A stretch of 64,000 bases of DNA from the NCBI RefSeq assembly GCF_001424645.1, contig NZ_LMQR01000001.1:177300-241299 (forward strand), written 5' to 3'. Below the pieces are notes generated by a model. The model was not told where the DNA came from. It ran no database searches and saw only the letters and a program-made list of their open reading frames with translations. The stretch's first letter is position 1. Each line of letters starts with the position of its first letter. Source of the stretch: Frigoribacterium sp. Leaf415 (GTDB taxonomy: Bacteria; Actinomycetota; Actinomycetes; Actinomycetales; Microbacteriaceae). Position numbers and translations under genes: made by a program. Positions 1-64,000 of this stretch are shown here, piece after piece.

Positions 1-172
1 ACGCGAACGGTTCCGGGCCGAGGCGTGCGCGGAAGTCTCGGCCGGCGAGGACCGTCTGCAGACAGTCACGCGCCTCCTCGGCGTCGTCGCTCGACCACGT
101 GTCCCGACGGAACTCGTCGGGTGCGCGCTCGTCCGAGGACGGTCCGGTCGCGGGCATGTAGGCGCTGGGCAT
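1..172 (-). CDS. partial AraC-type regulator, N-terminus only (tentative)
   Basis: A reading frame opens at an ATG whose complement is at 170-172 and runs off the left edge with 57 visible codons and no stop. An AGGAG Shine-Dalgarno sequence lies 6-7 bases before the ATG. The stretch around TWSSDDAEEARDCL resembles the opening of the AraC_binding_2 domain found before AraC-type helix-turn-helix domains, where an S-x-D-D-x-x-E-A-R pattern is common. The DNA-binding domain is outside the window, so the family call rests on this short segment. One AGGAGGCGCG word lies inside it at 69-78. Confidence 0.45.
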   Translation of the reverse strand, partial: MPSAYMPATGPSSDERAPDEFRRDTWSSDDAEEARDCLQTVLAGRDFRARLGPEPFA

Positions 173-439
173 GGAGATCTCCTGGTCCTCCTCTCGTTCA
201 CGGACGCACGCTGGTGAGACGTGGCCTCAGCAATGGGGACGAGGGACGAGCAGGGTTCGTCACGGATCGCTGACGGGAGGTCTGACGGACACGATGCCGC
301 ATCGGTGCGCATCTGTCCCTACCCCAGAAGACGTGTCCTCACCCCGACGGACGTGTCGCGCCGCCGGTCAGGAGATCGCCTGCGGGTCGACGGGCCTGCG
401 GGCCTGCGGGCTTGAGGGGTCGGAGCCGGGTGTCGTGGC

Positions 440-910
440 TCAGAGGTCCTGGCCGAAGCAGACCGACTCGGCCGACCCGACGTACGGTCCGAAGAGGGGG
501 ATGTTCTCGTAGCCCTCCCGTTCGTAGAAGCGGATCGCGTCCGGTTGGAGGATGCCCGTCTCGAGCACGATCCGCCGGGTGCCGAGGTCGCGAGCGGCGT
601 CCTCGAGGGCACGCAGGACGGCAGCTGCCACCCCTGACCCCCGCGCGTCGGGCGAGACGTACATCCGTTTGACCTCGACCGTGGCGGGCCCGACCACCGT
701 GTCCGCGAGGGGGCGCAGGCCCCCGCAGGCGATCGGGCGGCCGTCGTCCGCCCGGGCGACGAGGAACACCGGGACGTCGGCGGCCGACGGCGGCGTGCCG
801 GGCTCGTGGTCGTCGCTGCCGTACCTGGCGTCCAACTCGACGCGCTGGGCGCGGCGGAGGAGGTCGGCGTCGGGGTGGTCGAAGGGGGTCGGGGTGATCG
901 TCCAGCTCAT
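440..910 (-). CDS. GNAT-family N-acetyltransferase
   Basis: The 156-residue protein has the single-domain GNAT layout. A central beta strand (VEVKRMYVSPDARGSG) leads into the acetyl-CoA pyrophosphate loop R-G-S-G-V-A, followed by helix AAAVLRALEDAARDLG and the late strand/helix RIVLETGILQPDAIRFYEREGY. It probably transfers an acetyl group from acetyl-CoA to an amine on a small molecule or protein; the acceptor cannot be read from sequence. An AAAGGA ribosome site precedes the ATG. It is divergent from the TetR gene at 960 with only 49 bases between starts, so that regulator probably controls it. Confidence 0.85.
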   Translation of the reverse strand: MSWTITPTPFDHPDADLLRRAQRVELDARYGSDDHEPGTPPSAADVPVFLVARADDGRPIACGGLRPLADTVVGPATVEVKRMYVSPDARGSGVAAAVLRALEDAARDLGTRRIVLETGILQPDAIRFYEREGYENIPLFGPYVGSAESVCFGQDL

Positions 911-930
911 GGGGTCCTTTCGTGACGACC

Positions 931-954
931 GTTACGGTAACAGACGTTACGATG
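931..954. promoter_or_regulatory. TetR operator and -10 in the divergent GNAT/TetR promoter
   Basis: GTTACGGTAAC (931-941) is a perfect palindrome around one base, and a further GTTAC half site follows at 946-950. TACGAT at 948-953 lies six bases before the ATG of the TetR gene, the spacing of a leaderless actinobacterial -10. The operator overlaps this promoter, which is the usual place for TetR autoregulation. Confidence 0.55.
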
Positions 955-959
955 TCGGG

Positions 960-1556
960 ATGAGCAGGACGCGAGATGTGGCCGACACCCGGAGGCGGCT
1001 CTCGGACGCCGTGTTCACGACCCTCGCCGAGCGGGGACCGACGGGGCTCACCCTCCGCGCGGTCGCCGAACGGGCGGGATGCACGACCGGCCTCGTCCTG
1101 CACACCTTCCGGGACAAGCAGGCTCTGCTGCTCCACGCGCGGGACGTGCTCCACGAGCGCACCCGGGAGCGCTCGGACGCGCTCGAAGGCGATGCCGACG
1201 GTCCGGGCGCGGCCGTGCGTGCCGTCGTCCTGGGGACCCTGCCGACCGATGACGAACGGCTCGCCGAGGCGCGCGTGTGGGTCGGCTTCCTGGCGGCAGC
1301 GCTCGACGATCCCGTCCTCGCCGAGCGGCACGCGCGCAACAGTCGCGCGTTCGCCGATCGTCTGACCCGGTTGCTCGAGGCCGGTGATCCCGGACGTCAC
1401 GACGATGCGGTCACTCGCGCGGCGGCCCTCGTCGCGGCCGTGGAAGGGGTCTCGAGCCTGGCGGCGGGCGACCCCGGCCGGTGGACCACGGCGCGTCAGG
1501 TGCAGGCGCTCGAGTTCGTCCTCGCCGCCGCCGCGCCGTCGGGCCCGCCGCGATGA
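960..1556 (+). CDS. TetR/AcrR-family regulator (BetI-like)
   Basis: The 198-residue protein has a canonical N-terminal TetR helix-turn-helix at about residues 10-55 (TLRAVAERAGCTTGLVLHTFRDKQALL) and an all-helical ligand domain behind it. The ATG at 960 gives the usual TetR N-terminus (MSRTRDVADTRRRL) and lies six bases after a -10-like TACGAT, so the message is probably leaderless. In-frame codons further upstream lie under the divergent acetyltransferase and are not used. It probably represses itself and the acetyltransferase gene. Confidence 0.88.
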   Translation: MSRTRDVADTRRRLSDAVFTTLAERGPTGLTLRAVAERAGCTTGLVLHTFRDKQALLLHARDVLHERTRERSDALEGDADGPGAAVRAVVLGTLPTDDERLAEARVWVGFLAAALDDPVLAERHARNSRAFADRLTRLLEAGDPGRHDDAVTRAAALVAAVEGVSSLAAGDPGRWTTARQVQALEFVLAAAAPSGPPR

Positions 1557-1560
1557 CCGG

Positions 1561-2211
1561 TCAGCGTCGCCGGTAGCGGCTGCCGTCGCAGGTGTGGACG
1601 GCCGAGTCGTCCGAGAGCATGCGCAGGTTGTACGTGGCGCAGTCGACGAACGTCCCGATGCTGATGATCGAGGGCGAGCGGTGCAGTTCGCCCTTGGAGG
1701 GGCCGTCGGAGCCGATGCCCGCCCGGTGGACCATCCACTCGATGTCGCGGGCGTCCTGGTCGAGGTAGCGCATGACGGCCTCGTTGTCCTCGTGCTGCCC
1801 GATGTACCCGCGGGCGATCGTGCTGCGGACGATCCGCAGCGCCGGCGCGAGCGGCTTGCCCGGTGCCGCGCTCAGGCCGCCTGCCTGGTACAGGAGTCGC
1901 CGCGTGCCGCTGCGGCGCATGGCGGGGACGAGCGATCGGACGAAGGTCGTGTTCACCCGCCGCTCGCGCTGGGCGGCCGCGTCCCCGAGCATCATCACGA
2001 CGGCGTCGACGCCGTCGAGCAGGGCGTCGAGGTCGAGGTCGTCGTCGAGGGAGCCTTGCACGACCTCGAGGTCGTCGTGCTCGATCGCGAGCTTGCCGGG
2101 CGTCCGTGCCAGGACGCGGAGCCGGTGGCCGGCCTCGAGGGCCAGTCGTGTGAAGTGCTGCCCGGTCTGCCCCGTGGCGCCGAGGACCAGGAGGGATTGT
2201 CGATTCGTCAT
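1561..2211 (-). CDS. NAD(P)-binding NmrA/SDR_a5-like oxidoreductase
   Basis: The 216-residue protein starts with a Rossmann nucleotide-binding motif (LLVLGATGQTGQH), followed by LARTPGKL at the end of strand two and GVDAVVMMLGD at strand four. This is the NAD(P)H-binding SDR_a5/NmrA-like fold. No classical Tyr-x3-Lys is obvious, so it may act as an atypical reductase or redox sensor. A -10-like TAGATT (complement of 2218-2223) lies six bases before the ATG, suggesting a leaderless transcript. It is divergent from the TetR gene at 2274 with shared palindromic operators. Confidence 0.82.
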   Translation of the reverse strand: MTNRQSLLVLGATGQTGQHFTRLALEAGHRLRVLARTPGKLAIEHDDLEVVQGSLDDDLDLDALLDGVDAVVMMLGDAAAQRERRVNTTFVRSLVPAMRRSGTRRLLYQAGGLSAAPGKPLAPALRIVRSTIARGYIGQHEDNEAVMRYLDQDARDIEWMVHRAGIGSDGPSKGELHRSPSIISIGTFVDCATYNLRMLSDDSAVHTCDGSRYRRR

Positions 2212-2239
2212 GGCCTCAATCTAGGCGGTGTCTAGAAAG

Positions 2240-2267
2240 TAGTCAATGACTAGTCGCGGACTAGGAT
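2240..2267. promoter_or_regulatory. overlapping TetR operators and -10
   Basis: Two perfect palindromes overlap here: TAGTCAATGACTA (2240-2252) and CTAGTCGCGGACTAG (2250-2264). TAGGAT at 2262-2267 is a -10-like hexamer six bases before the ATG at 2274. The block sits between divergent genes and is the likely binding site of the TetR regulator. Confidence 0.6.
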
Positions 2268-2273
2268 GAGGGC

Positions 2274-2876
2274 ATGACCCCACGGCCTTTCCACCACGGG
2301 AACCTCCGGGCCGTGCTGCTCGACGAAGCGGTGGGCGTCCTGCGCGAGTCCGGCGTCGACGGGCTGTCGCTCCGCGACCTCGCGCGCCGGGCCGGCGTCA
2401 GCCACGGTGCCCCGAGGAGTCACTTCGTCGATCGGCAGGCGCTGCTCGACGCACTCGCCGAAGCCGGTTTCGAGCGGCTCACCACCGCGGTCCGGCGTGC
2501 GCTCGACGGCGAGGGGAGTCGCACGGAACGCCTCCATCGCGTAGCCCGCGCCTACGTCGACTTCGCCGTCGACGACGCCGCCCTCATGGAGCTCATGTTC
2601 CAGGCCAAGGCGACCACGAAGCCCGAGGCCGTCCATGAGGCGGCAGGCACGCTCTTCGCCACGCTCGACGGCGCCCTGGGGTCGACGGCACCCGAGTCGG
2701 CGGCCGACGAGTCGCGGGATCACTTCAAGATGCTCTTCGCGGCGACGATGCAGGGGATCGCGGCGCTCGTCGCCTCCGGTCGCATCGAACGACCCCTCGG
2801 GGACCGCCTCGTGGGCACGGCCATGGACACGATGCTCGACTCCGACCTGGGGCGCCGCGTGGTCACGGCCCGCTGA
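2274..2876 (+). CDS. TetR/AcrR-family regulator
   Basis: The 200-residue protein has an N-terminal TetR DNA-binding domain (LSLRDLARRAGVSHGAPRSHF, about residues 33-53) and a helical C-terminal domain of the TetR_C_33/WHG kind. It opens with MTPRPFHHGNLRAVLLDEAV, a typical start for this subgroup. The ATG is six bases after a -10-like hexamer. By position it probably represses the divergent NmrA-like oxidoreductase and itself. The effector is unknown. Confidence 0.88.
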   Translation: MTPRPFHHGNLRAVLLDEAVGVLRESGVDGLSLRDLARRAGVSHGAPRSHFVDRQALLDALAEAGFERLTTAVRRALDGEGSRTERLHRVARAYVDFAVDDAALMELMFQAKATTKPEAVHEAAGTLFATLDGALGSTAPESAADESRDHFKMLFAATMQGIAALVASGRIERPLGDRLVGTAMDTMLDSDLGRRVVTAR

Positions 2877-2939
2877 TCGGCGGCGGAGTCCTCCTCCTCG
2901 GGCGGTGCCCGGCGGGAGGCACCGTCTACGCTCGGCGGC

Positions 2940-4172
2940 ATGCTGTCGTTGACCCGCGTGGGGGAGTCGTTCTGGTTCCTGCCCGCCGTGTTCGGGCTCG
3001 TCGCCGTCGTCCTCGCCGAGGTGCTGGTGACGATCGACCGGTCCCTGCCGACGACGGTGACCGAGGGGCTGCCGCTGCTGGGTGCTCTCAGCGCCTCCGG
3101 GGGACGGTCGTTGCTGTCGGGCATCGGGACGTCCATGCTGACCGTGGCCGGGACGTCGTTCTCGATCACGATCTCGGTGCTCGCCACGACGTCGTCGACC
3201 TACGGCCCGCGACTCGTCCGCAACTTCATGGCCGACCGTGCCAACCAGTTCGTGCTGGCGACCTTCACCTCGACCTTCCTCTACTGCATCGTCGTGATGC
3301 GCACCGTCCACACCGAGGTCGACGACACCAGCGCCTTCGTCCCGGTGATCGCGGTCCACGTCGCGGTCCTGCTCAGCGTGTTCGACGTCGGGGTGCTGGT
3401 CTTCTTCATCCACCACATCGCCGGCTCGGTGCAGATCACCTCGTTGCAGGCGCGCGTGCTCGACGACCTCCGGGCCGTGACCGACGTCGTCTACCCCACG
3501 AGCCCGGCCGACGACGTCAGTCAGGAGGCGCGGGTGGGGTCCTCGGCGGACGGTCCGCTCCCGGCCGACGCGGCCGTCGTCCGGGCTGACGCCGACGGCT
3601 ACGTGCAGACCGTCGCGTGGGAGGCGCTCCGCCGCGTCGCCGTGCGCGAAGGACTCGTCGTCGAGGTCGTCGTGATGCCCGGCCGGTACGTGATCGTGGG
3701 GGACCCGCTCGTGGTGACCAGCGCCTCCCCGGGGTCCGACACGGTCCGTGAGCTGCGACGGGCGGCCACCCTGGGACCCGCCCGGACCCCTCACCAGGAC
3801 GTCGGGTTCGCCCTGCAACAACTCGTCGAGATCGCCGTGCGCGGTCTCGCCTCGGGGAGCAACGACCCGTACACCGCGGTGAGTGCGCTCGACATGTCGG
3901 CCGGGGTGCTCGTCCCCCTCTGGCGTCGGGGCGAGCCCGTCACGGCCCTGCTGGACGACCGGGGTGAGCCGGTCGTCCTCGTCACGTGGCCGACGGTCGA
4001 CGCGCTCGTCGACTCGCTCTTCCACACCGTCCGCACCTACGCCCTCGACCAACCGGCCGTGCTGGCTGCGGCGCTGCGTCTGGTCGAGCGGCTCGACGAG
4101 GTGGCGTCGTCGGCTCGCGCCGGTCGACTGGTCGATCACGAGACCGCCCTGCGGGACGCCCTCGCCGGCTGA
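2940..4172 (+). CDS. DUF2254 integral membrane protein
   Basis: The 410-residue protein matches the DUF2254 layout. A hydrophobic N-terminus (about residues 10-32) and two or three more membrane segments up to about residue 165 are followed by a soluble C-terminal half of beta-rich and helical character. The conserved-looking patches TSFSITISVLATTSSTYGPR and FALQQLVEIAVRGLASGSND are present; the latter is typical of the family's C-terminal region. Function is unknown. The start follows TACGCT (2927-2932) by seven bases, so the message may be leaderless. An AGGAGGCGCGGGT word at 3523-3535 encodes QEARV in the linker between membrane and soluble parts. Confidence 0.85.
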   Translation: MLSLTRVGESFWFLPAVFGLVAVVLAEVLVTIDRSLPTTVTEGLPLLGALSASGGRSLLSGIGTSMLTVAGTSFSITISVLATTSSTYGPRLVRNFMADRANQFVLATFTSTFLYCIVVMRTVHTEVDDTSAFVPVIAVHVAVLLSVFDVGVLVFFIHHIAGSVQITSLQARVLDDLRAVTDVVYPTSPADDVSQEARVGSSADGPLPADAAVVRADADGYVQTVAWEALRRVAVREGLVVEVVVMPGRYVIVGDPLVVTSASPGSDTVRELRRAATLGPARTPHQDVGFALQQLVEIAVRGLASGSNDPYTAVSALDMSAGVLVPLWRRGEPVTALLDDRGEPVVLVTWPTVDALVDSLFHTVRTYALDQPAVLAAALRLVERLDEVASSARAGRLVDHETALRDALAG

Positions 4173-4842
4173 GGCGTCCGCTGCCGCCGACCGCACGCGT
4201 CGGCAGGCAGCCGGGTGGATCGAGGGGCGGTGCCCGGCATCGCGAGGTGCACGTCGCGCTGGGAACGTGCCGCGCGAGACATCGCTCCCGGCCCCGGGCT
4301 CGACCCCGGTCTCGACCTCGATCTTTGCCTCGACGTCGCCCCCGGCTCCGAGTTCGTGGGTGCCGTGCGTTCGTGTCGGCAACTCCGGGCTGGTGCCGCA
4401 GCGCCGGATGCCGGGCCCGGAAATCCGGGGCCCGTGCCGGTCGGTGCACCGGGAGGCAGGAATTGCCCGCATCGGGAGGCCGCGCGCATGGCGGGGTGGC
4501 GGGGTGGCGTGCCGGGGGTGCGCGTCGAATCGAATCGGATCGGATCGGATCGGATCGGATCTGGTCGGGACGGCGCATCGCCACGGTGCCCGTCGGCAAC
4601 TCCGGACCGGTGCCGCATCGCGAATCCCCGGGCCCGGAAGCTCAGGGACGCCGCGGAACGACTCCGCACGAAGCAGGAGTTGCCGACCATGCGGCGGGGC
4701 GGCCTTCCCGGAGAGGGGCGCAGTGTCGGTGGGGTGTCGTAGCGTCCTCGGTGGGAGGCGTGATGACAGACCACCGGCAGCCGACCGCGCGAACCGGCGC
4801 GCGCCTCCTCGGCGACCCTCGGGCAGGGCGCGAGGGCGCACG
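4173..4842. repeat. gene-free region with two REPIN-like elements and a 5-bp array
   Basis: No convincing gene is seen. Two related inverted elements are present: 4373-4468 (left GTGTCGGCAACTCC, right GGCAGGAATTGCCC) and 4591-4688 (left CGTCGGCAACTCC, right GCAGGAGTTGCCGACC). Their interiors also match: a CTGGTGCCGCA-like block after the left end and GGGCCCGGA further in. Between them a pentamer array of TCGAA/TCGGA units runs from 4525 to 4561. The downstream end carries the umuD promoter and an AGGAGGCGCG word on the minus strand at 4800-4809. Confidence 0.75.
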
Positions 4843-5274
4843 GTGACCGCCGTCATCGGTCCCGTCGGCGGCGACGAACGCCCCGACCACCTGCTGCCGC
4901 AGCAGGCCGCCGAGGCCGTCCACGCCGGCTTTCCCTCGCCGGCGCAGGGTTACTACAACGGGCCGGTCGACCTCAACCGGCACCTGATGCGCGACCCGAC
5001 CGCGACGTTCCTGGTCCGGGTGAGCGGCGACAGCATGACCGGCGCCGGCATCTTCGACGGTGACGAGCTCGTCGTCGACCGAGGGCTCGACGCGCACGAC
5101 GGGCACGTGGTCGTCGCCGTCGTCAACGCCGAGCTGACGGTCAAACGCCTCTCGTACCGGCAGGGGCAGATGGTGCTCAGCCCCGAGAACCCGGCCTACC
5201 CCGAGATCGTGCTGTCCGAACTCGACGAGGCGACGATCTGGGGCGTCGTGACGAGGTGCCTGCACCGTGTCTGA
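4843..5274 (+). CDS. umuD: UmuD-like S24 peptidase (DNA polymerase V accessory)
   Basis: The 143-residue protein is of the LexA/UmuD S24 type. The catalytic serine lies in GDSMTGAGI and the general-base lysine in AELTVKRLSY, with the beta-rich fold ending in WGVVTRCLHRV. FPSPAQGYYNGPVDLN matches the UmuD N-terminal region with its self-cleavage site. In the family RecA-stimulated cleavage yields UmuD', which joins UmuC to form a translesion polymerase. GTG at 4843 is taken as start because it gives a normal family length. No actinobacterial SOS box could be recognised upstream. It overlaps umuC by eight bases. Confidence 0.88.
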   Translation: MTAVIGPVGGDERPDHLLPQQAAEAVHAGFPSPAQGYYNGPVDLNRHLMRDPTATFLVRVSGDSMTGAGIFDGDELVVDRGLDAHDGHVVVAVVNAELTVKRLSYRQGQMVLSPENPAYPEIVLSELDEATIWGVVTRCLHRV

Positions 5275-6586
5275 GTCCGCCACGACATCCAGGCGCACCA
5301 CGTCCGAGCGCAGCGTCGCCATCGTCGACGCCAACAACTTCTACGTCTCGTGCGAGCGCGTGTTCAACCCGGCGCTCGAGGGCAGGCCGGTGGTCGTGTT
5401 GTCGAACAACGACGGCTGCGTCATCGCGCGCTCGCAAGAGGCGAAGGCGCTCAACGTCGACATGGCCGCGCCGTGGCACAGCATCGCGCCGATCGCGGCG
5501 ATGCAGGGCGTGGTCGCCGTGTCGAGCAACTACGAGCTCTACGGCGACATGTCGGCGCGGTCGGCCGAGATCCTCAGCCGGTACACCAGCGACCAAGAGG
5601 TGTACTCGATCGACGAATCGTTCATCGAGCTGACCGGTTCGCTCGACGACACGATCGCCCAGGCCCGCGAGATCCGCCGGGCCCTGCGCAAGCTCATCGG
5701 CCTGCCCGTCAGCATCGGCATCGCGCCGACCAAGACCCTGGCCAAGTTGGCCAACCGCGGCTCCAAGCAGAACGCCGCCCTCGCCGGTGTCTGCCATCTG
5801 GGCAGCTACGCCCCCGAGCAGCAGACCGCGATCCTCGCGAGCGTCGACGTGGGTGACGTCTGGGGCATCGGCCGCCGCACGGCGAAGAAGCTCGCGCCGC
5901 TCGGCATCCACACCGCGGCCGACCTCCGCGACGCCGACGTCGCCCGCATCCGGACGCGCTTCGGCGTCGTGCAGGCCCGGGTCGTGCACGAGCTCCGCGG
6001 CGTCGACTGCCTGCCGATCGAGCAGGTGCAGCCCGACCGCGAGCAGATCTACCACTCGAGGTCGTTCGCGGTGCCCATCACGACCGTCACCGAACTCGAA
6101 GAGGTGCTGTCGGTCTACACGCAGCGAGCGGCGGCCCGGTTGCGGAAGCAGGGCTCGTTGACGCGCATGATGCGGTGCTTCACGGCGACCTCGCCGTTCT
6201 CCGACAGCGCCGCCCACACGAACCACTCGGTGTCGGTGGCGTTCCCCGAGCCGACCGACGACGCCGCCCTGCTGTATCGCTCGGCCATCGCCGCCCTCGG
6301 GCCGCAGCTTGAACCCGGCAAGCGCTACGTCCGAGCCGGCGTCACCCTGATGGAACTCACCCCGCGCGACGAACACGCGAGCCTCGACGTCTTCGACGAG
6401 GCCGACACGGCACCGCCCGCCTACGGTGCCGTCATCGACCGCATCGCCGGCAAGTTCGGCGAAGACACGCTGGGTCTCGGCATCGCGGGTCTCCGCCACC
6501 GTCGCGGCTGGTCGATGAAGCGCGACATGGTGTCGCCCCGCGCGACCACCCACTGGGACGAGCTGGCGACCGTCACGGCGCGGTAG
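5267..6586 (+). CDS. umuC: UmuC-like Y-family DNA polymerase
   Basis: The 439-residue protein is the catalytic subunit of a polymerase V-type enzyme. The Y-family metal-binding motifs VDANNFYVSCERVF and YSIDESF are intact, as are the helix-hairpin-helix region (DVWGIGRRTAKKL) and the C-terminal DUF4113-like end (RRGWSMKRDMVSPR). It copies across DNA lesions at the cost of accuracy. The GTG start lies inside the end of umuD, so translation is probably coupled. Its 3' end overlaps the convergent MFS gene by 14 bases, with no room for a terminator. Confidence 0.92.
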   Translation: MSESATTSRRTTSERSVAIVDANNFYVSCERVFNPALEGRPVVVLSNNDGCVIARSQEAKALNVDMAAPWHSIAPIAAMQGVVAVSSNYELYGDMSARSAEILSRYTSDQEVYSIDESFIELTGSLDDTIAQAREIRRALRKLIGLPVSIGIAPTKTLAKLANRGSKQNAALAGVCHLGSYAPEQQTAILASVDVGDVWGIGRRTAKKLAPLGIHTAADLRDADVARIRTRFGVVQARVVHELRGVDCLPIEQVQPDREQIYHSRSFAVPITTVTELEEVLSVYTQRAAARLRKQGSLTRMMRCFTATSPFSDSAAHTNHSVSVAFPEPTDDAALLYRSAIAALGPQLEPGKRYVRAGVTLMELTPRDEHASLDVFDEADTAPPAYGAVIDRIAGKFGEDTLGLGIAGLRHRRGWSMKRDMVSPRATTHWDELATVTAR

Positions 6587-7886
6587 CCCGGTCGGTCGTG
6601 GCCCCGGTCGTCACCTCGGTCGTCAGTCGGCGGACACCCGGCGTCGCCACGGCCGCGAGGGTCGCCGTGACGATGATCGCGGCACAGACGAGCAGCGTCG
6701 GTCGCGTACCGAAATGGTGTGCCGCCGGCCCGGCGAACACCTCGCCGAGCGGCACGGCCACGAACGAGCCGACCATGTCGTACGAGTAGACCCGGGCCAG
6801 GGAGGCGCGGGGAACGTTGCTCTGCAACGACTGGTCCCACGAGATGGCGAAGATCTCGAGGGCGACCCCGCCCAGCAGGAACGCCACCACCAGCGCGGGC
6901 ACCACCGGTGCCAGCCCGAGCGTCGCCACCGGCACCGCCGTCACGGCCATCAGCCCCACGCCCACGGCGAGGCCGTGCCGGGGCCGCCAGCGCATCGCGA
7001 CGACGGCACCCACGCCGAGACCGACGGTCTGGGCCGCCACGACCAGCCCCCAGGCCGCCCGCCCGAACGACCCGTCGGCCACGACGGGCCCGAGCACCGT
7101 CGTCGCCCCGACGAACGCGGCGTTCAGCACGGCGAACTGCGCCACCACGGTCCACACCCACGAGCGCCGGGTGAACTCCTGCCACCCCTCGCGCAGGTCG
7201 GCGATCACCGACGAGCCCGAGCCCGGCCCCTCATCGTCGTCGGGCGACGGGGTGCCCGGCCGGACGGGCAGCCGCAGCCGCGAGTACAGGACCCCCGCGA
7301 GCGCGAACCCCGCGGCGTCGATCACCAGGCCCCACCCCGGCCCGACGACCGCGACGATGCCTGCCCCGGCCGATGCCCCGACGACGCTGCCGCCGTTGAG
7401 GCCGAGGCGCAGCAGGGCGTTGGCGGGTCGCAGCAGGGCTGCCGGCACCGTCTCGGGCACGAGGGCCGCCGCCGCGGGCAGGCTCACCGCGGCGACCGCA
7501 CCGTTCAGCACGCTCAGCACGACGAGCAGCGGGATCGTCGCCGACCCCGTGATGACGAGCGTCGCGACCACGGCCTGCGTCCCGGCCGCGGCCAGCGACG
7601 TCCCGACGAGCACGACGTCGCGTCGCAGCCGGTCGGCGATCACGCCTCCGAAGAGCAGCACCGCGACGTTGGCGATCGATCGGGCGGCCACCACCAGTCC
7701 GAGGTCCGCCGCCGACCCGGTGAGGTCGAGCACGGCGAACGCGAGCGCGATCGGGGCGACGGCGTTGCCGAGCACGCCCGTCGTCCGAGCCGCGAGCAGC
7801 CAGCGGAACGTCCCGTATGCGAGGGGGCCGCGGCGGTCGCTCGTGGCCTGCGGGACCGAGGAGGCGCCTCCTGCGTCCCCGGTCAC
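6573..7886 (-). CDS. MFS transporter (MFS_3/enterobactin-exporter type)
   Basis: The 437-residue protein has about twelve membrane helices. The A-like loop between helices 2 and 3 reads GGVIADRLRRDVVL, as in drug and siderophore exporters related to EntS. FAISWDQSLQSNVPRASLARVYSYD before helix 10 is characteristic of this group. It probably exports a small molecule with proton coupling; the substrate is unknown. It overlaps the upstream ArsR-type regulator by four bases (ATGA), so the two form an operon. An AGGAGGCGCG-like word lies at 6801-6810. Confidence 0.87.
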   Translation of the reverse strand: MTGDAGGASSVPQATSDRRGPLAYGTFRWLLAARTTGVLGNAVAPIALAFAVLDLTGSAADLGLVVAARSIANVAVLLFGGVIADRLRRDVVLVGTSLAAAGTQAVVATLVITGSATIPLLVVLSVLNGAVAAVSLPAAAALVPETVPAALLRPANALLRLGLNGGSVVGASAGAGIVAVVGPGWGLVIDAAGFALAGVLYSRLRLPVRPGTPSPDDDEGPGSGSSVIADLREGWQEFTRRSWVWTVVAQFAVLNAAFVGATTVLGPVVADGSFGRAAWGLVVAAQTVGLGVGAVVAMRWRPRHGLAVGVGLMAVTAVPVATLGLAPVVPALVVAFLLGGVALEIFAISWDQSLQSNVPRASLARVYSYDMVGSFVAVPLGEVFAGPAAHHFGTRPTLLVCAAIIVTATLAAVATPGVRRLTTEVTTGATTDRATAP

Positions 7887-8452
7887 GGTCGCTTCAGGGG
7901 GAACAGCGCGGCCGTCATCGACACCGGGCTCGTGCCCGGCGTGCGGGGGCGCTGAGCGGCGGCGTGCAGGAGGGCGGAGGCGTGGCCCACGTGGCGGACC
8001 ACCCGCTGCCAGGTCTCGGCATCCACCCAGAGCTCGGCGTCCGTCGAGACCTGGGGACCCGCCACCCGCCGGGGTGAGCGACGGCGCAGTTCGTCGACGA
8101 GGGCCTCGACGTAGCGGGCGCGCTCGGCGTCGGCGTCACCGTCGTCGCCGTCGACGGGCGCGGGGACGACCGGGAACGGCTGGGCCGACGACAGGTGCCG
8201 GTACCGCTTGGCCTCGCCGCCGCGGATCGTGACGACCTCGACGACCTCCACGAGGCCCACCCGCTCGAGCACCCGCAGGTGATAGCTCGCGGTGGCCTGC
8301 GACAGCCCGAGTTCGCGACCGGCCTCGGCGGCGCTCATCGCGACGCCCGTCACGAGGGACAGGAGGCGCAGCCGGATCGGGTGGGCCGTGGCGCGGAGTT
8401 CGTCGAGTGCGGACACGAGGTCATCGTGCAGGCCTCGGCACCCGACCGTCAA
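7883..8452 (-). CDS. ArsR-type winged-helix regulator
   Basis: The 189-residue protein has an ArsR winged helix in its first 75 residues (ATAHPIRLRLLSL, then MSAAEAGRELGLSQATASYHLRVLERVGLVEVV). The C-terminal half is Asp/Glu-rich and then helical. No metal-binding cysteine pair is visible, so this is probably a helix_turn_helix_20-type regulator of the following MFS gene rather than a metal sensor. The start is uncertain: TTG at 8452 gives the full length, while GTG at 8416 would begin closer to the conserved domain. Confidence 0.82.
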   Translation of the reverse strand: MTVGCRGLHDDLVSALDELRATAHPIRLRLLSLVTGVAMSAAEAGRELGLSQATASYHLRVLERVGLVEVVEVVTIRGGEAKRYRHLSSAQPFPVVPAPVDGDDGDADAERARYVEALVDELRRRSPRRVAGPQVSTDAELWVDAETWQRVVRHVGHASALLHAAAQRPRTPGTSPVSMTAALFPLKRP

Positions 8453-8471
8453 ACGGGTCTTTGGGGGTCGG

Positions 8472-8567
8472 CTACTTCGAGGTGGCGAGACCCACGAGCG
8501 CGGCCGAGATCAGGCCGGCGCCGACGACCGAGATGGCGATGATGAGGACGTGGAAGAACAGGACCAT
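8472..8567 (-). CDS. 31-residue single-pass membrane peptide
   Basis: A short frame codes for 31 residues, nearly all hydrophobic, from MVLFFHVLIIAISVVGAG to the end ATSK, then TAG. It forms one membrane helix with a positive C-terminus. No strong Shine-Dalgarno sequence is visible. The unbroken hydrophobic composition and the position in otherwise empty DNA between two genes suggest a real small membrane protein. Coding potential cannot be proved from one genome. Confidence 0.4.
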   Translation of the reverse strand: MVLFFHVLIIAISVVGAGLISAALVGLATSK

Positions 8568-8679
8568 GGGGGCGTCGGTCTCTCTGTGAGCAGGTGCGGC
8601 GGGTCGGGGCGGAACAGGCGTCCATCGTACCGAGCGCCCCTGGGCGCGGCACGTCCGGCGGGGTGCCCGGGCCGCGGCC

Positions 8680-8685
8680 TACGCT
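8680..8685 (+). promoter_or_regulatory. -10 of leaderless acetamidase transcript
   Basis: TACGCT is followed by CGGACG and then ATG at 8692. This is the TANNNT plus six-base spacing seen at many other starts here and implies that transcription begins at or next to the start codon. Confidence 0.5.
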
Positions 8686-8691
8686 CGGACG

Positions 8692-9621
8692 ATGACGACC
8701 CGCCACCTCGACCCCAGCACCGACACCGCCCACGAGGTCTTCTCGCGCGATCACGCCCCCGTGCTGACGATCGACCCCGGTGACACCGTCGTCGTGCGCT
8801 CGCTCGACGCCTCGGGCCACCTCGAGCCGCAGACCGTGCCCGGCGAGGTCACGCCGTACCTCTTCCCGACCCGGCGCGGCCACGCCCTGACCGGTCCGAT
8901 CGCCGTCCGCGGGGCCCGTCCGGGTGACATGCTGCAGCTCGACCTGCTCTCGCTCACCCCCGACGACTGGGGCTTCACGGTCGCCGCGGCCGCCGACACC
9001 CCGATCACCCGTCACCTCGGCCTGGTCGACGCCGAGGCCGCCTGGCTGCTCTGGACCATCGACCGCGACGCCGGCACGGCCACCGAGAGCCGGGGCCTGC
9101 GTCGCCCGATCGCCCCCTTCCTCGGCGTGATGGGACTCGCCCCCGCCGAGGCCGGAGAACACTCGACCATCCCGCCCCGCGCCTCCGTGGGCGGCAACAT
9201 CGACTGCCGTGACCTCGTCGCGGGTACGACCCTCTGGTTGCCGGTGGCGGTCGACGACGCCCTGCTCTACCTCGGCGACGGGCACGCGGCCCAGGGCGAC
9301 GGCGAGGTCGGCGGCACCGCGATCGAGACCGGCATGACGACGGAGGCGCGGGTCGGCCTGGCGACGGACCGCCCGCTCACGACGATCCACGCCGAGACCC
9401 CCGAGGCCCGCATCACCTTCGGCTTCGACGCCGACCTCAACGTCGCCAGCGGGGACGCGCTCGCCGCGATGGTGACCTGGATGCAGCAGCTCTACGCGGT
9501 CGACGCCGCCACGGCCCTCGCCTTCGCGAGCACGGTCGTCGACCTGCGCGTCACCCAGGTCGCCAACCGCACCTGGGGCGTGCACGCGGTGCTGCCCCGG
9601 GACGTGCTCGTCCCCGCCTGA
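8692..9621 (+). CDS. acetamidase/formamidase-family hydrolase
   Basis: The 309-residue protein has the FmdA/AmdA beta-rich fold throughout. It shows the family's early DTVVVRSLDASG strand, the loop TGPIAVRGARPGDML, and the metal/active-site region PPRASVGGNIDCRDL followed by LWLPVAVDDALLYLGDGHAAQGDGEV. The last phrase is highly characteristic. The enzyme should hydrolyse a short-chain amide to the acid and ammonia; the exact substrate cannot be inferred. GGAGGCGCGGGTC at 9342-9354 lies in-frame and encodes TEARVG. Confidence 0.92.
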   Translation: MTTRHLDPSTDTAHEVFSRDHAPVLTIDPGDTVVVRSLDASGHLEPQTVPGEVTPYLFPTRRGHALTGPIAVRGARPGDMLQLDLLSLTPDDWGFTVAAAADTPITRHLGLVDAEAAWLLWTIDRDAGTATESRGLRRPIAPFLGVMGLAPAEAGEHSTIPPRASVGGNIDCRDLVAGTTLWLPVAVDDALLYLGDGHAAQGDGEVGGTAIETGMTTEARVGLATDRPLTTIHAETPEARITFGFDADLNVASGDALAAMVTWMQQLYAVDAATALAFASTVVDLRVTQVANRTWGVHAVLPRDVLVPA

Positions 9622-9717
9622 ATGGCACTGCGCCTCCTGACCGTCGACCGCGGGTCGGTGTCCGGTGGTCGCCGTTCGGCTCGCAGCGCCCCGCGCGACG
9701 GTTCGCCGACACCCCGA

Positions 9718-9733
9718 ATTCGGCGTGCCGAAT
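9718..9733. promoter_or_regulatory. palindromic operator upstream of mntP (MntR/DtxR-like, inferred)
   Basis: ATTCGGCGTGCCGAAT is a perfect 16-bp palindrome about 110 bases before mntP. Its length and symmetry fit a DtxR/MntR-family operator, which would match a manganese exporter. No yybP-ykoY-type manganese riboswitch could be recognised in the rest of the leader. Confidence 0.45.
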
Positions 9734-9842
9734 ACCTCTGATCAGCACTTTTCCGGTCGAGGAGGCGCGCTCGGCATGCCAGGATCGTCAGGTTCCGAGA
9801 CACCGGCGTCTCCACCCGACCGTCTCGAAAGGCGCTGCCCCC

Positions 9843-10412
9843 ATGTCGTTCTGGGCCCTCTTCCTCATCGCGCTCGGCGTCTCCGCGGACGCCTTCGCCG
9901 TCGCCCTCGGCAAGGGCCTGCACATGACGCGCTTCAACGCGCGCCACGCGGTCGTCATCGCCCTCACCTTCGGTGCCTTCCAGGCGCTGATGCCGCTGCT
10001 GGGCTGGCTGCTCGGCTCGACCTTCGCGCAGTACATCGCGCCGTTCGACCACTGGGTCGCCTTCGGCCTGCTCGCCCTGATCGGCGGCAAGATGCTCTAC
10101 GAGGCGTTCTCGTCGGGCGAGGACGACGAGAAGGACACCGACCGGCTGAACCTCCGCGAACTCGCCGTGCTCGCGATCGCCACGAGCATCGACGCCCTCG
10201 CGGTCGGCGTGACCCTGGCGTTCCTGCCGGTGTCGATCGGCTGGGCGATCCTGCTGATCGGCGTGACGACCGCTGTGCTGACCTTCGTCGGCGTGCTCGT
10301 CGGGCGCCGGGTGGGTGCGAGGTTCGGCAAGCCGGCCGAGATCGCGGGTGGCGTGATCCTGATCCTGATCGGCGTGAACATCGTGCTCGAGCACACGGGC
10401 GTCCTCGGCTGA
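9843..10412 (+). CDS. mntP: MntP-family manganese efflux pump
   Basis: The 189-residue protein has six membrane helices in two homologous halves. The family motifs are present: GVSADAFAVALGKG in helix 1 and ATSIDALAVGVTLAF in helix 4, each with the conserved aspartate within the membrane. A charged loop (SSGEDDEKDTDRLN) separates the halves. In the family it exports Mn(II) when manganese is in excess. The ATG at 9843 follows a CGAAAGGCG ribosome site. The palindrome at 9718-9733 suggests metal-dependent control. Confidence 0.92.
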   Translation: MSFWALFLIALGVSADAFAVALGKGLHMTRFNARHAVVIALTFGAFQALMPLLGWLLGSTFAQYIAPFDHWVAFGLLALIGGKMLYEAFSSGEDDEKDTDRLNLRELAVLAIATSIDALAVGVTLAFLPVSIGWAILLIGVTTAVLTFVGVLVGRRVGARFGKPAEIAGGVILILIGVNIVLEHTGVLG

Positions 10413-10444
10413 TCCCCGCGCTGCGCTCGGCGTGCCCCGCTGCG

Positions 10445-11959
10445 TCAGCCGCGCGGCATGCGCAGCTTCATCAGCGCGGGCGCGTGCAGCGGCTGGGTCT
10501 CCCAGAGGGCCGTGAAGGTCGCGTCGGCCTCGTCGAGCGTGAGGTGCAGGCGGTGCGGCGTCTCGACGAAGACGAGGTCGACGTGCAGCAGGTCGGCCGA
10601 CCGGGTGGCGCTCGCGGCGACCGGAGCCCCGACGGAACCGGAGCCGGGGTCGGCGCCGGCACCGTCGCCGGAGCCGTCGGTGACGACCCAGTCCTCGGCC
10701 TCGACGCGGGCCACGAGGCGGGAGTCGCCCTCGACGAGGGTGAGCGTGGTCGCGGCGTCGGCCGAGGCGCGCAGTTCGACCAGGGTGAGGCCTGGCTGGT
10801 CGTTGCCGTCGGCCGCGGTGAACGAGACGAGCCGCTCGGTGGCGGGGGAGTGCTGGTCGCCGACCCGCGCCTCCTCGTCCGCCGGTCGGACGGGTGCGGC
10901 GTCGTGTTCGGTCGGACCGGCCACACCGGGCAGTGTCAGGTCGGCGAGGCGGGTCGCCAGGGCGGTGTCGGCCGAGGCGTCGCCGATCTGTGCCGCGTTC
11001 GTGCCGAAGGCGGGCAGCAGGTGCGCCCACGCCGCGTCGAGCACGGCCTGCATGTCGAGCGACTGGCCGGTCAAGGCGAGCACGACGTCGTGCTCGGGCA
11101 GCACCACGGCGAACTGGCCGTAGGCGCCGTCGCCGCGGTAGCCGTGGCGGGCCATCCAGAACTGGAAGCCGTAGCCCTGGGCCCAGTCGGGGTTCGACTC
11201 GCCCGCGTTCGAGACGTGCGAGCGCGTGGCCTCGGCGACCCACTCGCGCGGCAGCAGCTGCGTGCCGTCCCACTCGCCCTGCTGCAGGTACAGCTGGCCG
11301 AGGGCGGCGATCGCGTGGGTCGTGGCGTGCAGTCCGCTGAAGCCGAGTTCGCGGCCGGACTCGTCACGCTGCCACCCGACCTCGCCGATGCCGAGCGGGC
11401 CGAGCAGACGGGGGCGCAGGTAGTCGCTCAGCGACTGGCCCGTGACGCGCTGCACGATCGCGCCGGCGGTGAAGGTGCAGGGCTGGTTGTAGGCGAACAC
11501 GGTGCCGGGCTCGTCGTCGGGCGGGGTGAGCAGGAAGCCGCGGACGACGTCGACCGGGTCGATGGCGAGCGCTCGGTCGAGGGTCTCGGCGCGGTGTCCG
11601 CTGGCCATCGCGAGCACGTGGCGGACGCGCATCGACCGGCTGCGCGGGTCGGTCACCTCGGCGTCGAGCTCGGGGAAGTGGCCGAGCACGGTGTCGTCGA
11701 GCCCCATCAGCCCCTCGGCGACGGCGAACCCGACCGCCGACGAGGTGAAGCTCTTGCTCAGCGAGTAGAGCAGGTGCGCGCGGTCCGCCGAGTACGGAGC
11801 CCACCAGCCCTCGGCGACGACCTGCCCGTGGCGCAGCAGCATGATGCTGTGCGGCTCGACGCCGGCGGTGGTCTCGAGGGCGTCGACGAACGCGGAGATG
11901 CCCGCCGCGTCGACGTTCTGGGCGGAGGGCGTGCTGCGCGGCAGCGTCGTCGGAGTCAC
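10445..11959 (-). CDS. serine hydrolase, class C beta-lactamase/esterase family
   Basis: The 504-residue protein has a beta-lactamase-type domain in about its first 330 residues. The catalytic S-x-x-K is LLYSLSKSFTSSAV, the Y-x-N equivalent is FAYNQPCTFTAG, and GYGFQFWMARHGYRGDGAYGQ matches the distal motif region. The last 150 residues form a separate, probably beta-rich domain. There is no signal peptide, so the enzyme is probably cytoplasmic. GTG at 11959 follows TAGGGT by five bases, a leaderless arrangement. GACCCGCGCCTCCT at 10862-10875 encodes EEARV in the interdomain linker. Confidence 0.88.
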   Translation of the reverse strand: MTPTTLPRSTPSAQNVDAAGISAFVDALETTAGVEPHSIMLLRHGQVVAEGWWAPYSADRAHLLYSLSKSFTSSAVGFAVAEGLMGLDDTVLGHFPELDAEVTDPRSRSMRVRHVLAMASGHRAETLDRALAIDPVDVVRGFLLTPPDDEPGTVFAYNQPCTFTAGAIVQRVTGQSLSDYLRPRLLGPLGIGEVGWQRDESGRELGFSGLHATTHAIAALGQLYLQQGEWDGTQLLPREWVAEATRSHVSNAGESNPDWAQGYGFQFWMARHGYRGDGAYGQFAVVLPEHDVVLALTGQSLDMQAVLDAAWAHLLPAFGTNAAQIGDASADTALATRLADLTLPGVAGPTEHDAAPVRPADEEARVGDQHSPATERLVSFTAADGNDQPGLTLVELRASADAATTLTLVEGDSRLVARVEAEDWVVTDGSGDGAGADPGSGSVGAPVAASATRSADLLHVDLVFVETPHRLHLTLDEADATFTALWETQPLHAPALMKLRMPRG

Positions 11960-12277
11960 CCCCCGACCCTATGCCCGCCCCCGGTTCGCTCGGCCTCGCC
12001 CAGCCCCCGTGTGCAAATCGCGACACCTGCCAGCGCGAGCCTCGTCAGGGACGGTGGTGAGCGGCGTGTCGCACGGGTTCTGTCGGGTTCGGTACGCCTT
12101 TCGGGCTCTGGCAGGTCGGGTTCGGCCCGCCGGGCGCCCCGGGTGGGTCGGGTCCGGCTCGCGACACTGCCTCGACGCCGGAAGGCCCGTGGCGGCAAGC
12201 CGGGCCCTGACCCGAGGGGGCTCAAGAGGCGCGGGTCGGGTCGGCGACGGAGCCTCGGCTCGAAGCGGTGGCGGAGT
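11960..12277. other. gene-free interval with partial duplication
   Basis: No supported gene lies here. Near the end a block with GAGGCGCGGGTCGGGTC plus GGAGCCTCGGCTC (about 12226-12262) is followed by a similar block with GGAGGCGCGGGTCGGGTC plus GGCTCCTCGGCTC (12280-12318) that runs into the C-terminal codons of the EamA gene. This indicates a local duplication reaching the gene's 3' end. Confidence 0.5.
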
Positions 12278-13381
12278 TCAGGAGGCGCGGGTCGGGTCCG
12301 CCATGGCTCCTCGGCTCCCTGAGGCGGCTGCGGACGCCGCGGGCAGCGTGTCGGCGGCGGGCGCCGCGGCCACCGCGTCGGCGAGGGGCGTCTCGGCCAC
12401 GGCGTCCGCCACGACCACGGCCTCGCGGGTGCGCTCGGCCCGGACGAAGCCGATGCCGACGACGATCAGCAGGCCGCCGCCGAGTTGCAGCGGGGTGAGG
12501 GCCTCGCCGAGCAACAGCCAGGCGTAGAGCGCGGCGGCCGCCACCTCGAGCAGGCCGACGAACGACGCCAGGCGCGAGCCGAGCATGCTGCTGGCCGTGA
12601 TGCTCGTGGCGTAGGCGACGGCCGTGGCGACGACGCCGACCACGAGCATCGGCACCCACCACGGCACGATCGCGTCGAACAGGGGCACGTCGGCCGCGGA
12701 GGTCGTGAACGGCACGAGACCGGTCAGGCCGAGCAGGCCGAGAAGGGCGGCGCCGACGAGCAGGCCCGACGCCGCCAGCGCGACCGGGGGCAGGTCGCCG
12801 CTGGGCCGGGCGGCGATCACGAAGTACGCGGCGCAGCAGACCATGGCAGCCCCGGCCAGGGCGAGCCCGACGGGGTCGAGCGCCACGCCGCCGCCGGGGG
12901 CGACGACCAGCAGGAGGCCCGCGAAGGCGATCGCGGAGCCCACGAGCACGACGACCTGCGGCACGCGCCGCGTGGTCGCCCAGGCCACTCCGACGAGCAG
13001 CAGCGGGGCGAGGTACTCGACGAGGATTGCGGTCCCGACCGGGATGCGCACCACCGCCGCGAAGTAGAAGACCTGGGTGCCGGCGACGCCGATGACGGCC
13101 ATGCCGAGCACGCGCCGGCGGGCCCGCCAGATCGGGCCGAGCCGACCGCGGAGGGCGACGAGGGCGACGGGTGCGAGCACCACCCCGCCGATCAGGGCTC
13201 GGACGGTGACGGCCGCCACGGGGCTCCAGCCCGACTCGAGCAGCGGTTTGACGAAGGGCCCCGAGAAGCCGAACGACGCAGCGGCGAGCAGCGCGACGAG
13301 CAGGCCTGCGGTGGTCGAGGCGGGGCGCCCTGCGGTGAGGGGCGTCGTCGTGGACGTGGTCGTGGTCGCACCGGTGCTCAC
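12278..13381 (-). CDS. EamA-family (DMT superfamily) transporter
   Basis: The 367-residue protein has ten predicted membrane helices arranged as two EamA repeats (LLVALLAAASFGFSGPF starts the first, GLALAGAAMVCCAAYFV the second). The second ends in ALTPLQLGGGLLIVVGIGFV. DMT proteins export amino acids or other metabolites; the substrate here is unknown. GTG at 13381 is chosen because AAGGAG precedes it by six bases. An Ala-rich disordered tail of about 40 residues follows the last helix, and its final codons lie in the AGGAGGCGCGGGTC repeat. Confidence 0.88.
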   Translation of the reverse strand: MSTGATTTTSTTTPLTAGRPASTTAGLLVALLAAASFGFSGPFVKPLLESGWSPVAAVTVRALIGGVVLAPVALVALRGRLGPIWRARRRVLGMAVIGVAGTQVFYFAAVVRIPVGTAILVEYLAPLLLVGVAWATTRRVPQVVVLVGSAIAFAGLLLVVAPGGGVALDPVGLALAGAAMVCCAAYFVIAARPSGDLPPVALAASGLLVGAALLGLLGLTGLVPFTTSAADVPLFDAIVPWWVPMLVVGVVATAVAYATSITASSMLGSRLASFVGLLEVAAAALYAWLLLGEALTPLQLGGGLLIVVGIGFVRAERTREAVVVADAVAETPLADAVAAAPAADTLPAASAAASGSRGAMADPTRAS

Positions 13382-13473
13382 GAGGACTCCTTCTGTCAGG
13401 GCCGTCGTGCACAATGGGTGGTGACGCGCCGCTTCTGTCGCGAGCGTACGACCGCCTCTGACAAGGAGTCAAC

Positions 13474-14028
13474 TTGCATTTCGCCCCTGACACCGAAGAC
13501 GTCCTCGAGTTCAACGTCGCCCTGGTCAACACCGGTGCCGGGGCGAGTCGAACCGGTGACGACGAGCTCTCGACGCGGGCGGAGCTCAAGGCCCTGCTCG
13601 ACTCGTTCGCCTTCTCAGGTCGCTTCGACCGGGACGACGCCGAGCTGGCCTCGGTTCAGGGCGTCCGGGCCGAGCTGCGGCGCATCTGGACCCTCGAGCG
13701 CGACCTGCTCGCCGCCGAGGTCAACCGCATGCTGGCCGACAGCGTCTCGTCGCCCCGGCTCGTGCGGCACGACGCCCTCGACTGGCACCTGCACGCGACG
13801 AGCGACGACGCGCCCCTCGCCGATCGCATCCGCGTCGAGTCCGCCCTCGCCCTGGTCGACGTGATCCGCACCGACGAGACCGGCCGGCTGCGGGCGTGTG
13901 CGGCGGACGACTGCGACGGGGTCTTCGTCGACCTGTCGCGCAACGGCTCGAAGCGATTCTGCAGCGTCCGCTGCGGCAACCGCGTCAACATGATCGCCTT
14001 CCGAGAGCGCCAGGCCGACGCCGACTGA
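13474..14028 (+). CDS. CGNR zinc-finger / ABATE-domain regulator
   Basis: The 184-residue protein has an N-terminal ABATE-like domain and a C-terminal CGNR zinc finger: C-A-A-D-D-C, then K-R-F-C-S-V-R-C-G-N-R. These supply four cysteine ligands and the signature residues. It is probably a transcription regulator. The TTG start is preceded by AAGGAG at ideal spacing and gives a normal N-terminus. It is divergent from the EamA transporter, which it may control. GTGCACAA in the promoter (about 13406-13413) resembles half of the OhrR-type site at 14073. Confidence 0.85.
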   Translation: MHFAPDTEDVLEFNVALVNTGAGASRTGDDELSTRAELKALLDSFAFSGRFDRDDAELASVQGVRAELRRIWTLERDLLAAEVNRMLADSVSSPRLVRHDALDWHLHATSDDAPLADRIRVESALALVDVIRTDETGRLRACAADDCDGVFVDLSRNGSKRFCSVRCGNRVNMIAFRERQADAD

Positions 14029-14072
14029 CGCCGGATCGTCGCCGTCTGCCCGGGGCGGCGAACAGCGAATTG

Positions 14073-14109
14073 GTTGTGCACAACTCAATCGTGCACAACG
14101 TGCTACAGT
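14073..14109. promoter_or_regulatory. OhrR-type operator and -10 of ohrR
   Basis: GTTGTGCACAAC (14073-14084) is a perfect palindrome and CGTGCACAAC (14090-14099) repeats most of it. TACAGT (14104-14109) is a -10 seven bases before the ATG at 14117, again leaderless. The operators cover the -35/-10 region, as expected for MarR/OhrR autorepression. Confidence 0.6.
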
Positions 14110-14116
14110 CGCAGAC

Positions 14117-14668
14117 ATGACCGCAGCAGCCGACACGACGACCCCGGGCCCGACGCCCGTGCTCGACGAGCAGATCTGCTTCGCGCTCTACAACGCCTCC
14201 CGCGCCGTCACGGCCCGCTACCGCGACCTGCTCGCCCCGCTCGGCCTCACCTACCCGCAGTACCTCGTGCTGCTCGTCCTCTGGCAGGGCGGCCCGACGA
14301 CCGTCTCCGAGCTCGGCCACCAGTTGCAGCTCGAGTCGGGCACGCTGTCACCCCTGCTCAAGCGGCTCGAGGCCCACGGGCTGCTGACGCGCACCCGATC
14401 GGTCGCCGACGAGCGCACGGTCGACGTCGCCCTGACCGGCGCGGGGGTCGCGCTCCGTGAGCGGGCCGCGGGCTTCGCCGACCAGATCTGCGGAGCCACC
14501 GGTCTCGAGCTGACCGACCTGCAGACCCTGCGTGCCGACATCGCCGCACTCGCCGCCGCCGTCCGGGCGAACACCGCCGCCGTCGCCGCGTCGGCCGCCG
14601 CCACGTCGATCGCCGCCCCGTCCGGCGCGCCGGCATCGACGCCGGCCCTCTCAGACCAGCACCACTGA
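14117..14668 (+). CDS. ohrR: MarR-family organic peroxide sensor, OhrR-like
   Basis: The 183-residue protein has the MarR winged helix at about residues 25-125 (LTYPQYLVLLVLWQGGPTTVSELG, then LLKRLEAHGLLTRTRSVADERTV). Cys21 in DEQICFALYNASR is at the position of the redox-sensing cysteine of OhrR. In OhrR its oxidation by organic hydroperoxides releases DNA and induces ohr. The C-terminus adds an Ala-rich tail of about 40 residues not needed for the fold. It lies upstream of an OsmC/Ohr gene, which supports the call. Confidence 0.88.
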   Translation: MTAAADTTTPGPTPVLDEQICFALYNASRAVTARYRDLLAPLGLTYPQYLVLLVLWQGGPTTVSELGHQLQLESGTLSPLLKRLEAHGLLTRTRSVADERTVDVALTGAGVALRERAAGFADQICGATGLELTDLQTLRADIAALAAAVRANTAAVAASAAATSIAAPSGAPASTPALSDQHH

Positions 14669-14755
14669 CCCGCACCACCGACCGACCAGAACACTCCCGA
14701 ACACCCGACCGGCGCCGACCCCGACGTCGGCCCCCTCCACGAAAGAGAGCACCAC

Positions 14756-15196
14756 ATGCCCACTCGCACCTCACGCACCGCCTGGAACGGCAGCCTCGAG
14801 ACCGGCGAAGGCCAGGTCGAACTGTCGAGCTCCAAGCTCGGCACCTACGACGTCTCGTTCCCGAAGCGTGCCGCCGACGACGCCAACGGCGCCACCAGCC
14901 CCGAAGAGCTGCTCGCCGCGGCCCACTCGGCCTGCTACGCCATGCAGTTCTCGGCCGTCCTCGGCCAGGCCGGCGGCACCGTCGAGGCCCTCGACGTCAA
15001 GGCCGACGTCTCGCTCGGCCCGGACTCGGCCGGCGGCTTCAAGCTCACCGGCATCGCCCTCACCGTCCGCGGCGAGGTCTCCGGCATCGACGAGGCCGCC
15101 TTCCTCGAGGCCGCCCAGAACGCCAAAGAGACCTGCCCGGTCTCGAAGGCCCTGACCGGCGTCGAGATCACCCTCGACGCCGCGCTCGAGGCCTAG
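14756..15196 (+). CDS. OsmC/Ohr-family peroxidase
   Basis: The 146-residue protein carries both reactive cysteines of the OsmC/Ohr family, in AAAHSACYAMQFS and NAKETCPVSKALT. It reduces organic hydroperoxides using the Cys pair. The opening TRTSRTAWNGSLETGEG and its length favour the OsmC over the Ohr subgroup. GAAAGAGAGC precedes the ATG. It lies 87 bases behind the OhrR-like regulator and should be induced with it by peroxide. Confidence 0.9.
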   Translation: MPTRTSRTAWNGSLETGEGQVELSSSKLGTYDVSFPKRAADDANGATSPEELLAAAHSACYAMQFSAVLGQAGGTVEALDVKADVSLGPDSAGGFKLTGIALTVRGEVSGIDEAAFLEAAQNAKETCPVSKALTGVEITLDAALEA

Positions 15197-15222
15197 GCCC
15201 GAGCCGCAGCACCGCACCCCTC

Positions 15223-15270
15223 GAGAACGCGGGAGGCGCGGGTCATCCGACCCGCGCCTCCTGCGTTCTC
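15223..15270. terminator. strong hairpin terminator built from GGAGGCGCGGGTC arms
   Basis: The arms 15223-15244 and 15249-15270 pair at 21 of 22 positions around an ATCC loop. It lies just after the osmC stop and between convergent genes. Both arms contain the dispersed AGGAGGCGCGGGTC word in opposite orientation. No T-tract is present. Confidence 0.75.
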
Positions 15271-15276
15271 CGCGTC

Positions 15277-15342
15277 ACCGGCCCGACGGCGCGACCGGCC
15301 CGACGGCGCGACCGGCCCGACGGCTCGACCGGCCCGACAGCG
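15277..15342. repeat. 17-bp tandem repeat, about four copies
   Basis: The unit ACCGGCCCGACGGCGCG is repeated head to tail at 15277, 15294, 15311 and 15328. The third copy has one base change and the last is truncated. It lies between the terminator and the corA stop. Confidence 0.8.
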
Positions 15343-15359
15343 TCAGCACTCCGACCGCG

Positions 15360-16418
15360 TCAGAGCCACTTCTTCCACTTGAAGACGCCCCAGATGCTCG
15401 CGCCGACGGCGACCATCGCGGCGACCGCCATCGGGTAGCCGAACTGCCAGTGGAGCTCGGGCATGTTGTCGAAGTTCATGCCGTAGACGCCGCCGACCAG
15501 GGTCGGGGCGAACAGGATGGCCGCCCAGCCCGAGATCTTCTTGACCTCGTCGTTCTGCTGCAGGCCGACCTCCGACAGGCGTCGGGTCTCCTCGTTCTGG
15601 GCGAGCCCGGCCTCGGACAGGCGCCGCATCTCGTCGTTCTGCGCCTGGGTGACGAGCGTCGAGTGCACCGTCAGGGCGTTCTCGAGCAGCGCGCGGAAGG
15701 TGTCGGCGCGCTCGCCGATGCGCAGCACGTGGTCGAGCACGTCGCGCAGCGAGCGCTGCAGCTCGACGTCGACGCCGTACTTGTCCGACCCGCGCAGCAG
15801 GTTCTCGAGCATGCCGCGCAGCGGGCTCGTCGCGCGCTGGAAGCTGATCACCTCGCGCAGCAGCTCGTAGATGCGGCGTGACACCTCGGGGTCGCCGCCG
15901 AAGAGTTCGTCCTCGATCTCGTCGATGTCCTTCTCGATGCCGGCCACGACCGGGCCGTAACCGTCGACCACCTGGTCGAGCACGGCGTAGAGCACGGCCT
16001 CGGGGCCGAGCGCGAGCAGCTCGGGGTTCGACTCGAGACGGCGGCGCACCCGCCCGAGGTCGGGGTTCTCGGCGTGCCGGATCGTGATGACGAAGCCCGG
16101 GCCGACGAACACGTGCACCTCGCCGAACTCGACCGTCTCCTCGGCGTCGAGGTAGCGGGCCGAGCGCAGCACGACGAAGAGGGTCTCGCCGAAACGTTCG
16201 AGCTTCGCGCGCTGGTGACCCTTGAGCGCGTCCTCGACGGCGAGCGGGTGCAGCTCGAACTCCTGCGCGATCGAGCGCACCTCGTCGGGGTCGGCGCGGT
16301 AGAGGCCGATCCAGGCCATGCCCTGGTGTTCGTGCAGCAGCTCGAACGTCTCGTCGAGGTTCGCCGGGCTGTCGGTGCGGTGCCCCGCGACGTAGATGCC
16401 GTTGTCGATGAGTGCCAT
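15360..16418 (-). CDS. corA: CorA-family magnesium/cobalt channel
   Basis: The 352-residue protein ends in two membrane helices with the ion-selectivity signature GMNFDNMPE between them and a short basic C-terminus (KWKKWL). The N-terminal part is the cytoplasmic CorA domain, and the long stalk helix includes QNEETRRLSEVGLQQND. It forms pentameric Mg(II)/Co(II) uptake channels. ATG at 16418 is chosen because AGGAG precedes it and MALIDNGIYV is a normal start. A longer upstream reading frame has low-complexity content and is not believed. Confidence 0.92.
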   Translation of the reverse strand: MALIDNGIYVAGHRTDSPANLDETFELLHEHQGMAWIGLYRADPDEVRSIAQEFELHPLAVEDALKGHQRAKLERFGETLFVVLRSARYLDAEETVEFGEVHVFVGPGFVITIRHAENPDLGRVRRRLESNPELLALGPEAVLYAVLDQVVDGYGPVVAGIEKDIDEIEDELFGGDPEVSRRIYELLREVISFQRATSPLRGMLENLLRGSDKYGVDVELQRSLRDVLDHVLRIGERADTFRALLENALTVHSTLVTQAQNDEMRRLSEAGLAQNEETRRLSEVGLQQNDEVKKISGWAAILFAPTLVGGVYGMNFDNMPELHWQFGYPMAVAAMVAVGASIWGVFKWKKWL

Positions 16419-16989
16419 GGTCTGCGCTCCTGCCGTTCGTGGTGCGACGACCGTCCGTCGAGGGACGGGGTCGTGCCGGGTGGTGGTCACGACAGCCGTG
16501 CGGACGGCGGGTGTGCGGTGGGGCCGGGCCGACGCACACGGGCGACGACGCGACACCGGGGGTGCTGAGTCGTCGACGACGTGCGTCGACGGGAGACGTC
16601 GGTGCCCGTGGGCATCGCTCGTGGTCGGTCGGGCCCGCAGCTCAGACGAGCGGAGCGGACGGCGCGACCACGGAGGGATGCCGCGGGGCGCCAGTACTGT
16701 CACCAGCCATCGCCGCTCACCTGCCTTCCGTCGTGCTGCCGCCGGGCCCGGTGGGGCCGTGGGCCCGCCTGGGCCGTGGGACAGCGTACCCCTGCGGGCA
16801 CCCGGGGTCGACCGGTGGCCGCCGGGCGTCCGGGGGGAGTCGAAGGGAAGGAGGCGCGTGTCGCCGTTGACCCGTGCCTCCCGCGTCCACGATCGGGTTT
16901 CGCGACCTGCAGACGGCGTCACTCTGCCACCGGGACGGCCAGGACACGAGCCTGAGTCGCTTTCGTGACCTGATCGATACGGTGGATCG
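16419..16989. other. gene-free divergent promoter region with hairpin
   Basis: No supported gene is found. The region separates corA from the divergent dehydrogenase. AGGAGGCGCGTGTC at 16849-16862 faces a near-inverted GTGCCTCCCGCG about ten bases on, giving an imperfect hairpin away from either gene's 3' end. A TACGGT -10 (about 16978-16983) lies six bases before the ATG at 16990. Confidence 0.5.
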
Positions 16990-17964
16990 ATGAGCACCGT
17001 CGCCGTCACCGTCCTGCCCGCCGCCTCCGCCACCGCCGACTCCGAGGGGTCGTCGGGCGACGCCTGGGGCGTCGAACCAGCGAAGCGGGCGGTGGACGCG
17101 ACCGGCGCCCGCCTGGTCGAGCTCGGCGACGAGACCGAGATGATCGTCCTCGGCGGCCGCGTCGACCAGGCCGAGCTGCGATCCGCGATCGAGCAGCATG
17201 CCGGCGTCCGCATCGTGCAGCTGCCGAGCGCCGGCGTCGACGCCTACGTCGAGACCATGCAGGCCACCGCCCGCGACGGCCTCACCTTCACCAGCGCCAA
17301 GGGCGCCTACAGCGCACCCGTGGCCGAGCACGCCCTCGCGCTGACGCTGGCGACCCTGCGCTCCCTGCAGATCAGGGCCCGCGCCTCCTCGTGGGAACGC
17401 GAGCAGCGCGGCATCTCGCTGAACGGGGCGACCGTCACCATCGTCGGGGCCGGCGGCATCGGCACCGAGCTGCTGCGCCTGCTGCGGCCGTTCGACGTCG
17501 AGGTGACGATGGTGCGCCGCACCGACGAGGACGTCCCGGGCGCCGCCCGGACGATCACGGTCGACCGCCTGGCCGAGGTGCTGCCGACCAGCGACGTCGT
17601 CGTGGTCGCCGCGGCACTCACCGGCGGCACCCGCAGCCTGCTCGGCGCCGACGAGTTCGCCGCCATGAAGGACACGGCCGTGCTCGTCAACATCGCCCGC
17701 GGGCCGCTCGTCGACACCGACGCGCTCGTCACGGCGCTCGCCGAGGGGCGGATCGGGGCGGCGGGCCTCGACGTCGTCGACCCCGAGCCGCTGCCCGACG
17801 GCCACCCGCTGTGGACCGAGCCCCGCGCCCTGATCACCCCGCACCAGGCCAACACGAACGCGATGACCGAGCCGCTGTTCCAGGCCCGGGTCGAGGCGAA
17901 CATCCGGGCGCTCGCCGAGGGCGGCGACCCCGAGGGCGTCGTCGACGTCGAGCAGGGCTACTGA
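16990..17964 (+). CDS. D-isomer-specific 2-hydroxyacid dehydrogenase
   Basis: The 324-residue protein has the NAD-binding domain with ATVTIVGAGGIGTELLRLL and the family signatures DVVVVAAALTGGTRSLLG, VNIARGPLVDTDAL, the acidic GLDVVDPEPLP and ITPHQANT, whose His completes the Arg/Glu/His catalytic set. It should reduce a 2-keto acid to a D-2-hydroxyacid or run the reverse. Substrate is unknown. CCCGCGCCTCCT at 17378-17389 lies in-frame as ARASS, in the hinge before the nucleotide-binding domain. Confidence 0.9.
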   Translation: MSTVAVTVLPAASATADSEGSSGDAWGVEPAKRAVDATGARLVELGDETEMIVLGGRVDQAELRSAIEQHAGVRIVQLPSAGVDAYVETMQATARDGLTFTSAKGAYSAPVAEHALALTLATLRSLQIRARASSWEREQRGISLNGATVTIVGAGGIGTELLRLLRPFDVEVTMVRRTDEDVPGAARTITVDRLAEVLPTSDVVVVAAALTGGTRSLLGADEFAAMKDTAVLVNIARGPLVDTDALVTALAEGRIGAAGLDVVDPEPLPDGHPLWTEPRALITPHQANTNAMTEPLFQARVEANIRALAEGGDPEGVVDVEQGY

Positions 17965-18056
17965 TCGTCCACCTGGGAACGAACCCACCCCCGACGCGTT
18001 AGACCTGGGTAGTCGCCGCGCCGACCCGACGCGACGTTCGCGAAAGGAACCCCCGC

Positions 18057-19004
18057 ATGCCCCTCATCGGTACATCCGACCTCGACGTCTTCCCCCTCGC
18101 CCTCGGCGGCAACACCTTCGGCTGGACCAGCGACGAGGCCGAGTCGCACTCGGTGCTCGACGCCTTCGTCGCCGGCGGCGGCAACTTCGTCGACACGGCC
18201 GACGTGTACTCGGCCTGGGCCGACGGCAACTCGGGCGGCGAGTCCGAGACGGTCATCGGCACCTGGCTCGCCCAGGGCGGTGCCTCGCGTCGTGACCAGG
18301 TCGTCCTCGGCACGAAGGTCAGCCAGCACCCCGAGTTCCCCGGGCTCGGTGCCGCCAACGTCGCGGCCGCCGCCGACGCCTCGCTCACCCGCCTGCAGAC
18401 CGACCACATCGACCTGTACTGGGCGCACTTCGACACCGGCGACGACCTCGCCGAGACCCTCGGCGCCTTCGACGCGCTGCAGAAGGCCGGCAAGGTGCGG
18501 CACGTCGGCATCTCGAACTTCTCGCCCGAGCGCATCGCCGAGTGGGTGGAGATCGCCCGTCGCGAGGGCTTCGCGGCCCCGGTCGCCCTGCAGCCGCACT
18601 ACAACCTCGTGACCCGGAAGGCCTACGAGCGCGACCTGGCTCCGCTCGCCGCCCTGAACCAGCTCGGCGTCACGCCGTACTTCTCGCTCGCCGCGGGGTT
18701 CCTGACCGGCAAGTACCAGACCCGCGACGACATCGCCGGGGCGCGCAGCGGCAACATCGAGGGCTACTTCAGCGACGAGGGGCTCGAGGTCGTGGCCGCC
18801 CTGCGCGACATCGCGAGCGCCCACCAGGTCGAGATCGCCACGATCGCCCTCGCCTGGCTGCAGGCCCAGCCCCGCGTCGTCGCCCCCATCGCCAGCGCCC
18901 GCACCCTCGAGCAGCTGCCCGCGCTGCTGGCCAGCGCGAGCGTGGCCCTCAGCGCCGACGAGCTCGCCGCCCTCGAGACCGTCTCGGCCCGGGTGGCCGA
19001 GTAA
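18057..19004 (+). CDS. aldo/keto reductase
   Basis: The 315-residue TIM-barrel enzyme shows the AKR features: FVDTADVYSAW with catalytic Asp and Tyr, VLGTKVSQH with the Lys, DHIDLYWAHFDT with the His, and the NADPH-binding end ARTLEQLPALLASASVALSA. It belongs to the broad YhdN/Kv-beta-like branch. It should reduce aldehydes or ketones with NADPH. GAAAGGAA lies just before the ATG. The next gene starts five bases after its stop. Confidence 0.9.
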   Translation: MPLIGTSDLDVFPLALGGNTFGWTSDEAESHSVLDAFVAGGGNFVDTADVYSAWADGNSGGESETVIGTWLAQGGASRRDQVVLGTKVSQHPEFPGLGAANVAAAADASLTRLQTDHIDLYWAHFDTGDDLAETLGAFDALQKAGKVRHVGISNFSPERIAEWVEIARREGFAAPVALQPHYNLVTRKAYERDLAPLAALNQLGVTPYFSLAAGFLTGKYQTRDDIAGARSGNIEGYFSDEGLEVVAALRDIASAHQVEIATIALAWLQAQPRVVAPIASARTLEQLPALLASASVALSADELAALETVSARVAE

Positions 19005-19009
19005 CGACG

Positions 19010-19645
19010 ATGAGCAGCGCGACCCCCGACCAGCGGTTCCACGGACGCATCGCCGGCTTCGGCACCGAGTCCGGCACGCGCGTCGTCGTCGGGCTGTGGA
19101 ACCGTTCGCCGCTCGGCCGCTTCGTCGACGTGATGGTCGAGGACGCCGACGGTCACCGCACCTTGCTGGCACCGTCGCAGGCCGTCGCCGACTACGTCTC
19201 GTCGACCTACACGTTCGACGAGGTGCGGGTGCAGCCGGTCTCGTGGCGCGGCGTCGACCGGACGCTGCGGGTCTCGGCAGGCCCGGACGACGCGGGCGGC
19301 GACGTGCTCGACCTGTCGCTCGAGATCGGGCCCGTGTCACCGCTCGGGTGGCTGCTGCGGCTCGTGCCCCGGGCGTTCGCGACCCGGCCCGGGTGGCTCA
19401 CGCTGATCGACCCGGTCGCCCGTCTGATCGTGCGGGGTGCCCGCACGGCGGGCACGGCCGGTGGCGGCCGTCGCGAGTACTACGGCGTGACGCTGGCCCG
19501 CCGCATCGTCGCGGTCGACGCCCGTCTCGACGGCCGCGCACTCGGAGCACTGGCTCCGCTCGACCCGCCGGTGCGGTTCGGCTTCGGCTCGGCGCCCGCC
19601 GACCCCAGCCTCGTCGACGTGACGACCACGATCCGCGAGCGCTGA
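19010..19645 (+). CDS. conserved-looking hypothetical protein
   Basis: The 211-residue protein has no domain I recognise. It alternates short beta-like segments (FHGRIAGFGTESGTRVVVGLW, FVDVMVEDADGHRTLLAPS, VVDARLDGRALGAL) and has no membrane helix or signal peptide. The spacing suggests a compact beta-rich cytoplasmic protein. It starts five bases after the aldo/keto reductase stop and is probably translated from the same message, so a linked metabolic role is possible but unproven. Confidence 0.7.
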   Translation: MSSATPDQRFHGRIAGFGTESGTRVVVGLWNRSPLGRFVDVMVEDADGHRTLLAPSQAVADYVSSTYTFDEVRVQPVSWRGVDRTLRVSAGPDDAGGDVLDLSLEIGPVSPLGWLLRLVPRAFATRPGWLTLIDPVARLIVRGARTAGTAGGGRREYYGVTLARRIVAVDARLDGRALGALAPLDPPVRFGFGSAPADPSLVDVTTTIRER

Positions 19646-19650
19646 CCCGC

Positions 19651-19731
19651 CGCACCGCACCGCACCGCACCGCACTGCACCGCGTTCCGTGCACCGCACC
19701 TCGTCTCGTCGCGGTGTCGTGCACGAAACGC
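19651..19731. terminator. CGCAC pentamer array and inverted repeat after 19645
   Basis: A five-base array (CGCAC/TGCAC units) runs 19651-19683. It is followed by an inverted repeat with arms 19682-19694 and 19719-19731 matching at 12 of 13 positions around a 24-base loop. The position directly after a stop codon suggests transcription termination. Confidence 0.5.
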
Positions 19732-19823
19732 GGTGCTGTGCGGTGCCGCCCGGACCTTCCCGCAGTGCAACACGGCGTCACCGCCCGGTGGACGAGGAGG
19801 CGCGGTGCGGCACAGTAGGACGC

Positions 19824-21269
19824 GTGAGCACCGCAGACACCCCCGCGCCCGTCCCGTCCGCCACCGTCCCGTCCGCCACCGTCGACGCCGGGACCCCCGC
19901 CCCGAAGAAGAAACTGATCCTCAACCTCTTCGAGATGAACTGCGTCGGGCACATCACGCACGGTCTCTGGCGGCTGCCGCACAACCACCGCAGCGAGTAC
20001 AAGGACCTGGCGTACTGGCTCGAGCTGGCCCGCCTGGCCGAGCGCGGTGGCTTCGACGCGATCTTCATCGCCGACGTGCTGGGTGCCTACGACGTGTTCG
20101 GCGACAGCCCGGCGCCGGCCCTGCTCGAGGGCATCCAGGCGCCGAACAACGACCCGATGATGGTCGTGCCGGCGATGGCCGCGGTGACCGAGCACCTCGG
20201 TTTCGGCATCACGTTCTCGACCAGCTACGAGCCGCCGTTCGCGTTCGCGCGCCGCATGTCGACCCTCGACCACCTCACGAAGGGGCGCGTCGGCTGGAAC
20301 GTCGTCACGTCGTACCTGCCGAACGCCGCGCGCAACTTCGGCCTCGACGCCGAGATCCCCAAGGCCGAGCGCTACGCCCGCGCCGCCGAGTACCTCGACG
20401 TGCTCTACAAGCTGTGGGAGGGCTCGTGGGAGGACGACGCCGTCGTCGCCGACCCCACCGCCGACGGACTCGAGCCCGGTTCGGGCGTCTACACCGACCC
20501 CGCGAAGGTGCACGCGATCGACCACGTCGGCGAGCACTTCCGGGTCGCCGGTCCGCACCTGAGCGAGCCGTCTCCGCAGCGCACGCCCGTGCTCTTCCTG
20601 GCCACCGCGTCGCCGAAGGGCGTCGAGCAGGCGGCCCGCAACGCCGAGGTCGTCTTCACCGGCGGTCCCGCCGTCAAGGCGGTCGGCGCCGCCACACGCG
20701 AGGCGGCCGTCGCGGCCGGGCGCTCCGCCGACGACGTGTCGTTCATCGTGCAGGCCGGCGTCATCACGGGCGAGACCGACGAGGTCGTCGCCGAGAAACT
20801 CGCGCTCTACCGCTCGTTCGCCAGCGAGCAGGGCAAGCTGATCCACCGCAGCATCCCGTTCGACGCCCCGTCCCACCCCCGCGACCGCACCGTGCGCGAG
20901 GCGCTCGAGGCCGAGGGACGGCTCGACCACCCGGGAGCCGCCGCACTGCCGCTCGACATCACGGTGGGCCAGCTGATCGACTCGGTCGACGAGGCCTGGG
21001 GCGGCACGTTCTTCGTCGCCGGCACCCCGACGGTCGTGGCGGACGCCGTCGAGCGCTGGCTCGACGACGAGGGAATCGACGGCATCAACCTGCGCCAGTA
21101 CCACTCGTTCGACACGCTGACCGACTTCGTCGAGCTGATCGTGCCCGAGCTGCGTCGCCGCGGTCGACTGCGCGAGGCGTACGTGCCCGGCGAGACGCTG
21201 CGCGAGCGGCTGACCGGCGGTGGGCCCCGGCTGCCCGAGACACACCCGGCGGCGGCCTACCGCCGCTGA
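19824..21269 (+). CDS. flavin-dependent monooxygenase, NtaA/SnaA/DszA type
   Basis: The 481-residue protein is a bacterial-luciferase-like monooxygenase of the NtaA/SnaA/SoxA family. It shows LILNLFEMNCVGHITHGLWR, the flavin-barrel phrase FARRMSTLDHLTKGRVGWNVVTS with NAARNFG, and the late FFVAGTPTVVADAVERW. It uses FMNH2 from a separate reductase to oxidise an organosulfur, nitrilotriacetate-like or similar compound. GTG at 19824 is taken as start because the barrel begins soon after. A disordered Pro/Thr/Ala stretch of about 25 residues precedes the barrel. Confidence 0.88.
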   Translation: MSTADTPAPVPSATVPSATVDAGTPAPKKKLILNLFEMNCVGHITHGLWRLPHNHRSEYKDLAYWLELARLAERGGFDAIFIADVLGAYDVFGDSPAPALLEGIQAPNNDPMMVVPAMAAVTEHLGFGITFSTSYEPPFAFARRMSTLDHLTKGRVGWNVVTSYLPNAARNFGLDAEIPKAERYARAAEYLDVLYKLWEGSWEDDAVVADPTADGLEPGSGVYTDPAKVHAIDHVGEHFRVAGPHLSEPSPQRTPVLFLATASPKGVEQAARNAEVVFTGGPAVKAVGAATREAAVAAGRSADDVSFIVQAGVITGETDEVVAEKLALYRSFASEQGKLIHRSIPFDAPSHPRDRTVREALEAEGRLDHPGAAALPLDITVGQLIDSVDEAWGGTFFVAGTPTVVADAVERWLDDEGIDGINLRQYHSFDTLTDFVELIVPELRRRGRLREAYVPGETLRERLTGGGPRLPETHPAAAYRR

Positions 21270-21351
21270 GCCCGGGAGGCGCGGCGCGGCCCGAAGCGCC
21301 GCTCGCGTCCTTCCGGTGGGCGACCTGGCTCAGGTCGTCACACCGACGAGG

Positions 21352-21831
21352 TCAGTGAGCGGCGGGGCTGCGGTACCGCGCCGGCACCGGTGGGACGCGG
21401 AGCCACGTGGTCCGGCTGACGCCCCGGCCGTCCGACCACTCGACGAAGACGGTGCCGAGGGCGACCACCGCGTCGAGCTCGACGGGGGTCGCGATGCCGA
21501 GCGGGGCTCCGGGGCGCAGCTTGTCGCGACCACGGACGGGCCCGCCGGGCAGGTCGACGAGCACGTCGCGCGCGGGGCGTCCGACCGTGCGGAGGACGAG
21601 GCAGGTGCCGAGGGGCAGCGTGGGGTCGCTGCCGTCGTTCGGCAGGTCGAGCCAGGACAGCACGAAGGTGGCGGGTCGACGCAGGCGCGTGGTGCGTTCG
21701 CGGCGGAGGCGCGCCGGGCGGGTCGACGTCGCCGGGGCGGCCCCGACGGTCGTGGTGGGGTCGAGAGTGGTCGCGGCGTCCGACGGGTCGGTCGGGCCCG
21801 GGCGTCCGGTGTCGGGCTCTGCGGTGTCCAT
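21352..21831 (-). CDS. hypothetical cytoplasmic protein
   Basis: The 159-residue protein begins with about 60 disordered residues rich in Thr, Pro and Asp. A beta-rich region follows (FVLSWLDLPNDGSDPTLPLG, LVLRTVGRPARDVLVDLPG, VVALGTVFVEWSDG). I recognise no family. The ATG at 21831 is preferred over farther upstream codons because the extra upstream residues are low-complexity and AGGGG lies upstream. It is convergent with the monooxygenase gene. Confidence 0.55.
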   Translation of the reverse strand: MDTAEPDTGRPGPTDPSDAATTLDPTTTVGAAPATSTRPARLRRERTTRLRRPATFVLSWLDLPNDGSDPTLPLGTCLVLRTVGRPARDVLVDLPGGPVRGRDKLRPGAPLGIATPVELDAVVALGTVFVEWSDGRGVSRTTWLRVPPVPARYRSPAAH

Positions 21832-21954
21832 CGTGTTCTGTTCCCCTGAAGTCGTGGTGTCGTGCGTGGTCGTGTCGTCGTCGACGTGACTCTCGAACGG
21901 CTCCGTCCAGCGAACCGCACCCCGGCCCGGGGGACAACAGGGCACGGCCACCCA

Positions 21955-22050
21955 GTACGGGGGTGGGGCGGTCCCCAGTCCGGGGGACGCGGATCGGGGG
22001 ACACGCGCGGGGGGACGCGGACCGGGGGACACCGGCCCGGGGCCCCGCGT
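21955..22050. repeat. GGGGGAC direct repeats in divergent promoter
   Basis: At least four GGGGGAC words occur at roughly 16-base intervals from about 21980 to 22032, preceded by CCCCAGTCCGGGGG and a related GTACGGGGGTGG. They lie between the divergent genes at 21831 and 22071 and could be a cooperative regulator array. Confidence 0.4.
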
Positions 22051-22070
22051 CGTCTGGCTAGGCTCGGACG

Positions 22071-23132
22071 GTGACCACCGCCTCCTCGTCGTCCGCCCCG
22101 TCCGCCGCCGCGAGGCCGTTGCGCCGACTCGGCTTCCTCACCATCGGCGCCTTCGAGGGCGACGATCCGACCGTGGGCCTCGAGCAGGGGCTCGAGCTGT
22201 TCGAGCGGGCCGAGGCGCTGGGGCTCGACGGCGGCTGGACCCGCACGCGGCACCTCCAGTTCGGCATCTCGTCGCCCGTCGCGTTCCTCTCGGCCGCGGC
22301 GCAGCGCACCTCGCGCCTGACCCTCGGCACGGCCGTGATGCCGCTCGGCTGGGAGAACCCGTTCCGGCTCGCCGAGGACTGGGGCACGGTCGACGTGCTC
22401 TCGCGCGGCCGACTGCAGCTCGGCGTCAGCGTCGGCGAACCCCGCGGCTACGACGAGATCGCCCCGCACCTCTACGGCGACGCCGCCGACCACCAGGACT
22501 TCTCGTACGGCCGGGTCGAGAAGTTCCTCTCGCTCGTGCGGGGCGAGCAGGTCAGCGCGTTCGAGGGCACCGAGGGCATAGAGGTCTACACCGGGCGGGT
22601 GCAGCCGCAGAGCCCCGGTCTCGCCGACCGCGTCTGGTACGGCGCGGGCAGCCCGCGGTCGGCCGAGTGGGCCGGCCGGGAGGGCCTCGGCATGCTGATC
22701 AGCAACGTCAGCTTCGCCGGTGGGCCCGGGCCGATCGAGCCCACGCGCTTCGCCGCGTCGCAGCTCGAGCAGATCCGCGCCTTCCGCGCGGTCCACCCCT
22801 CGGGTCAGGAGGCGCGGGTCGCCAAGGGCGCGGTCGTCCTGCCCACCGACACGGCCACCGCCGAGCAGCGTGCGGCGTACGAGGCCTACGCGTCCTCCCG
22901 TCGCGACCGCACCACCGTGGCCCACGGTCCCCGAGGCATGATGTTCGACCGCGACCTGGTCGGCCCGTCCGAGTGGATCGCCGAGCAGCTCCACGAGAAC
23001 GCCGCGATGCGCGAGGTCGACGACCTCATCGTCGAGCTGCCGTTCGACTTCGGCCTCGCCGAGTACACGCAGGTGCTGACCGACGCCGCCGAGCGCCTCG
23101 GCCCCCTGCTCGGCTGGCAGGCCAGCGTCTGA
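22071..23132 (+). CDS. luciferase-like flavin-dependent oxidoreductase
   Basis: The 353-residue protein has the luciferase-like TIM barrel: LGFLTIGAFEGDDPTVGLEQGLELFERAEALGLDG, then TSRLTLGTAVMPLGWENPFRLAEDWGTVDVLSRGRLQLGV, then WYGAGSPRSAEWAGREGLGML. It should use reduced flavin to oxidise an unknown substrate. GTG at 22071 lies six bases after TAGGCT, so the message is probably leaderless. CAGGAGGCGCGGGTC at 22806-22820 encodes GQEARV in a loop. Confidence 0.87.
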   Translation: MTTASSSSAPSAAARPLRRLGFLTIGAFEGDDPTVGLEQGLELFERAEALGLDGGWTRTRHLQFGISSPVAFLSAAAQRTSRLTLGTAVMPLGWENPFRLAEDWGTVDVLSRGRLQLGVSVGEPRGYDEIAPHLYGDAADHQDFSYGRVEKFLSLVRGEQVSAFEGTEGIEVYTGRVQPQSPGLADRVWYGAGSPRSAEWAGREGLGMLISNVSFAGGPGPIEPTRFAASQLEQIRAFRAVHPSGQEARVAKGAVVLPTDTATAEQRAAYEAYASSRRDRTTVAHGPRGMMFDRDLVGPSEWIAEQLHENAAMREVDDLIVELPFDFGLAEYTQVLTDAAERLGPLLGWQASV

Positions 23133-23204
23133 GCCGAGACAGCACGACCCGCCGCTCACCTCCTTCGCCGAGCGGCATGTCGTGACATCTCGCGCGGGCG
23201 AGCC

Positions 23205-23244
23205 GAGTGAGCGCTCACTCACCGTCAGGCCGCTCGCCTAGACT
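23205..23244 (+). promoter_or_regulatory. LacI-type operator and promoter of the alditol oxidase operon
   Basis: GAGTGAGCGCTCACTC (23205-23220) is a perfect 16-bp palindrome sharing TGAGCGCTCA with the sites at 26052 and 31651. TAGACT (23239-23244) is the probable -10, so the operator lies at about the -35 position. Confidence 0.7.
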
Positions 23245-23275
23245 CGACGCAGCACCCCGAGCCGAAGGAGTCTCC

Positions 23276-24532
23276 ATGCAGAACTGGGCCGCCAACGTCG
23301 AGTACTCGACGACCGACCTGCGTCGCCCCACGAGCCTCGACGAGCTGCGTGACGTCGTCACCGGCAGCCGTCGCGTCAAGGCCCTGGGCTCGCGCCACTC
23401 GTTCAACCGCGTCGCCGACACCGACGGCACCCTCGTCTCGCTCGACGCACTCGACACCCCCGTCGAGATCGACTCGGCCGCCGGCACGGTCCGCGTCGGC
23501 GCGGGCACGACGCACGCCGCCCTCGCGGCCGAGCTGCAGCGTCACGGCCTCGCCCTGCACAACCTCGCCTCGCTGCCGCACATCTCGGTCGCCGGTGCGG
23601 TCCAGACCGGCACGCACGGCTCCGGCGTGGGCAACCCCGCCCTGTCGGCGGGCGTCCGTGCCGTCGAGCTCGTGCGCGCCGACGGCAGCCTCGAGACCGT
23701 CCGCCGCGGTGACGACGCGTTCGGCGCCTCCGTCGTCTCGCTCGGCGCCGTGGGCGTCGTCACGACCCTCGAGCTCGACACCGTGCCGACCTTCGACGTC
23801 GAGCAGACCATCCACGAGCACCTGCCCTGGGCGGCCGCGCTCGAGCACCTCGACGCCGTGCTCGCCGGTGCCTACAGCCTGAGCTTCTTCACGCGGTACG
23901 ACGGCGACGGGGTGGACCAGGTCTGGTCGAAGCACCGGGTCGGCGACGAGGTCGGTCTCGACCTCCGCGACCTCGGTGCGGTGCGGGCCGACGCCACCAC
24001 GCACATGATCCCCGGGGCCGAGACCGCGGCCGTGACGCAGCAGGGCGGTGTGGCGGGCCCCTGGCTCGAGCGCCTGCCGCACTTCCGGTTCGACTTCACG
24101 CCGAGCGCCGGCGAAGAGATCCAGAGCGAGTTCCTGATCCCCGCCGAGCACGCCGCGGCCGCGATCGAGGGGCTGCGGGGCATCGCGCACACCTTCGCCG
24201 ACGTGCTGATGGTCAGCGAGATCCGCACGATCGCCCCCGACGACGCCTGGATCAGCCCGAGCGGTGGACGTCAGAGCGTGGCCTTCCACTTCACCTGGCA
24301 CCGCCGTCCCGACGAGGTGCTCGCCGTCCTGCCCGAGATCGAGCGGGTGCTCGGCGCGTTCGACGCCCGCCCACACTGGGGCAAGGTGTCGACCGCCACG
24401 CACGCCGAGCTGCGCCGGGTGTTCCCGCGTCTCGGCGATTTCGCCGCCCACGTCGAGTCGGTCGACCCCGAGGGTCGCTTCCGCAACCCGTTCCTGTCCG
24501 CATCCGTCCTCGGAGAGCCCGCGCATGTCTGA
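23276..24532 (+). CDS. alditol oxidase (FAD-dependent)
   Basis: The 418-residue enzyme closely follows Streptomyces AldO in layout. VKALGSRHSFN holds the histidine (His41) that links FAD covalently, ASLPHISVAGAVQTGTHGSGVGNPAL is the FAD pyrophosphate region, and RPHWGKVSTATHAELRRVFPRLGDF is the C-terminal signature. AldO oxidises terminal hydroxyls of alditols such as xylitol and sorbitol, producing aldoses and hydrogen peroxide. GAAGGAG precedes the ATG. It overlaps the aldose epimerase gene by eight bases, and the LacI-type palindrome upstream links it to the arabinose genes. Confidence 0.92.
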   Translation: MQNWAANVEYSTTDLRRPTSLDELRDVVTGSRRVKALGSRHSFNRVADTDGTLVSLDALDTPVEIDSAAGTVRVGAGTTHAALAAELQRHGLALHNLASLPHISVAGAVQTGTHGSGVGNPALSAGVRAVELVRADGSLETVRRGDDAFGASVVSLGAVGVVTTLELDTVPTFDVEQTIHEHLPWAAALEHLDAVLAGAYSLSFFTRYDGDGVDQVWSKHRVGDEVGLDLRDLGAVRADATTHMIPGAETAAVTQQGGVAGPWLERLPHFRFDFTPSAGEEIQSEFLIPAEHAAAAIEGLRGIAHTFADVLMVSEIRTIAPDDAWISPSGGRQSVAFHFTWHRRPDEVLAVLPEIERVLGAFDARPHWGKVSTATHAELRRVFPRLGDFAAHVESVDPEGRFRNPFLSASVLGEPAHV

Positions 24533-25580
24533 GCCCACCCCCGTCGCCTCCGTGCCGCCGCCCGGCACCACGCCCCCCGTCGTCGAGCCCGCGCCGGGTG
24601 CGCCGCCGACCGCGAGGCTCGTCACGTCGCCGGTGCCGGTCTCGGGTGCGCAGGTCGTCCTCGAGCGTGATGGCTACCGGGCCGAGATCGCCGGTGTCGG
24701 CGCCACGCTGCGCACCCTCACGTTCGAGGGCCGCGACCTGGTCGTGCCGTTCGCCGCCGACGAGGTGCGGCCCGGCTTCCGCGGGGCCCTGCTCGCCCCG
24801 TGGCCCAACCGCGTGACCGACGGGCGCTACGAGCGCGACGGGGTCGAGCACCAGCTGCCGCTCAACGAGGTCGAACGCGGGCACGCCCTGCACGGCCTGG
24901 CGCACTGGGCCGACTGGACGATCGACCAGGCCCAGGCCGCACGGGCCTCGGCCTCGTTCGTGCTCGTGCCGAGCGACGGCTACCCGTGGCGACTGGCGCT
25001 CTCGGTCGTCTACGAGCTGGGCGAGGACGGGCTCACCACGACCGTCACGGCCCGCAACGCGGGCACGGGCGTCGCCCCCTACGGCACCGCACCCCACCCC
25101 TACCTCGTCGCCGGCGAGGGCCGCGTCGACGACTGGTCGTTCACGCTGCCCGCCGCGAGCTACCTCGAAGTGACCGACGACCGACTCGTGCCCGTCGGCA
25201 CGCGGCCGGTCGGCGACCGCGACGGCTTCGACTTCCGCGACGGGCACGCGATCGGCGACCTCTTCGTCGACCACGCCTTCACCGACCTCGCGTTCGCCGC
25301 GGTCGACGGCGTCGACGGCGCGGGCGGCCCCGGTCAGGAGGCGCGGGTCACCGCCACGGTCACCGCGCGCGACGGCCACGGCGTCACCATGTCGTGGGGT
25401 CGCGAGCTGCCCTGGGTGCAGGTGCACACCGCCGACCGCCCCGAGCCCGAGAACGACCGGGTCGGCCTGGCCGTCGAGCCGATGACCTGCCCGCCGGACG
25501 CGTTCAACTCGGGCGACGACCTCGTGCTGCTCGCCCCGGGCGAGGCCCACACGGCGAGCTGGACGATCACGGCCTTCTAG
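24525..25580 (+). CDS. aldose 1-epimerase family protein
   Basis: The 351-residue protein has about 45 disordered N-terminal residues and then the galactose-mutarotase-like beta sandwich: GALLAPWPNRVTDGRYERDG, ERGHALHGLAHWADW with a likely catalytic His, YGTAPHPYLV with the second His, and the late VQVHTADRPEPENDRVGLAVEPMTCPPDAFNS containing the catalytic Glu. It interconverts alpha and beta anomers of aldoses, which fits the aldose product of the preceding alditol oxidase. CAGGAGGCGCGGGTC at 25335-25349 encodes GQEARV in a loop. Confidence 0.9.
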   Translation: MSEPTPVASVPPPGTTPPVVEPAPGAPPTARLVTSPVPVSGAQVVLERDGYRAEIAGVGATLRTLTFEGRDLVVPFAADEVRPGFRGALLAPWPNRVTDGRYERDGVEHQLPLNEVERGHALHGLAHWADWTIDQAQAARASASFVLVPSDGYPWRLALSVVYELGEDGLTTTVTARNAGTGVAPYGTAPHPYLVAGEGRVDDWSFTLPAASYLEVTDDRLVPVGTRPVGDRDGFDFRDGHAIGDLFVDHAFTDLAFAAVDGVDGAGGPGQEARVTATVTARDGHGVTMSWGRELPWVQVHTADRPEPENDRVGLAVEPMTCPPDAFNSGDDLVLLAPGEAHTASWTITAF

Positions 25581-25597
25581 GACGCGGTGCGGACGGC

Positions 25598-25915
25598 TCA
25601 GGCCACGCCGGCCTCGGCCCCGAGGGGCTCGGTCTGCCAGGTCATGGCCGAGACCGTGCCGGGCAGGCAGCGCTCGAGGGCGGCCTCGAGAGCACGACGC
25701 GTGCGGCGTGCGGTCAGCTCGTCCCGCACGACGACGTCGAACCGCAACGCCTCGGGCAGTTCGGTCAGCAGCACCGTCCCGGCATCGGCGAGCTGCACGA
25801 GGTACTGGCCCACCTCGACCCGCGCCGCCCGGTGCTCGGCCAGGAGGCGACGCGACAACCAGAACAGGCCGGCGGCGTCGTGAGCCGTGTGGACGGTCGC
25901 GGTCGCGGTGATCAT
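25598..25915 (-). CDS. small hypothetical protein
   Basis: The 105-residue protein has a beta/alpha alternation (MITATATVHTAHDAAGLFWLS, YLVQLADAGTVLLTELPEALRFDVVVRDEL, ARRTRRALEAALERCLPG) without membrane segments. I recognise no family. The ATG at 25915 is preferred because the longer frame upstream runs through the promoter of the divergent sugar transporter. No clear ribosome site is visible. Confidence 0.5.
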   Translation of the reverse strand: MITATATVHTAHDAAGLFWLSRRLLAEHRAARVEVGQYLVQLADAGTVLLTELPEALRFDVVVRDELTARRTRRALEAALERCLPGTVSAMTWQTEPLGAEAGVA

Positions 25916-26412
25916 GGCCACACTGTGACGTGACGACCGCTCACGCGCGTGAACGGCGTGTGGCGAACGTGTAAATCCTGCCGCGACACGCCGGACGCGA
26001 CCCGACTTGACAAGCACCTGGACCTCGTTCAGTATTGCCCAGCACCACCCGATGTGAGCGCTCACATTCTCAGGTCAGCGCTCGACCGTCCTCGCGACGG
26101 ACCATCCCGCTCCACTCCGCGACACCCCAGCCACACGTTTCCTGACGAAGAGGTCAACCGTGAACAGCTCCTCCCTCCGCCGCCCGGCCGCTCGACCGGC
26201 CGTCCGTACGTCGCCCGCCCCGCGCCTCCTCGCGGTCGCCCCAGCCTGACGTCCCCCTCAGCCCCGACGGGCAGGCCTCGCGCACCCGTCGGCCCGGCGC
26301 ATCCCCGGCCACCCGAGCCGTCGAGCGCCCGCACCACAGAGATCCCCTCACAGCACCATCACCCGTCATCGACGACGCCGTCGAGATGACACCTGACACG
26401 AATGGAACAACC
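25916..26412. promoter_or_regulatory. promoter and operator region of the arabinose transporter
   Basis: TTGACA at 26007-26012 with CAGTAT 17 bases later (26030-26035) is the best promoter match. ATGTGAGCGCTCACAT (26052-26067) is a perfect palindrome just downstream, where a bound LacI-type repressor would block transcription. The remaining 345-base leader holds no gene I can support and contains an AGGAGGCGCG word in the minus orientation near 26221. Confidence 0.7.
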
Positions 26413-27540
26413 GTGAAGAAAAAGCTCCTCGTCGGCATCGTCGCCGTCGGCATGGCATTCTCCCTGGCCGCCTGCTCCGGCGGCGGCGGCGGACGCGGCG
26501 GTGACGCCGGCGGCAGCAGCAGCGGCGACAACGCCGGTGCGCTGGTCGGCGTCGCGATGCCCACCAAGGTGTCCGAGCGCTGGATCAAGGACGGCGACGC
26601 CGTCAAGAGTGCCCTGGAAGACAAGGGCTACAAGGTCGACCTCGAGTACGCCGACAACAAGATCCCCCAGCAGGTCCAGCAGATCAGCAACATGATCACC
26701 AAGGGCGCCAAGGTGCTCATCGTCGCCTCGATCGACGGTGGCTCGCTCAGCGACCAGCTCGACTCGGCCGCCAAGGCCGGCATCAAGGTCATCTCGTACG
26801 ACCGCCTGCTGACCGGCAACGAGAACGTCGACTACTACGTCTCGTTCGACAACTACAAGGTCGGCGTCGACCAGGGCACCAGCCTGCTGACCGGTCTCGG
26901 CCTCGCCGACGCCGACGGCAAGAAGGTCGACGGCGCCTCGCCCAAGACCATCGAGGTCTTCGCCGGCAGCCCCGACGACAACAACGCGACCTTCTTCTTC
27001 AACGGCGCGATGGACACCCTCAAGCCCTACATCGAAGACGGCTCGCTGACGATCGGCTCCGGTCAGGACCAGTTCACGCAGGCCGCGACGCAGCAGTGGG
27101 ACCCCGCCACCGCCAAGGCCCGCATGCAGAACCTGATCGCCTCGACCTACTCGGGCGGCACCAAGCTCGACGGCGTGCTCTCGCCCTATGACGGCATCTC
27201 GATCGGCATCATCTCGGCCCTCGAGGGCGCTGGCTACGCCAGTGACGCCCTGCCGGTCATCACCGGCCAGGACGCCGAGGCCGCCTCGGTCAAGTCGATC
27301 ATCGAGGGTCAGCAGTACTCGACGATCTACAAGGACACCCGCCAGCTCGCCGACCAGTCCGTGCTGATGGCTGACGACCTGCTGACCGGCAAGACGCCCG
27401 AGACGAACGACGACAAGACGTACGACAACGGCGAGAAGGTCGTCCCGACCTTCCTCTTCCAGCCGACCATCGTCACCAAGGACAACTACAAGAAGGTCCT
27501 GATCGACAGCGGCTACTACACCGAGGCCGACCTCAAGTAG
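26413..27540 (+). CDS. chvE: ChvE-type sugar-binding lipoprotein
   Basis: The 375-residue protein starts with a lipoprotein signal ([21 protein letters not shown], lipobox cysteine 21) and a Gly/Ser-rich linker. The periplasmic-binding-protein fold follows ([55 protein letters not shown]). It matches the multiple-monosaccharide ChvE group, whose ligands include arabinose, galactose and xylose. GTG at 26413 is chosen since it gives a clean signal peptide. A hairpin after the stop should leave more of this message than of the downstream transporter genes. Confidence 0.92.
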
Positions 27541-27560
27541 GTCCCTCCCCTGCGAGAACC

Positions 27561-27593
27561 GAGGAGGCGCCGGTCGCCGACCAGCGCCTCCTC
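27561..27593 (+). terminator. attenuating hairpin between binding protein and ATPase genes
   Basis: Arms 27561-27575 and 27579-27593 pair at 14 of 15 positions around a three-base loop, and both contain the GAGGAGGCGC word. The site lies after the binding-protein stop but within the transport operon, so it probably attenuates or protects the upstream message. Confidence 0.65.
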
Positions 27594-27643
27594 GTCTCTC
27601 TGCTCCCCAGCGGCACCCACCCGACACACGGAAGAAGGAACAC

Positions 27644-29194
27644 GTGGCGAACACGATCCTCGAGATGCGGGAGATCACCAAGACGTTCCCCGGCGTCAAG
27701 GCCCTGCAGGACGTCACGCTCGAGGTCGAGCGTGGCCAGGTCCACGCGATCTGCGGCGAGAACGGCGCCGGCAAGTCGACGCTGATGAAGGTGCTCTCGG
27801 GTGTCTACCCGCACGGCTCGTTCGACGGACAGATCCTGCTCGACGGTCAGCCCGTCGACTTCAAGAACATCAACGACTCCGAGGCCGCGGGCGTCGTCAT
27901 CATCCACCAAGAGCTCGCTCTCAGCCCCTTCCTGTCGATCGCCGAGAACATCTTCCTCGGCAACGAGCAGTCCAAGGGCGGCTTCATCGACTGGAACAAG
28001 ACCAACCTCGACGCCGCCGGTCTGCTGGCCCGCGTCGGCCTGCGCGACAACCCGATCACCAAGGTGGTCGACATCGGAGTCGGCAAGCAGCAGCTGGTCG
28101 AGATCGCCAAGGCGCTCTCGAAGCGCGTGAAGATCTTGATCCTCGACGAGCCGACCGCCGCCCTCAACGACGACGACTCGGCCCACCTGCTCGACCTGAT
28201 CAAGAGCCTGCAGGCCCAGGGCATCACGTCGATCATCATCAGCCACAAGCTGAACGAGATCAAGGCGATCGCCGACAAGGTGACGATCATCCGCGACGGC
28301 AAGACCATCGAGACCCTCGACATGCACGCCGGCGAAGTGTCCGAAGATCGCATCATCAAAGGCATGGTCGGTCGCGACCTCGAGAGCCGCTACCCGGCCC
28401 ACGAGTCGAAGGTCGGCGCCGAGCTGCTGCGCATCGAGGACTGGACCGTCCACCACCCCCTCGACGCGACGCGCGAGATCATCCACCAGGCCAACCTCAG
28501 CGTGAAGGCCGGCGAGATCGTCGGCATCGCCGGGCTGATGGGCGCCGGACGAACCGAGCTCGCGATGAGCGTCTTCGGCAAGAGCTACGGCACCGGCATC
28601 TCGGGCACCGTCTACAAGCGCGGCGAAAAGGTCGACACCTCGACCGTCAGCAAGGCGATTGCGGCCGGCATCGCCTATGCCACCGAGGACCGCAAGAAGT
28701 ACGGCCTCAACCTGATCGACGACATCACCCGCAACGTCTCGGGTTCGGCGCTCTCCAAGCTCGCGAACTGGGGTTTCGTCAACCGGTCCGAAGAGAGCAC
28801 CGTCGCCGAGCGCTTCCGCAAGAGCATGAACATCAAGGCGCCCACCGTGGCCGCCGTGACCGGAAAGCTCTCGGGCGGCAACCAGCAGAAGGTCGTGCTG
28901 TCCAAGTGGATGTACGCCGACCCGGACGTGCTGATCCTCGACGAGCCCACCCGCGGCATCGACGTCGGTGCCAAGTACGAGATCTACACGATCATCAACC
29001 AGCTCGCGGACGCGGGCAAGGGCGTCATCGTCATCTCGTCCGAGCTCCCCGAACTGCTGGGCATCTGCGACCGCATCTACACCCTCTCGGAGGGGCGCAT
29101 CACGGCCGACGTGCCGATCGCCGAGGCGACCCCCGAATTCCTCCTGAAGTACATGACCCTCGAACGAGAGAGCCCCGTCAATGAGCGCGCCTAG
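27644..29194 (+). CDS. gguA: sugar ABC transporter ATPase, GguA/MmsA type
   Basis: The 516-residue protein has two ABC cassettes in tandem. The first carries Walker [10 protein letters not shown], a [14 protein letters not shown] signature region and Walker [12 protein letters not shown]. The second has the degenerate Walker [10 protein letters not shown], signature [16 protein letters not shown] and [19 protein letters not shown], as expected for monosaccharide CUT2 importers. GTG at 27644 has AAGGA before it. It powers uptake with the permease, whose start it overlaps by 14 bases. Confidence 0.93.
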
Positions 29195-30449
29195 CCCCAC
29201 CCAGGCCACCGACCCGAAGCCCACGGGCGGGTCGCCCACCTCCCGTCAGCCGCAGTCCGGTTCGGGTGGCAACCCGATCACGGGTGCCGTCTCGTACCTC
29301 GGCGGACAACTGCGCCAGATCGGCCTGTTCATCGCGCTGATCGTGATCGTGCTGTTCTTCCAGATCACCACGAACGGCATCACCCTGGCGCCGATCAACG
29401 TGTCGAACCTGGTGGTCCAGAACAGCTACATCCTGATCCTGGCCATCGGCATGGTGATGGTCATCATCGCCGGCCACATCGACCTCTCGGTCGGGTCCAT
29501 CGTCGCCTTCACCGGTGCGATGGCCGGCGTGATGATCACGCAGTGGGGCCTGCCCTGGCCGCTCGCCGTGGTGCTCTGCCTTGTGCTCGGTGCCCTGGTC
29601 GGGGCCTGGCAAGGCTTCTGGATCGCCTACTTCGGCATCCCGGCGTTCATCGTCACCCTGGCCGGCATGCTCGCCTTCCGTGGTGCCGCCCAGATCGCGC
29701 TGCAGAGCACGCAGATCTCGTCGTTCCCCCAGGGGTTCCGTGACATCGGTTCGGGCTTCCTGCCGGCGTTCGGCACGACCGGGTACGAGCCGCTGACGCT
29801 CATCCTCGGCGCTGTGGCCTCGGTCGCCCTGATCGGCACCGGCCTCCGTGGTCGGGCGACGCGTCGTAAATACCAGCTCGAGGACGAGCCCTTCGTCTGG
29901 TTCGTCACCAAGCTGGTCTTCACCGTCGCGCTCGTCATGTACGTCGGATTCCTGCTCGCGAGCTACTCGGGCACCCCGATCGTGCTGGTCATCCTCGCCG
30001 TGCTCGTCGTCGTCTACTCGACTGTGATGAAGAACTCGGTCTTCGGTCGTCACGTCTACGCGATCGGCGGCAACGTGCACGCCGCCGAGCTGTCGGGTGT
30101 CAAGACCAAGCGCGTCACCTTCCTGCTCTTCGTCAACATGGGCGTCATCGCCGCCCTCGCCGGAGTCGTCTTCACGGCCCAGCTGAACCTCGCGGCGTCC
30201 AGCGCTGGAACTGGATTCGAGCTCGACGCCATCGCGGCCGTCTTCATCGGCGGCGCCGCCGTCACGGGTGGCATCGGAACGGTCACCGGCGCGATCATCG
30301 GTGGTCTGATCATCGGCATCCTGAACAACGGCCTCTCGATCCTCGGTGTCGGCACCGAGTACCAGTCCCTGATCAAGGGCCTCGTGCTGCTCGCCGCGGT
30401 CGCGTTCGACGTCTTCAACAAGCGTCGCGCCGCCTCGTCCGGCAAGTAA
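29181..30449 (+). CDS. gguB: sugar ABC transporter permease, GguB/MmsB type
   Basis: The 422-residue protein has about ten membrane helices and the BPD_transp_2 signature region ([24 protein letters not shown] near the C-terminus, [20 protein letters not shown] early). A cytoplasmic loop between helices contains [12 protein letters not shown], common to the ChvE-GguAB group. The first 30 residues are a disordered Pro/Ser/Gly tail. It forms the membrane channel for the monosaccharide importer. Confidence 0.93.
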
Positions 30450-30467
30450 CGAGTCGCAACCATCCGC

Positions 30468-30506
30468 GAGAGGCGCGGTTCCCGGTCACGGGAGCCGCGC
30501 CTCCTC
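30468..30506 (+). terminator. terminator after the transporter operon
   Basis: Arms 30468-30484 and 30489-30506 form an almost complete stem around a GTCA loop, again with GAGGCGCGG in both arms. It lies just after the permease stop and before the separate LacI-type gene. Confidence 0.7.
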
Positions 30507-30595
30507 GTCTCCCCGCCCCCGGCGGGCACCGACCAGACCGCAGGAGGCGCGGGCCGGCCGCCCACGACGCCGCCGTCCCGAAAACCGAACCGAAC

Positions 30596-30601
30596 TAGGA
30601 T
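30596..30601 (+). promoter_or_regulatory. -10 of the LacI-type regulator
   Basis: TAGGAT lies six bases before the GTG start at 30608, indicating an own, probably leaderless, promoter. No TGAGCGCTCA palindrome is present at this promoter. Confidence 0.5.
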
Positions 30602-30607
30602 CACCTC

Positions 30608-31597
30608 GTGGCAACCCTCTTCGACGTCGCGGCCGCGGCCGGCGTCTCGCACCAGACCGTGTCGCGGGTCGTCAACGGCGACCCGACCGTCCGGCCGGCC
30701 ACCAAGGCCAAGGTCGACGTCGCCATTGACGAGCTCAACTACCGGCCCAGCCTGACCGCCCGCGCACTGGCCAGCCGCAAGACGAAGTCGCTCGGCGTGA
30801 TCAGCACGGGGTTCCCGTTCTACGGGCCGTCGAGCACCATGCACGGCTTCAACGGCGCCGCCCGTCGCGCCGGGTACCAGGTGTCGATGGCCACCCTCGA
30901 CGTCGACGACCGGCAGGGCATGCGGCAGGCGCTCGACTCGCTGGTGGGCCAGAACGTGGCGGCCATCGTGCTCATCGCGCCCGACGCCGAGGCGCTCGAG
31001 GTGCTGCGGCGCTCCGGGGTGTCGGTGCCGCTCGTCACCGCCGACAGCGAGGCCGAGGACGGCCACCACACGGTGTCGTTCGACCAGGCCGCCGGGGCCG
31101 AGGCCGCCGTCGAGCACCTCGTGTCCCTAGGCCACCGTCGCATCGCGCACGTCGCCGGACCCGACGGGTGGATGGACGGCCGCGACCGCGAGCGGGGCTG
31201 GCGCGAGGCCTGCGCCCGGCTCGGCGTCGACTCGACGGTGCTGCTCCGCGGCGACTGGACGCCGGGCTCGGGTCATCGCATCGGCCGGGAGCTCGCCGCG
31301 CGCGACGACGTGACGGCCGTGTTCTGCGGCAACGACCAGATGGCGCTCGGCGTCGTGCACGCCTACGTCGACGCCGGTCGGGAAGTGCCGCGCGACGTCA
31401 GCATCGTCGGCTTCGACGACATCCCCGAGGCCGAACACTTCGTCCCGCCGCTGACCACCGTGCGGCAGGACTTCGAGGCGCTGGGACGCCGTCTCATGAC
31501 GACCGTCGAGGCCGTGCTCGCCGGTGACGAGGCGCCCGTGGCGGCGCTCGACCCCGAACTGGTCGTCCGCCGGTCGACGGCGGCCCCCGCCCGCTGA
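30608..31597 (+). CDS. LacI/GalR-family regulator, probable arabinose repressor
   Basis: The 329-residue protein has an N-terminal LacI helix-turn-helix (TLFDVAAAAGVSHQTVSRVVNG), hinge helix SLTARALAS, and the periplasmic-binding-like sensor domain (LGVISTGFPFYGPS, FCGNDQMALGVVHAYVDAG, VSIVGFDDIPEAEHF). It sits between the transporter and araBDA, and the TGAGCGCTCA palindromes flanking it are typical LacI-family operators. It therefore probably represses both sets until an arabinose-related sugar binds. The regulator-operator pairing is inferred. Confidence 0.88.
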   Translation: MATLFDVAAAAGVSHQTVSRVVNGDPTVRPATKAKVDVAIDELNYRPSLTARALASRKTKSLGVISTGFPFYGPSSTMHGFNGAARRAGYQVSMATLDVDDRQGMRQALDSLVGQNVAAIVLIAPDAEALEVLRRSGVSVPLVTADSEAEDGHHTVSFDQAAGAEAAVEHLVSLGHRRIAHVAGPDGWMDGRDRERGWREACARLGVDSTVLLRGDWTPGSGHRIGRELAARDDVTAVFCGNDQMALGVVHAYVDAGREVPRDVSIVGFDDIPEAEHFVPPLTTVRQDFEALGRRLMTTVEAVLAGDEAPVAALDPELVVRRSTAAPAR

Positions 31598-31650
31598 CGG
31601 GCTCCGATCCGGCCGTGCGAGATTGCACGGTCGCACTCGCTCATGTGAGA

Positions 31651-31666
31651 ATGTGAGCGCTCACTT
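31651..31666 (+). promoter_or_regulatory. LacI-type operator upstream of araB
   Basis: ATGTGAGCGCTCACTT is a near-perfect palindrome with the same core as 26052-26067, ending 24 bases before the araB start. CATGTGAGA just upstream adds a further half site. Confidence 0.7.
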
Positions 31667-31689
31667 TCGCATCAGGACAAGGACGTTCC

Positions 31690-33507
31690 ATGGCTGAGAC
31701 CGCCATCCCCTCCGACTCGTCGCCCGCGGCTCCCGACCCCGCCGGCACCTCGGCCGACGCGTACGTCGTCGGCGTCGACTACGGCACGCTCAGCGGCCGG
31801 GCCGTCGTCGTGCGCGTCCGTGACGGTGCCGAACTGGCCAGTGCCACGTTCGAGTACCCGCACGCCGTCGTCGACCGCACGCTCCCCGGCACGGGCGAGC
31901 GCCTCCCCGCCGACTGGGCCCTGCAAGTGCCGTCCGACTACGTCGACGTGCTGAAGAACGCGGTGCCCGAGGCCCTCCGCGCGTCGGGCGTCGACCCCTC
32001 CGCGGTCGTCGGCATCGGCACCGACTTCACCGCCTGCACCATGGTGCCGACCACCGCTGACGGCACCCCGCTCAACGAGCTCGAGCGCTTCGCCGACCGC
32101 CCACACGCCTTCGTGAAGCTGTGGCGTCACCACGCCGCCCAGGGCCAGGCCGACCGCATCAACGAGCTGGCCGCCGAGCGCGGCGAGTCGTGGCTGCCCC
32201 GTTACGGCGGGCTCATCTCGAGCGAGTGGGAGTTCGCCAAGGGCCTCCAGCTGCTCGAAGAGGACCCCGAGGTCTACGCCGCCACCGAGCACTGGGTCGA
32301 GGCCGCCGACTGGATCGTCTGGCAGCTCAGCGGTCGGTACGTGCGCAACGCCTGCACCGCCGGGTACAAGGGCATCTACCAGGACGGCGAGTACCCCAGC
32401 CGCGAGTTCCTCGCCGCTCTCAACCCCGACTTCGCCGACTTCGCCGAGACCAAGGTCGTGCACGAGATCGGCGCCCTGGGCGACGTCGCGGGCACGCTGA
32501 CGGCCGAGGCCGCCGGCTGGACGGGCCTGCCCGAGGGCATCGCCGTGGCCGTCGGCAACGTCGACGCGCACGTCACCGCCCCGGCCGCCAAGGCCACCCA
32601 GCCCGGCCAGATGGTCGCCATCATGGGCACGAGCACCTGCCACGTCATGAACGGTGACAAACTGGCCGAGGTGCCCGGCATGTGCGGCGTCGTCGACGGC
32701 GGCATCGTCGACGGGCTCTACGGCTACGAGGCGGGCCAGTCCGGCGTCGGCGACATCTTCGCCTGGTACGTGAAGAACCAGGTGCCGCAGTCGTCGGTCG
32801 ACGCCGCCGCGGCGGCCGGCAAGAGCGTGCACCAGCACCTCACCGACCTCGCCTACGAGCAGCCCGTCGGGGCCCACGGCCTCGTCGCCCTCGACTGGCA
32901 CAGCGGCAACCGCTCGGTGCTCGTCGACCACGAGCTGAGCGGCGTCATCGTCGGCCAGACGCTCAGCACGACGCCCGAGGAGGGCTACCGCGCGCTGCTC
33001 GAGGCCACGGCCTTCGGCACCCGTCGCATCGTCCAGGCCTTCGAAGAGTCCGGGGTGCCGGTCACCGAGTTCATCGCCGCGGGCGGTCTGCTCAAGAACG
33101 CTCACCTCATGCAGACCTACAGCGACGTGCTGCGCCTGCCGATCTCGACCATCACGAGCGAGCAGGGCCCCGCCCTCGGGTCGGCCATCCACGCCGCCGT
33201 CGCCGCGGGCGCCTACCCCGACATCCGGTCGGCGGCCGAGGCCATGGGCAGTGTCGACCGGGCGACCTACGTGCCCGACGAGGCGGCCGCCGACGCGTAC
33301 GACGCGCTCTACGCCGAGTACCTCCTGCTGCACGACTGGTTCGGTCGGGGAGGCAACGACGTGATGCACCGCCTGCGCGTGATGCGTCGTGAGGCGACCC
33401 GCGCCTCCTCGGGTCCCTCGGCGACCGCCGAGAGCGCCCGGGGCACGGACGCCCTCGAGCAGGACGCCACCGCCTCCGCCATGAGCGACGCGCAGGTGAC
33501 CGCATGA
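31690..33507 (+). CDS. araB: L-ribulokinase
   Basis: The 605-residue protein is an FGGY-family kinase. [16 protein letters not shown] is the N-terminal phosphate-binding region, [21 protein letters not shown] is typical of ribulokinase, and [20 protein letters not shown] with [15 protein letters not shown] is the C-terminal ATP site. It phosphorylates L-ribulose to L-ribulose 5-phosphate. The last 50 residues form a disordered tail absent from most homologues. The tail contains GACCCGCGCCTCCT (33396-33409) in-frame as TRASS. The araD start overlaps its stop by four bases. Confidence 0.93.
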
Positions 33508-34217
33508 CCGGCTGGATCGACCGCTCGACGCAGGCCGCCATCGACGCCACGCGAGAAGACGTTGCGACCCTGCACGCCGAGCTCGTGCGCTACGGGCTGG
33601 TCGTCTGGACGGGCGGCAACGTCTCGGGTCGCGTACCCGGCACCGACCTCTTCGTCATCAAGCCGAGCGGCGTGCTCTACGACGACCTGACGGCCGAGAA
33701 CCAGATCCTCTGCCGCCTCGACGGCACCGTGGTCGAGGGTACGCCGGGCAGCGACCGCAGCCCGTCGAGCGACACCGCCGCGCACGCCTACGTGTACCGC
33801 ACCATGCCGCACGTCGGGGGAGTGGTGCACACCCACTCGACCTACGCCACGGCCTGGGCCGCGCGCGGCGAGGCGATCCCCTGCGTGATCACGGCGATGG
33901 CCGACGAGTTCGGCGGCGAGATCCCCGTCGGGCCGTTCGCGATCATCGGCGACGACTCCATCGGCCGCGGCATCGTCGCGACCCTCGAGGGGCACCGCAG
34001 CCGGGCCGTGCTGATGCAGAACCACGGCGTCTTCACGATCGGCAAGGACGCCCGCGACGCGGTCAAGGCCGCCGTCATGACCGAGGACGTCGCGCGGACC
34101 GTCCACATCACCCGCCAGCTCGGCGAACCCATCCCCATCCCGGCAGAGAGCATCGACGCCCTCTTCGACCGGTACCAGAACGTCTATGGACAAGCACCCG
34201 CAGGAGAACTGAAGTGA
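33504..34217 (+). CDS. araD: L-ribulose-5-phosphate 4-epimerase
   Basis: The 237-residue protein is a class II aldolase-fold enzyme. [15 protein letters not shown] and [12 protein letters not shown] bind the phosphate, [13 protein letters not shown] and [11 protein letters not shown] supply the zinc-binding histidines, and [13 protein letters not shown] is near the end. It converts L-ribulose 5-phosphate to D-xylulose 5-phosphate, feeding the pentose phosphate pathway. The ATGA overlap with araB and GTGA overlap with araA show a coupled operon. Confidence 0.94.
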
Positions 34218-35743
34218 CGAACGACACCCTCGACCCCACCGCCTTCCTCGCCTCGAGAGAGGTGTGGTTCCTCACCGGCAGCCAGGGCCTCTACGGCGAA
34301 GAGACGCTGAAGCAGGTCGCCGACCAGTCGCGTGCCATCGCCGACGAGCTGGCCGCCGCCTCCGACGTGCCCGTGCGCCTCGTCTGGAAGCCCGTGCTGA
34401 CCGACGCCGACGCGATCCGCCGCACGATGCTCGAGGCGAACCTCGACGACTCGGTCATCGGCGTCACGGCCTGGATGCACACGTTCAGCCCGGCCAAGAT
34501 GTGGATCGGCGGCCTCGACGCCCTGCGCAAGCCGCTGCTGCACCTGCACACGCAGGCGAACGTGGCGTTGCCCTGGGCCGACATCGACTTCGACTTCATG
34601 AACCTCAACCAGGCCGCACACGGCGACCGCGAGTTCGGCTACATGCAGACCCGTCTCGGCGTGCCACGCAAGACGGTCGTCGGCCACGTCAGCGACCCGC
34701 GCGTGCAGCAGCAGGTGGGCACCTGGATGCGCGCCGCCGCGGGGGCCTCGGCCGTGCGCTCGCTCAAGCTGGCCCGCTTCGGCGACAACATGCGCTTCGT
34801 GGGCGTGACCGAGGGTGACAAGACCGAGGCCGAGCTGGCCTTCGGCGTCCAGGTCAACACCTGGGGCGTCAACGAGCTGGCCGAGGCCGTCGCCGCGGCG
34901 TCCGAGACGGCGATCGACGAGCTCGTCGCGGTGTACGAGGCCGACTACGACGTCGTGCCCGCGCTGCGCGCCGGTGGCGAGCGTCACCAGTCGCTGCGGG
35001 ACGGTGCCGCGATCGAGATCGGGCTGCGGTCCTTCCTCGAGGCCGGCGGGTTCAGCGCGTTCACCACGAACTTCGAGGACCTGGGCGCACTGAAGCAGCT
35101 GCCCGGCCTCGCGGTCCAGCGCCTGATGGCCGAGGGCTACGGCTTCGGTGCCGAGGGTGACTGGAAGACCTCGGTGCTGGTGCGTGCGGCCAACGTGATG
35201 GGCGCCGGGTTGCCGGGTGGCGCCTCCTTGATGGAGGACTACACGTACCACCTCGTGCCCGGCGAGGAGAAGATCCTCGGGGCCCACATGCTCGAGGTCA
35301 GCCCGGCGCTGACGTCGGGTCGCGCCTCGCTCGAGGTGCACGCACTCGGCATCGGCGGCAAGGACGACCCGGTGCGCCTGGTCTTCTCGGCCGACCCCGG
35401 CCCGGCCGTCGTCGTCGCGATGAGCGACGTGCGCGACCGGTTCCGCCTGACGGTCAACGTGGTCGACGTGGTCGAGCCCGACGAGGACCTGCCGAACCTG
35501 CCGGTGGGGCGCGCGGTGTGGAAGCCCCGCCCGTCGTTCGCCGTGTCGGCCGAGGCGTGGCTGACGGCCGGCGCCGCGCACCACACGGTGATGTCGACCG
35601 CGGTCGGGCTCGAGGCGTTCGAAGACCTCGCGCGCATCGTCGAGACCGAGCTGCTCGTCATCGACGAGGACACCCGCATTCGCGACTTCCGTCACGAGGT
35701 CGCCTGGAACGCCGCGTACCACCGCCTCGCCCGCGGCCTGTAG
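34214..35743 (+). CDS. araA: L-arabinose isomerase
   Basis: The 509-residue protein matches AraA over its full length. [20 protein letters not shown] is the start region and TPAKMW-type [16 protein letters not shown] holds substrate-binding residues. [16 protein letters not shown] and [10 protein letters not shown] lie around the catalytic site, and the metal-binding Glu/His set is intact in that region. It isomerises L-arabinose to L-ribulose, the first step of the pathway completed by AraB and AraD. GTG at 34214 is used, with CAGGAG upstream. Confidence 0.95.
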
Positions 35744-35904
35744 GCCTCGCGGCCGGCTCGCGCGTCTCGCGCGGTTCGCGCGGTTCGCGCATCGAGTGGT
35801 CCCGGATCGTCCTTCGCCCCACGGCGGACGACGGTTCGGGACTACTCGTCGTTGGTCTCGGGGACAGGCCGCGCCCGAGGCGCTCGCCCCGAGGAGGCGC
35901 GGGT

Positions 35905-36510
35905 CTAGATCCAGCCGAGATCGCGCGCGTCCGAGGCGGCCCGTCCGCGGTCGGGCGCCCCGACTTTGCGGACGGCGGACGAGATCAGGTTGCGTACCGT
36001 GCCCTCGGCGAGGTGCAACTCGGCGGCGCACTGTCGGGTCGAGAGCGACCGGTCGACGAGGCGGAGGACGTCGCGTTCGCGAGGCGTGAGCGGGCATGCC
36101 TCGGCGCGGAGGACCGTGGCGGCCAACCTCGGGTCGACGTGGTCTTCTCCGGAAGCCACTCGCCGGACCACGGCGAGGAGTTCGTCGATGCTCGCCCGCT
36201 TCGAGACGACCGCGTCGATGCCCGACCGGACGATGTGACGGACGAGGACGGCGGGCAAGCGGCGACCCAGGACGACGACGGCGTCGTGCCCCTCGCGCAG
36301 TCGTCGGGCGGCGTCCACGACGTCGGGGTGGTCGTCGGCGTCGATGACCAGCACGCTCCGATGTCGCGGCCCCGTTTCTGAGCGAGGGGCCGGGGCGGGC
36401 GACAGTCCCGGCGCGGCCCGGATGCACGTCTCGATCGCCGATCGGGTGAGTACCTCGTCGGCGACCACGCGAACATCGATCGTCCGGTCGTCCGCCAAGG
36501 CATCCCCCAC
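35905..36510 (-). CDS. atypical response regulator with LuxR DNA-binding domain
   Basis: The 201-residue protein ends in a clear LuxR/NarL helix-turn-helix (CPLTPRERDVLRLVDRSLSTRQCAAELHLAEGTVRNLISSAVRKVGA). Its first 125 residues resemble a receiver domain: VRVVADEVLTRSAIETCI, then VLVIDADDHPDVV, and VVSKRASIDELLAVV with the conserved Lys. The acidic pocket at the start and the usual phospho-Asp context are poorly kept, so it may act without phosphorylation. It is divergent from the small-peptide gene at 36657 and is its likely pathway regulator. An AGGAGGCGCGGGTC word (35892-35905) ends at its stop. Confidence 0.82.
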   Translation of the reverse strand: MGDALADDRTIDVRVVADEVLTRSAIETCIRAAPGLSPAPAPRSETGPRHRSVLVIDADDHPDVVDAARRLREGHDAVVVLGRRLPAVLVRHIVRSGIDAVVSKRASIDELLAVVRRVASGEDHVDPRLAATVLRAEACPLTPRERDVLRLVDRSLSTRQCAAELHLAEGTVRNLISSAVRKVGAPDRGRAASDARDLGWI

Positions 36511-36521
36511 TCGTCATCGAA

Positions 36522-36587
36522 TTCGTGACCAGTATGTCTCATGGCGGAGGCATTACGCACGCGTGGTGACTTCGTGACGGCCGTGAC
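36522..36587. promoter_or_regulatory. CGTGAC direct repeats in the divergent peptide/LuxR promoter
   Basis: TTCGTGAC at 36521-36528, GGTGACTT at 36565-36572, TCGTGACG at 36572-36579 and CCGTGACTTT at 36581-36590 form repeated half sites. The last three are at 8-9 base intervals, close to one helical turn. This is a plausible binding array for the adjacent LuxR-type regulator. Confidence 0.45.
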
Positions 36588-36656
36588 TTTCGCGTCGAGC
36601 TGCCGATGCCGAGACTCGGAGGTGTCCAGTCGACTCGACGTGGGAGGAGGGAACGC

Positions 36657-36731
36657 ATGAAAAAGATCGAGAGCACGACGCTCAAGCCGGGTAGCGCAGC
36701 ACGCTGCAACGGCGGGTGCCTCTGCACCTGA
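36657..36731 (+). CDS. 24-residue Cys-rich precursor peptide (candidate RiPP)
   Basis: A 24-codon frame starts at ATG 36657 with an excellent GGAGGAGGGAACGC ribosome site. It begins MKKIESTTLKPG and ends ARCNGGCLCT, then TGA. The last eight residues hold three cysteines (17, 21, 23), so a leader of about 16 and a core of about 8 residues is likely. It is followed by a hairpin and then genes for an acyltransferase, an ABC exporter and an E1-like enzyme with an RRE-like segment. This is the usual order of a ribosomal-peptide cluster. There is no homology evidence I can cite for the peptide itself. Confidence 0.65.
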   Translation: MKKIESTTLKPGSAARCNGGCLCT

Positions 36732-36738
36732 CAGCCGA

Positions 36739-36765
36739 GGCGGGCCGCCCATCGGGCGGTCCGCC
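36739..36765 (+). terminator. attenuating hairpin after the precursor peptide
   Basis: GGCGGGCCGCCC (36739-36750) and GGGCGGTCCGCC (36754-36765) pair at 11 of 12 positions around an ATC loop, followed by TTCCCC. It begins eight bases after the peptide stop. Such hairpins commonly keep precursor message in excess over enzyme message. Confidence 0.7.
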
Positions 36766-36805
36766 TTCCCCGTCAGTCCGGTGACCGCATCTCCTGAAAG
36801 TCGAC

Positions 36806-37732
36806 ATGCCCCTTCCCGTCTTCACTCTCTTCGAGGTCGTCCGATATGAACGTCTCTGGTCGGCGCTCCGCGCCGCCGGGCCCGCTGCCGCGTGGCGACT
36901 CATGAACCACATCGCCCGGTTCGACCTGCCCGCCTACGACTCGATCGCCGACCCGTCCGACACGAGCGCCGGCATGGCGGCCAAGGCCCGTGCCGCCATG
37001 GGGGGCTTGCCGGGTCTCGCCTCCGTCGACATCGACGCTGCAGCGGGTCGATACGGTGACTACGGGCCTCGGATGCAATTCGAGTCGACGTTCGTCACGC
37101 TGTGGCTCGACGACCGAGCTCGGCTGGACGAGGTCGTCGAGGTTCGTGGCGGCGAGCACCTCGACGAGGCAATTGAGCACGGCCGTGGCGTCCTGGCCCT
37201 GCCCCTGCACTTCGGGGCGTCCTACGTCGTCCCGCCGATCATCGCGCACCGACAGCCCACGCGCTTCGTCTTCAACAGGATGAACTTCGACGAGCTCCGG
37301 GATCGGGCGTTTCCCTCTCTCGATGTCGACGCCTTCGCCATCGACGACGACGCGACCTTCCGAAAGGGGCTCCGAGCGCTTAAGGACGGGCTCGTCTTCG
37401 CGATGTTCCCCGAATTCGATCCCAGGGGCCGAGGCCGTCACCACACCGTCGTCCCGTTCCTGGGAGCTTCCGTCGTCGCGCCTCAGGGGCCGGCCCTCAT
37501 GAGTCGTGCCGCGGGCGCACCCATGCTGCCGATGCACCTCGACCGGACGGGGGAAGCTCACTTCGCCCTGACGATCCACCCGGCGATTCCCGCCCCGACA
37601 GATGACGTCGAGGTCCAAGGGTCGACGGTCGCGTTGTGGGGACTCATCGAGAGGCTCATCCTCGACGGCCGCGCCGGCGACTGGGAGATGTGGACCGACT
37701 TCGATCTGATGCGGACGGAGTCGGCGGCATGA
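36806..37732 (+). CDS. LpxL/HtrB-like acyltransferase
   Basis: The 308-residue protein resembles lipid A-type lysophospholipid acyltransferases. RGVLALPLHFGASYVVPPI corresponds to the H-x4-D/E region, FVFNRMN to the strand after it, and DGLVFAMFPEFDPRGRGRHH followed by VPFLGASVVAPQGPALMSRAAGAPMLPM to the second conserved block. The acidic partner of the catalytic His (His135) is replaced by Tyr140, so chemistry may differ. Lipid A is absent from actinobacteria, so in this position it could acylate the peptide or a cell-envelope target. It overlaps the ABC ATPase by four bases. Confidence 0.7.
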   Translation: MPLPVFTLFEVVRYERLWSALRAAGPAAAWRLMNHIARFDLPAYDSIADPSDTSAGMAAKARAAMGGLPGLASVDIDAAAGRYGDYGPRMQFESTFVTLWLDDRARLDEVVEVRGGEHLDEAIEHGRGVLALPLHFGASYVVPPIIAHRQPTRFVFNRMNFDELRDRAFPSLDVDAFAIDDDATFRKGLRALKDGLVFAMFPEFDPRGRGRHHTVVPFLGASVVAPQGPALMSRAAGAPMLPMHLDRTGEAHFALTIHPAIPAPTDDVEVQGSTVALWGLIERLILDGRAGDWEMWTDFDLMRTESAA

Positions 37733-38502
37733 CCACGGTTCCGCTCGTCAAGATCCTTGAAGTGTCACGGCTCTTCGAGAGTCGAGGCGGGAGACCGCCC
37801 GCCGTCGACCGTGTCTCGTTGGACCTTCACGAGGGCGAGATCGTCGCGATCGTCGGTCGCTCCGGCTCGGGCAAGTCGACTCTGGTGCAGATGGTCGGTG
37901 CTCTCGACACCCCCGATCACGGTCAGATCGTCTTCGACGGAATGACCCTTTCCTCCCTCTCCGAGGCGGAGCGCACCGTCCTGCGTAGAAATCGCATCGG
38001 ATTCGTCTTCCAGGACTCCCACCTCGTCCCGACCCTGTCGGTGCTCGAGAACGTCGGCCTCACGTCACTCGTCGCGGGAAGACCCCGCTCGGAATGGGCG
38101 GATCGAGCGCACGCGCTACTCGACGAACTCGGCCTCGACGGTCTCGAGCAGGCCCGTCCGGTCACGTTGTCGGGCGGAGAGGCCCAACGTGTGGCCCTGG
38201 CTCGAGCCCTCTTCTCCCGTCCGTCTCTCGTCCTCGCCGACGAGCCGACCGGCGCGCTCGACAGTGCGACCTCACGGGATGTCCTGAGGCTGCTCCGGGG
38301 CGTGGTCGTCGACGACCAGGCGTCAGCGGTCGTGGTGGTCACCCATGACCTCGAGACCGCCTGCATCGCCGACAGGATCGTCGTCCTGCGAGACGGCCGA
38401 GTCATCGCCGACGAACGCTTCACACCGGCGGCCACGATCGACAGCGTCGAGGGGAGGGCCCATGAAGAACGCGTTCGCGATTGGTTGGCGGAACATCGCT
38501 GA
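37729..38502 (+). CDS. MacB/LolD-type ABC transporter ATPase
   Basis: The 257-residue protein has Walker A GRSGSGKST, Q-loop FVFQDSHLVPTLSVLENV, signature LSGGEAQRVALARAL, Walker B LVLADEPTGALD and H-loop VVVTHDLETA. These are typical of MacB, LolD and bacteriocin-exporter ATPases. With the FtsX-type permease it should form an exporter or mechanotransmission complex, probably for the mature peptide or for self-protection. ATG at 37729 overlaps the acyltransferase stop. Confidence 0.9.
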   Translation: MTTVPLVKILEVSRLFESRGGRPPAVDRVSLDLHEGEIVAIVGRSGSGKSTLVQMVGALDTPDHGQIVFDGMTLSSLSEAERTVLRRNRIGFVFQDSHLVPTLSVLENVGLTSLVAGRPRSEWADRAHALLDELGLDGLEQARPVTLSGGEAQRVALARALFSRPSLVLADEPTGALDSATSRDVLRLLRGVVVDDQASAVVVVTHDLETACIADRIVVLRDGRVIADERFTPAATIDSVEGRAHEERVRDWLAEHR

Positions 38503-40927
38503 CGGACGGCGGCGGGCAGGACTCACCGCTCTCACGGCAGCCTTGGGGGTCGCCCTTCTCACGGCCTCACTCGTCACCGGGCTGACGGCGCGCCAGACGG
38601 TCGTCGACGGAATCGATTCGTTGCTCACGTTCGGGGACGTGGGCATCGTCCCCGAGGTGGATCGTGAGTTCGTCGACGAGGGCCTCGTGGACGCACTCGC
38701 CGCCGATCCCGGAGTCGTGTCGTCGCTCCCCACCCTGAGTCGAGAGACGGTCGCGGTCGGCGCGACGGGTGAGGCGGAGACCCTCCTCCTGACCGGGGCC
38801 CCGGCCGGGCCGGACTCGCTCGCCTCCCAGGTGGTCACCGACGGTCGAGCTCCTCGACCGGGCTCGGATGAGGTCCTGGTGCCGACCGATGTCGCAGACC
38901 GCATGGACGCCTCCCTGGGGAGTCGAATGTCGATGACGACTCCCGCGGGCGTCCGCTCGTTCGACGTGGTGGGGCTCGTCGACCCCCGCTCGTTGGGTGT
39001 CTTCGCCCGGGACAACCTCTTCACCGACCTCGAGGTCGTCCAGAGGGCGTTCGGGCTCGAGGGTGACCTCACCCGTCTCGACCTCGAACTCGATCCTGCA
39101 GTCGCGTCCACCTGGGCAGCAGAACACCGAGCGGCGCTCCCGTCCGGAGCCGTCTTCCAGGACACGTCGGCCGTGGCCGACGGCCTCGGGCCCATCGAAA
39201 CGGCCGTGACGGCGGTCATGGCAGGGCTCGCTCTGGTCGCGCTCGCCGTGTCGGCACTGCTCGGTTCACTGGCGAGCACGGCTGCCGTCCGAGCACGGCG
39301 CCGCACCTACGGTGTGCTGCGCGCCACGGGCGCGTCCACGCGGTGGTTGGTCTCGTCGGTCGGCGCCGAGATCGCCATCGTCGCAGCGGCCGGAACGGTC
39401 GTGGGCGTCGCGGTCGGCGTCGCAGGCGCTGCGGTGGTGATGAGTCGGACGGATGGGGCGACTCCGTCTCTCTCGACTCTCACCCTCTCGGTCGGTCTCG
39501 GTGTCCTGGCGGGAGCGACCTCCGCCGCGCTCGGAGCCCGACGAGCCGTCGCCGACGTCCGTCGAATTCCGCCGGCGTTCGTCGTGAGGGGCGTCGAACC
39601 CGCAGACGGTTCGCCCGGATCGTGCTCACAGCGACGAACCGTCGCGGTCGCCGTGGTCGCATCGGTCTCGGCGCTGGTGATCTGGGCCCTCGACGCAGGC
39701 GCCGTCCTCGACGCTCTGGGCCTGGTCGCTCTGGCGGCCTGTGCGGTGGCCCTCTCCCGCCTCGCGATCGCGCCCCTGGCGGCGTTCGCGGCCAGGCTCC
39801 AGTGGGCAGCCGACCTGGCGCGTCGCCGACCGACACGCGGCAGGTCGACGGTGACCGGGGCCCTCACCCTGGTGGTCTTCGGTGCGGTGTCGCTCGCCAC
39901 CTGCGTCGGTGCCGTCGCCTCCGCGACAGGGGAACAGATCGATCGGCAGTTCGGGGCCGACGTGCAAGTCACGTCGGTCGTGCCCTTGTCGGACGACGCC
40001 GAGCCGACGATCGTCGTGGACGGCGTTCGGGACGTCGCGCGGTCGACGTCCGGTGAAGCCACCGTCCTGTCGGCGTCCGCCGAACTCGACGTGCCGTTCC
40101 AGGCGATCGACCCCGAGACCTGGTTCGACGTGTCGGGGCTCGCGTGGTCCGACGGTAGCGGATCGAGAGGTGTCGAGTTGCTGAGGGCCGGTGGGGGCAT
40201 CGCTCTGCCGAGGGGGGTCGCCGAGTCCCTGACGGTGGCCCCGGGCGATGAGGTCGTCGTGTCGGCCGGGGGAACCCAGGTGCCCCTCGAAGTCGTTGGG
40301 CTCTTCACCTCGGTGGCCACGGGGCAACAGGTCGTCATCGACCGCAGGACGGCGGGGGAACTCGGTGTCACTGGGGTCTCTCGGTGGGACGTGTCGGCAG
40401 ACGGAGGGGTCGATGTCGCCGACTTGTCAGACCGCATCGCCGCGCAGGTGGTCGGTGTCCCCGGTGTCGACGTCATCACCGCCGAGGCGACGAGGGATCG
40501 GGCAGCCTCCGAGACGGCAGCCCTCACGGCAGGACTCTTCGCTGCGGTGACGGTGACTTTGGCCCTCGGGGCTCTGGGGGCCAGCAGCACGCTGAGCCTC
40601 GACGTCGAATCGCGGCGTGATGAACTCGCCGTGCTCCGCACCGTGGGGTGCCGACGTCGCGGCGTCGGTGCCCTCGTCGCCTGGGACGCCATCGTGATCG
40701 CCGTGGCGTCGCTGAGTGCAGGACTGCTCCTCGGCTCGTTCGGGGGAGCACTCGGGACGCAGATCGTCTCGAGGCTCCTCGGCGTGGGGGTCGACCCGGT
40801 GGTCGATCCCGTGACGATCGCGGGAATCGTCGGCGTGACGGCGATCGCTCTCGCCTTCGCCGCCGTGGGGCCGGTCCTGCGGGCCTCCCGCACGGAGCCC
40901 CTGACGATTCTGAGGGGCACGTCATGA
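38462..40927 (+). CDS. FtsX-type ABC transporter permease
   Basis: The 821-residue protein has the long-permease layout. It has one N-terminal helix (about residues 15-40), a large extracytoplasmic domain, three FtsX helices (about 250-370), a second group of helices from about 420, another extracytoplasmic domain, and three final helices (about 690-815). It pairs with the MacB/LolD-type ATPase. A GGGGAGG ribosome site precedes the ATG, and the 41-base overlap with the ATPase gene indicates coupling. It probably exports or extracts the cluster's product from the membrane. Confidence 0.88.
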   Translation: MKNAFAIGWRNIADGRRRAGLTALTAALGVALLTASLVTGLTARQTVVDGIDSLLTFGDVGIVPEVDREFVDEGLVDALAADPGVVSSLPTLSRETVAVGATGEAETLLLTGAPAGPDSLASQVVTDGRAPRPGSDEVLVPTDVADRMDASLGSRMSMTTPAGVRSFDVVGLVDPRSLGVFARDNLFTDLEVVQRAFGLEGDLTRLDLELDPAVASTWAAEHRAALPSGAVFQDTSAVADGLGPIETAVTAVMAGLALVALAVSALLGSLASTAAVRARRRTYGVLRATGASTRWLVSSVGAEIAIVAAAGTVVGVAVGVAGAAVVMSRTDGATPSLSTLTLSVGLGVLAGATSAALGARRAVADVRRIPPAFVVRGVEPADGSPGSCSQRRTVAVAVVASVSALVIWALDAGAVLDALGLVALAACAVALSRLAIAPLAAFAARLQWAADLARRRPTRGRSTVTGALTLVVFGAVSLATCVGAVASATGEQIDRQFGADVQVTSVVPLSDDAEPTIVVDGVRDVARSTSGEATVLSASAELDVPFQAIDPETWFDVSGLAWSDGSGSRGVELLRAGGGIALPRGVAESLTVAPGDEVVVSAGGTQVPLEVVGLFTSVATGQQVVIDRRTAGELGVTGVSRWDVSADGGVDVADLSDRIAAQVVGVPGVDVITAEATRDRAASETAALTAGLFAAVTVTLALGALGASSTLSLDVESRRDELAVLRTVGCRRRGVGALVAWDAIVIAVASLSAGLLLGSFGGALGTQIVSRLLGVGVDPVVDPVTIAGIVGVTAIALAFAAVGPVLRASRTEPLTILRGTS

Positions 40928-42045
40928 GCACTGACGCGAGAACGGGCTCAGCCGCCCGCCCCCGTCTGCGAGACAGCATCATCGTCATCCAGCTCGCAGA
41001 CGGTCGCCTGCAATTCAGGGCAACGTACGAGCGGGTCGTGTCGACCTTCTCCGTCGAGCCCTGGGTGGCGGACCTCGTCCCGCTGCTCGACGGGACTCGC
41101 ACGCCAGCGCAGCTCGCCCAGACGCTTTCCTTGCGTGATCGCGGAGCGCTCGAGGACGTGCTGGAGGTCCTCGAATCCGAACGCTTCCTGGCGTCGGAGG
41201 CATCTTCTACTGACCGTGCCACGAGGCATTCGCGTCAGCTGCAGCTGTTCGACGAGATGATCTCGGCCGATGAACTGTCCGCAGTCGCTCGGGGACACGA
41301 CGCCTCGACGGTCCAGAGCCGGCTCACCGGTGCATGCGTGGTCGTGGTCGGCGTCGGTGGTGCTGGTTCGTGGGTCGTCCAATCGCTGGCCTCGGCGGGG
41401 GTGGGGAAGCTCGTGCTCATCGATCCCGACGTCGTCGAACTCTCCAACCTGAACCGGCAGGTGCTCTTCGATTCCGGTGACGTCGGACGAGTCAAGGTCG
41501 ACGCAGCCGCAGAGCGAGTCGCCGAGATCGACGCTGACATCACCGTCGACGTCTGGTGCACTCGGGTGGACACCTCGGAACAGCTCGCGACCCTGCTCTC
41601 GGGCGCCGATCTCGTCGTGAGTTGCGCAGACCAGCCCTCGGTGCCCGTCGTGGCCGACGTCGTGGCGACTGCGAGCACCGCGGTCGGTGTCCCGCACATC
41701 GTCGGAGGCGCGTACGGCGCCCTGCTCGGGGTGCCGGGTGTCACCGTCCTGCCCGGCCGAACGACGTGCTGGTCGTGCATCCGTGCCGCGACAGCCGACG
41801 ATCACGGACGTGCCGCGCGAACACTGAAGGGTTCGTCGCCCGGCGGTTCAGCCGCCCCGTTGGCCGGTGTGGTGGGGAACATGACGGCATGGGAGGCGCT
41901 CCGGATACTGCTCGGAGCACCACCGGCACTGGCCGGAGGTGTCCGCGAGGTCGATCTCGCCAGTTTCGACAGTGTCTGGCGTCGGATTCCACCACGTCTC
42001 GAATGCGGATGCGTTCCATCGTCCGAGACGACCGGTTCGACCTGA
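40924..42045 (+). CDS. E1/ThiF-like adenylating enzyme with N-terminal RRE-like segment
   Basis: The 373-residue protein has two parts. Residues 20-92 (including FSVEPWVADLVPLLDGTRTP and EDVLEVLESERFL) resemble the PqqD-like RiPP recognition element that binds leader peptides. Residues 105-373 are an E1/MoeB/ThiF/MccB fold: VGVGGAGSW (142-150) for ATP, LIDPDVVELSNLNRQ (165-179) with the conserved Asp and Arg, and paired zinc cysteines CWSC (282-285) and CGC (361-363). Such enzymes activate a carboxylate as an acyl-adenylate. No YcaO partner is present. The start overlaps the permease stop by four bases. Confidence 0.85.
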   Translation: MSTDARTGSAARPRLRDSIIVIQLADGRLQFRATYERVVSTFSVEPWVADLVPLLDGTRTPAQLAQTLSLRDRGALEDVLEVLESERFLASEASSTDRATRHSRQLQLFDEMISADELSAVARGHDASTVQSRLTGACVVVVGVGGAGSWVVQSLASAGVGKLVLIDPDVVELSNLNRQVLFDSGDVGRVKVDAAAERVAEIDADITVDVWCTRVDTSEQLATLLSGADLVVSCADQPSVPVVADVVATASTAVGVPHIVGGAYGALLGVPGVTVLPGRTTCWSCIRAATADDHGRAARTLKGSSPGGSAAPLAGVVGNMTAWEALRILLGAPPALAGGVREVDLASFDSVWRRIPPRLECGCVPSSETTGST

Positions 42046-42095
42046 CGATCGCCGAGACCGGGCATACGGCGACGCCCGTCGTTGTTCACCCCCGC

Positions 42096-43109
42096 ATGAG
42101 CATTCCCCTCTCGATCCTCGACCTCGCCCCCGTCGCACCCGGTCAGACCGTGCGCGAGAGCTTCGCGGCCTCCGTGGCCCTGGCGCAGCAGGCCGAGGCG
42201 AGCGGGTACCGGCGGGTCTGGTACGCCGAGCACCACAACATGGCGTCCATCGCCTCGAGCGCGACGTCGGTGCTGATCGCCCACATCGCGAGCCAGACCT
42301 CGACCATCCGTCTCGGCTCCGGCGGCGTCATGCTGCCGAACCACTCGCCGCTCGCGATCGCCGAGCAGTTCGGCACCCTCGAGACCCTGCACCCGGGCCG
42401 CATCGACCTCGGCCTCGGCCGCGCCCCCGGCAGCGACCAGGCCACCTTCCGCGCCATGCGCCGCGACCCCTCGTCGTCCGAGCGCTTCCCGCAGGACGTC
42501 GTCGAGCTGCAGGCCTTCCTCGCGGGGGAGTCCCGCGTCGCCGGCGTCCAGGCCGTCCCCGGCGCCGGAACGAACGTGCCGCTGTACATCCTCGGCTCGT
42601 CGCTCTTCGGCGCGAAGCTCGCCGCCGCCCTCGGCCTGCCCTACGCTTTCGCCTCGCACTTCGCGCCCGGCGACCTGATCGACGCCGTCTCGGCCTACCG
42701 CCGCGAGTTCCAGCCGTCGACCCAGCTCAGCGAGCCGTACGTGCTCGCCGCCGTCAACGCGGTCGTCGCCGACGACGCGGACGAGGCCGACGCCCAGTTC
42801 GCCACCATGAAGCGCCAACGTCTGATGATGCTGCTGCGACAGAGCGGCCAGATCGACCCCACGCGCGAGTTCGGTGACGACGAACTCGACCACCTGCTGC
42901 GCACCCCCGTCGGCCAGCACGTCCAGACCATGACGACCTACACGGCCGTCGGCACGCCCGGCGACGCCCGCCAGTACATGGAGCAGTTCGCCCGCACCGC
43001 CCAGGCCGACGAGCTGATCGTCGCGCACGCGGCCTCGTCGACGGAGGCGCGCCTCCGGTCGGTCGCGCTCCTCGCCGACGCGATGCAGCTGGCCCCCGCC
43101 GCCGCGTAG
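42096..43109 (+). CDS. luciferase-like flavin-dependent oxidoreductase (YhbW/MsnO8 type)
   Basis: The 337-residue protein has the complete luciferase-like barrel. PLSILDLAPVAPGQTVRESF is the typical start and RVWYAEHHNMASIASS follows. IRLGSGGVMLPNHSPLAIAEQFGTLETLHPGRIDLGLGRAPGSD is the flavin-binding core, and YTAVGTPGDARQYMEQF is near the end. It should use FMNH2 and oxygen on an unknown substrate. It starts 51 bases after the adenylating-enzyme gene without a clear ribosome site, so membership in the peptide operon is uncertain. GGAGGCGCGCCTCC at 43043-43056 lies near its end. Confidence 0.88.
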   Translation: MSIPLSILDLAPVAPGQTVRESFAASVALAQQAEASGYRRVWYAEHHNMASIASSATSVLIAHIASQTSTIRLGSGGVMLPNHSPLAIAEQFGTLETLHPGRIDLGLGRAPGSDQATFRAMRRDPSSSERFPQDVVELQAFLAGESRVAGVQAVPGAGTNVPLYILGSSLFGAKLAAALGLPYAFASHFAPGDLIDAVSAYRREFQPSTQLSEPYVLAAVNAVVADDADEADAQFATMKRQRLMMLLRQSGQIDPTREFGDDELDHLLRTPVGQHVQTMTTYTAVGTPGDARQYMEQFARTAQADELIVAHAASSTEARLRSVALLADAMQLAPAAA

Positions 43110-43153
43110 CCCGCCGGCGCCTCCGGGCGAGACGCGGAGCGCCCCGCCCGCCG

Positions 43154-43215
43154 GACACCGCCGAGTGGACTGGACACCGAGAAATGCGACGGTGTCCTGT
43201 CCGCTCGGCGGTGTC
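43154..43215. terminator. long bidirectional hairpin between convergent genes
   Basis: Arms 43154-43179 and 43190-43215 match at 24 of 26 positions around a ten-base loop. The stem begins GACACCGCCGAG. It is between convergent genes and probably terminates both. There is no T-tract. Confidence 0.7.
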
Positions 43216-43277
43216 GTCGTCGTGACAGCCGGTGGTGACGCCGCGCCGGCCACGCCGCGTCGGCGACGCCGCGGTGG

Positions 43278-44735
43278 CTACGGTGCGGTGAAGAGGAAGA
43301 CGAGTACGACGGCGACCGGCTGCAGGGCCGCCCCGCCGAGCAGCATCGTGCGGCGCAGCCACGGTCGCGCCGAGATCGCGGGCGTGCCGAGCACGGGGCT
43401 GAGCGGCATGAGCAGCCGGAACAGGCTCTGCTGCGGCAGGAACACCGCGACGAGGTAGGCGAAGAACCCCGCGACGAAGGCGACGACCTCGTGGCCGAGG
43501 CGCAGGGTCGAGCGGCGGGTCATCCAGAACGTGAACGACGCGATGATGGCCAGCACGAGCACGATGCCCCCGATGCCCAACCAGCGGCCCGCCAGCAGGA
43601 ACCACGGCGTCAACGGCACGAACGCCGGGCGGCCGACGTAGTCGACCCACCAGGCCATCTCGGTCTCGAGGTAGGCGTCCGACTGACCCGTGACCACGTG
43701 GGCGACGACCGGCCACGCGAGTCCCGCCGCGGCCATCGCGAGCCCCGCCACGACGATCGTCGTCAGCTCGCGCGTCGGCATCCGGCCGCCGACGACGAAC
43801 TCGTGCAGCCCGGCCCAGGCACGGCGGGCCGACGCGCGGGCGGCGAGGACGAGCGCAGGAGGCGCGGTGCCGATCCCGGCGATCCGTCGCGTCCCGGCGT
43901 CCCCGGTCGACCGCGTCGTCGACCCGGTCGGCGCGGCGACGGCGGCGGCAGCAGCGGCCGTGGCACGGCCCGCGCCCGCGCCCCCGGCCGCGCCCGCAGG
44001 CAGGCCCTCGGGCCGTTCCCGCTCGGTGTGCCAGCGCACGATCAGGTGGATGCCGAGCGCCAACGCCAGGGCGAGCGCCCCGGGTCGGACGAACGACGCG
44101 ACGATGCCCGCCGCCGCCACGAGCGGGTAGTTCCGCCGCTGCATGGCGAGCAGGCCGCCGAACATCAGCAGCAGGAAGAGGCTCTCGGCGTAGCCGACCG
44201 ACATGACGAACGCCATCGGCCCGAAGCAGAACAGCAGCACGGCCCAGAGGGCACCGGTGTGTCCGACCCTCGTCACGAGCAGGCGGTAGAGGACGATCGC
44301 CGCACCCGCGCCGAACACGGTGGCGAGCAGGGGGGCGGCGACGGTGAAGTCCATGCCCGTGGCCACCATCAGCAGGTGGCAGAGGTACGGGAAGACCGGC
44401 AGGAACGCCCACTCGTTCGGCAGCACCTCGCCCGTGGCGTCGGTGGGCAGGGTCGACGGATAGCCGTGCAGCGCGATGGTGCGGTACCGGTCGGCGTCCC
44501 ACGACGACGTGAAGTCGAGGAAGCTGCGGTCGCTGCCCGGCGTGATGAAGGTCGCCCCGGCCAGTTTCGCGACCTCGTAGACGGAGAAGAGGACGCTCGT
44601 CGAGAACAGCCGCGACGCGAGGTAGACGACGAGCACGCTGCGCCAGCTGCCCGACAACCGACCGGCGAGACCGACCGAGAAAGCGGGTCGACGCAGCCTC
44701 GCCGCCGACGGCGACGCGATCGTCTCGCGGCTCAC
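43278..44735 (-). CDS. PIG-V-like multi-pass membrane protein, putative glycosyltransferase
   Basis: The 485-residue protein has about ten to twelve membrane helices. The segment SSWDADRYRTIALHGYP, with PNEWAFLPVFPYLCHLL after it, matches the PIG-V/dolichol-linked mannosyltransferase region and contains the expected acidic residue in an extracytoplasmic loop. A hydrophilic Ala/Gly/Thr-rich insertion of about 70 residues lies in the middle and contains an AGGAGGCGCG word (43857-43866, complement). It probably transfers a sugar from a lipid-linked donor outside the membrane; substrate is unknown. Confidence 0.78.
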   Translation of the reverse strand: MSRETIASPSAARLRRPAFSVGLAGRLSGSWRSVLVVYLASRLFSTSVLFSVYEVAKLAGATFITPGSDRSFLDFTSSWDADRYRTIALHGYPSTLPTDATGEVLPNEWAFLPVFPYLCHLLMVATGMDFTVAAPLLATVFGAGAAIVLYRLLVTRVGHTGALWAVLLFCFGPMAFVMSVGYAESLFLLLMFGGLLAMQRRNYPLVAAAGIVASFVRPGALALALALGIHLIVRWHTERERPEGLPAGAAGGAGAGRATAAAAAAVAAPTGSTTRSTGDAGTRRIAGIGTAPPALVLAARASARRAWAGLHEFVVGGRMPTRELTTIVVAGLAMAAAGLAWPVVAHVVTGQSDAYLETEMAWWVDYVGRPAFVPLTPWFLLAGRWLGIGGIVLVLAIIASFTFWMTRRSTLRLGHEVVAFVAGFFAYLVAVFLPQQSLFRLLMPLSPVLGTPAISARPWLRRTMLLGGAALQPVAVVLVFLFTAP

Positions 44736-44805
44736 CGCCCCGCCCCGTGTCCGGTCATCTGGACGACGCTACCAAGAGTCGGCTGGGACGGGGCAAGATC
44801 GACCC

Positions 44806-45912
44806 GTGCCCCTTCCGTCCTTCGCCGCCCTCGGGATCGACGACGTGGCGGTCGCGGTCTACCGTCACGTCGTCGCCGGGGCCGGGGTGGCGGACGCCCC
44901 GGGTGCGGCGGCCGGGCCGACGCCCGAGGCCGTGGCACGGGCCGTGCACCTCGACGAGGCGACGGCCCTGGCCGCCCTGGAGCGCCTCCGTTCGCTCGGG
45001 CTCGTCCAGCGGTCGGCGGGTGGCGACGGCTACGGTGCGGTCGACCCCCGCGTGGCCGTCCCGGCCGTCGTCGCGGCGCGGGCCGACGCACTCGTCGAGG
45101 TGCGCGCGGCGGTGCCCGAACTCGGGGCGCTCTTCGACGAGGGTCGCCGCCCGCATCACGCGGACGAGCTGACTCGGGTCGTCGTCGGCCACGCGGCCGT
45201 GGGTGACTGGTACTCGCGGCTCGAGCACCGCGCGACCACCGACTTCGTCGCCTTCGACCGTCCGCCCTACGTGGTCGCGTCGAACGAGTCCACCCAGCGG
45301 GTGGCCCTCGGCCGCGGGGTGCGGTGGCGGGCGGTCTACACGGTCGCCAGCATCTCGGCCGACGGCAGCTGGCAGGGCGTGCACCGCCTCGGCGCCGACG
45401 GCGAGGAGGCCCGCATCACGCACGACCTGCCGGTCAAGCTCGCCGTCGCCGACCGCCGGGTCGCCCTCGTCTCGATCGGCCACGACCCCGACCGGCCCGA
45501 GGCCCTCGTGACCGAGTCCGAACCGCTCGTCGCCGCGCTCCACGACCTGTTCGAGGCCCGCTGGCGCAGCGCGTTGCCCGTGCCGGGCACCCCGGGGGCC
45601 GGCCGCTCCGCGGTCGACTGGGCCTCGGTGGCCGCACGACTGGCGGCGGCGTCGTCGACCGTGACGTCGCCGTCCGGCGTCGCCACCCCGTCCCGGGACC
45701 AGGAGGCGCGGCTCGCGATGCGACCTCCCACCCCCGCCGAGCGCGACCTGCTCGCCCTCGTGGCGGCGGGGGCGACCGACGAGGTGATCGCGGGTCAGCT
45801 CGGCATCTCGTCCCGCACGCTCCGGCGGCGCCTCCACGCCCTCTTCGACGAGCTCGGCGCGAGCAACCGGTTCCACGCCGGAGTCGAGGCCGCCCGCCGC
45901 GGCTGGGTCTGA
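44806..45912 (+). CDS. TrmB-like/LuxR-type transcription regulator
   Basis: The 368-residue protein has an N-terminal winged helix resembling TrmB (TPEAVARAVHLDEATALAALERLRSLGLVQR), a middle sensor-like region (residues 90-265) and a C-terminal LuxR helix-turn-helix (RPPTPAERDLLALVAAGATDEVIAGQLGISSRTLRRRLHALFDELGA). This arrangement is common in actinobacterial orphan regulators. Its target is unknown; the following esterase is a neighbour candidate. AGGAGGCGCG at 45701-45710 encodes DQEARL in the linker before the LuxR domain. Confidence 0.82.
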   Translation: MPLPSFAALGIDDVAVAVYRHVVAGAGVADAPGAAAGPTPEAVARAVHLDEATALAALERLRSLGLVQRSAGGDGYGAVDPRVAVPAVVAARADALVEVRAAVPELGALFDEGRRPHHADELTRVVVGHAAVGDWYSRLEHRATTDFVAFDRPPYVVASNESTQRVALGRGVRWRAVYTVASISADGSWQGVHRLGADGEEARITHDLPVKLAVADRRVALVSIGHDPDRPEALVTESEPLVAALHDLFEARWRSALPVPGTPGAGRSAVDWASVAARLAAASSTVTSPSGVATPSRDQEARLAMRPPTPAERDLLALVAAGATDEVIAGQLGISSRTLRRRLHALFDELGASNRFHAGVEAARRGWV

Positions 45913-45974
45913 GTCAGCCGACGTCCAGCCTGCTCACGGCCCACCCATCGAGTCGCCTCGGTAGCGTCCCGGAC

Positions 45975-46010
45975 GTGACCGATCTGCGCCGACCCGAGCC
46001 GTCGTGTTGA
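45975..46010 (+). CDS. possible leaderless 11-codon leader peptide
   Basis: TAGCGT (45962-45967) is followed after seven bases by GTG, which opens MTDLRRPEPSC and stops at TGA 46008-46010. The stop overlaps a TTG codon (46007) in the frame of the downstream esterase as TTGA. This looks like a leaderless short frame handing ribosomes to the esterase by termination-reinitiation. Confidence 0.35.
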   Translation: MTDLRRPEPSC

Positions 46011-47329
46011 GGCTCTCCCTGGTGTCGGCCGGCACCCTGGCCGCCGTCTACGCCGTGGCGGGCGCGCTCGTGGCCCTGACGCTGCGTCGCCCACGCCGGG
46101 CACGCACCTGGTGGCGGTGGATCGCCGGAGCCGCCGCCCTGGGGGCCGGGCTCGGCGCGATGGTCACCTGGTGGCTCGGAGACGTCGAGGACGTCCTCGA
46201 CGTCTCGCCCACCTGGGTCGACCGACTCTGGGTCGGGGCCCTGCTGGTGGTCGTCGGCACGGCCGTGGTCGCCGTGATCCGCGGAGGCGCCGGCCGCCGG
46301 GTCCTCGCCGCGTCGACGGTCGTCGTCATGGCCCTCGCCACCGGACTCGCGATCAACCGGGACGGCGGGCTCTTCCCGACCGTGGGGGCGTTGCTCGGCA
46401 TCTCGGACGTCCCGGCGCTCGTCGTCCCGGCCGCGCAGACGGCGGCGGTGCGGGCCGGCCGGACGTCGACCCCGGCCGCCCCCGACCTGGGACGCACCTG
46501 GCGGGCACCCGCCGACCTGCCGTCACGGGGCCGGCTCGGCAGCGTGGCCATCCCGGGCACCGTGTCCCGCTTCGACGCGCGGGACGCCCTCGTCTACCTG
46601 CCGCCCGCCGCCCTCGTGGCCGATCCGCCGCCCCTGCCCGTCGACGTCGTCCTGTCCGGACAAGGCCCGGGCGCAGCCCCCGAGAACCTCGTCGACGCCG
46701 GGCGGATGGTCGAGACGCTCGACGCCCTCGCCCGCGCGCACGACGGCCTCGCGCCGATCGTCGTCATGCCCGACCAGCTCGAACGACCGACGAACAACCC
46801 GATGTGCGTCGACGGCCCGCTCGGTCACAGCGAGACCTACCTGACGGCCGACGTGCCCCGGTGGATCACGAGCCACCTCGCGGTCCAGGCACCCGGCCGG
46901 GCGTGGGCGGTCTCGGGCTTCTCGCAGGGCGGCACCTGCTCGCTCCAGCTGGCGGCGGGGCACCCCGAGCTGTTCGCCTCGTTCGTCGACGTCTCGGGCC
47001 AGATCGGCCCGCGGCTCGACGGGGGAGCGCGGGCGACGGTGGAGCGCGGCTTCGGCGGCGACCGGGCGGCCTACGCCGCGGCCCAGCCGCTCGCCGTGCT
47101 GGCCGCACGAGCCCCCTACGCCGACAGCGCCGGGTTCTTCGCGGTCGGCGGGACCGACTCGCGCTACGGGCCCGTGATGCCCGTCGTCTCGGCGGCCGCC
47201 CGGGCCGCGGGCATGGACGTGACCCGCGAGGTGCTACCCCGGAGCGGCCACGACTGGGCCACGGCGTCGCGCGGGCTCGGCACGGGGACCGCGTGGGCGG
47301 CGGCGCGGCTCGGGCTGACGAGACCGTAG
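46004..47329 (+). CDS. membrane-anchored esterase, antigen 85/EstD-like fold
   Basis: The 441-residue protein has four N-terminal membrane helices (about residues 5-125) and then an extracytoplasmic alpha/beta-hydrolase domain. RAWAVSGFSQGGTCSLQLA is the nucleophile elbow (Ser in GFSQGG), and VGGTDSRYGPVMPVV and LPRSGHDWATASRGL place the Asp and His late in the chain. The layout matches actinobacterial esterase-family proteins related to mycolyltransferases. The start is GTG 46004 or TTG 46007. Coupling to the short upstream frame favours the latter. Confidence 0.83.
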   Translation: MLRLSLVSAGTLAAVYAVAGALVALTLRRPRRARTWWRWIAGAAALGAGLGAMVTWWLGDVEDVLDVSPTWVDRLWVGALLVVVGTAVVAVIRGGAGRRVLAASTVVVMALATGLAINRDGGLFPTVGALLGISDVPALVVPAAQTAAVRAGRTSTPAAPDLGRTWRAPADLPSRGRLGSVAIPGTVSRFDARDALVYLPPAALVADPPPLPVDVVLSGQGPGAAPENLVDAGRMVETLDALARAHDGLAPIVVMPDQLERPTNNPMCVDGPLGHSETYLTADVPRWITSHLAVQAPGRAWAVSGFSQGGTCSLQLAAGHPELFASFVDVSGQIGPRLDGGARATVERGFGGDRAAYAAAQPLAVLAARAPYADSAGFFAVGGTDSRYGPVMPVVSAAARAAGMDVTREVLPRSGHDWATASRGLGTGTAWAAARLGLTRP

Positions 47330-47558
47330 CGGGGCGCGGCGAGGCGACCGTCCGCCGAAGGGGGGACGGCGTCGGTGCCCCACCCGTGCCTCCTCGTGTG
47401 AACTCTCTGGCCGAAGCCGGTCACTGGCCGGTTTCGGCCATGTCCCCCACTAGAGGGTCACGCACATTCACAGGTAGTTCTTATGGATCGACCGCGGCCC
47501 GGGGCTGCGGCGCACCCCCGACAGCACGCTCCGCACGGCGTGCATCGAAAGGCGATCC
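47330..47558 (+). promoter_or_regulatory. hairpin and leader before the subtilase gene
   Basis: TGGCCGAAGCCGG (47408-47420) and CCGGTTTCGGCCA (47428-47440) form a stem with one mismatch, probably the esterase terminator. TGTCCCCCACTAGAGGG follows, and a similar TGTCCCCCGAATGG lies upstream of the surface-protein gene at 51438. Confidence 0.45.
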
Positions 47559-50500
47559 GTGATCACACCATCCGGCCGACGCAGGCCGACCGCTCCGCCC
47601 CGCACCCGCCTCCGTGGCGGCTTCGCTACCCTGTTGGCCACCGGCGTCGTCGCCGCGGGCCTCGTCGCGGTGCCGGCCACCGCCTCCTACGCCGCGGACG
47701 GCCCGGCCGTCGTGGGCGACAGCCAGTTCGCCGACGGCAAGTACATCGTCACGCTGCGTGAGCCGGCGGCCGCGACCTACGAGGGCGGCCAGCCGGGCCT
47801 CGCCCGCACCGCCGTGCCCGAGGGCAGCGACCTGGACGCGCAGAGTGCCCCCGTGCAGGACTACGCCGAGCACCTGAAGGGCGTCCAGCAGGACGTCGCG
47901 GCGGCGGCCGGCGCGACCGTCGAGGCGAGCTACGCCATCACCACCAACGCGTTCGCGGCCGACCTCACGGCCGCCCAGGCCGCGAAGCTCGCGAGCGACC
48001 CCTCGGTCGCCGCCGTCTCGAAGAACGAGCTGCTCAAGCTGCAGGCCACGCCCTCGACCGAGTTCCTCGGCCTCGGCGACGCCGAGGGGAACGGCGGCGT
48101 CTGGGACGCCGTCGGCGGGCGCGAGAAGGCCGGCGAGGGGGTCGTCGTCGGCATCATCGACTCGGGCATCGCGGCGGGCAACGCCTCGTTCGCCGGTGAC
48201 CCCCTGGGGTCGGCCAGCGACACCGAGCCCCACCTCGACGGCGACCGGACCGTCTTCGCCAAGGGCGACGGCGGCACCTTCACCGGCGTGTGCCAGACCG
48301 GCGTGCAGTTCGACGCGGGCGACTGCAACACGAAGCTGATCGGTGCGCGCTACTTCGTCGACGGCTTCGGCGTCGGCAACATCGGCACCGAGGAGCAGGG
48401 CGAGTACCTCTCACCCCGTGACGGCAACGGGCACGGTTCGCACACGGCGTCGACCGCCGCGGGCAACGCCGACGTCGAGGCCACCATCGGCGACCGCTCG
48501 TTCGGCACCGTCTCGGGCGTCGCCCCGGCCGCCAAGATCGCCGCCTACAAGGTCTGCTGGGACGGCCCCGACCGCGTCGCCACCGACGACGACGGCTGCG
48601 CCACGCTCGACCTGATCGCCGCCATCGAGGCCGCGGTCACCGACGGCGTCGACGTCATCAACTACTCGATCGGCGGAGGCGGGGCCACGAGCACCTTCTC
48701 GGCCACCGACCAGGCCTTCCTCGGCGCGGCTTCGGCCGGCGTCTTCGTGGCGGCCTCGGCCGGCAACGACGGCCCGACCGCGACGACCGCCGACAACGCG
48801 GCACCGTGGATCACCACGGTCGCGGCGTCGACGATCCCCAGCTACAGCGCGACGGTGCAGACCGCCGACGGCACCGACTACCTGGGTGGCTCGATCACCG
48901 TGCCGACCGGCACCGACGGCCTGACGGGCGACTTCGTCTCGTCGACCGCCGTCGCGGCCGCCGGCGCCGACGCCACCGCGGTGACCCTCTGCGCCCCGGA
49001 CACCCTCGACCCCGCGAAGGCGGCCGGCACCATCGTGCTCTGCGACCGCGGCGTCTACGACCGCACGGCCAAGTCGGCCGAGGTCGAGCGCGCCGGCGGC
49101 ATCGGCATGGTGCTCGTCAACCCGACGAGCAGCTCGGTCGACCTCGACGAGCACGCCGTGCCCACCGTCCACCTCAACGCGGACGACTACGACGCGATCC
49201 ACGCGTACGCCGACGCCGAGGGCGCCACCGTCACCCTGCTCGACGGCAACCCGGGCGCCCTGCCCGAGCCCGCCACCCCGCAGATCGCCGGCTTCTCGTC
49301 GCGCGGCCCGGTGACGGCCGACGGCGGCAACCTGCTGAAGCCCGACATCTCGGCCCCCGGCGTGGCGATCCTCGCCGACGGCGCCAACGCGCAGGGTGAG
49401 CCCGGCACGTACGAGTTCCTCTCGGGGACGTCGATGTCGTCCCCGCACATCGCCGGTCTGGCCGCGCTCTACCTCTCGAAGGGCGTGCACCCCGACTGGA
49501 CCCCAGACGAGGTCAAGTCGGCCATGATGACGACCGCCTACGACCTCGTCGGCGAGGACGGCGCTCCGAGCCAGGACGTCTTCGCCCAGGGCGCCGGGCA
49601 CGTCGACCCGACCGCGTTCCTGGAACCCGGGCTGCTCTACGAGAACGGACCGGCCGACTGGCAGGCCTACGTCGACTCGATCGACACCGTCGAGGGCACC
49701 GACTCGTCGCTCAACCTCGCGTCGATCAGCGTCGGCTCGTTGGCCGGCACCGCACAGGTCACGCGCACCGTCACCTCGACCGAGGCGGGCACCTACACGG
49801 CCGCCCCGATCGAGATGGACGGCGTCACGGCCACGGTCGAACCCACGACGTTGACGTTCGGCGCCGCGGGCGAGAAGCAGGACTACACGGTCACCTTCAC
49901 CCGCACGACGGCCGCGCTCGACCAGTTCGCCACCGGCTACCTCACCTGGTCCGACGGGACCCACGACGTGCGCAGCCCGCTCGCCGTCCGACCCGTCCAG
50001 CTGCAGGCCCCGGCCGAGGTGGCCGGCGAGGGCGCCACGGGCGAGACGGCGTTCGACGTCACGGCCGGCGACGCTCTCGAGCTGCCGCTCACGACCGAGG
50101 GCCTCGCCGCCGGGCAGGTCACGACCGGTTCGGGCACGGCGGGCGCCGCGGCGGCCGAGACGCCGGTCACGATCGCCGAGGGCACCACCCACGCGCGCTT
50201 CGTGCTCGACAGCGCCGACGACACCGCGGACCTCGACCTGCTGCTCTACACGGCCGGTGCCGACGGTGCGCCCGACCAGCTCGCGGCCTCCTCGGCGACG
50301 GGTTCGGCGGACGAGCAGATCGACCTCGACGCCCCCGCGGCGGGCGAGTACGTCCTGCTGGTCGACTTCTACAGCGGGGCCGGGCAGCTCGACTACACGT
50401 TGACCTCGTACCTGCTCGATCCGGCGGCGGCCGTCGGAGGCCTCACGGTCGACCCGGCCACCCTCTCGGCCGGACTGGGCGAGACGGCGACGCTGACCGC

Positions 50501-50744
50501 GTCCTGGACCGGCCTGCCCTACGAGCAGACCTTCCTCGGTCGCGTCGCGTACGGCGACACCGGGCAGGTCACCTACCTCACGGTCGCCTCGGGCGAGGAG
50601 CCCGAGACGCCCACGCCCACCGAGCCGGGCCCCGGGCCTGGTCAGCCGGGCCACCCCGGCGGCTGGAGCCTCGGCGACATCCTGCAGTGGATCTGGAACG
50701 CCCTCGGCGACCTCTTCCACGGCTGGTTCCCGTGGCGCGGCTAG
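47559..50744 (+). CDS. secreted S8 subtilisin-like protease
   Basis: The 1061-residue protein has a Sec signal peptide (about residues 18-46), an I9-type propeptide (about 60-160) and a subtilase domain. The catalytic residues are Asp201 in GIIDSGI, His292 in NGHGSHTAST and Ser625 in GTSMSSPHIAG. A PA-type insertion lies between His and Ser. C-terminal regions are fibronectin-like and a beta-rich pre-peptidase domain. Then comes a Pro-rich linker and a final Trp-rich helix starting WSLGDILQWIWNALGD. There is no LPXTG signal. GTG at 47559 has AAAGG before it. It probably degrades extracellular proteins. Confidence 0.92.
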   Translation: MITPSGRRRPTAPPRTRLRGGFATLLATGVVAAGLVAVPATASYAADGPAVVGDSQFADGKYIVTLREPAAATYEGGQPGLARTAVPEGSDLDAQSAPVQDYAEHLKGVQQDVAAAAGATVEASYAITTNAFAADLTAAQAAKLASDPSVAAVSKNELLKLQATPSTEFLGLGDAEGNGGVWDAVGGREKAGEGVVVGIIDSGIAAGNASFAGDPLGSASDTEPHLDGDRTVFAKGDGGTFTGVCQTGVQFDAGDCNTKLIGARYFVDGFGVGNIGTEEQGEYLSPRDGNGHGSHTASTAAGNADVEATIGDRSFGTVSGVAPAAKIAAYKVCWDGPDRVATDDDGCATLDLIAAIEAAVTDGVDVINYSIGGGGATSTFSATDQAFLGAASAGVFVAASAGNDGPTATTADNAAPWITTVAASTIPSYSATVQTADGTDYLGGSITVPTGTDGLTGDFVSSTAVAAAGADATAVTLCAPDTLDPAKAAGTIVLCDRGVYDRTAKSAEVERAGGIGMVLVNPTSSSVDLDEHAVPTVHLNADDYDAIHAYADAEGATVTLLDGNPGALPEPATPQIAGFSSRGPVTADGGNLLKPDISAPGVAILADGANAQGEPGTYEFLSGTSMSSPHIAGLAALYLSKGVHPDWTPDEVKSAMMTTAYDLVGEDGAPSQDVFAQGAGHVDPTAFLEPGLLYENGPADWQAYVDSIDTVEGTDSSLNLASISVGSLAGTAQVTRTVTSTEAGTYTAAPIEMDGVTATVEPTTLTFGAAGEKQDYTVTFTRTTAALDQFATGYLTWSDGTHDVRSPLAVRPVQLQAPAEVAGEGATGETAFDVTAGDALELPLTTEGLAAGQVTTGSGTAGAAAAETPVTIAEGTTHARFVLDSADDTADLDLLLYTAGADGAPDQLAASSATGSADEQIDLDAPAAGEYVLLVDFYSGAGQLDYTLTSYLLDPAAAVGGLTVDPATLSAGLGETATLTASWTGLPYEQTFLGRVAYGDTGQVTYLTVASGEEPETPTPTEPGPGPGQPGHPGGWSLGDILQWIWNALGDLFHGWFPWRG

Positions 50745-51437
50745 CACCCGCGGCCTGACGGCCTGACCCACCCGGAGGCGGTGGTCACCTTCCCCGCGAA
50801 GGCGACCACCGCCTCCTCCCGTCCCCGCCTCGTCCCGTCCCCGTCCCCGTCCCCGTCCCCGCACCCGCCCCGTCCCGCGACGCCCGGCCGCTCGTGTCGG
50901 CAACTCCTGCCCCGTGCTGCGGCGTCCGTGTCGGCAACTCCTGCCCCGTGCTGCGGCGTCCGTGTCGGCAACTCCTGCCTGGCAGTGCGGCGTCGGGCGT
51001 GGAGGCGCGTGTCGGGGTCGGTGCCGGGGCGGGAGGCAGGAGTTGCCGGCGCTGCGGCGTCCGTGTCGGCAACTCCTGCCCGGTGCTGCGGCGTGGCTCG
51101 TCCGCCCGGGTGTCCCGGCCCGCGGTGCGGCACGAGGCAGGAGTTGCCAGCACGCCGAACACCGTGGGCCGTGGGCCGTGCCCCCGGGGATGGTCGTCCC
51201 CCGTCGCGGGCCGGTCGTCCCCCGCATCGGGTGGCTCGGGGGACCCCCGGCGTCGCCCGTTCCTCGTCCGGGTGATCTGTCCCCCGAATGGTGGACACTG
51301 TCAGCACCCCGGCCCTACTTTGGGTGTCACCCGAGTCGTGACGATCCCTGTTCACCCGACCCCGGCGCCGTACCCGAACACGGCGCCGGGGGAGCAGGTC
51401 GAGGCGCGCGTCTACCCCACCCGAAAAAGGCACCACC
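50745..51437. repeat. gene-free region: terminator, CCGTCC array, cluster of GGCAACTCC repeats
   Basis: A stem with arms 50774-50786 and 50804-50816 (GGAGGCGGTGGTC and complement, extended by an inner CCTTC/GAAGG) terminates the protease gene. A CCGTCC-type array follows to about 50880. Three 34-bp direct repeats start at 50893, 50927 and 50961, each opening CGTGTCGGCAACTCCTG; the first two are identical and the third diverges. Inverted GGCAGGAGTTGCC copies are at 51035-51048 and 51136-51149, with another forward copy at 51062. The last 250 bases are the promoter region of the surface protein. No gene is supported. Confidence 0.8.
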
Positions 51438-53159
51438 ATGCACTCGCTCACCCTCGCGGGGTCTCCCCGTCGCGGGCGGAGGGCCCTGCGCCTGTCCGCT
51501 GCGCTGCTCGCCACCCTCGCCCTGGCCGGCACGGCCGCCCTCACGGGTCCTGCGATCTCCGCCCAGGCGAAGGAGATCTCGGGTGCCATCACGTCCGTGA
51601 CCGTCTCGCCGACGACCCCCCGCCAGGGAGAGCAACTCACGACCGAGATCGCCTGGAAGGTCCCCAACGGGACCAAGAAGGGCGACACGTTCCGGCTGAC
51701 CCTCAGCGACCACCTCAAGAACCTGCCGGTGGGATTCGCGCTGCGTGACCCCGCGACCGACGCGGTCGTGGCCGACGCCACCGTCACCCGGACCAAGCCC
51801 TTCGTCGTCACCTTCACCATGACGGCCTACGCCGAGGCCCACCTCAACACGAGCGGGTCGGCGTTCGTCCGCTCCGACTTCGACTCGTCCACGACGCCGT
51901 CCGGCTCACCCACGCCCTTCACCTCGACCGCGGGGGGCGGGAACTCCTTCACCACCGTCGTCACCCCCACCGGCACGTTGCGCGGCTCGGACGTCGTGAC
52001 GAAGTTCGGCACCTACACCGGCGTCGACCAGGGACGTCTCACGGCCGAGGACTTCCTCGTCTGGAGCGTCAACACGCCCATGGGCCCCTTCGACTCGGCC
52101 TCCGTCAGCGACTCGGTCCCGGCCGGGCAGGCGTGGTCGTACGACTGCGACACCGCGACCTTCACCGAGATCCGTACGAAGACCGACGGCACCCTCGCCG
52201 CTCCGGTCGCCGTCACGCCGACCTCCTTCGCCTGCACGCCCGCCGGCTACACCGTCTCGTGGGGCTCGCAGGCCGGCTCCGCGCAGTACCGTGCCGCCGT
52301 CGCCGTGAGCCTGCCCGCTCCCACGGGCACCGCCACCGCACCGCAGACCTTCACCAACGTCGCCACCGCGTCGACCGTGCGGGCGGGTGTGGCCGCGAAC
52401 AGCCGGGTCAGCGCCTCGAAGACCCAGGCCTCGGCCGGCGGCATCGGCAGCGGTGACGTCCCGGTCCCCGCCGTCACGATCACCAAAGGTGACGCCGCGG
52501 GCAACGCGGCGGACACCGCCGACGCCGCAGTCGTCCTGGGTGCCGAGGGCACGTCCGTGCTCGCCTACCGTGTCACGAACACGGGTGCCGATCCCCTCGC
52601 CGCCGTCGCCGTGAGCGACCTCGTCGTCGCCAACGGGACCGTCACGGATCTCAGCTGCGACTTCTCGCCCCTCGGCGGCCCGTCGACCGGCGTCACGTGG
52701 GCCGGCCCGTTCGCGGTCGGAGCCTCCTTCGACTGCACCGCCGCTCTGGCGGGCGTCACGGCCGGTGACGTCGACCACCACGACGTCGGCACCGTGACGG
52801 CCCGTGGCATCGAGTCCGGCCAGGCCGTGTCCGCCTCGAACGCCTGGTTCGCCCGGGTCGCCGCGGCCGGAACGTCCACCACGCCGTCGACCTCGCCCAC
52901 GACGAACCCCGCCGCCCTCGCCGCTCCCGTGGCGGGTCCCGCCACCCCGGCCGCATCCGCTCCGGCCGTGTCGACGCCTCGACCCGCCACCGCAGCAGCG
53001 ACGACCGGTCTCGCTTTCACCGGAGCCGAGCTGGCCGGCCCCGTCGCGCTGGCCGCCCTGCTCACCCTGCTCGGTGCCGCGCTCGTCGTCTCCACCCGTC
53101 GCCGCGCGGCCCGCGCAGCGATCACCGGTGACGCCGACCGCACCCTCCGCGGCGAGTAG
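51438..53159 (+). CDS. LAXTG-type sortase-anchored surface protein
   Basis: The 573-residue protein has a signal peptide (about residues 14-45), an Ig-like adhesin-type region at about 45-190 similar to collagen/fibrinogen-binding folds, further beta-rich DUF11/CNA_B-like repeats to about 470, and a Thr/Pro/Ala-rich stalk. The end is a cell-wall sorting signal: LAFTG, a hydrophobic helix (PVALAALLTLLGAALVV) and basic STRRRAAR. LAXTG is the motif known for class E sortases of actinobacteria. It probably serves in surface adhesion. AAAGG precedes the ATG. Confidence 0.85.
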   Translation: MHSLTLAGSPRRGRRALRLSAALLATLALAGTAALTGPAISAQAKEISGAITSVTVSPTTPRQGEQLTTEIAWKVPNGTKKGDTFRLTLSDHLKNLPVGFALRDPATDAVVADATVTRTKPFVVTFTMTAYAEAHLNTSGSAFVRSDFDSSTTPSGSPTPFTSTAGGGNSFTTVVTPTGTLRGSDVVTKFGTYTGVDQGRLTAEDFLVWSVNTPMGPFDSASVSDSVPAGQAWSYDCDTATFTEIRTKTDGTLAAPVAVTPTSFACTPAGYTVSWGSQAGSAQYRAAVAVSLPAPTGTATAPQTFTNVATASTVRAGVAANSRVSASKTQASAGGIGSGDVPVPAVTITKGDAAGNAADTADAAVVLGAEGTSVLAYRVTNTGADPLAAVAVSDLVVANGTVTDLSCDFSPLGGPSTGVTWAGPFAVGASFDCTAALAGVTAGDVDHHDVGTVTARGIESGQAVSASNAWFARVAAAGTSTTPSTSPTTNPAALAAPVAGPATPAASAPAVSTPRPATAAATTGLAFTGAELAGPVALAALLTLLGAALVVSTRRRAARAAITGDADRTLRGE

Positions 53160-53270
53160 CCGTTCGACGGGGGTGCCGGGTGCGGCGGGCGTCACGTCCG
53201 CCGCACCCGGCACCCCCCGTTCGTCCAACCTGCACATGCCCGAAACAGACGTGGACTAGGTTCGCTAGTC

Positions 53271-53963
53271 GTGACAGAACACAACGGACACACGATGCGC
53301 GTCGTCAGCTACAACCTGCGCGAGCACACGGCCAAGGGCGAGATCCGGTCGCTCGCCGAGGACAACGACGCCGACGTGCTCTGCCTGCAAGAGGCCGACA
53401 CCAAGGACATCCCCGACGAGTTCGGCGAGTTCGCCCTCGCGGCGTCGACGCACAACAACCGTCTCGGGCTGGCCGCCTACTACCGCCGCTCCCGGTTCGA
53501 GTTGCTGGGGACGAACGTCTACGCGTTGAAGAAGTCGATGCACGACCGCGTCATGTCGCCGGCGCACGAGCGACTGCTGGCCATGCACCTGGCCGACCGG
53601 CAGAGCGGACGTGACGTGCTGATCGGTTCGTTCCACGCCGCCCCGCTCACGGCCACGAACGCCCTGCGCAAGAAGCAGGTCGAGTCGGCGCACCGCCTGA
53701 TGCGTGCGCTGGCGCCGGGCGTGCCGATGCTGATGGTGGGCGACTTCAACTACCCGTGGTTCCACGGCGGTCTGCGCAAGCACATCGAGCGCGACGGCTT
53801 CGTGCTGACCCGCAGCTCGACCCCGACCTACCTCGGCTACAAGTACGTCAAGGGTCACTTCGACTTCGCGACGAGCTACGACCTCAAGATCGAGGACGTC
53901 GTCACCCTCCCGGCCGGCGTGAGCGACCACCGGCCGATCCTGGTCCGCGCCCAGGGTCTCTGA
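53271..53963 (+). CDS. endonuclease/exonuclease/phosphatase-family protein
   Basis: The 230-residue protein carries the EEP motifs in order: VVSYNLREH (Asn), LCLQEADT (Glu), VLIGSFHAAPL at the place of the His region, MLMVGDFNYP (Asp and Asn) and GVSDHRPILV (Asp and His). It hydrolyses a phosphodiester in DNA, a nucleotide or a lipid; short length and no signal peptide favour a cytoplasmic enzyme. GTG at 53271 lies eight bases after TAGGTT. Confidence 0.87.
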   Translation: MTEHNGHTMRVVSYNLREHTAKGEIRSLAEDNDADVLCLQEADTKDIPDEFGEFALAASTHNNRLGLAAYYRRSRFELLGTNVYALKKSMHDRVMSPAHERLLAMHLADRQSGRDVLIGSFHAAPLTATNALRKKQVESAHRLMRALAPGVPMLMVGDFNYPWFHGGLRKHIERDGFVLTRSSTPTYLGYKYVKGHFDFATSYDLKIEDVVTLPAGVSDHRPILVRAQGL

Positions 53964-53984
53964 CCCCGCCGCCCCGAACAGCGA

Positions 53985-54024
53985 ACGACGGGCCCGGTCA
54001 CCTCTCGGTGGCCGGGCCCGTCGT
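53985..54024. terminator. hairpin terminator after the EEP gene
   Basis: Arms 53985-54002 and 54007-54024 match at 17 of 18 positions around a TCTC loop, beginning ACGACGGGCCCGG. It is 21 bases after the stop. Confidence 0.75.
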
Positions 54025-54042
54025 CGTGGTGCCGGGGACCGC

Positions 54043-54081
54043 AGGAGGCGCGGTGCGGCTCACAGCCTCACCGCGCCTCCT
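54043..54081. terminator. second hairpin made from inverted AGGAGGCGCGGTG words
   Basis: AGGAGGCGCGGTG (54043-54055) and its exact complement (54069-54081) enclose an inner GGCT/AGCC stem. It lies between convergent genes and probably serves the small OB-fold gene from the other side. Confidence 0.7.
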
Positions 54082-54110
54082 CGGGTCGTCGCGCCCGTAG
54101 GCGCTGCGAA

Positions 54111-54389
54111 CTAGGCCGCGAGGGCGAGCTCGCGAGCCTCGACCGAGGAGGCCTGCACGATCGTGCGGCTCGGCTCGTGACGCCAGCTGCGGCCGGGGAT
54201 GACCCAGCCGGCGGCGCCGTCGACGACGACGGACGCACCGACGCGCACGGCGGCGGTGACGTCGTCGCGCCAGGCGCGGACGGCGAACTCGGTGCCGCGG
54301 TCGTCGACGACGACGAACTCGACGAGGCGGGCGGTGGTCAGGGTGGGCGCGGTCGTGACCGTGCCGGTGATGCTGATGATGTCGTTCAT
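54111..54389 (-). CDS. small OB-fold protein, SSB-like
   Basis: The 92-residue protein begins MNDIISITGTVTTAPTL, the first strand pair of an SSB-type OB fold. Strands LVEFVVVDDRGTEFAVRAW and GASVVVDGAAGWVI follow, and it ends without the long acidic tail of the main replicative SSB. It probably binds single-stranded DNA in a specialised role. ATG at 54389 is preferred because the upstream extension is basic low-complexity sequence. Confidence 0.7.
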   Translation of the reverse strand: MNDIISITGTVTTAPTLTTARLVEFVVVDDRGTEFAVRAWRDDVTAAVRVGASVVVDGAAGWVIPGRSWRHEPSRTIVQASSVEARELALAA

Positions 54390-54721
54390 GATGCTCGATT
54401 TCGATGGGTGCTCTGTGTTGCGACAGAATCCGTGGCACGAGGCGCCGGCTGGGCGCTCGTGGTCCGCCTGACGGCGGTGGTCGGGCCTGCGGTGACGGCG
54501 GCCGGAGTAGTAGGGCAACGATGATCGGTGGTCATCGTGCGCATCCGGCGAGGTCGTCTCGCGAGGCTTTTCGGGCGGTGCACCGGTGTGGACTCGGTCG
54601 GCACCGCACGGGGACTCTGTGAGAAGAGAGACCCAAGCGACTCACTACAGTAACACGCCCGGGGTACGCGCACCAGTGCTTCCTCGGAAGAAGTGACGGG
54701 GGTGAGTGGTTGGCTCTACAC
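54390..54721. other. gene-free divergent promoter region
   Basis: No supported gene is seen. An AT-richer stretch around 54640-54655 (ACTCACTACAGTAACAC) offers -10-like hexamers on both strands and is the likely promoter zone for the OB-fold gene on the left. The aldo/keto reductase start lies at the right end. Confidence 0.4.
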
Positions 54722-55561
54722 ATGACCACGATCCCCACCATCACCCTGAACAACGGAATCCAGATCCCCCAGCTCGGGTTCGGCGTCTACCAGGTCGACC
54801 CGGCCGAGACGAAGGACGCCACCCTCACCGCGTTCGAGGTCGGCTACCGCCACATCGACACCGCCGAGATGTACGGCAACGAGGCGGGCGTCGGCGAGGC
54901 GATCGCCGAGAGCGGCATCGACCGCAGCGAGATCTTCGTCACCTCGAAGCTCAACAACGGCTTCCACAAGCGTGACGACGCGCTGAAGGCGTTCGACGGC
55001 ACGCTCGACGCCCTCAAGCAGGACTACGTCGACCTGTTCCTCATCCACTGGCCGCTGCCCGGCATCGACGTCGACTACGTCGAGACCTGGAAGGCCCTGG
55101 AAGAGATCCACGCCAGCGGTCGCGCGAAGTCGATCGGCGTCTCGAACTTCCAGCAGCCCCACCTCGAGCGCATCCTCGACGAGGGTTCGGTCGTGCCGGT
55201 CGTCAACCAGATCGAGGTGCACCCGTACCTGACCCAAGACGCGCTGCGTGAGTTCGGCGTCTCGAAGGGCATCCACACCGAGGCGTGGTCGCCCATCGCC
55301 CAGGGCGGCGTGCTGAAGGACGAGACGATCACCGAGATCGCGGAGCGCGTCGGCAAGTCGACCGCCCAGGTCACGCTGCGCTGGCACATCCAGCGAGGCG
55401 ACATCGTCTTCCCCAAGTCGGTCACCCGGTCGCGCGTGGAAGAGAACTTCGACCTGTTCGACTTCGAGCTGACCGACGCCGACGTGGCCGCCATCACCTC
55501 CCTCAACAAGGACGAGCGCACCGGCCCGAACCCGGACGAGTTCAACTACATCCCCAGCTGA
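54722..55561 (+). CDS. aldo/keto reductase, 2,5-diketo-gluconate reductase type
   Basis: The 279-residue enzyme has the AKR5/DkgA-like features. LGFGVYQVDP, VGYRHIDTAEMYGNE contains catalytic Asp and Tyr, FVTSKLNNG contains the Lys, and DLFLIHWPLP contains the His. FPKSVTRSRVEENFDLFDFEL is the NADPH-binding end. ATG at 54722 is chosen over TTG 54710 because MTTIPTITLNNGIQIPQLG is the standard start. It probably reduces small ketones or aldehydes. Confidence 0.92.
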   Translation: MTTIPTITLNNGIQIPQLGFGVYQVDPAETKDATLTAFEVGYRHIDTAEMYGNEAGVGEAIAESGIDRSEIFVTSKLNNGFHKRDDALKAFDGTLDALKQDYVDLFLIHWPLPGIDVDYVETWKALEEIHASGRAKSIGVSNFQQPHLERILDEGSVVPVVNQIEVHPYLTQDALREFGVSKGIHTEAWSPIAQGGVLKDETITEIAERVGKSTAQVTLRWHIQRGDIVFPKSVTRSRVEENFDLFDFELTDADVAAITSLNKDERTGPNPDEFNYIPS

Positions 55562-55607
55562 TCCCCTGATCGGCACGGTGTCGCACTGCGGTGCGACGCC
55601 GAGGCAC

Positions 55608-55652
55608 CGAGGCCGGGCCCGTGCGTCGTGACGACGTGCGGGCCCGGCCTCG
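55608..55652. terminator. strong hairpin terminator after the aldo/keto reductase
   Basis: Arms 55608-55628 and 55632-55652 match at 19 of 21 positions around a TGA loop, starting CGAGGCCGGGCCCG. Confidence 0.75.
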
Positions 55653-55734
55653 TCACGTCGGGCGTCCGGTGGGCGCCTAGTACGATCGACGTTTCCCCAG
55701 ACCACAGCCGACCAGATCCGGAGGGCGTGACACG

Positions 55735-56499
55735 GTGCGACGGATCGTCGGCGTCCTACGCCTGCTCGCGGCCGCCGTCGGCGTCGTCGCCCTCGTCGCC
55801 GACTTCGTCTACGTGCTCGGGTTCAGCACCTTCAGCTCGATCAACTACTTCAGCTACTTCACCCAGCAGAGCAACATGGCGAACGTCGTCGTGCTCGCGA
55901 TCGCGGGGGTCCTGCTGCTGCGCGGGCGCCAGGAACCCGGCTGGTTCGCGGGGGTGCACGCCCTGGTCAGCACCTACGTCATCGTGTCGGGCATCGTGTT
56001 CGGCATCATCGTCGCCGAGTCGGCCAGCCACAACTACCGCATCGAGGTGCCCTGGTCGAGCCAGCTGCTGCACTTCGTGATCCCGACGTTCGTGCTCGTG
56101 GACTGGGTGCTCGGGCCCGACCGGCCGCGGGTGCGCTGGCGGGTGCTGTCGGTCGTGCTCGTCTTCCCGCTCGTGTGGGGCGTGTTCACGATCGTCCGCG
56201 GGGCCGACGTCGGCTGGTACCCGTACTTCTTCCTCGACCCGGCCCAGGTGACCTGGCCGGGCGAGTTCCTGCTCTACAACGGCATCGCGCTGGGCACGAT
56301 CGTCGGCGTGCTCGTCGCACTCGTCGCGCTCAGCCACGTGCGGCCGCACGCACGGGCGCGGCAGGGTGGCGGGGCGGCGTCGACGACGCGGACCGCGCCT
56401 CCTGCCGTCGAGGGACCAGGAGGCGCGGGTCAGGACGTCGGGTCGGCCGTCGGCTCGTCGGTGGGCGCGGGGGACCCGGCGGCCACAAGGTCGAGGTAG
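55735..56499 (+). CDS. Pr6Pr-family integral membrane protein
   Basis: The 254-residue protein has six membrane helices. The family hallmark INYFSYFTQQSNMANVVVLAI is intact, followed by HALVSTYVIVSGIVFGII and LLHFVIPTFVLVDWVLGP. Function is unknown. The last 55 residues are a hydrophilic Gly/Ala/Ser tail encoded across an inverted pair of AGGAGGCGCG words (56391-56404 and 56417-56431). The 3' end overlaps the convergent amine oxidase gene by 70 bases, so this tail may have grown by repeat insertion. Confidence 0.83.
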   Translation: MRRIVGVLRLLAAAVGVVALVADFVYVLGFSTFSSINYFSYFTQQSNMANVVVLAIAGVLLLRGRQEPGWFAGVHALVSTYVIVSGIVFGIIVAESASHNYRIEVPWSSQLLHFVIPTFVLVDWVLGPDRPRVRWRVLSVVLVFPLVWGVFTIVRGADVGWYPYFFLDPAQVTWPGEFLLYNGIALGTIVGVLVALVALSHVRPHARARQGGGAASTTRTAPPAVEGPGGAGQDVGSAVGSSVGAGDPAATRSR

Positions 56500-57950
56500 G
56501 GCGCCAGGCTCTGCATGGCCGCCGCCACCGCCGCGTCGTCGTCGAGGGCGTCGACCTCGGTCGCCGCGTCGCCGCCCGTCAGCGCGACCAGCACGGGGGC
56601 TCCCGTGGCCGGCATCAGGTTGACGAAGAGCCGGTAGGGCGCGTCGTCGTCGAGCACGGCCCAGACCGTGGCCTGGGTGGACCAGAAGGCCTCGTCGAAG
56701 CGCAGCCACAGCACCTCGCGCGTGCCGACGCCGAGGGCCTCGATCGCGTCCGCGTGGGTGGACGGCAGTTCGGGTGAGAACTCGGGGACGCCGGTCTTCA
56801 GCACACCCAGGGGGATCGTCGACACGGCGCGGTCGACCGAGAGCGACTCGCCCGTGGCGAGCCTCAGCCCCACGCCCTGGTCGCCGTACTGCACACGGAC
56901 GACGTTGCTGTCGCGGAGGACGTCCAGGCCGTCGAGCAGGCCCGCGACGAAGCCCGACAGGCCACCCGTCACCACGGAGGCGCCGGTGGGCAGCAGGTCG
57001 CGCGCGGGGTCGTCGCCGAGGGTGGAGGCGGCGAGGTCGTCGGCCTCGGCGCCCCAGCGAGCCGGGAGGAGGTCGTCGAGCACGAGGGCGAGGCGGTCGG
57101 CGTCCGAGACGCCGTCGGGTCCGGGCAGGGCCGAGGCCTGGTCGGCCCCGGACCCGGCGAGGGCGTCGGCGACACTCGTGCCGGAGTCGGCGTCGGTCGT
57201 GGTGGAACGAGCGTCGGCCCAGGACGCGGCGTGGCCGAGACGGTCGGCGACGTCGCCGAGCGAGTCGACCGCGCCGTCGGACGTCCGCACCTCGACGCTG
57301 TCGTCGAGCGGTCGGGTCCGGACGCGGGCGAGGGCGAGTGCGGCCTGGAGGGCCACCGACTCGGGGCCCTCGAGCAGACCGACGCCGAGCTCGACCGGGT
57401 AGGGCCAGTCGTCGTCGTGCACGCTGTGCACCCGGCCGCCGACCCGTCCGCGGGCCTCGACGACGACGACGTCGTAGCCGCGCTCGACCAGGGAACGCGC
57501 CGCGGTCGCCCCCGCGATGCCGGCGCCGATCACGGCGATGCGCTCGTCGGCCCCGGCGACCTCGGCGACCTGTGCCGCGACGTCGAAGCCCGACTGGCGG
57601 GCACCGTAGACCGTGCCGCCCATCGTCGAGGCGACGGCCTCACCGGCGAAGAAGAGGCGGTCGTCGAGCGGGGTGCCGAGCAACCGGCGGTCGGCGTCGG
57701 ACGTGCCGGGGGTGAGGTGGCTCGTTGCCCCGAGCGAGTAAGGGTCGTCGGTCCACGAGCTGCGGCGGAAGGCGGCGGGGACGACCGTGCCGGACTCGGT
57801 CGGCGTCGGCGTCGGGGTGGGGGTCGGCGTGTTGGCGGACGGGGTGGGGCTGGCCGTCGGCGCGGGGGACCCGGTCGTGCAGGCGGACAGCACGAGGATC
57901 GCGGCCCCCGAGACCGATCCCGTCAAGAACGCTCGCCGACTGATGCCCAT
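56430..57950 (-). CDS. flavin amine oxidase-like protein with circularly permuted motif order
   Basis: The 506-residue protein opens with a Tat-type lipoprotein signal (MGISRRAFLTG, lipobox LSAC with Cys24) and a Thr-Pro linker. Next comes DDRLFFAGEAVASTMGGTVYGARQSG (about 97-121), the segment that normally closes amine oxidases. Only then follows the FAD Rossmann motif AVIGAGIAGATAARSL (139-154) with VVVVEARGRVGGRVHS. The chain ends at AAMQSLAPYLDL, just where a standard enzyme would enter WTDDPYS-FAGE. A circular permutation is the simplest reading. Substrate is unknown. Confidence 0.8.
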   Translation of the reverse strand: MGISRRAFLTGSVSGAAILVLSACTTGSPAPTASPTPSANTPTPTPTPTPTESGTVVPAAFRRSSWTDDPYSLGATSHLTPGTSDADRRLLGTPLDDRLFFAGEAVASTMGGTVYGARQSGFDVAAQVAEVAGADERIAVIGAGIAGATAARSLVERGYDVVVVEARGRVGGRVHSVHDDDWPYPVELGVGLLEGPESVALQAALALARVRTRPLDDSVEVRTSDGAVDSLGDVADRLGHAASWADARSTTTDADSGTSVADALAGSGADQASALPGPDGVSDADRLALVLDDLLPARWGAEADDLAASTLGDDPARDLLPTGASVVTGGLSGFVAGLLDGLDVLRDSNVVRVQYGDQGVGLRLATGESLSVDRAVSTIPLGVLKTGVPEFSPELPSTHADAIEALGVGTREVLWLRFDEAFWSTQATVWAVLDDDAPYRLFVNLMPATGAPVLVALTGGDAATEVDALDDDAAVAAAMQSLAPYLDLVAAGSPAPTDEPTADPTS

Positions 57951-58092
57951 GGTGCGTACATTCTCGCAGCCGCCGCGCACGGGCGCGCGCCGGGGGTCGT
58001 CCCGGGGCGCCCTGCGTTCTGGCGCCGCGCCTCCCGGGGTGTCATGTGTTCTGGTGCCGCGCCTCCTGGTCGACGACCCGGGCGGGGCGGGG

Positions 58093-58890
58093 TCAGGCGT
58101 CGACGGTCTCGAGGAAGGTGCGCAGCAGGTCGGTCACCTGGTCGACGGGCAGGAGCGACGAGGCGTGGTCCTGGCCGACGAGCGAGTAGAAGACGGCGGC
58201 GGGCATGCGGCGGGCGGCCTCTTGCGACTCGCGGTGGCGGTCGACGTCGCGCGTGCCGGCCAGCAGCAGCGTGGGGACCTCGACCGAGTCGAGCTGGGGG
58301 ATCGTGAGGCCGCCACCCGTCTCGGCCGCGGTGAAGAAGGCGGCCAGGGCGATCGGATCGTCCTGCATGAAGGCCAGACGGGTCTCGGGGTCGATCGGAC
58401 GGCCGATCGTCTCGCCCCAGCGATCGACGAAGCGGGCCATGCCGCCCGTCGTCAGGGCGTCGTGCCAGTCGGGCGTGAAGGTCGCGCCGATGTTGCCGTT
58501 CATCGGGGCCCAGCTGCCACCGATCGTGGTCAGTGTGCGGAGGCGCTCGGGCTCGTGCGCCGCGATCGACAGCCCGATGCGGGCGCCGAACGAGTAACCG
58601 ACGTAGTGCGCGGGCTCGAGGCCGGTCGCGTCCAGCACGGCACCGACGTCACCGCGGTGCAGGTCCATCGCGTACGACTCGGAGTCGTGGGGCTTGCCGC
58701 TCTTGCCGTGGCCGCGCATGTCGAGGGCGACCACCGTGAAGTCGCGCTGCAGGTCGCGCAGGTAGCCGAGGCCCCGCCAGGTGCCGCGCGAGAGGCCCGA
58801 GCCGTGCACGAGCAGCAGGGGCGGGCCCTCGCCGTCCACCTCGTAGGCGATCTCGGTGCCGTCGACGGGGTTCGGGGTGGTCGCACGCAT
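58093..58890 (-). CDS. alpha/beta hydrolase
   Basis: The 265-residue protein has the classic fold: LLLVHGSGLSRGTW at the oxyanion region, VVALDMRGHGKSGKP, the nucleophile elbow HYVGYSFGARIGLSI (Ser in GYSFGA), LLLAGTRDVDRH with the Asp and GQDHASSLL with the His. It is a cytoplasmic esterase or similar hydrolase with unknown substrate. ATG at 58890 lies close behind a CAGACT -10-like hexamer, so its message may be leaderless. Confidence 0.9.
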   Translation of the reverse strand: MRATTPNPVDGTEIAYEVDGEGPPLLLVHGSGLSRGTWRGLGYLRDLQRDFTVVALDMRGHGKSGKPHDSESYAMDLHRGDVGAVLDATGLEPAHYVGYSFGARIGLSIAAHEPERLRTLTTIGGSWAPMNGNIGATFTPDWHDALTTGGMARFVDRWGETIGRPIDPETRLAFMQDDPIALAAFFTAAETGGGLTIPQLDSVEVPTLLLAGTRDVDRHRESQEAARRMPAAVFYSLVGQDHASSLLPVDQVTDLLRTFLETVDA

Positions 58891-59240
58891 CCCGACAGTC
58901 TGGCAGCGCCGTGCACCTCGTGCAGGTTGTGGTCGTAGTGCTCGCTGCGCTCGTTCTGCTCGTTCTGCGCGCTGCGTGCGCTGCGTGCGCTGCGTACGTT
59001 CTGCGCGCTGCGTTGGGTGTCGGCAACTCCTCCTCGACGCCGCCTGTGCCTGCCGAGAGCGACACCGCCGACCCTGGCGGCATCGCGGCACAGGAGTTGC
59101 CGACCCGGTCGGTGCCGTGCGGGCAGGTCCGGCGTCGTGCCCGATGGAGCCGTCCGGGTGGCCGGGGCTCTCGGCTCGGCGGAGGGGCCGCGGCTGCGCA
59201 GGCCCGGTCCTCCGGCGGGGGAGGGGAGGAGGCTGGGCGC
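58891..59240. repeat. gene-free region with short tandem repeats and one REPIN-like element
   Basis: CTGCGTGCG- and CTCGTTCTG-type units repeat between about 58936 and 59014. An inverted element follows at 59016-59106, left end GGTGTCGGCAACTCC and right end GGAGTTGCCGACCC. The last 130 bases lead to the nnrE start with GGGGAGGAGG about ten bases before the ATG. No gene is supported. Confidence 0.7.
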
Positions 59241-60056
59241 ATGGTCGAGGCATGGACGGCGGCGCAGATCCGTGAGGCGGAGCGCCCGCACCTGGAGTCG
59301 GGGGAACCTCTGATGCGGCGAGCTGCCGACGGACTCGCGGACGTCGTGCGCGACATGGTGCGCGCCTCCTCACGTTCTCGGGACGGTCGTGCGGGTCGGG
59401 TCCTGCTGCTCGTCGGCAGCGGCAACAACGGGGGTGACACGCTCTACGCCGGGGAGTCGCTCGCCCGCGAACTCGTGCCGCAGGGCGGCGCGGTGACCGT
59501 GGTGCCGGTGGGGTCGCGGATGCACGAGGCCGCCCTGGCCGCGGCGCTCGCGGCAGGGGTCGTCCTCGACGACGTCGAAGCGTGGTGCGATCCCGCGGTC
59601 GTGGCGGCAGCTCTGCCCGGGTACGACGTGGTGCTCGACGGGCTGGTGGGGACGGGGTCGAACGGTGTGGGGCTGAGGGGGGACGCGCTGCGCGTGGTCC
59701 GGGCGGTGCTGCCGGTGGTCGCGGGTGCGACGCGGGGTGCGGCTCCGGTGCCGGGGACGGTCGCAGGCACGGATGCGGGGTCGCACCCGGGCGGAGGTGC
59801 AGCCTCGGCGGGCGCTCCTTCGGCGCCTACGCCTCGCGTGGTCGCCGTCGACGTCCCGAGCGGCATCGGAGTGGACGACGGGGCGCTCCCCGATCCGGCC
59901 TTCGTGCTGCCGGCGGACGTCACCGTCACGTTCGGTGGCCACAAGGTCGGGCTGCTCGTGAGCCCGGGCGCGGAGCGGGCCGGGCGCATCGTGCTCGTCG
60001 ACATCGGCATCGGCGCCGACCTCGCGCGCATGCCTCCCGCGGTCTCGATCTCCTGA
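59241..60056 (+). CDS. nnrE: NAD(P)H-hydrate epimerase
   Basis: The 271-residue protein is a YjeF_N domain. AWTAAQIREAERPHLESG is the start, VLLLVGSGNNGGDTLYAGESLA is the nucleotide-binding signature, VVLDGLVGTGSNGVGLRG carries the catalytic Asp region, and VVAVDVPSGIGVDDG and VTVTFGGHKVGLLVSPG follow. It epimerises damaged NAD(P)HX for repair. The ADP-dependent dehydratase domain usually fused behind it is missing; the chain stops after DIGIGADL. CGCGCCTCCT at 59361-59370 lies in-frame as RASS. Confidence 0.9.
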   Translation: MVEAWTAAQIREAERPHLESGEPLMRRAADGLADVVRDMVRASSRSRDGRAGRVLLLVGSGNNGGDTLYAGESLARELVPQGGAVTVVPVGSRMHEAALAAALAAGVVLDDVEAWCDPAVVAAALPGYDVVLDGLVGTGSNGVGLRGDALRVVRAVLPVVAGATRGAAPVPGTVAGTDAGSHPGGGAASAGAPSAPTPRVVAVDVPSGIGVDDGALPDPAFVLPADVTVTFGGHKVGLLVSPGAERAGRIVLVDIGIGADLARMPPAVSIS

Positions 60057-60674
60057 TCTCCGTCCCGTCCCGTCCCGTCCCGTCCCGTCCCCGTCCCCCT
60101 CCCGTCCCCATCCCTGTCCCGTCCCTGTCCCGTCCCGTCCCGTCCCGTCCCGTCCCGTCCCGTCCTGTCTCTTACCCGTCCCGTCCCGTCTCGTCCCGCC
60201 CCGCCCTCTCTCTTCCCGTCCCGTCTCTTCCCGTCCCGTCCCATCTCGTCCCGCCCCGCGCCTCCCGCCCCGCCCTGTCCGCCCCGCCCTGCCCCGCCTC
60301 CGGCTCGTCGTCCCGTGCATCCTGCACACCGCCGCCGCCACCCTCCGGCCCCGGGTGGCAACTCCTGTCTGTCGCTGCCGGGACGAAGTCACGTCGCTGC
60401 CTGGCTACGAAGCACGAGCCCGATGCAGGAGTTCCCGACACAGCACCAGCTGCGTGGGCAACTCCTGTCCCAGGGCAGTGCCGACCTGCCGGAACCTGGG
60501 CACCGCGCTCGGGCTCGGCAGGCGGCAGGAGTTCGCGACGACCGGGCGGCCTCGGCTGGAGAAAGTCGCGATCGGTCGAAGACGGCTCGTCCCCAACGGG
60601 CTGGACCCGCCGTCAGTCCCCGGCACGAGGCACCCGAACGAGACGGTGACCGAGACTCGGACACGCTCGTGGAC
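60057..60674. repeat. CCGTC pentamer array followed by two REPIN-like elements
   Basis: Starting five bases after the nnrE stop, CCCGT/CCGTC units repeat with few interruptions from 60061 to about 60250 and are strongly C-rich on the plus strand. Two inverted elements follow: 60353-60439 (GGGTGGCAACTCCTG to GCAGGAGTTCCCGAC) and 60454-60539 (GTGGGCAACTCCTG to GGCAGGAGTTCGCGAC). The remainder leads to the next gene. No protein is supported. Confidence 0.75.
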
Positions 60675-61640
60675 ATGACCACCATCGCCGAACTGGTCTC
60701 GTCCGCCGGAGGGCTACTCCACAAACGCGACCTGGTCGCCCACGGGGCGACGGACCGACATCTCACCGCCGCCGTTCGATCCCGCAGCGTGAGCAGACCT
60801 CGGCGGGGGTGGTACTCCACGTGGCCGACCCACGACCCCCGCTACATCGCTGTGGCCGTCGGTGGCCGGCTCACGGGTGCATCCGCCCTCCACCTGCTCG
60901 GCGCGTGGTCGTGGTCGGCGCGCCGACCACCAGTCACGGTGTCGGTGCCCGAGACGGCCTCGCGCCTCCGGAGGCGTCGAGGGGTCCGAGTCGTGTGGGA
61001 CCCTGTCGAGCTGAGCGGCCGGGGTTCGACATGGGCGGTCGATCCTCGCGACGCCCTGGCTCGGGCAGTCGTCGAGGCGCGAACTTTCGAAGACGCGGTG
61101 ATCCTCGTCGACTGGGCGAGGGATGAGGGCATCGTCCACGACGATGACGACGCCGCCGAGGTGCTGTCCCGGAAGAGGGCGGACGCTGCCGGCCTCGTCG
61201 CATGGAGCGAAGGAGGCGCGGAGAGCATCCTCGAGAGCGCCGCCGGAACGAGACTTCGGCGCGCAGGACGCCATGTCGTGCGTCAGGTTCCCATCGAGGG
61301 GACGAGCAAGATCATCGACATGGTGGTCGACGGGATCATCGGCTTCGAGACCGACGGACGAGCACACCACGAGCGGCGCTTCCACGAGGATCGGGTCAAG
61401 GACGCCGACATCGCCCGTGACGGTCGGGTCCCGTTCCGGGCGAGCGCCGATATGGTGCGGGACAGGTGGCGGTCGACGGCCGAGGCGATCGACGCACTGG
61501 TCCACACTGCCGGCGGTCCGCGACCGGTCGAGGATGCCGGCAACTCCTCATTGCCGCGGGTGCTCGGGCCCCGGGGCCGCAGACTCTGGCGGCTGGCGGT
61601 TCCTCGAAGGCTCACCGGTCAGGAATTGCCGACGGGGTGA
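60675..61640 (+). CDS. AbiEi-like N-terminus with Vsr/DUF559-like nuclease domain
   Basis: The 321-residue protein starts with an AbiEi-type winged-helix antitoxin-like segment (TTIAELVSSAGGLLHKRDLVAHG, then RRGWYST). A middle region follows, then a Vsr/DUF559-like restriction fold (ESAAGTRLRRAGRHVVRQVP, KIIDMVVDGIIGFETDG, RVKDADIARDGRVPFRASADMV) with the expected Glu, Asp and Glu-x-Asp residues. Such orphan proteins are common in actinobacteria, and roles in DNA defence are suspected. The last 30 residues are encoded by a REPIN-like element (61536-61634), so the native C-terminus was probably replaced. GTG 60669 is an alternative start. Confidence 0.78.
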   Translation: MTTIAELVSSAGGLLHKRDLVAHGATDRHLTAAVRSRSVSRPRRGWYSTWPTHDPRYIAVAVGGRLTGASALHLLGAWSWSARRPPVTVSVPETASRLRRRRGVRVVWDPVELSGRGSTWAVDPRDALARAVVEARTFEDAVILVDWARDEGIVHDDDDAAEVLSRKRADAAGLVAWSEGGAESILESAAGTRLRRAGRHVVRQVPIEGTSKIIDMVVDGIIGFETDGRAHHERRFHEDRVKDADIARDGRVPFRASADMVRDRWRSTAEAIDALVHTAGGPRPVEDAGNSSLPRVLGPRGRRLWRLAVPRRLTGQELPTG

Positions 61641-61674
61641 TCTGGAGGGCAGCCGGCCCCGCCCCGCCCGCCAT

Positions 61675-61842
61675 GCCCGGCCCGGCCCGGCCCGGCCCGG
61701 CCCGGCCCAGCCCGGCTCGGCCCAGCCCGGCCCGGCCCGGCCCGGCCCGGCCCGGCCCAGCCCGGCCCAGCCCGGCCCGGCCCGGCCCGGCCCAGCCCGG
61801 CCCAGCCCAGCCCGGCCCAGCCCGGCCCGGCCCAGCCCGGCC
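61675..61842. repeat. CCCGG/CCCAG pentamer array between convergent genes
   Basis: About 33 five-base units, CCCGG with scattered CCCAG and one CTCGG, run without a break in phase. The array fills almost the whole space between the stops at 61640 and 61846. Confidence 0.85.
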
Positions 61843-61845
61843 ACG

Positions 61846-63330
61846 TCAGCGCCGCGGCGACTCCTTCGACGAAGGGACGACCGAGAGGGGCGTGGTGATC
61901 GTCTCGAGCGACTTGCGAGCCGCGTCGACGCCGAAGATCAGCGCGATGACACCGCCGACCAACATGACGCCGGCGCCCAGGAAGTACCCACCGGTCAAGG
62001 GCCCTCGGTCGCTGCCGTCGCCGATGAGGGCGCCGTAAAGGCTGGGAGCCACGGCACCGACGATCTGGCCGAGCGCGAAGAAGTACCCGATCACCTGGCT
62101 CCTGAGTTCGAGCGGGAAGATCTCGCTCACCGTCAGGTACGCCGACGACGCCCCCGCCGAGGCGAAGAAGAACGAGACGCTCCAGAACGCGGTCTGCGTC
62201 GCGGCGTTCAGCACGTCCGCCTGGAAGAGGATCGCCGACACGGCCAGCACGGCGGCCGACACGGCGTACGTCAGGAAGATCATCTGACGCCGACCCCAGC
62301 TGTCGAACAGCGGGCCCAGCACGAGCGGTCCGAGCAGGTTGCCCACGGCGAAGATCAGGAAGAAGTACTGCGTGCTGCTGGGGCTCGTGCCGTAGAAGTT
62401 CTGCAGCACGAGCGCGTAGGTGAAGAAGATCGCGTTGTACAGGAACGACTGCGTGATCATCATCGCGGCGCCGACGAAGGTGCGCTTCGGGTAGTCGTGT
62501 ACCAGGGTCCGGATGATGGTCCCGAACCCGATCCGCCCTGCGGCGACCACCTCGATGGCCTGGTCGTCCGACACGGGCTCGAGGTGGTCCGTGCCCTTGT
62601 CGCGTTCGACCCGGGCCTCGATGTCGTCGACGGTCGCCTCGGCCTCTTTCTCGCGTCCGTGCGTCATCAGCCACCGCGGGCTCTCGGGGATGTGGCGGCG
62701 CAGGTAGATGATCGCGAGCCCGAGCACCGGGCCGATGAAGAACCCGATGCGCCAGCCGACGTTCTCGGCGAACAGGTCGGGGTTCAGCAGGAAGATGTTG
62801 GCCGTCGCCCCGAGGGCCGCGCCGCCCCAGTACGTCCCGTTGATGGCGATGTCGACTCGGCCCCGGTACTTCGACGGGATGAGCTCGTCGATCGCCGAGT
62901 TGATGGCGGCGTACTCCCCGCCGATGCCCGCCCCGGCGAAGAACCGGAACACGGCCAGGAAGACGAAGTTCGGCGACAGGCCGGCGATGGCGCTCGCCAC
63001 GAGGTAGATCGCCAGGGTCAGGATGAACAGCTTCTTTCGCCCGAGGCTGTCGGCCATGCGTCCGAAGATCAAGGCCCCGAAGACCTGGCCGACGAGGTAG
63101 ATCGTGCCCAGCAGACCGACCTCGGCCGCGGTGAGCCCCAGGTCGGCCTGGAACCCCGCCGACGCGACGATCTGGATCTCGAGCCCGTCGAGCACCCACG
63201 AGAACCCCAGGCCCACGACGATCGACCAGTGGAACCTCGTCCACGGCAGACGGTCCATCCGGGCCGGGACGAGGCTGCGGGTGCCTCCACCCGAGGCGCC
63301 GCTCGACGAGGTGGTGGGTGAGCTGGTCAT
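61846..63330 (-). CDS. MFS metabolite:H+ symporter
   Basis: The 494-residue protein has twelve membrane helices. The A-motif loop is FGRMADSLGRKKLF, and GAGIGGEYAAINSAIDELIPSKYRGR in helix 4-5 is the signature of the sugar/metabolite symporter group. The central loop (HGREKEAEATVDDIEARVERD) is cytoplasmic and RRHIPESPRWL is the conserved PESPR motif. It probably imports a carboxylate or sugar-like solute. GGGAGG precedes the ATG at 63330. The longer upstream frame is low-complexity and was not used. Confidence 0.88.
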   Translation of the reverse strand: MTSSPTTSSSGASGGGTRSLVPARMDRLPWTRFHWSIVVGLGFSWVLDGLEIQIVASAGFQADLGLTAAEVGLLGTIYLVGQVFGALIFGRMADSLGRKKLFILTLAIYLVASAIAGLSPNFVFLAVFRFFAGAGIGGEYAAINSAIDELIPSKYRGRVDIAINGTYWGGAALGATANIFLLNPDLFAENVGWRIGFFIGPVLGLAIIYLRRHIPESPRWLMTHGREKEAEATVDDIEARVERDKGTDHLEPVSDDQAIEVVAAGRIGFGTIIRTLVHDYPKRTFVGAAMMITQSFLYNAIFFTYALVLQNFYGTSPSSTQYFFLIFAVGNLLGPLVLGPLFDSWGRRQMIFLTYAVSAAVLAVSAILFQADVLNAATQTAFWSVSFFFASAGASSAYLTVSEIFPLELRSQVIGYFFALGQIVGAVAPSLYGALIGDGSDRGPLTGGYFLGAGVMLVGGVIALIFGVDAARKSLETITTPLSVVPSSKESPRR

Positions 63331-64000
63331 GGGTCGGCCTCCCGGTGGTACGTGACGACGAGTGCGCAGTCTGCAACTCTGCATGATCTGCACGTGCACG
63401 GACGCTACTCGCGCTCGAAGCCCGTGTCCGGGTCGGCGCGCACGTCGAGGAATCAGGCAACCCGAGGAGGCGCGTGTCGGGAACTCAGGACTCCTGGGGA
63501 GGCGCGGGCCGAGAGGGCAGGGACGTGGACGCGGGGCGCACCCCCGGGCAGGAGTTACCCGCAGCCGCGGGGGTCGAGGAGGCGCGGGTGGCGGAGACCA
63601 CACTGCCGGTGCCGTCGCGCCGTCGCTTGCGCGGAACCGCCCGTGGACGCCCGTCGGCGACGCCACGGTCGGCGACCTCACGGCCGACTGACACGACGAT
63701 CAACTGCCGATGGTCGGTGCCACCCCGGAGTGGGAGGTACCGACCATCGGCAGTTCGACATCCACGACACGCGGCGCGGGACTCGCAACTCGCGACGCCG
63801 GGCGCTGACGCGGGGCGCTGACGCGGGACGCTGACGCGGGACGCGGGACGCGGGACGCGCGACCGCCACGCGCCACGCGCGCCACGCGACCGCCATGCGC
63901 GGCGCGCGACCGCCACGCGCGGCGCGCGACCGCCTCGCGCGGCCGCGACCCGGCGGGCTCGTGCGCGCGACCGCCTCGCGCGGCCGCGACCCGGCGGGCT
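63331..64000. repeat. gene-free region rich in inverted and direct repeats
   Basis: A degenerate REPIN-like element spans about 63474-63560 (GTGTCGGGAACTC to GGGCAGGAGTTACCC) and contains or adjoins AGGAGGCGCG words at 63465, 63498 and 63577. A strong inverted repeat has arms 63701-63721 and 63736-63756 with a common AACTGCCGATGGTCGGT. From about 63800 GC-rich direct repeats begin, ending in two identical 38-bp copies at 63922-63959 and 63963-64000 that meet the window edge. No gene is supported. Confidence 0.75.

Follow-up and report, generated by a model that had tools for sequence, protein, structure and literature searches.

On sequence grounds, five genes of the window (the whole 64,000-nucleotide stretch of Frigoribacterium sp. 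Leaf415 DNA analysed here) almost certainly form a RiPP cluster built around a stand-alone RRE-E1 enzyme. The whole explanation that we favor, to which we assign a rough probability of 0.55, is that the E1 enzyme closes a C-terminal Cys thiolactone on a short peptide, that the peptide is fatty acylated, and that a Lol/MacB-like transporter exports it; we infer the positions of both the ring and the lipid. The features that mark ThiF/E1-dependent RiPPs are present, namely a predicted RRE fused to an E1 domain, the ATP/Mg residues and a conserved short precursor gene. The window genome (G000) has a size of 3.42 Mb, and the closest named relative found at the locus was Frigoribacterium sp. Leaf8, with an E1 protein 97% identical to that of the window.

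The precursor peptide and its cassette

The cluster begins with a 24-codon precursor peptide gene on the + strand, MKKIESTTLKPGSAARCNGGCLCT (36657-36731 including the stop), whose ATG at 36657 is preceded by the ribosome site GGGAGGAGGG, with the ribosome-binding site GAGGAGGG at 36644-36651 (+ strand). Rereading the sequence bore out the preliminary description of this frame and its strong ribosome site. A strong hairpin without a U tract lies directly 3' of the gene (36737-36767, + strand). It is followed on the + strand by genes for an LpxL/PatA-type acyltransferase (36806-37732; PF03279, 1.7e-14), an ABC transporter ATPase of the LolD/MacB type (37729-38502; PF00005, 1.6e-35), an FtsX-type permease (38462-40927; PF02687, 1.5e-19) and the 373-residue RRE-E1 (ThiF-like) peptide-activating enzyme (40924-42045; PF00899, 3e-45), and the coordinates agree with the overlaps of 4, 41 and 4 bases first reported between these four genes. 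On the - strand lies a LuxR-type regulator gene (35905-36510; Pfam GerE 3.6e-9, with a receiver match absent in Pfam). The 24-mer matched no Pfam family, and no Rfam family was found at gathering thresholds between 35700 and 42200. A 41-residue reading from the ATG at 36606 was rejected because it is at 36657 that the start is conserved and the ribosome site strong. A lipobox lipoprotein was likewise rejected, since inspection by eye showed neither a hydrophobic signal stretch nor a conserved lipobox ahead of the first Cys.

Near-identical clusters were found in 3 of 16 genomes of the window's genus, and three further independent loci carry the four genes in unchanged order. These are Leifsonia sp. 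TF02-11 (L002; 46, 50, 36 and 49% identity to the window genes, in gene order), a second genome of the genus Leifsonia (L071; of 28 genomes of that genus, 2 gave an E1 match) and genome G1795 from another family of the same order (L116; the one hit among 375 genomes searched with the Arthrobacter ramosus E1). At each of these loci 24-25-residue frames lie upstream of the acyltransferase gene, one in L002, (V)EKIKDIDLKAGATLACGSQCMCS, one in L071, (V)EKVKDIDLQAGATLACGSQCMCS, and two in tandem in L116, MKLLVSRKLPAGSAARCNNRCMCT and MRVVHESELPVGAAARCTQDRCMCT. Ribosome sites similar to that of the window precede the precursor frames of L001, L002, L071 and both of L116. All five distinct precursors share the end C-x(3,4)-C-[LM]-C-[ST]-stop, so that the terminal residue is always Ser or Thr; the final four residues keep a constant distance from the stop, and the spacing of the first Cys varies by one, being longer in one precursor. 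L9 and G12 are invariant in all five, the N-terminal half is otherwise loosely kept, and K-I is absent from both L116 copies. The Cys-rich short frame on which the preliminary description was built is thus kept at all four independent chromosomal sites where the DNA was readable.

All stop-anchored 24-mers at each locus were scored ungapped against the window peptide, and in all three independent loci the best-scoring 24-mer was the frame upstream of the acyltransferase gene (first of 256, of 201 and of 236; z 6.1, 5.8 and 7.4). The lowest of these top-ranked scores was 45, versus a null maximum of 42 and a next null score of 30 among 20,955 24-mers from cluster-free loci, and the null 24-mer that scored 42 came from a locus chosen for fitting the Cys pattern. 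The second L116 copy aligns with the window peptide only if a gap of one residue is allowed, and its ungapped score of 15, reached by 31 of the 20,955 null 24-mers, is not significant; we accepted it as a precursor because of its tandem place, its start, its ribosome site and its spacing, longer by one residue. The bare Cys pattern gave 5 matches in four genomes (4 of them the precursors) versus 4 for the reversed control, and it turns up about once per genome by chance. Because the bare pattern is not rare in a genome, the case for the precursor rests on place, frame and leader. The window and L001 frames show three synonymous and no other codon differences, and the L002 and L071 frames three synonymous and two other differences, those two outside the Cys core. 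By its conservation, the precursor is real.

In four of five cluster-free Frigoribacterium genomes araA is followed within ~0.1-0.6 kb by a luciferase-like gene with no LuxR match between them; in the fifth, the luciferase-like gene was not seen within 1.5 kb after araA. In the window the luciferase-like gene adjoins the E1 gene downstream, and most simply the LuxR gene, the precursor and the four genes came in together between araA and the luciferase-like gene. The divergent LuxR-type gene noted earlier is indeed there, with 85% identity in other Frigoribacterium copies, but it falls outside the conserved set: it lies inside the insertion, yet it is absent from the Leifsonia and G1795 clusters searched (no tblastn match at 1e-3 in L002, L071 or L116). 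At the other sites the cassette adjoins different household genes, namely those for a D-Ala-D-Ala ligase and a DUF3515 protein in L071, and those for prephenate dehydratase and a diacylglycerol kinase-like protein in L116; in L002 adenosine deaminase lies downstream and two frames without a Pfam family lie upstream. The shared core is the precursor or precursors, the acyltransferase, the ABC ATPase, the FtsX permease and the E1. No shared protease or regulator was found across the cassette sites, and no protease was found by Pfam among the window cluster genes or in the eight scanned flanking frames of L002, L071 and L116.

Searches at E <= 1e-35 recovered the E1 from 2 of 398 and, in a second draw, 1 of 378 genomes of the family, and from 1 of 396 genomes of the order, all of them already known carriers; these large genome searches scored the best 4 or 5 candidates per genome, so that misses are possible. 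The cassette is discrete and, by these searches, rare. A class-wide E1 search, which like that of the 375 genomes with the Arthrobacter ramosus E1 also scored the best 4 or 5 candidates per genome, gave 21 non-own places, and none of the 17 examined, some of which sit on short contigs, had an acyltransferase match at E <= 1e-4. The best E1 match in plasmids was that of Nonomuraea gerenzanensis (41%), with no acyltransferase match at its locus (L066), and viral contigs gave three partial E1 matches; the acyltransferase was found neither in viral contigs nor in plasmids. Judging by its record NZ_LT559118.1 in the plasmid collection (11.85 Mb, with 10 listed features), the Nonomuraea gerenzanensis 'plasmid I' has the appearance of a complete chromosome.

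The RRE-E1 enzyme and a proposed ring closure

The predicted model of the E1 protein consists of an N-terminal RRE-type beta3-alpha3 domain and then the E1 fold. MccB matches the protein from residue 11 to 365 and PaaA from residue 16 on, nearly the whole length; the predicted fold and these matches, which include the N-terminal domain, both support the earlier proposal of an RRE in this part of the enzyme. We aligned the window E1 (P0001) with 63 sequences chosen by hand from the 120 best of 230 matches, leaving out short and weaker ones as well as rows L103 and L104 (stop within slice). In these 64 sequences GxGGxG, R178, K191 and D236 are invariant. The spacing of the last three is that of R167, K180 and D225 of EnfB, which are named as ATP and Mg residues in the sections of PMC12250964 drawn on here. 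The E1 has four zinc-type Cys and no Cys at the ThiF catalytic place.

A second, distinct peptide family was observed at 11 of 18 loci examined, where distant RRE-E1 genes (28-36% identity to the window E1) lie near a conserved short frame of 28-43 residues. Its motif is R-x-L-[DE]-[KR]-x-E-T-T, without Cys, and it differs from the window precursor family (L099-L104, L107, L108, L110-L112; for example L101 8557-8682), while the window leader stretch KKIESTT resembles KIETT of this family. Membrane-type proteins with, by eye, both HE-x-x-H motifs and an RRE-like N-terminal part are encoded near the E1 genes at L101 9465-10676 and L112 5991-7652, the latter without a Pfam family at 1e-4; these are possibly the leader protease of the second family.

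According to the sections of PMC12250964 and PMC12150305 drawn on here, MccB, PaaA, GrcB, EnfB and IndF all activate a peptide carboxylate by adenylation, and what sets them apart is the nucleophile. EnfB activates the C-terminus and GrcB makes a Glu-Cys thiolactone (PMC12250964, in part), and IndF couples the C-terminal Ile with a Trp at the third position before it (PMC12150305, in part). By analogy with these enzymes, the E1 of the window quite likely activates the C-terminal carboxylate of the precursor. Such activation fits MccB, EnfB and IndF, and it fits the lack of Asp and Glu after residue 12 in four of the five precursors, the only such acid being Asp20 in the second copy of L116, which is not part of the invariant end. 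In the mechanism that we propose, the RRE of the E1 would bind the N-terminal half of the precursor, the E1 domain would adenylate the C-terminal Ser/Thr carboxylate with ATP, and a conserved Cys thiol would attack the acyl adenylate directly, because there is no Cys at the ThiF catalytic place. The attacking thiol would most likely be the Cys three before the end, which would yield a four-residue C-terminal thiolactone. A ring over C-[LM]-C-[ST] is our first choice because a Cys lies exactly three before the C-terminal Ser/Thr and almost no acids follow residue 12, and an eight-residue ring from the first Cys is disfavored because its spacing is one longer in one of five precursors. Three Cys and the terminal hydroxyl are competing nucleophiles, and for a Cys thiolactone as such we see about an even chance. 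The whole 24-mer may be the product.

The E1-activated peptide could instead be closed or capped in another way, as a Ser/Thr ester or beta-lactone, an enterofaecin-like imide or an amide, the Cys residues then being a disulfide or a metal site. Although the invariable terminal Ser/Thr would suit some such closure, and ThiF-like enzymes make diverse links (PMC12250964 and PMC12150305, in part), a hydroxyl is a poorer nucleophile than three invariant thiols, and the sections of these two papers on ThiF-like RiPP enzymes drawn on here name no beta-lactone; we consider these closures unlikely while giving them real weight. If the enzyme were of the microcin C type, then an Asn-ended precursor would be expected as in MccA, and instead the last residue is Ser or Thr in each of the five distinct precursors; the nucleotide-type modification that the preliminary description had entertained is thus unlikely.

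Acyltransferase, putative exporter and hairpin

By sequence the acyltransferase belongs to the PatA/LpxL fold family (PF03279), and all 21 acyltransferases compared have H135, E203, D205 and R207. The catalytic His and the block-3 Glu of LpxL/PatA are kept in all 21, matched by alignment and not by structure, whereas the acidic residue of HX4D is replaced by an invariant Tyr (Tyr140, 21 of 21). According to the part of PMC4792965 drawn on here, H126 and E200 of PatA form a charge relay, and D131 of its HX4D motif is placed differently. Because H135 and E203 are kept and the PatA relay uses the corresponding H126 and E200, the acyltransferase is probably active. It differs from PatA and LpxL also in sitting in a peptide cluster, and its scores lie far below the curated cut-offs of named families. 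We propose that this enzyme would transfer a fatty acyl group to one of the conserved side chains, either the terminal Ser/Thr hydroxyl or another Cys, and we think it rather probable that the peptide is its substrate.

Acyltransferase searches of 5.8 billion proteins (ACYLTRANSFERASE) gave at least 25 clusters at E <= 1e-10 and at least 26 at E <= 1e-15, the lowest score among the relatives listed at the latter threshold being 330 bits. Shared words set a limit on the candidates in these searches, which missed the G1795 protein even though it was in the query alignment. Since that protein is not among the listed matches, the family must be larger than listed, and given this gap we did not infer absence of the acyltransferase for E1 relatives such as that of Arthrobacter ramosus. 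Five listed relatives share their longest-contig size with an E1 relative (144,059; 51,829; 7,886; 5,648; 5,303). The Candidatus Lumbricidophila tags B5766_03550 and B5766_03565 leave room for two genes between them if tags step by five, as they do here. In the E1 tree, 11 of the 64 rows were labelled as acyltransferase-bearing (four seen in DNA, five by shared longest-contig size, and P0005 and P0045 by near identity to DNA-seen rows), scattered in a clade of 38 rows. Because the labelled rows scatter and the others are unlabelled, the tree does not allow a firm statement about whether the acyltransferase was gained or lost.

The LpxL and PatA family acts on lipids and glycolipids, and the acyltransferase might accordingly alter a membrane lipid, for example in immunity, while the E1 and the exporter handle an unlipidated peptide. 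At four of four sites no other enzyme gene stands closer behind the precursor than that of the acyltransferase, which argues against this division of labor, as do the small number of close relatives listed and the five relatives that share contig sizes with an E1 relative, and we regard it as possible but doubtful. In the reading that we favor, the Lol/MacB-like pair would export the lipidated product. The best NCBIfam model for the ABC ATPase is LolD (208 bits, under the cut-off of 308), and the 821-residue FtsX permease has two FtsX stretches and about ten hydrophobic segments.

The hairpin that had been described behind the short frame is present, with a folding energy of -34.7 kcal/mol (z -5.7; 0 of 200 shuffles as good). 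Hairpins occupy the same place in L002 (z -3.1), in L071 (z -4.3) and behind the second precursor of L116 (z -4.4; 1 of 200 shuffles as good), so that a stable hairpin follows the last precursor at four of four sites, each of different sequence and without a U tract. A terminator scan gave no + strand site and one - strand site, inside the short frame. The hairpin may hold precursor mRNA above enzyme mRNA. Cys codons that end a short frame directly before a strong hairpin also recall a Cys attenuator, in which the frame would be a regulatory leader, ribosome stalling at the Cys codons would control read-through past the hairpin, and the operon would make or move something other than the short peptide. 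We consider this improbable: the hairpin has no U tract; L9, G12 and the terminal Ser/Thr, all outside the Cys run, are kept over deep divergence; L116 has two different tandem copies, the first of which lacks a significant hairpin behind it (z -0.7); and an RRE-E1 enzyme calls for a peptide substrate. More improbable still is that the E1 is part of an anti-phage or ubiquitin-like conjugation system with the short peptide as a mini modifier, for although PADLOC E1-E2 models match the E1 domain (best 6.8e-21), the ABC ATPase matches the mads_3 model (6.2e-33) and MoeB and ThiF are the best single-sequence PDB matches of the E1, the PADLOC matches are confined to the common E1 and ABC domains, Pfam and PADLOC scans of the five cluster genes showed no E2, JAB or ubiquitin-like protein, the matches that take in the N-terminal domain are those of MccB and PaaA, and the Cys at the ThiF catalytic place is missing.

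Relation to known ThiF-dependent RiPPs

YcaO-free RRE-E1 enzymes are an established group that covers microcin C, pantocin A, the GRC thiolactone, enterofaecin and IndF (PMC12250964 and PMC12150305, in part). The ind cluster of Streptococcus pneumoniae shares with the window a stand-alone RRE-ThiF enzyme, a short precursor and a transporter; IndF, moreover, activates the C-terminal carboxylate and cyclizes it onto the residue at the third position before the end, for a ring of four residues, as we propose here. It differs in its Trp nucleophile, its core end NWYFI and an M16 protease in the cluster, and no acyltransferase is named in the sections of PMC12150305 drawn on here. According to the corresponding sections of PMC12250964, the GRC RaS-RiPPs likewise combine an RRE-ThiF enzyme (GrcB) with a Cys thiolactone, which would be the shared linkage, but they use the carboxylate of precursor Glu35, two radical SAM enzymes and a 39-residue precursor. 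In the same sections, enterofaecin resembles the window in its 21-residue precursor, in C-terminal activation (by EnfB), here putative, and in its ABC transporter genes; it differs in its WIVI-type core and the reported imide, and no acyltransferase is named there. Microcin C differs by the Asn-ended MccA and nucleotide addition by MccB, and pantocin A (PaaA) by PaaP with two core Glu and an oxygenase.

None of these types was found in the window cluster. There is no Glu-Glu core and no oxygenase among the five cluster genes, which argues against the pantocin A type; the luciferase-like gene adjoining the cluster lies outside the insertion. No radical SAM enzyme among the cluster genes and no Glu-Cys core were found for the GRC type, and the Trp-containing C-terminal cores of the IndF and EnfB types (NWYFI, WIVI) are absent from the precursors. 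A TOMM cluster would have a YcaO protein; in line with the preliminary description, Pfam found neither YcaO nor radical SAM among the five genes.

The preliminary description knew of no named RiPP class with this combination. That stands for the acyltransferase pairing, which is unreported in the literature searched, but not for the YcaO-free RRE-E1 enzyme, which belongs to the established group above. In open-licence literature, no title or abstract start among the matches listed combined an RRE-E1 with an LpxL-type acyltransferase or contained this precursor family, and no match listed reports an LpxL/PatA-type enzyme acting on a RiPP. The ThiF-dependent kind of RiPP is thus known, while the acyltransferase pairing and the precursor family appear new. 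Tentatively, and at odds somewhat below even, we suggest a class of acylated C-terminal thiolactone RiPPs, in which an RRE-E1 closes the C-[LM]-C-[ST] ring, an LpxL/PatA-type enzyme lipidates the peptide and a Lol-like exporter releases it.

The precursor and each enzyme are single genes, so that the chemistry is directly testable, and a five-gene cassette with a 24-residue substrate should be easy to rebuild in vitro. If our reading is true, an acylating branch would be added to the ThiF-dependent RiPPs, and an LpxL/PatA-type enzyme would gain a peptide substrate. The proposed C-terminal thiolactone resembles the ring of Agr-type signals and would be made without the AgrB protease; an E1-made thiolactone would therefore be another route to this kind of ring.
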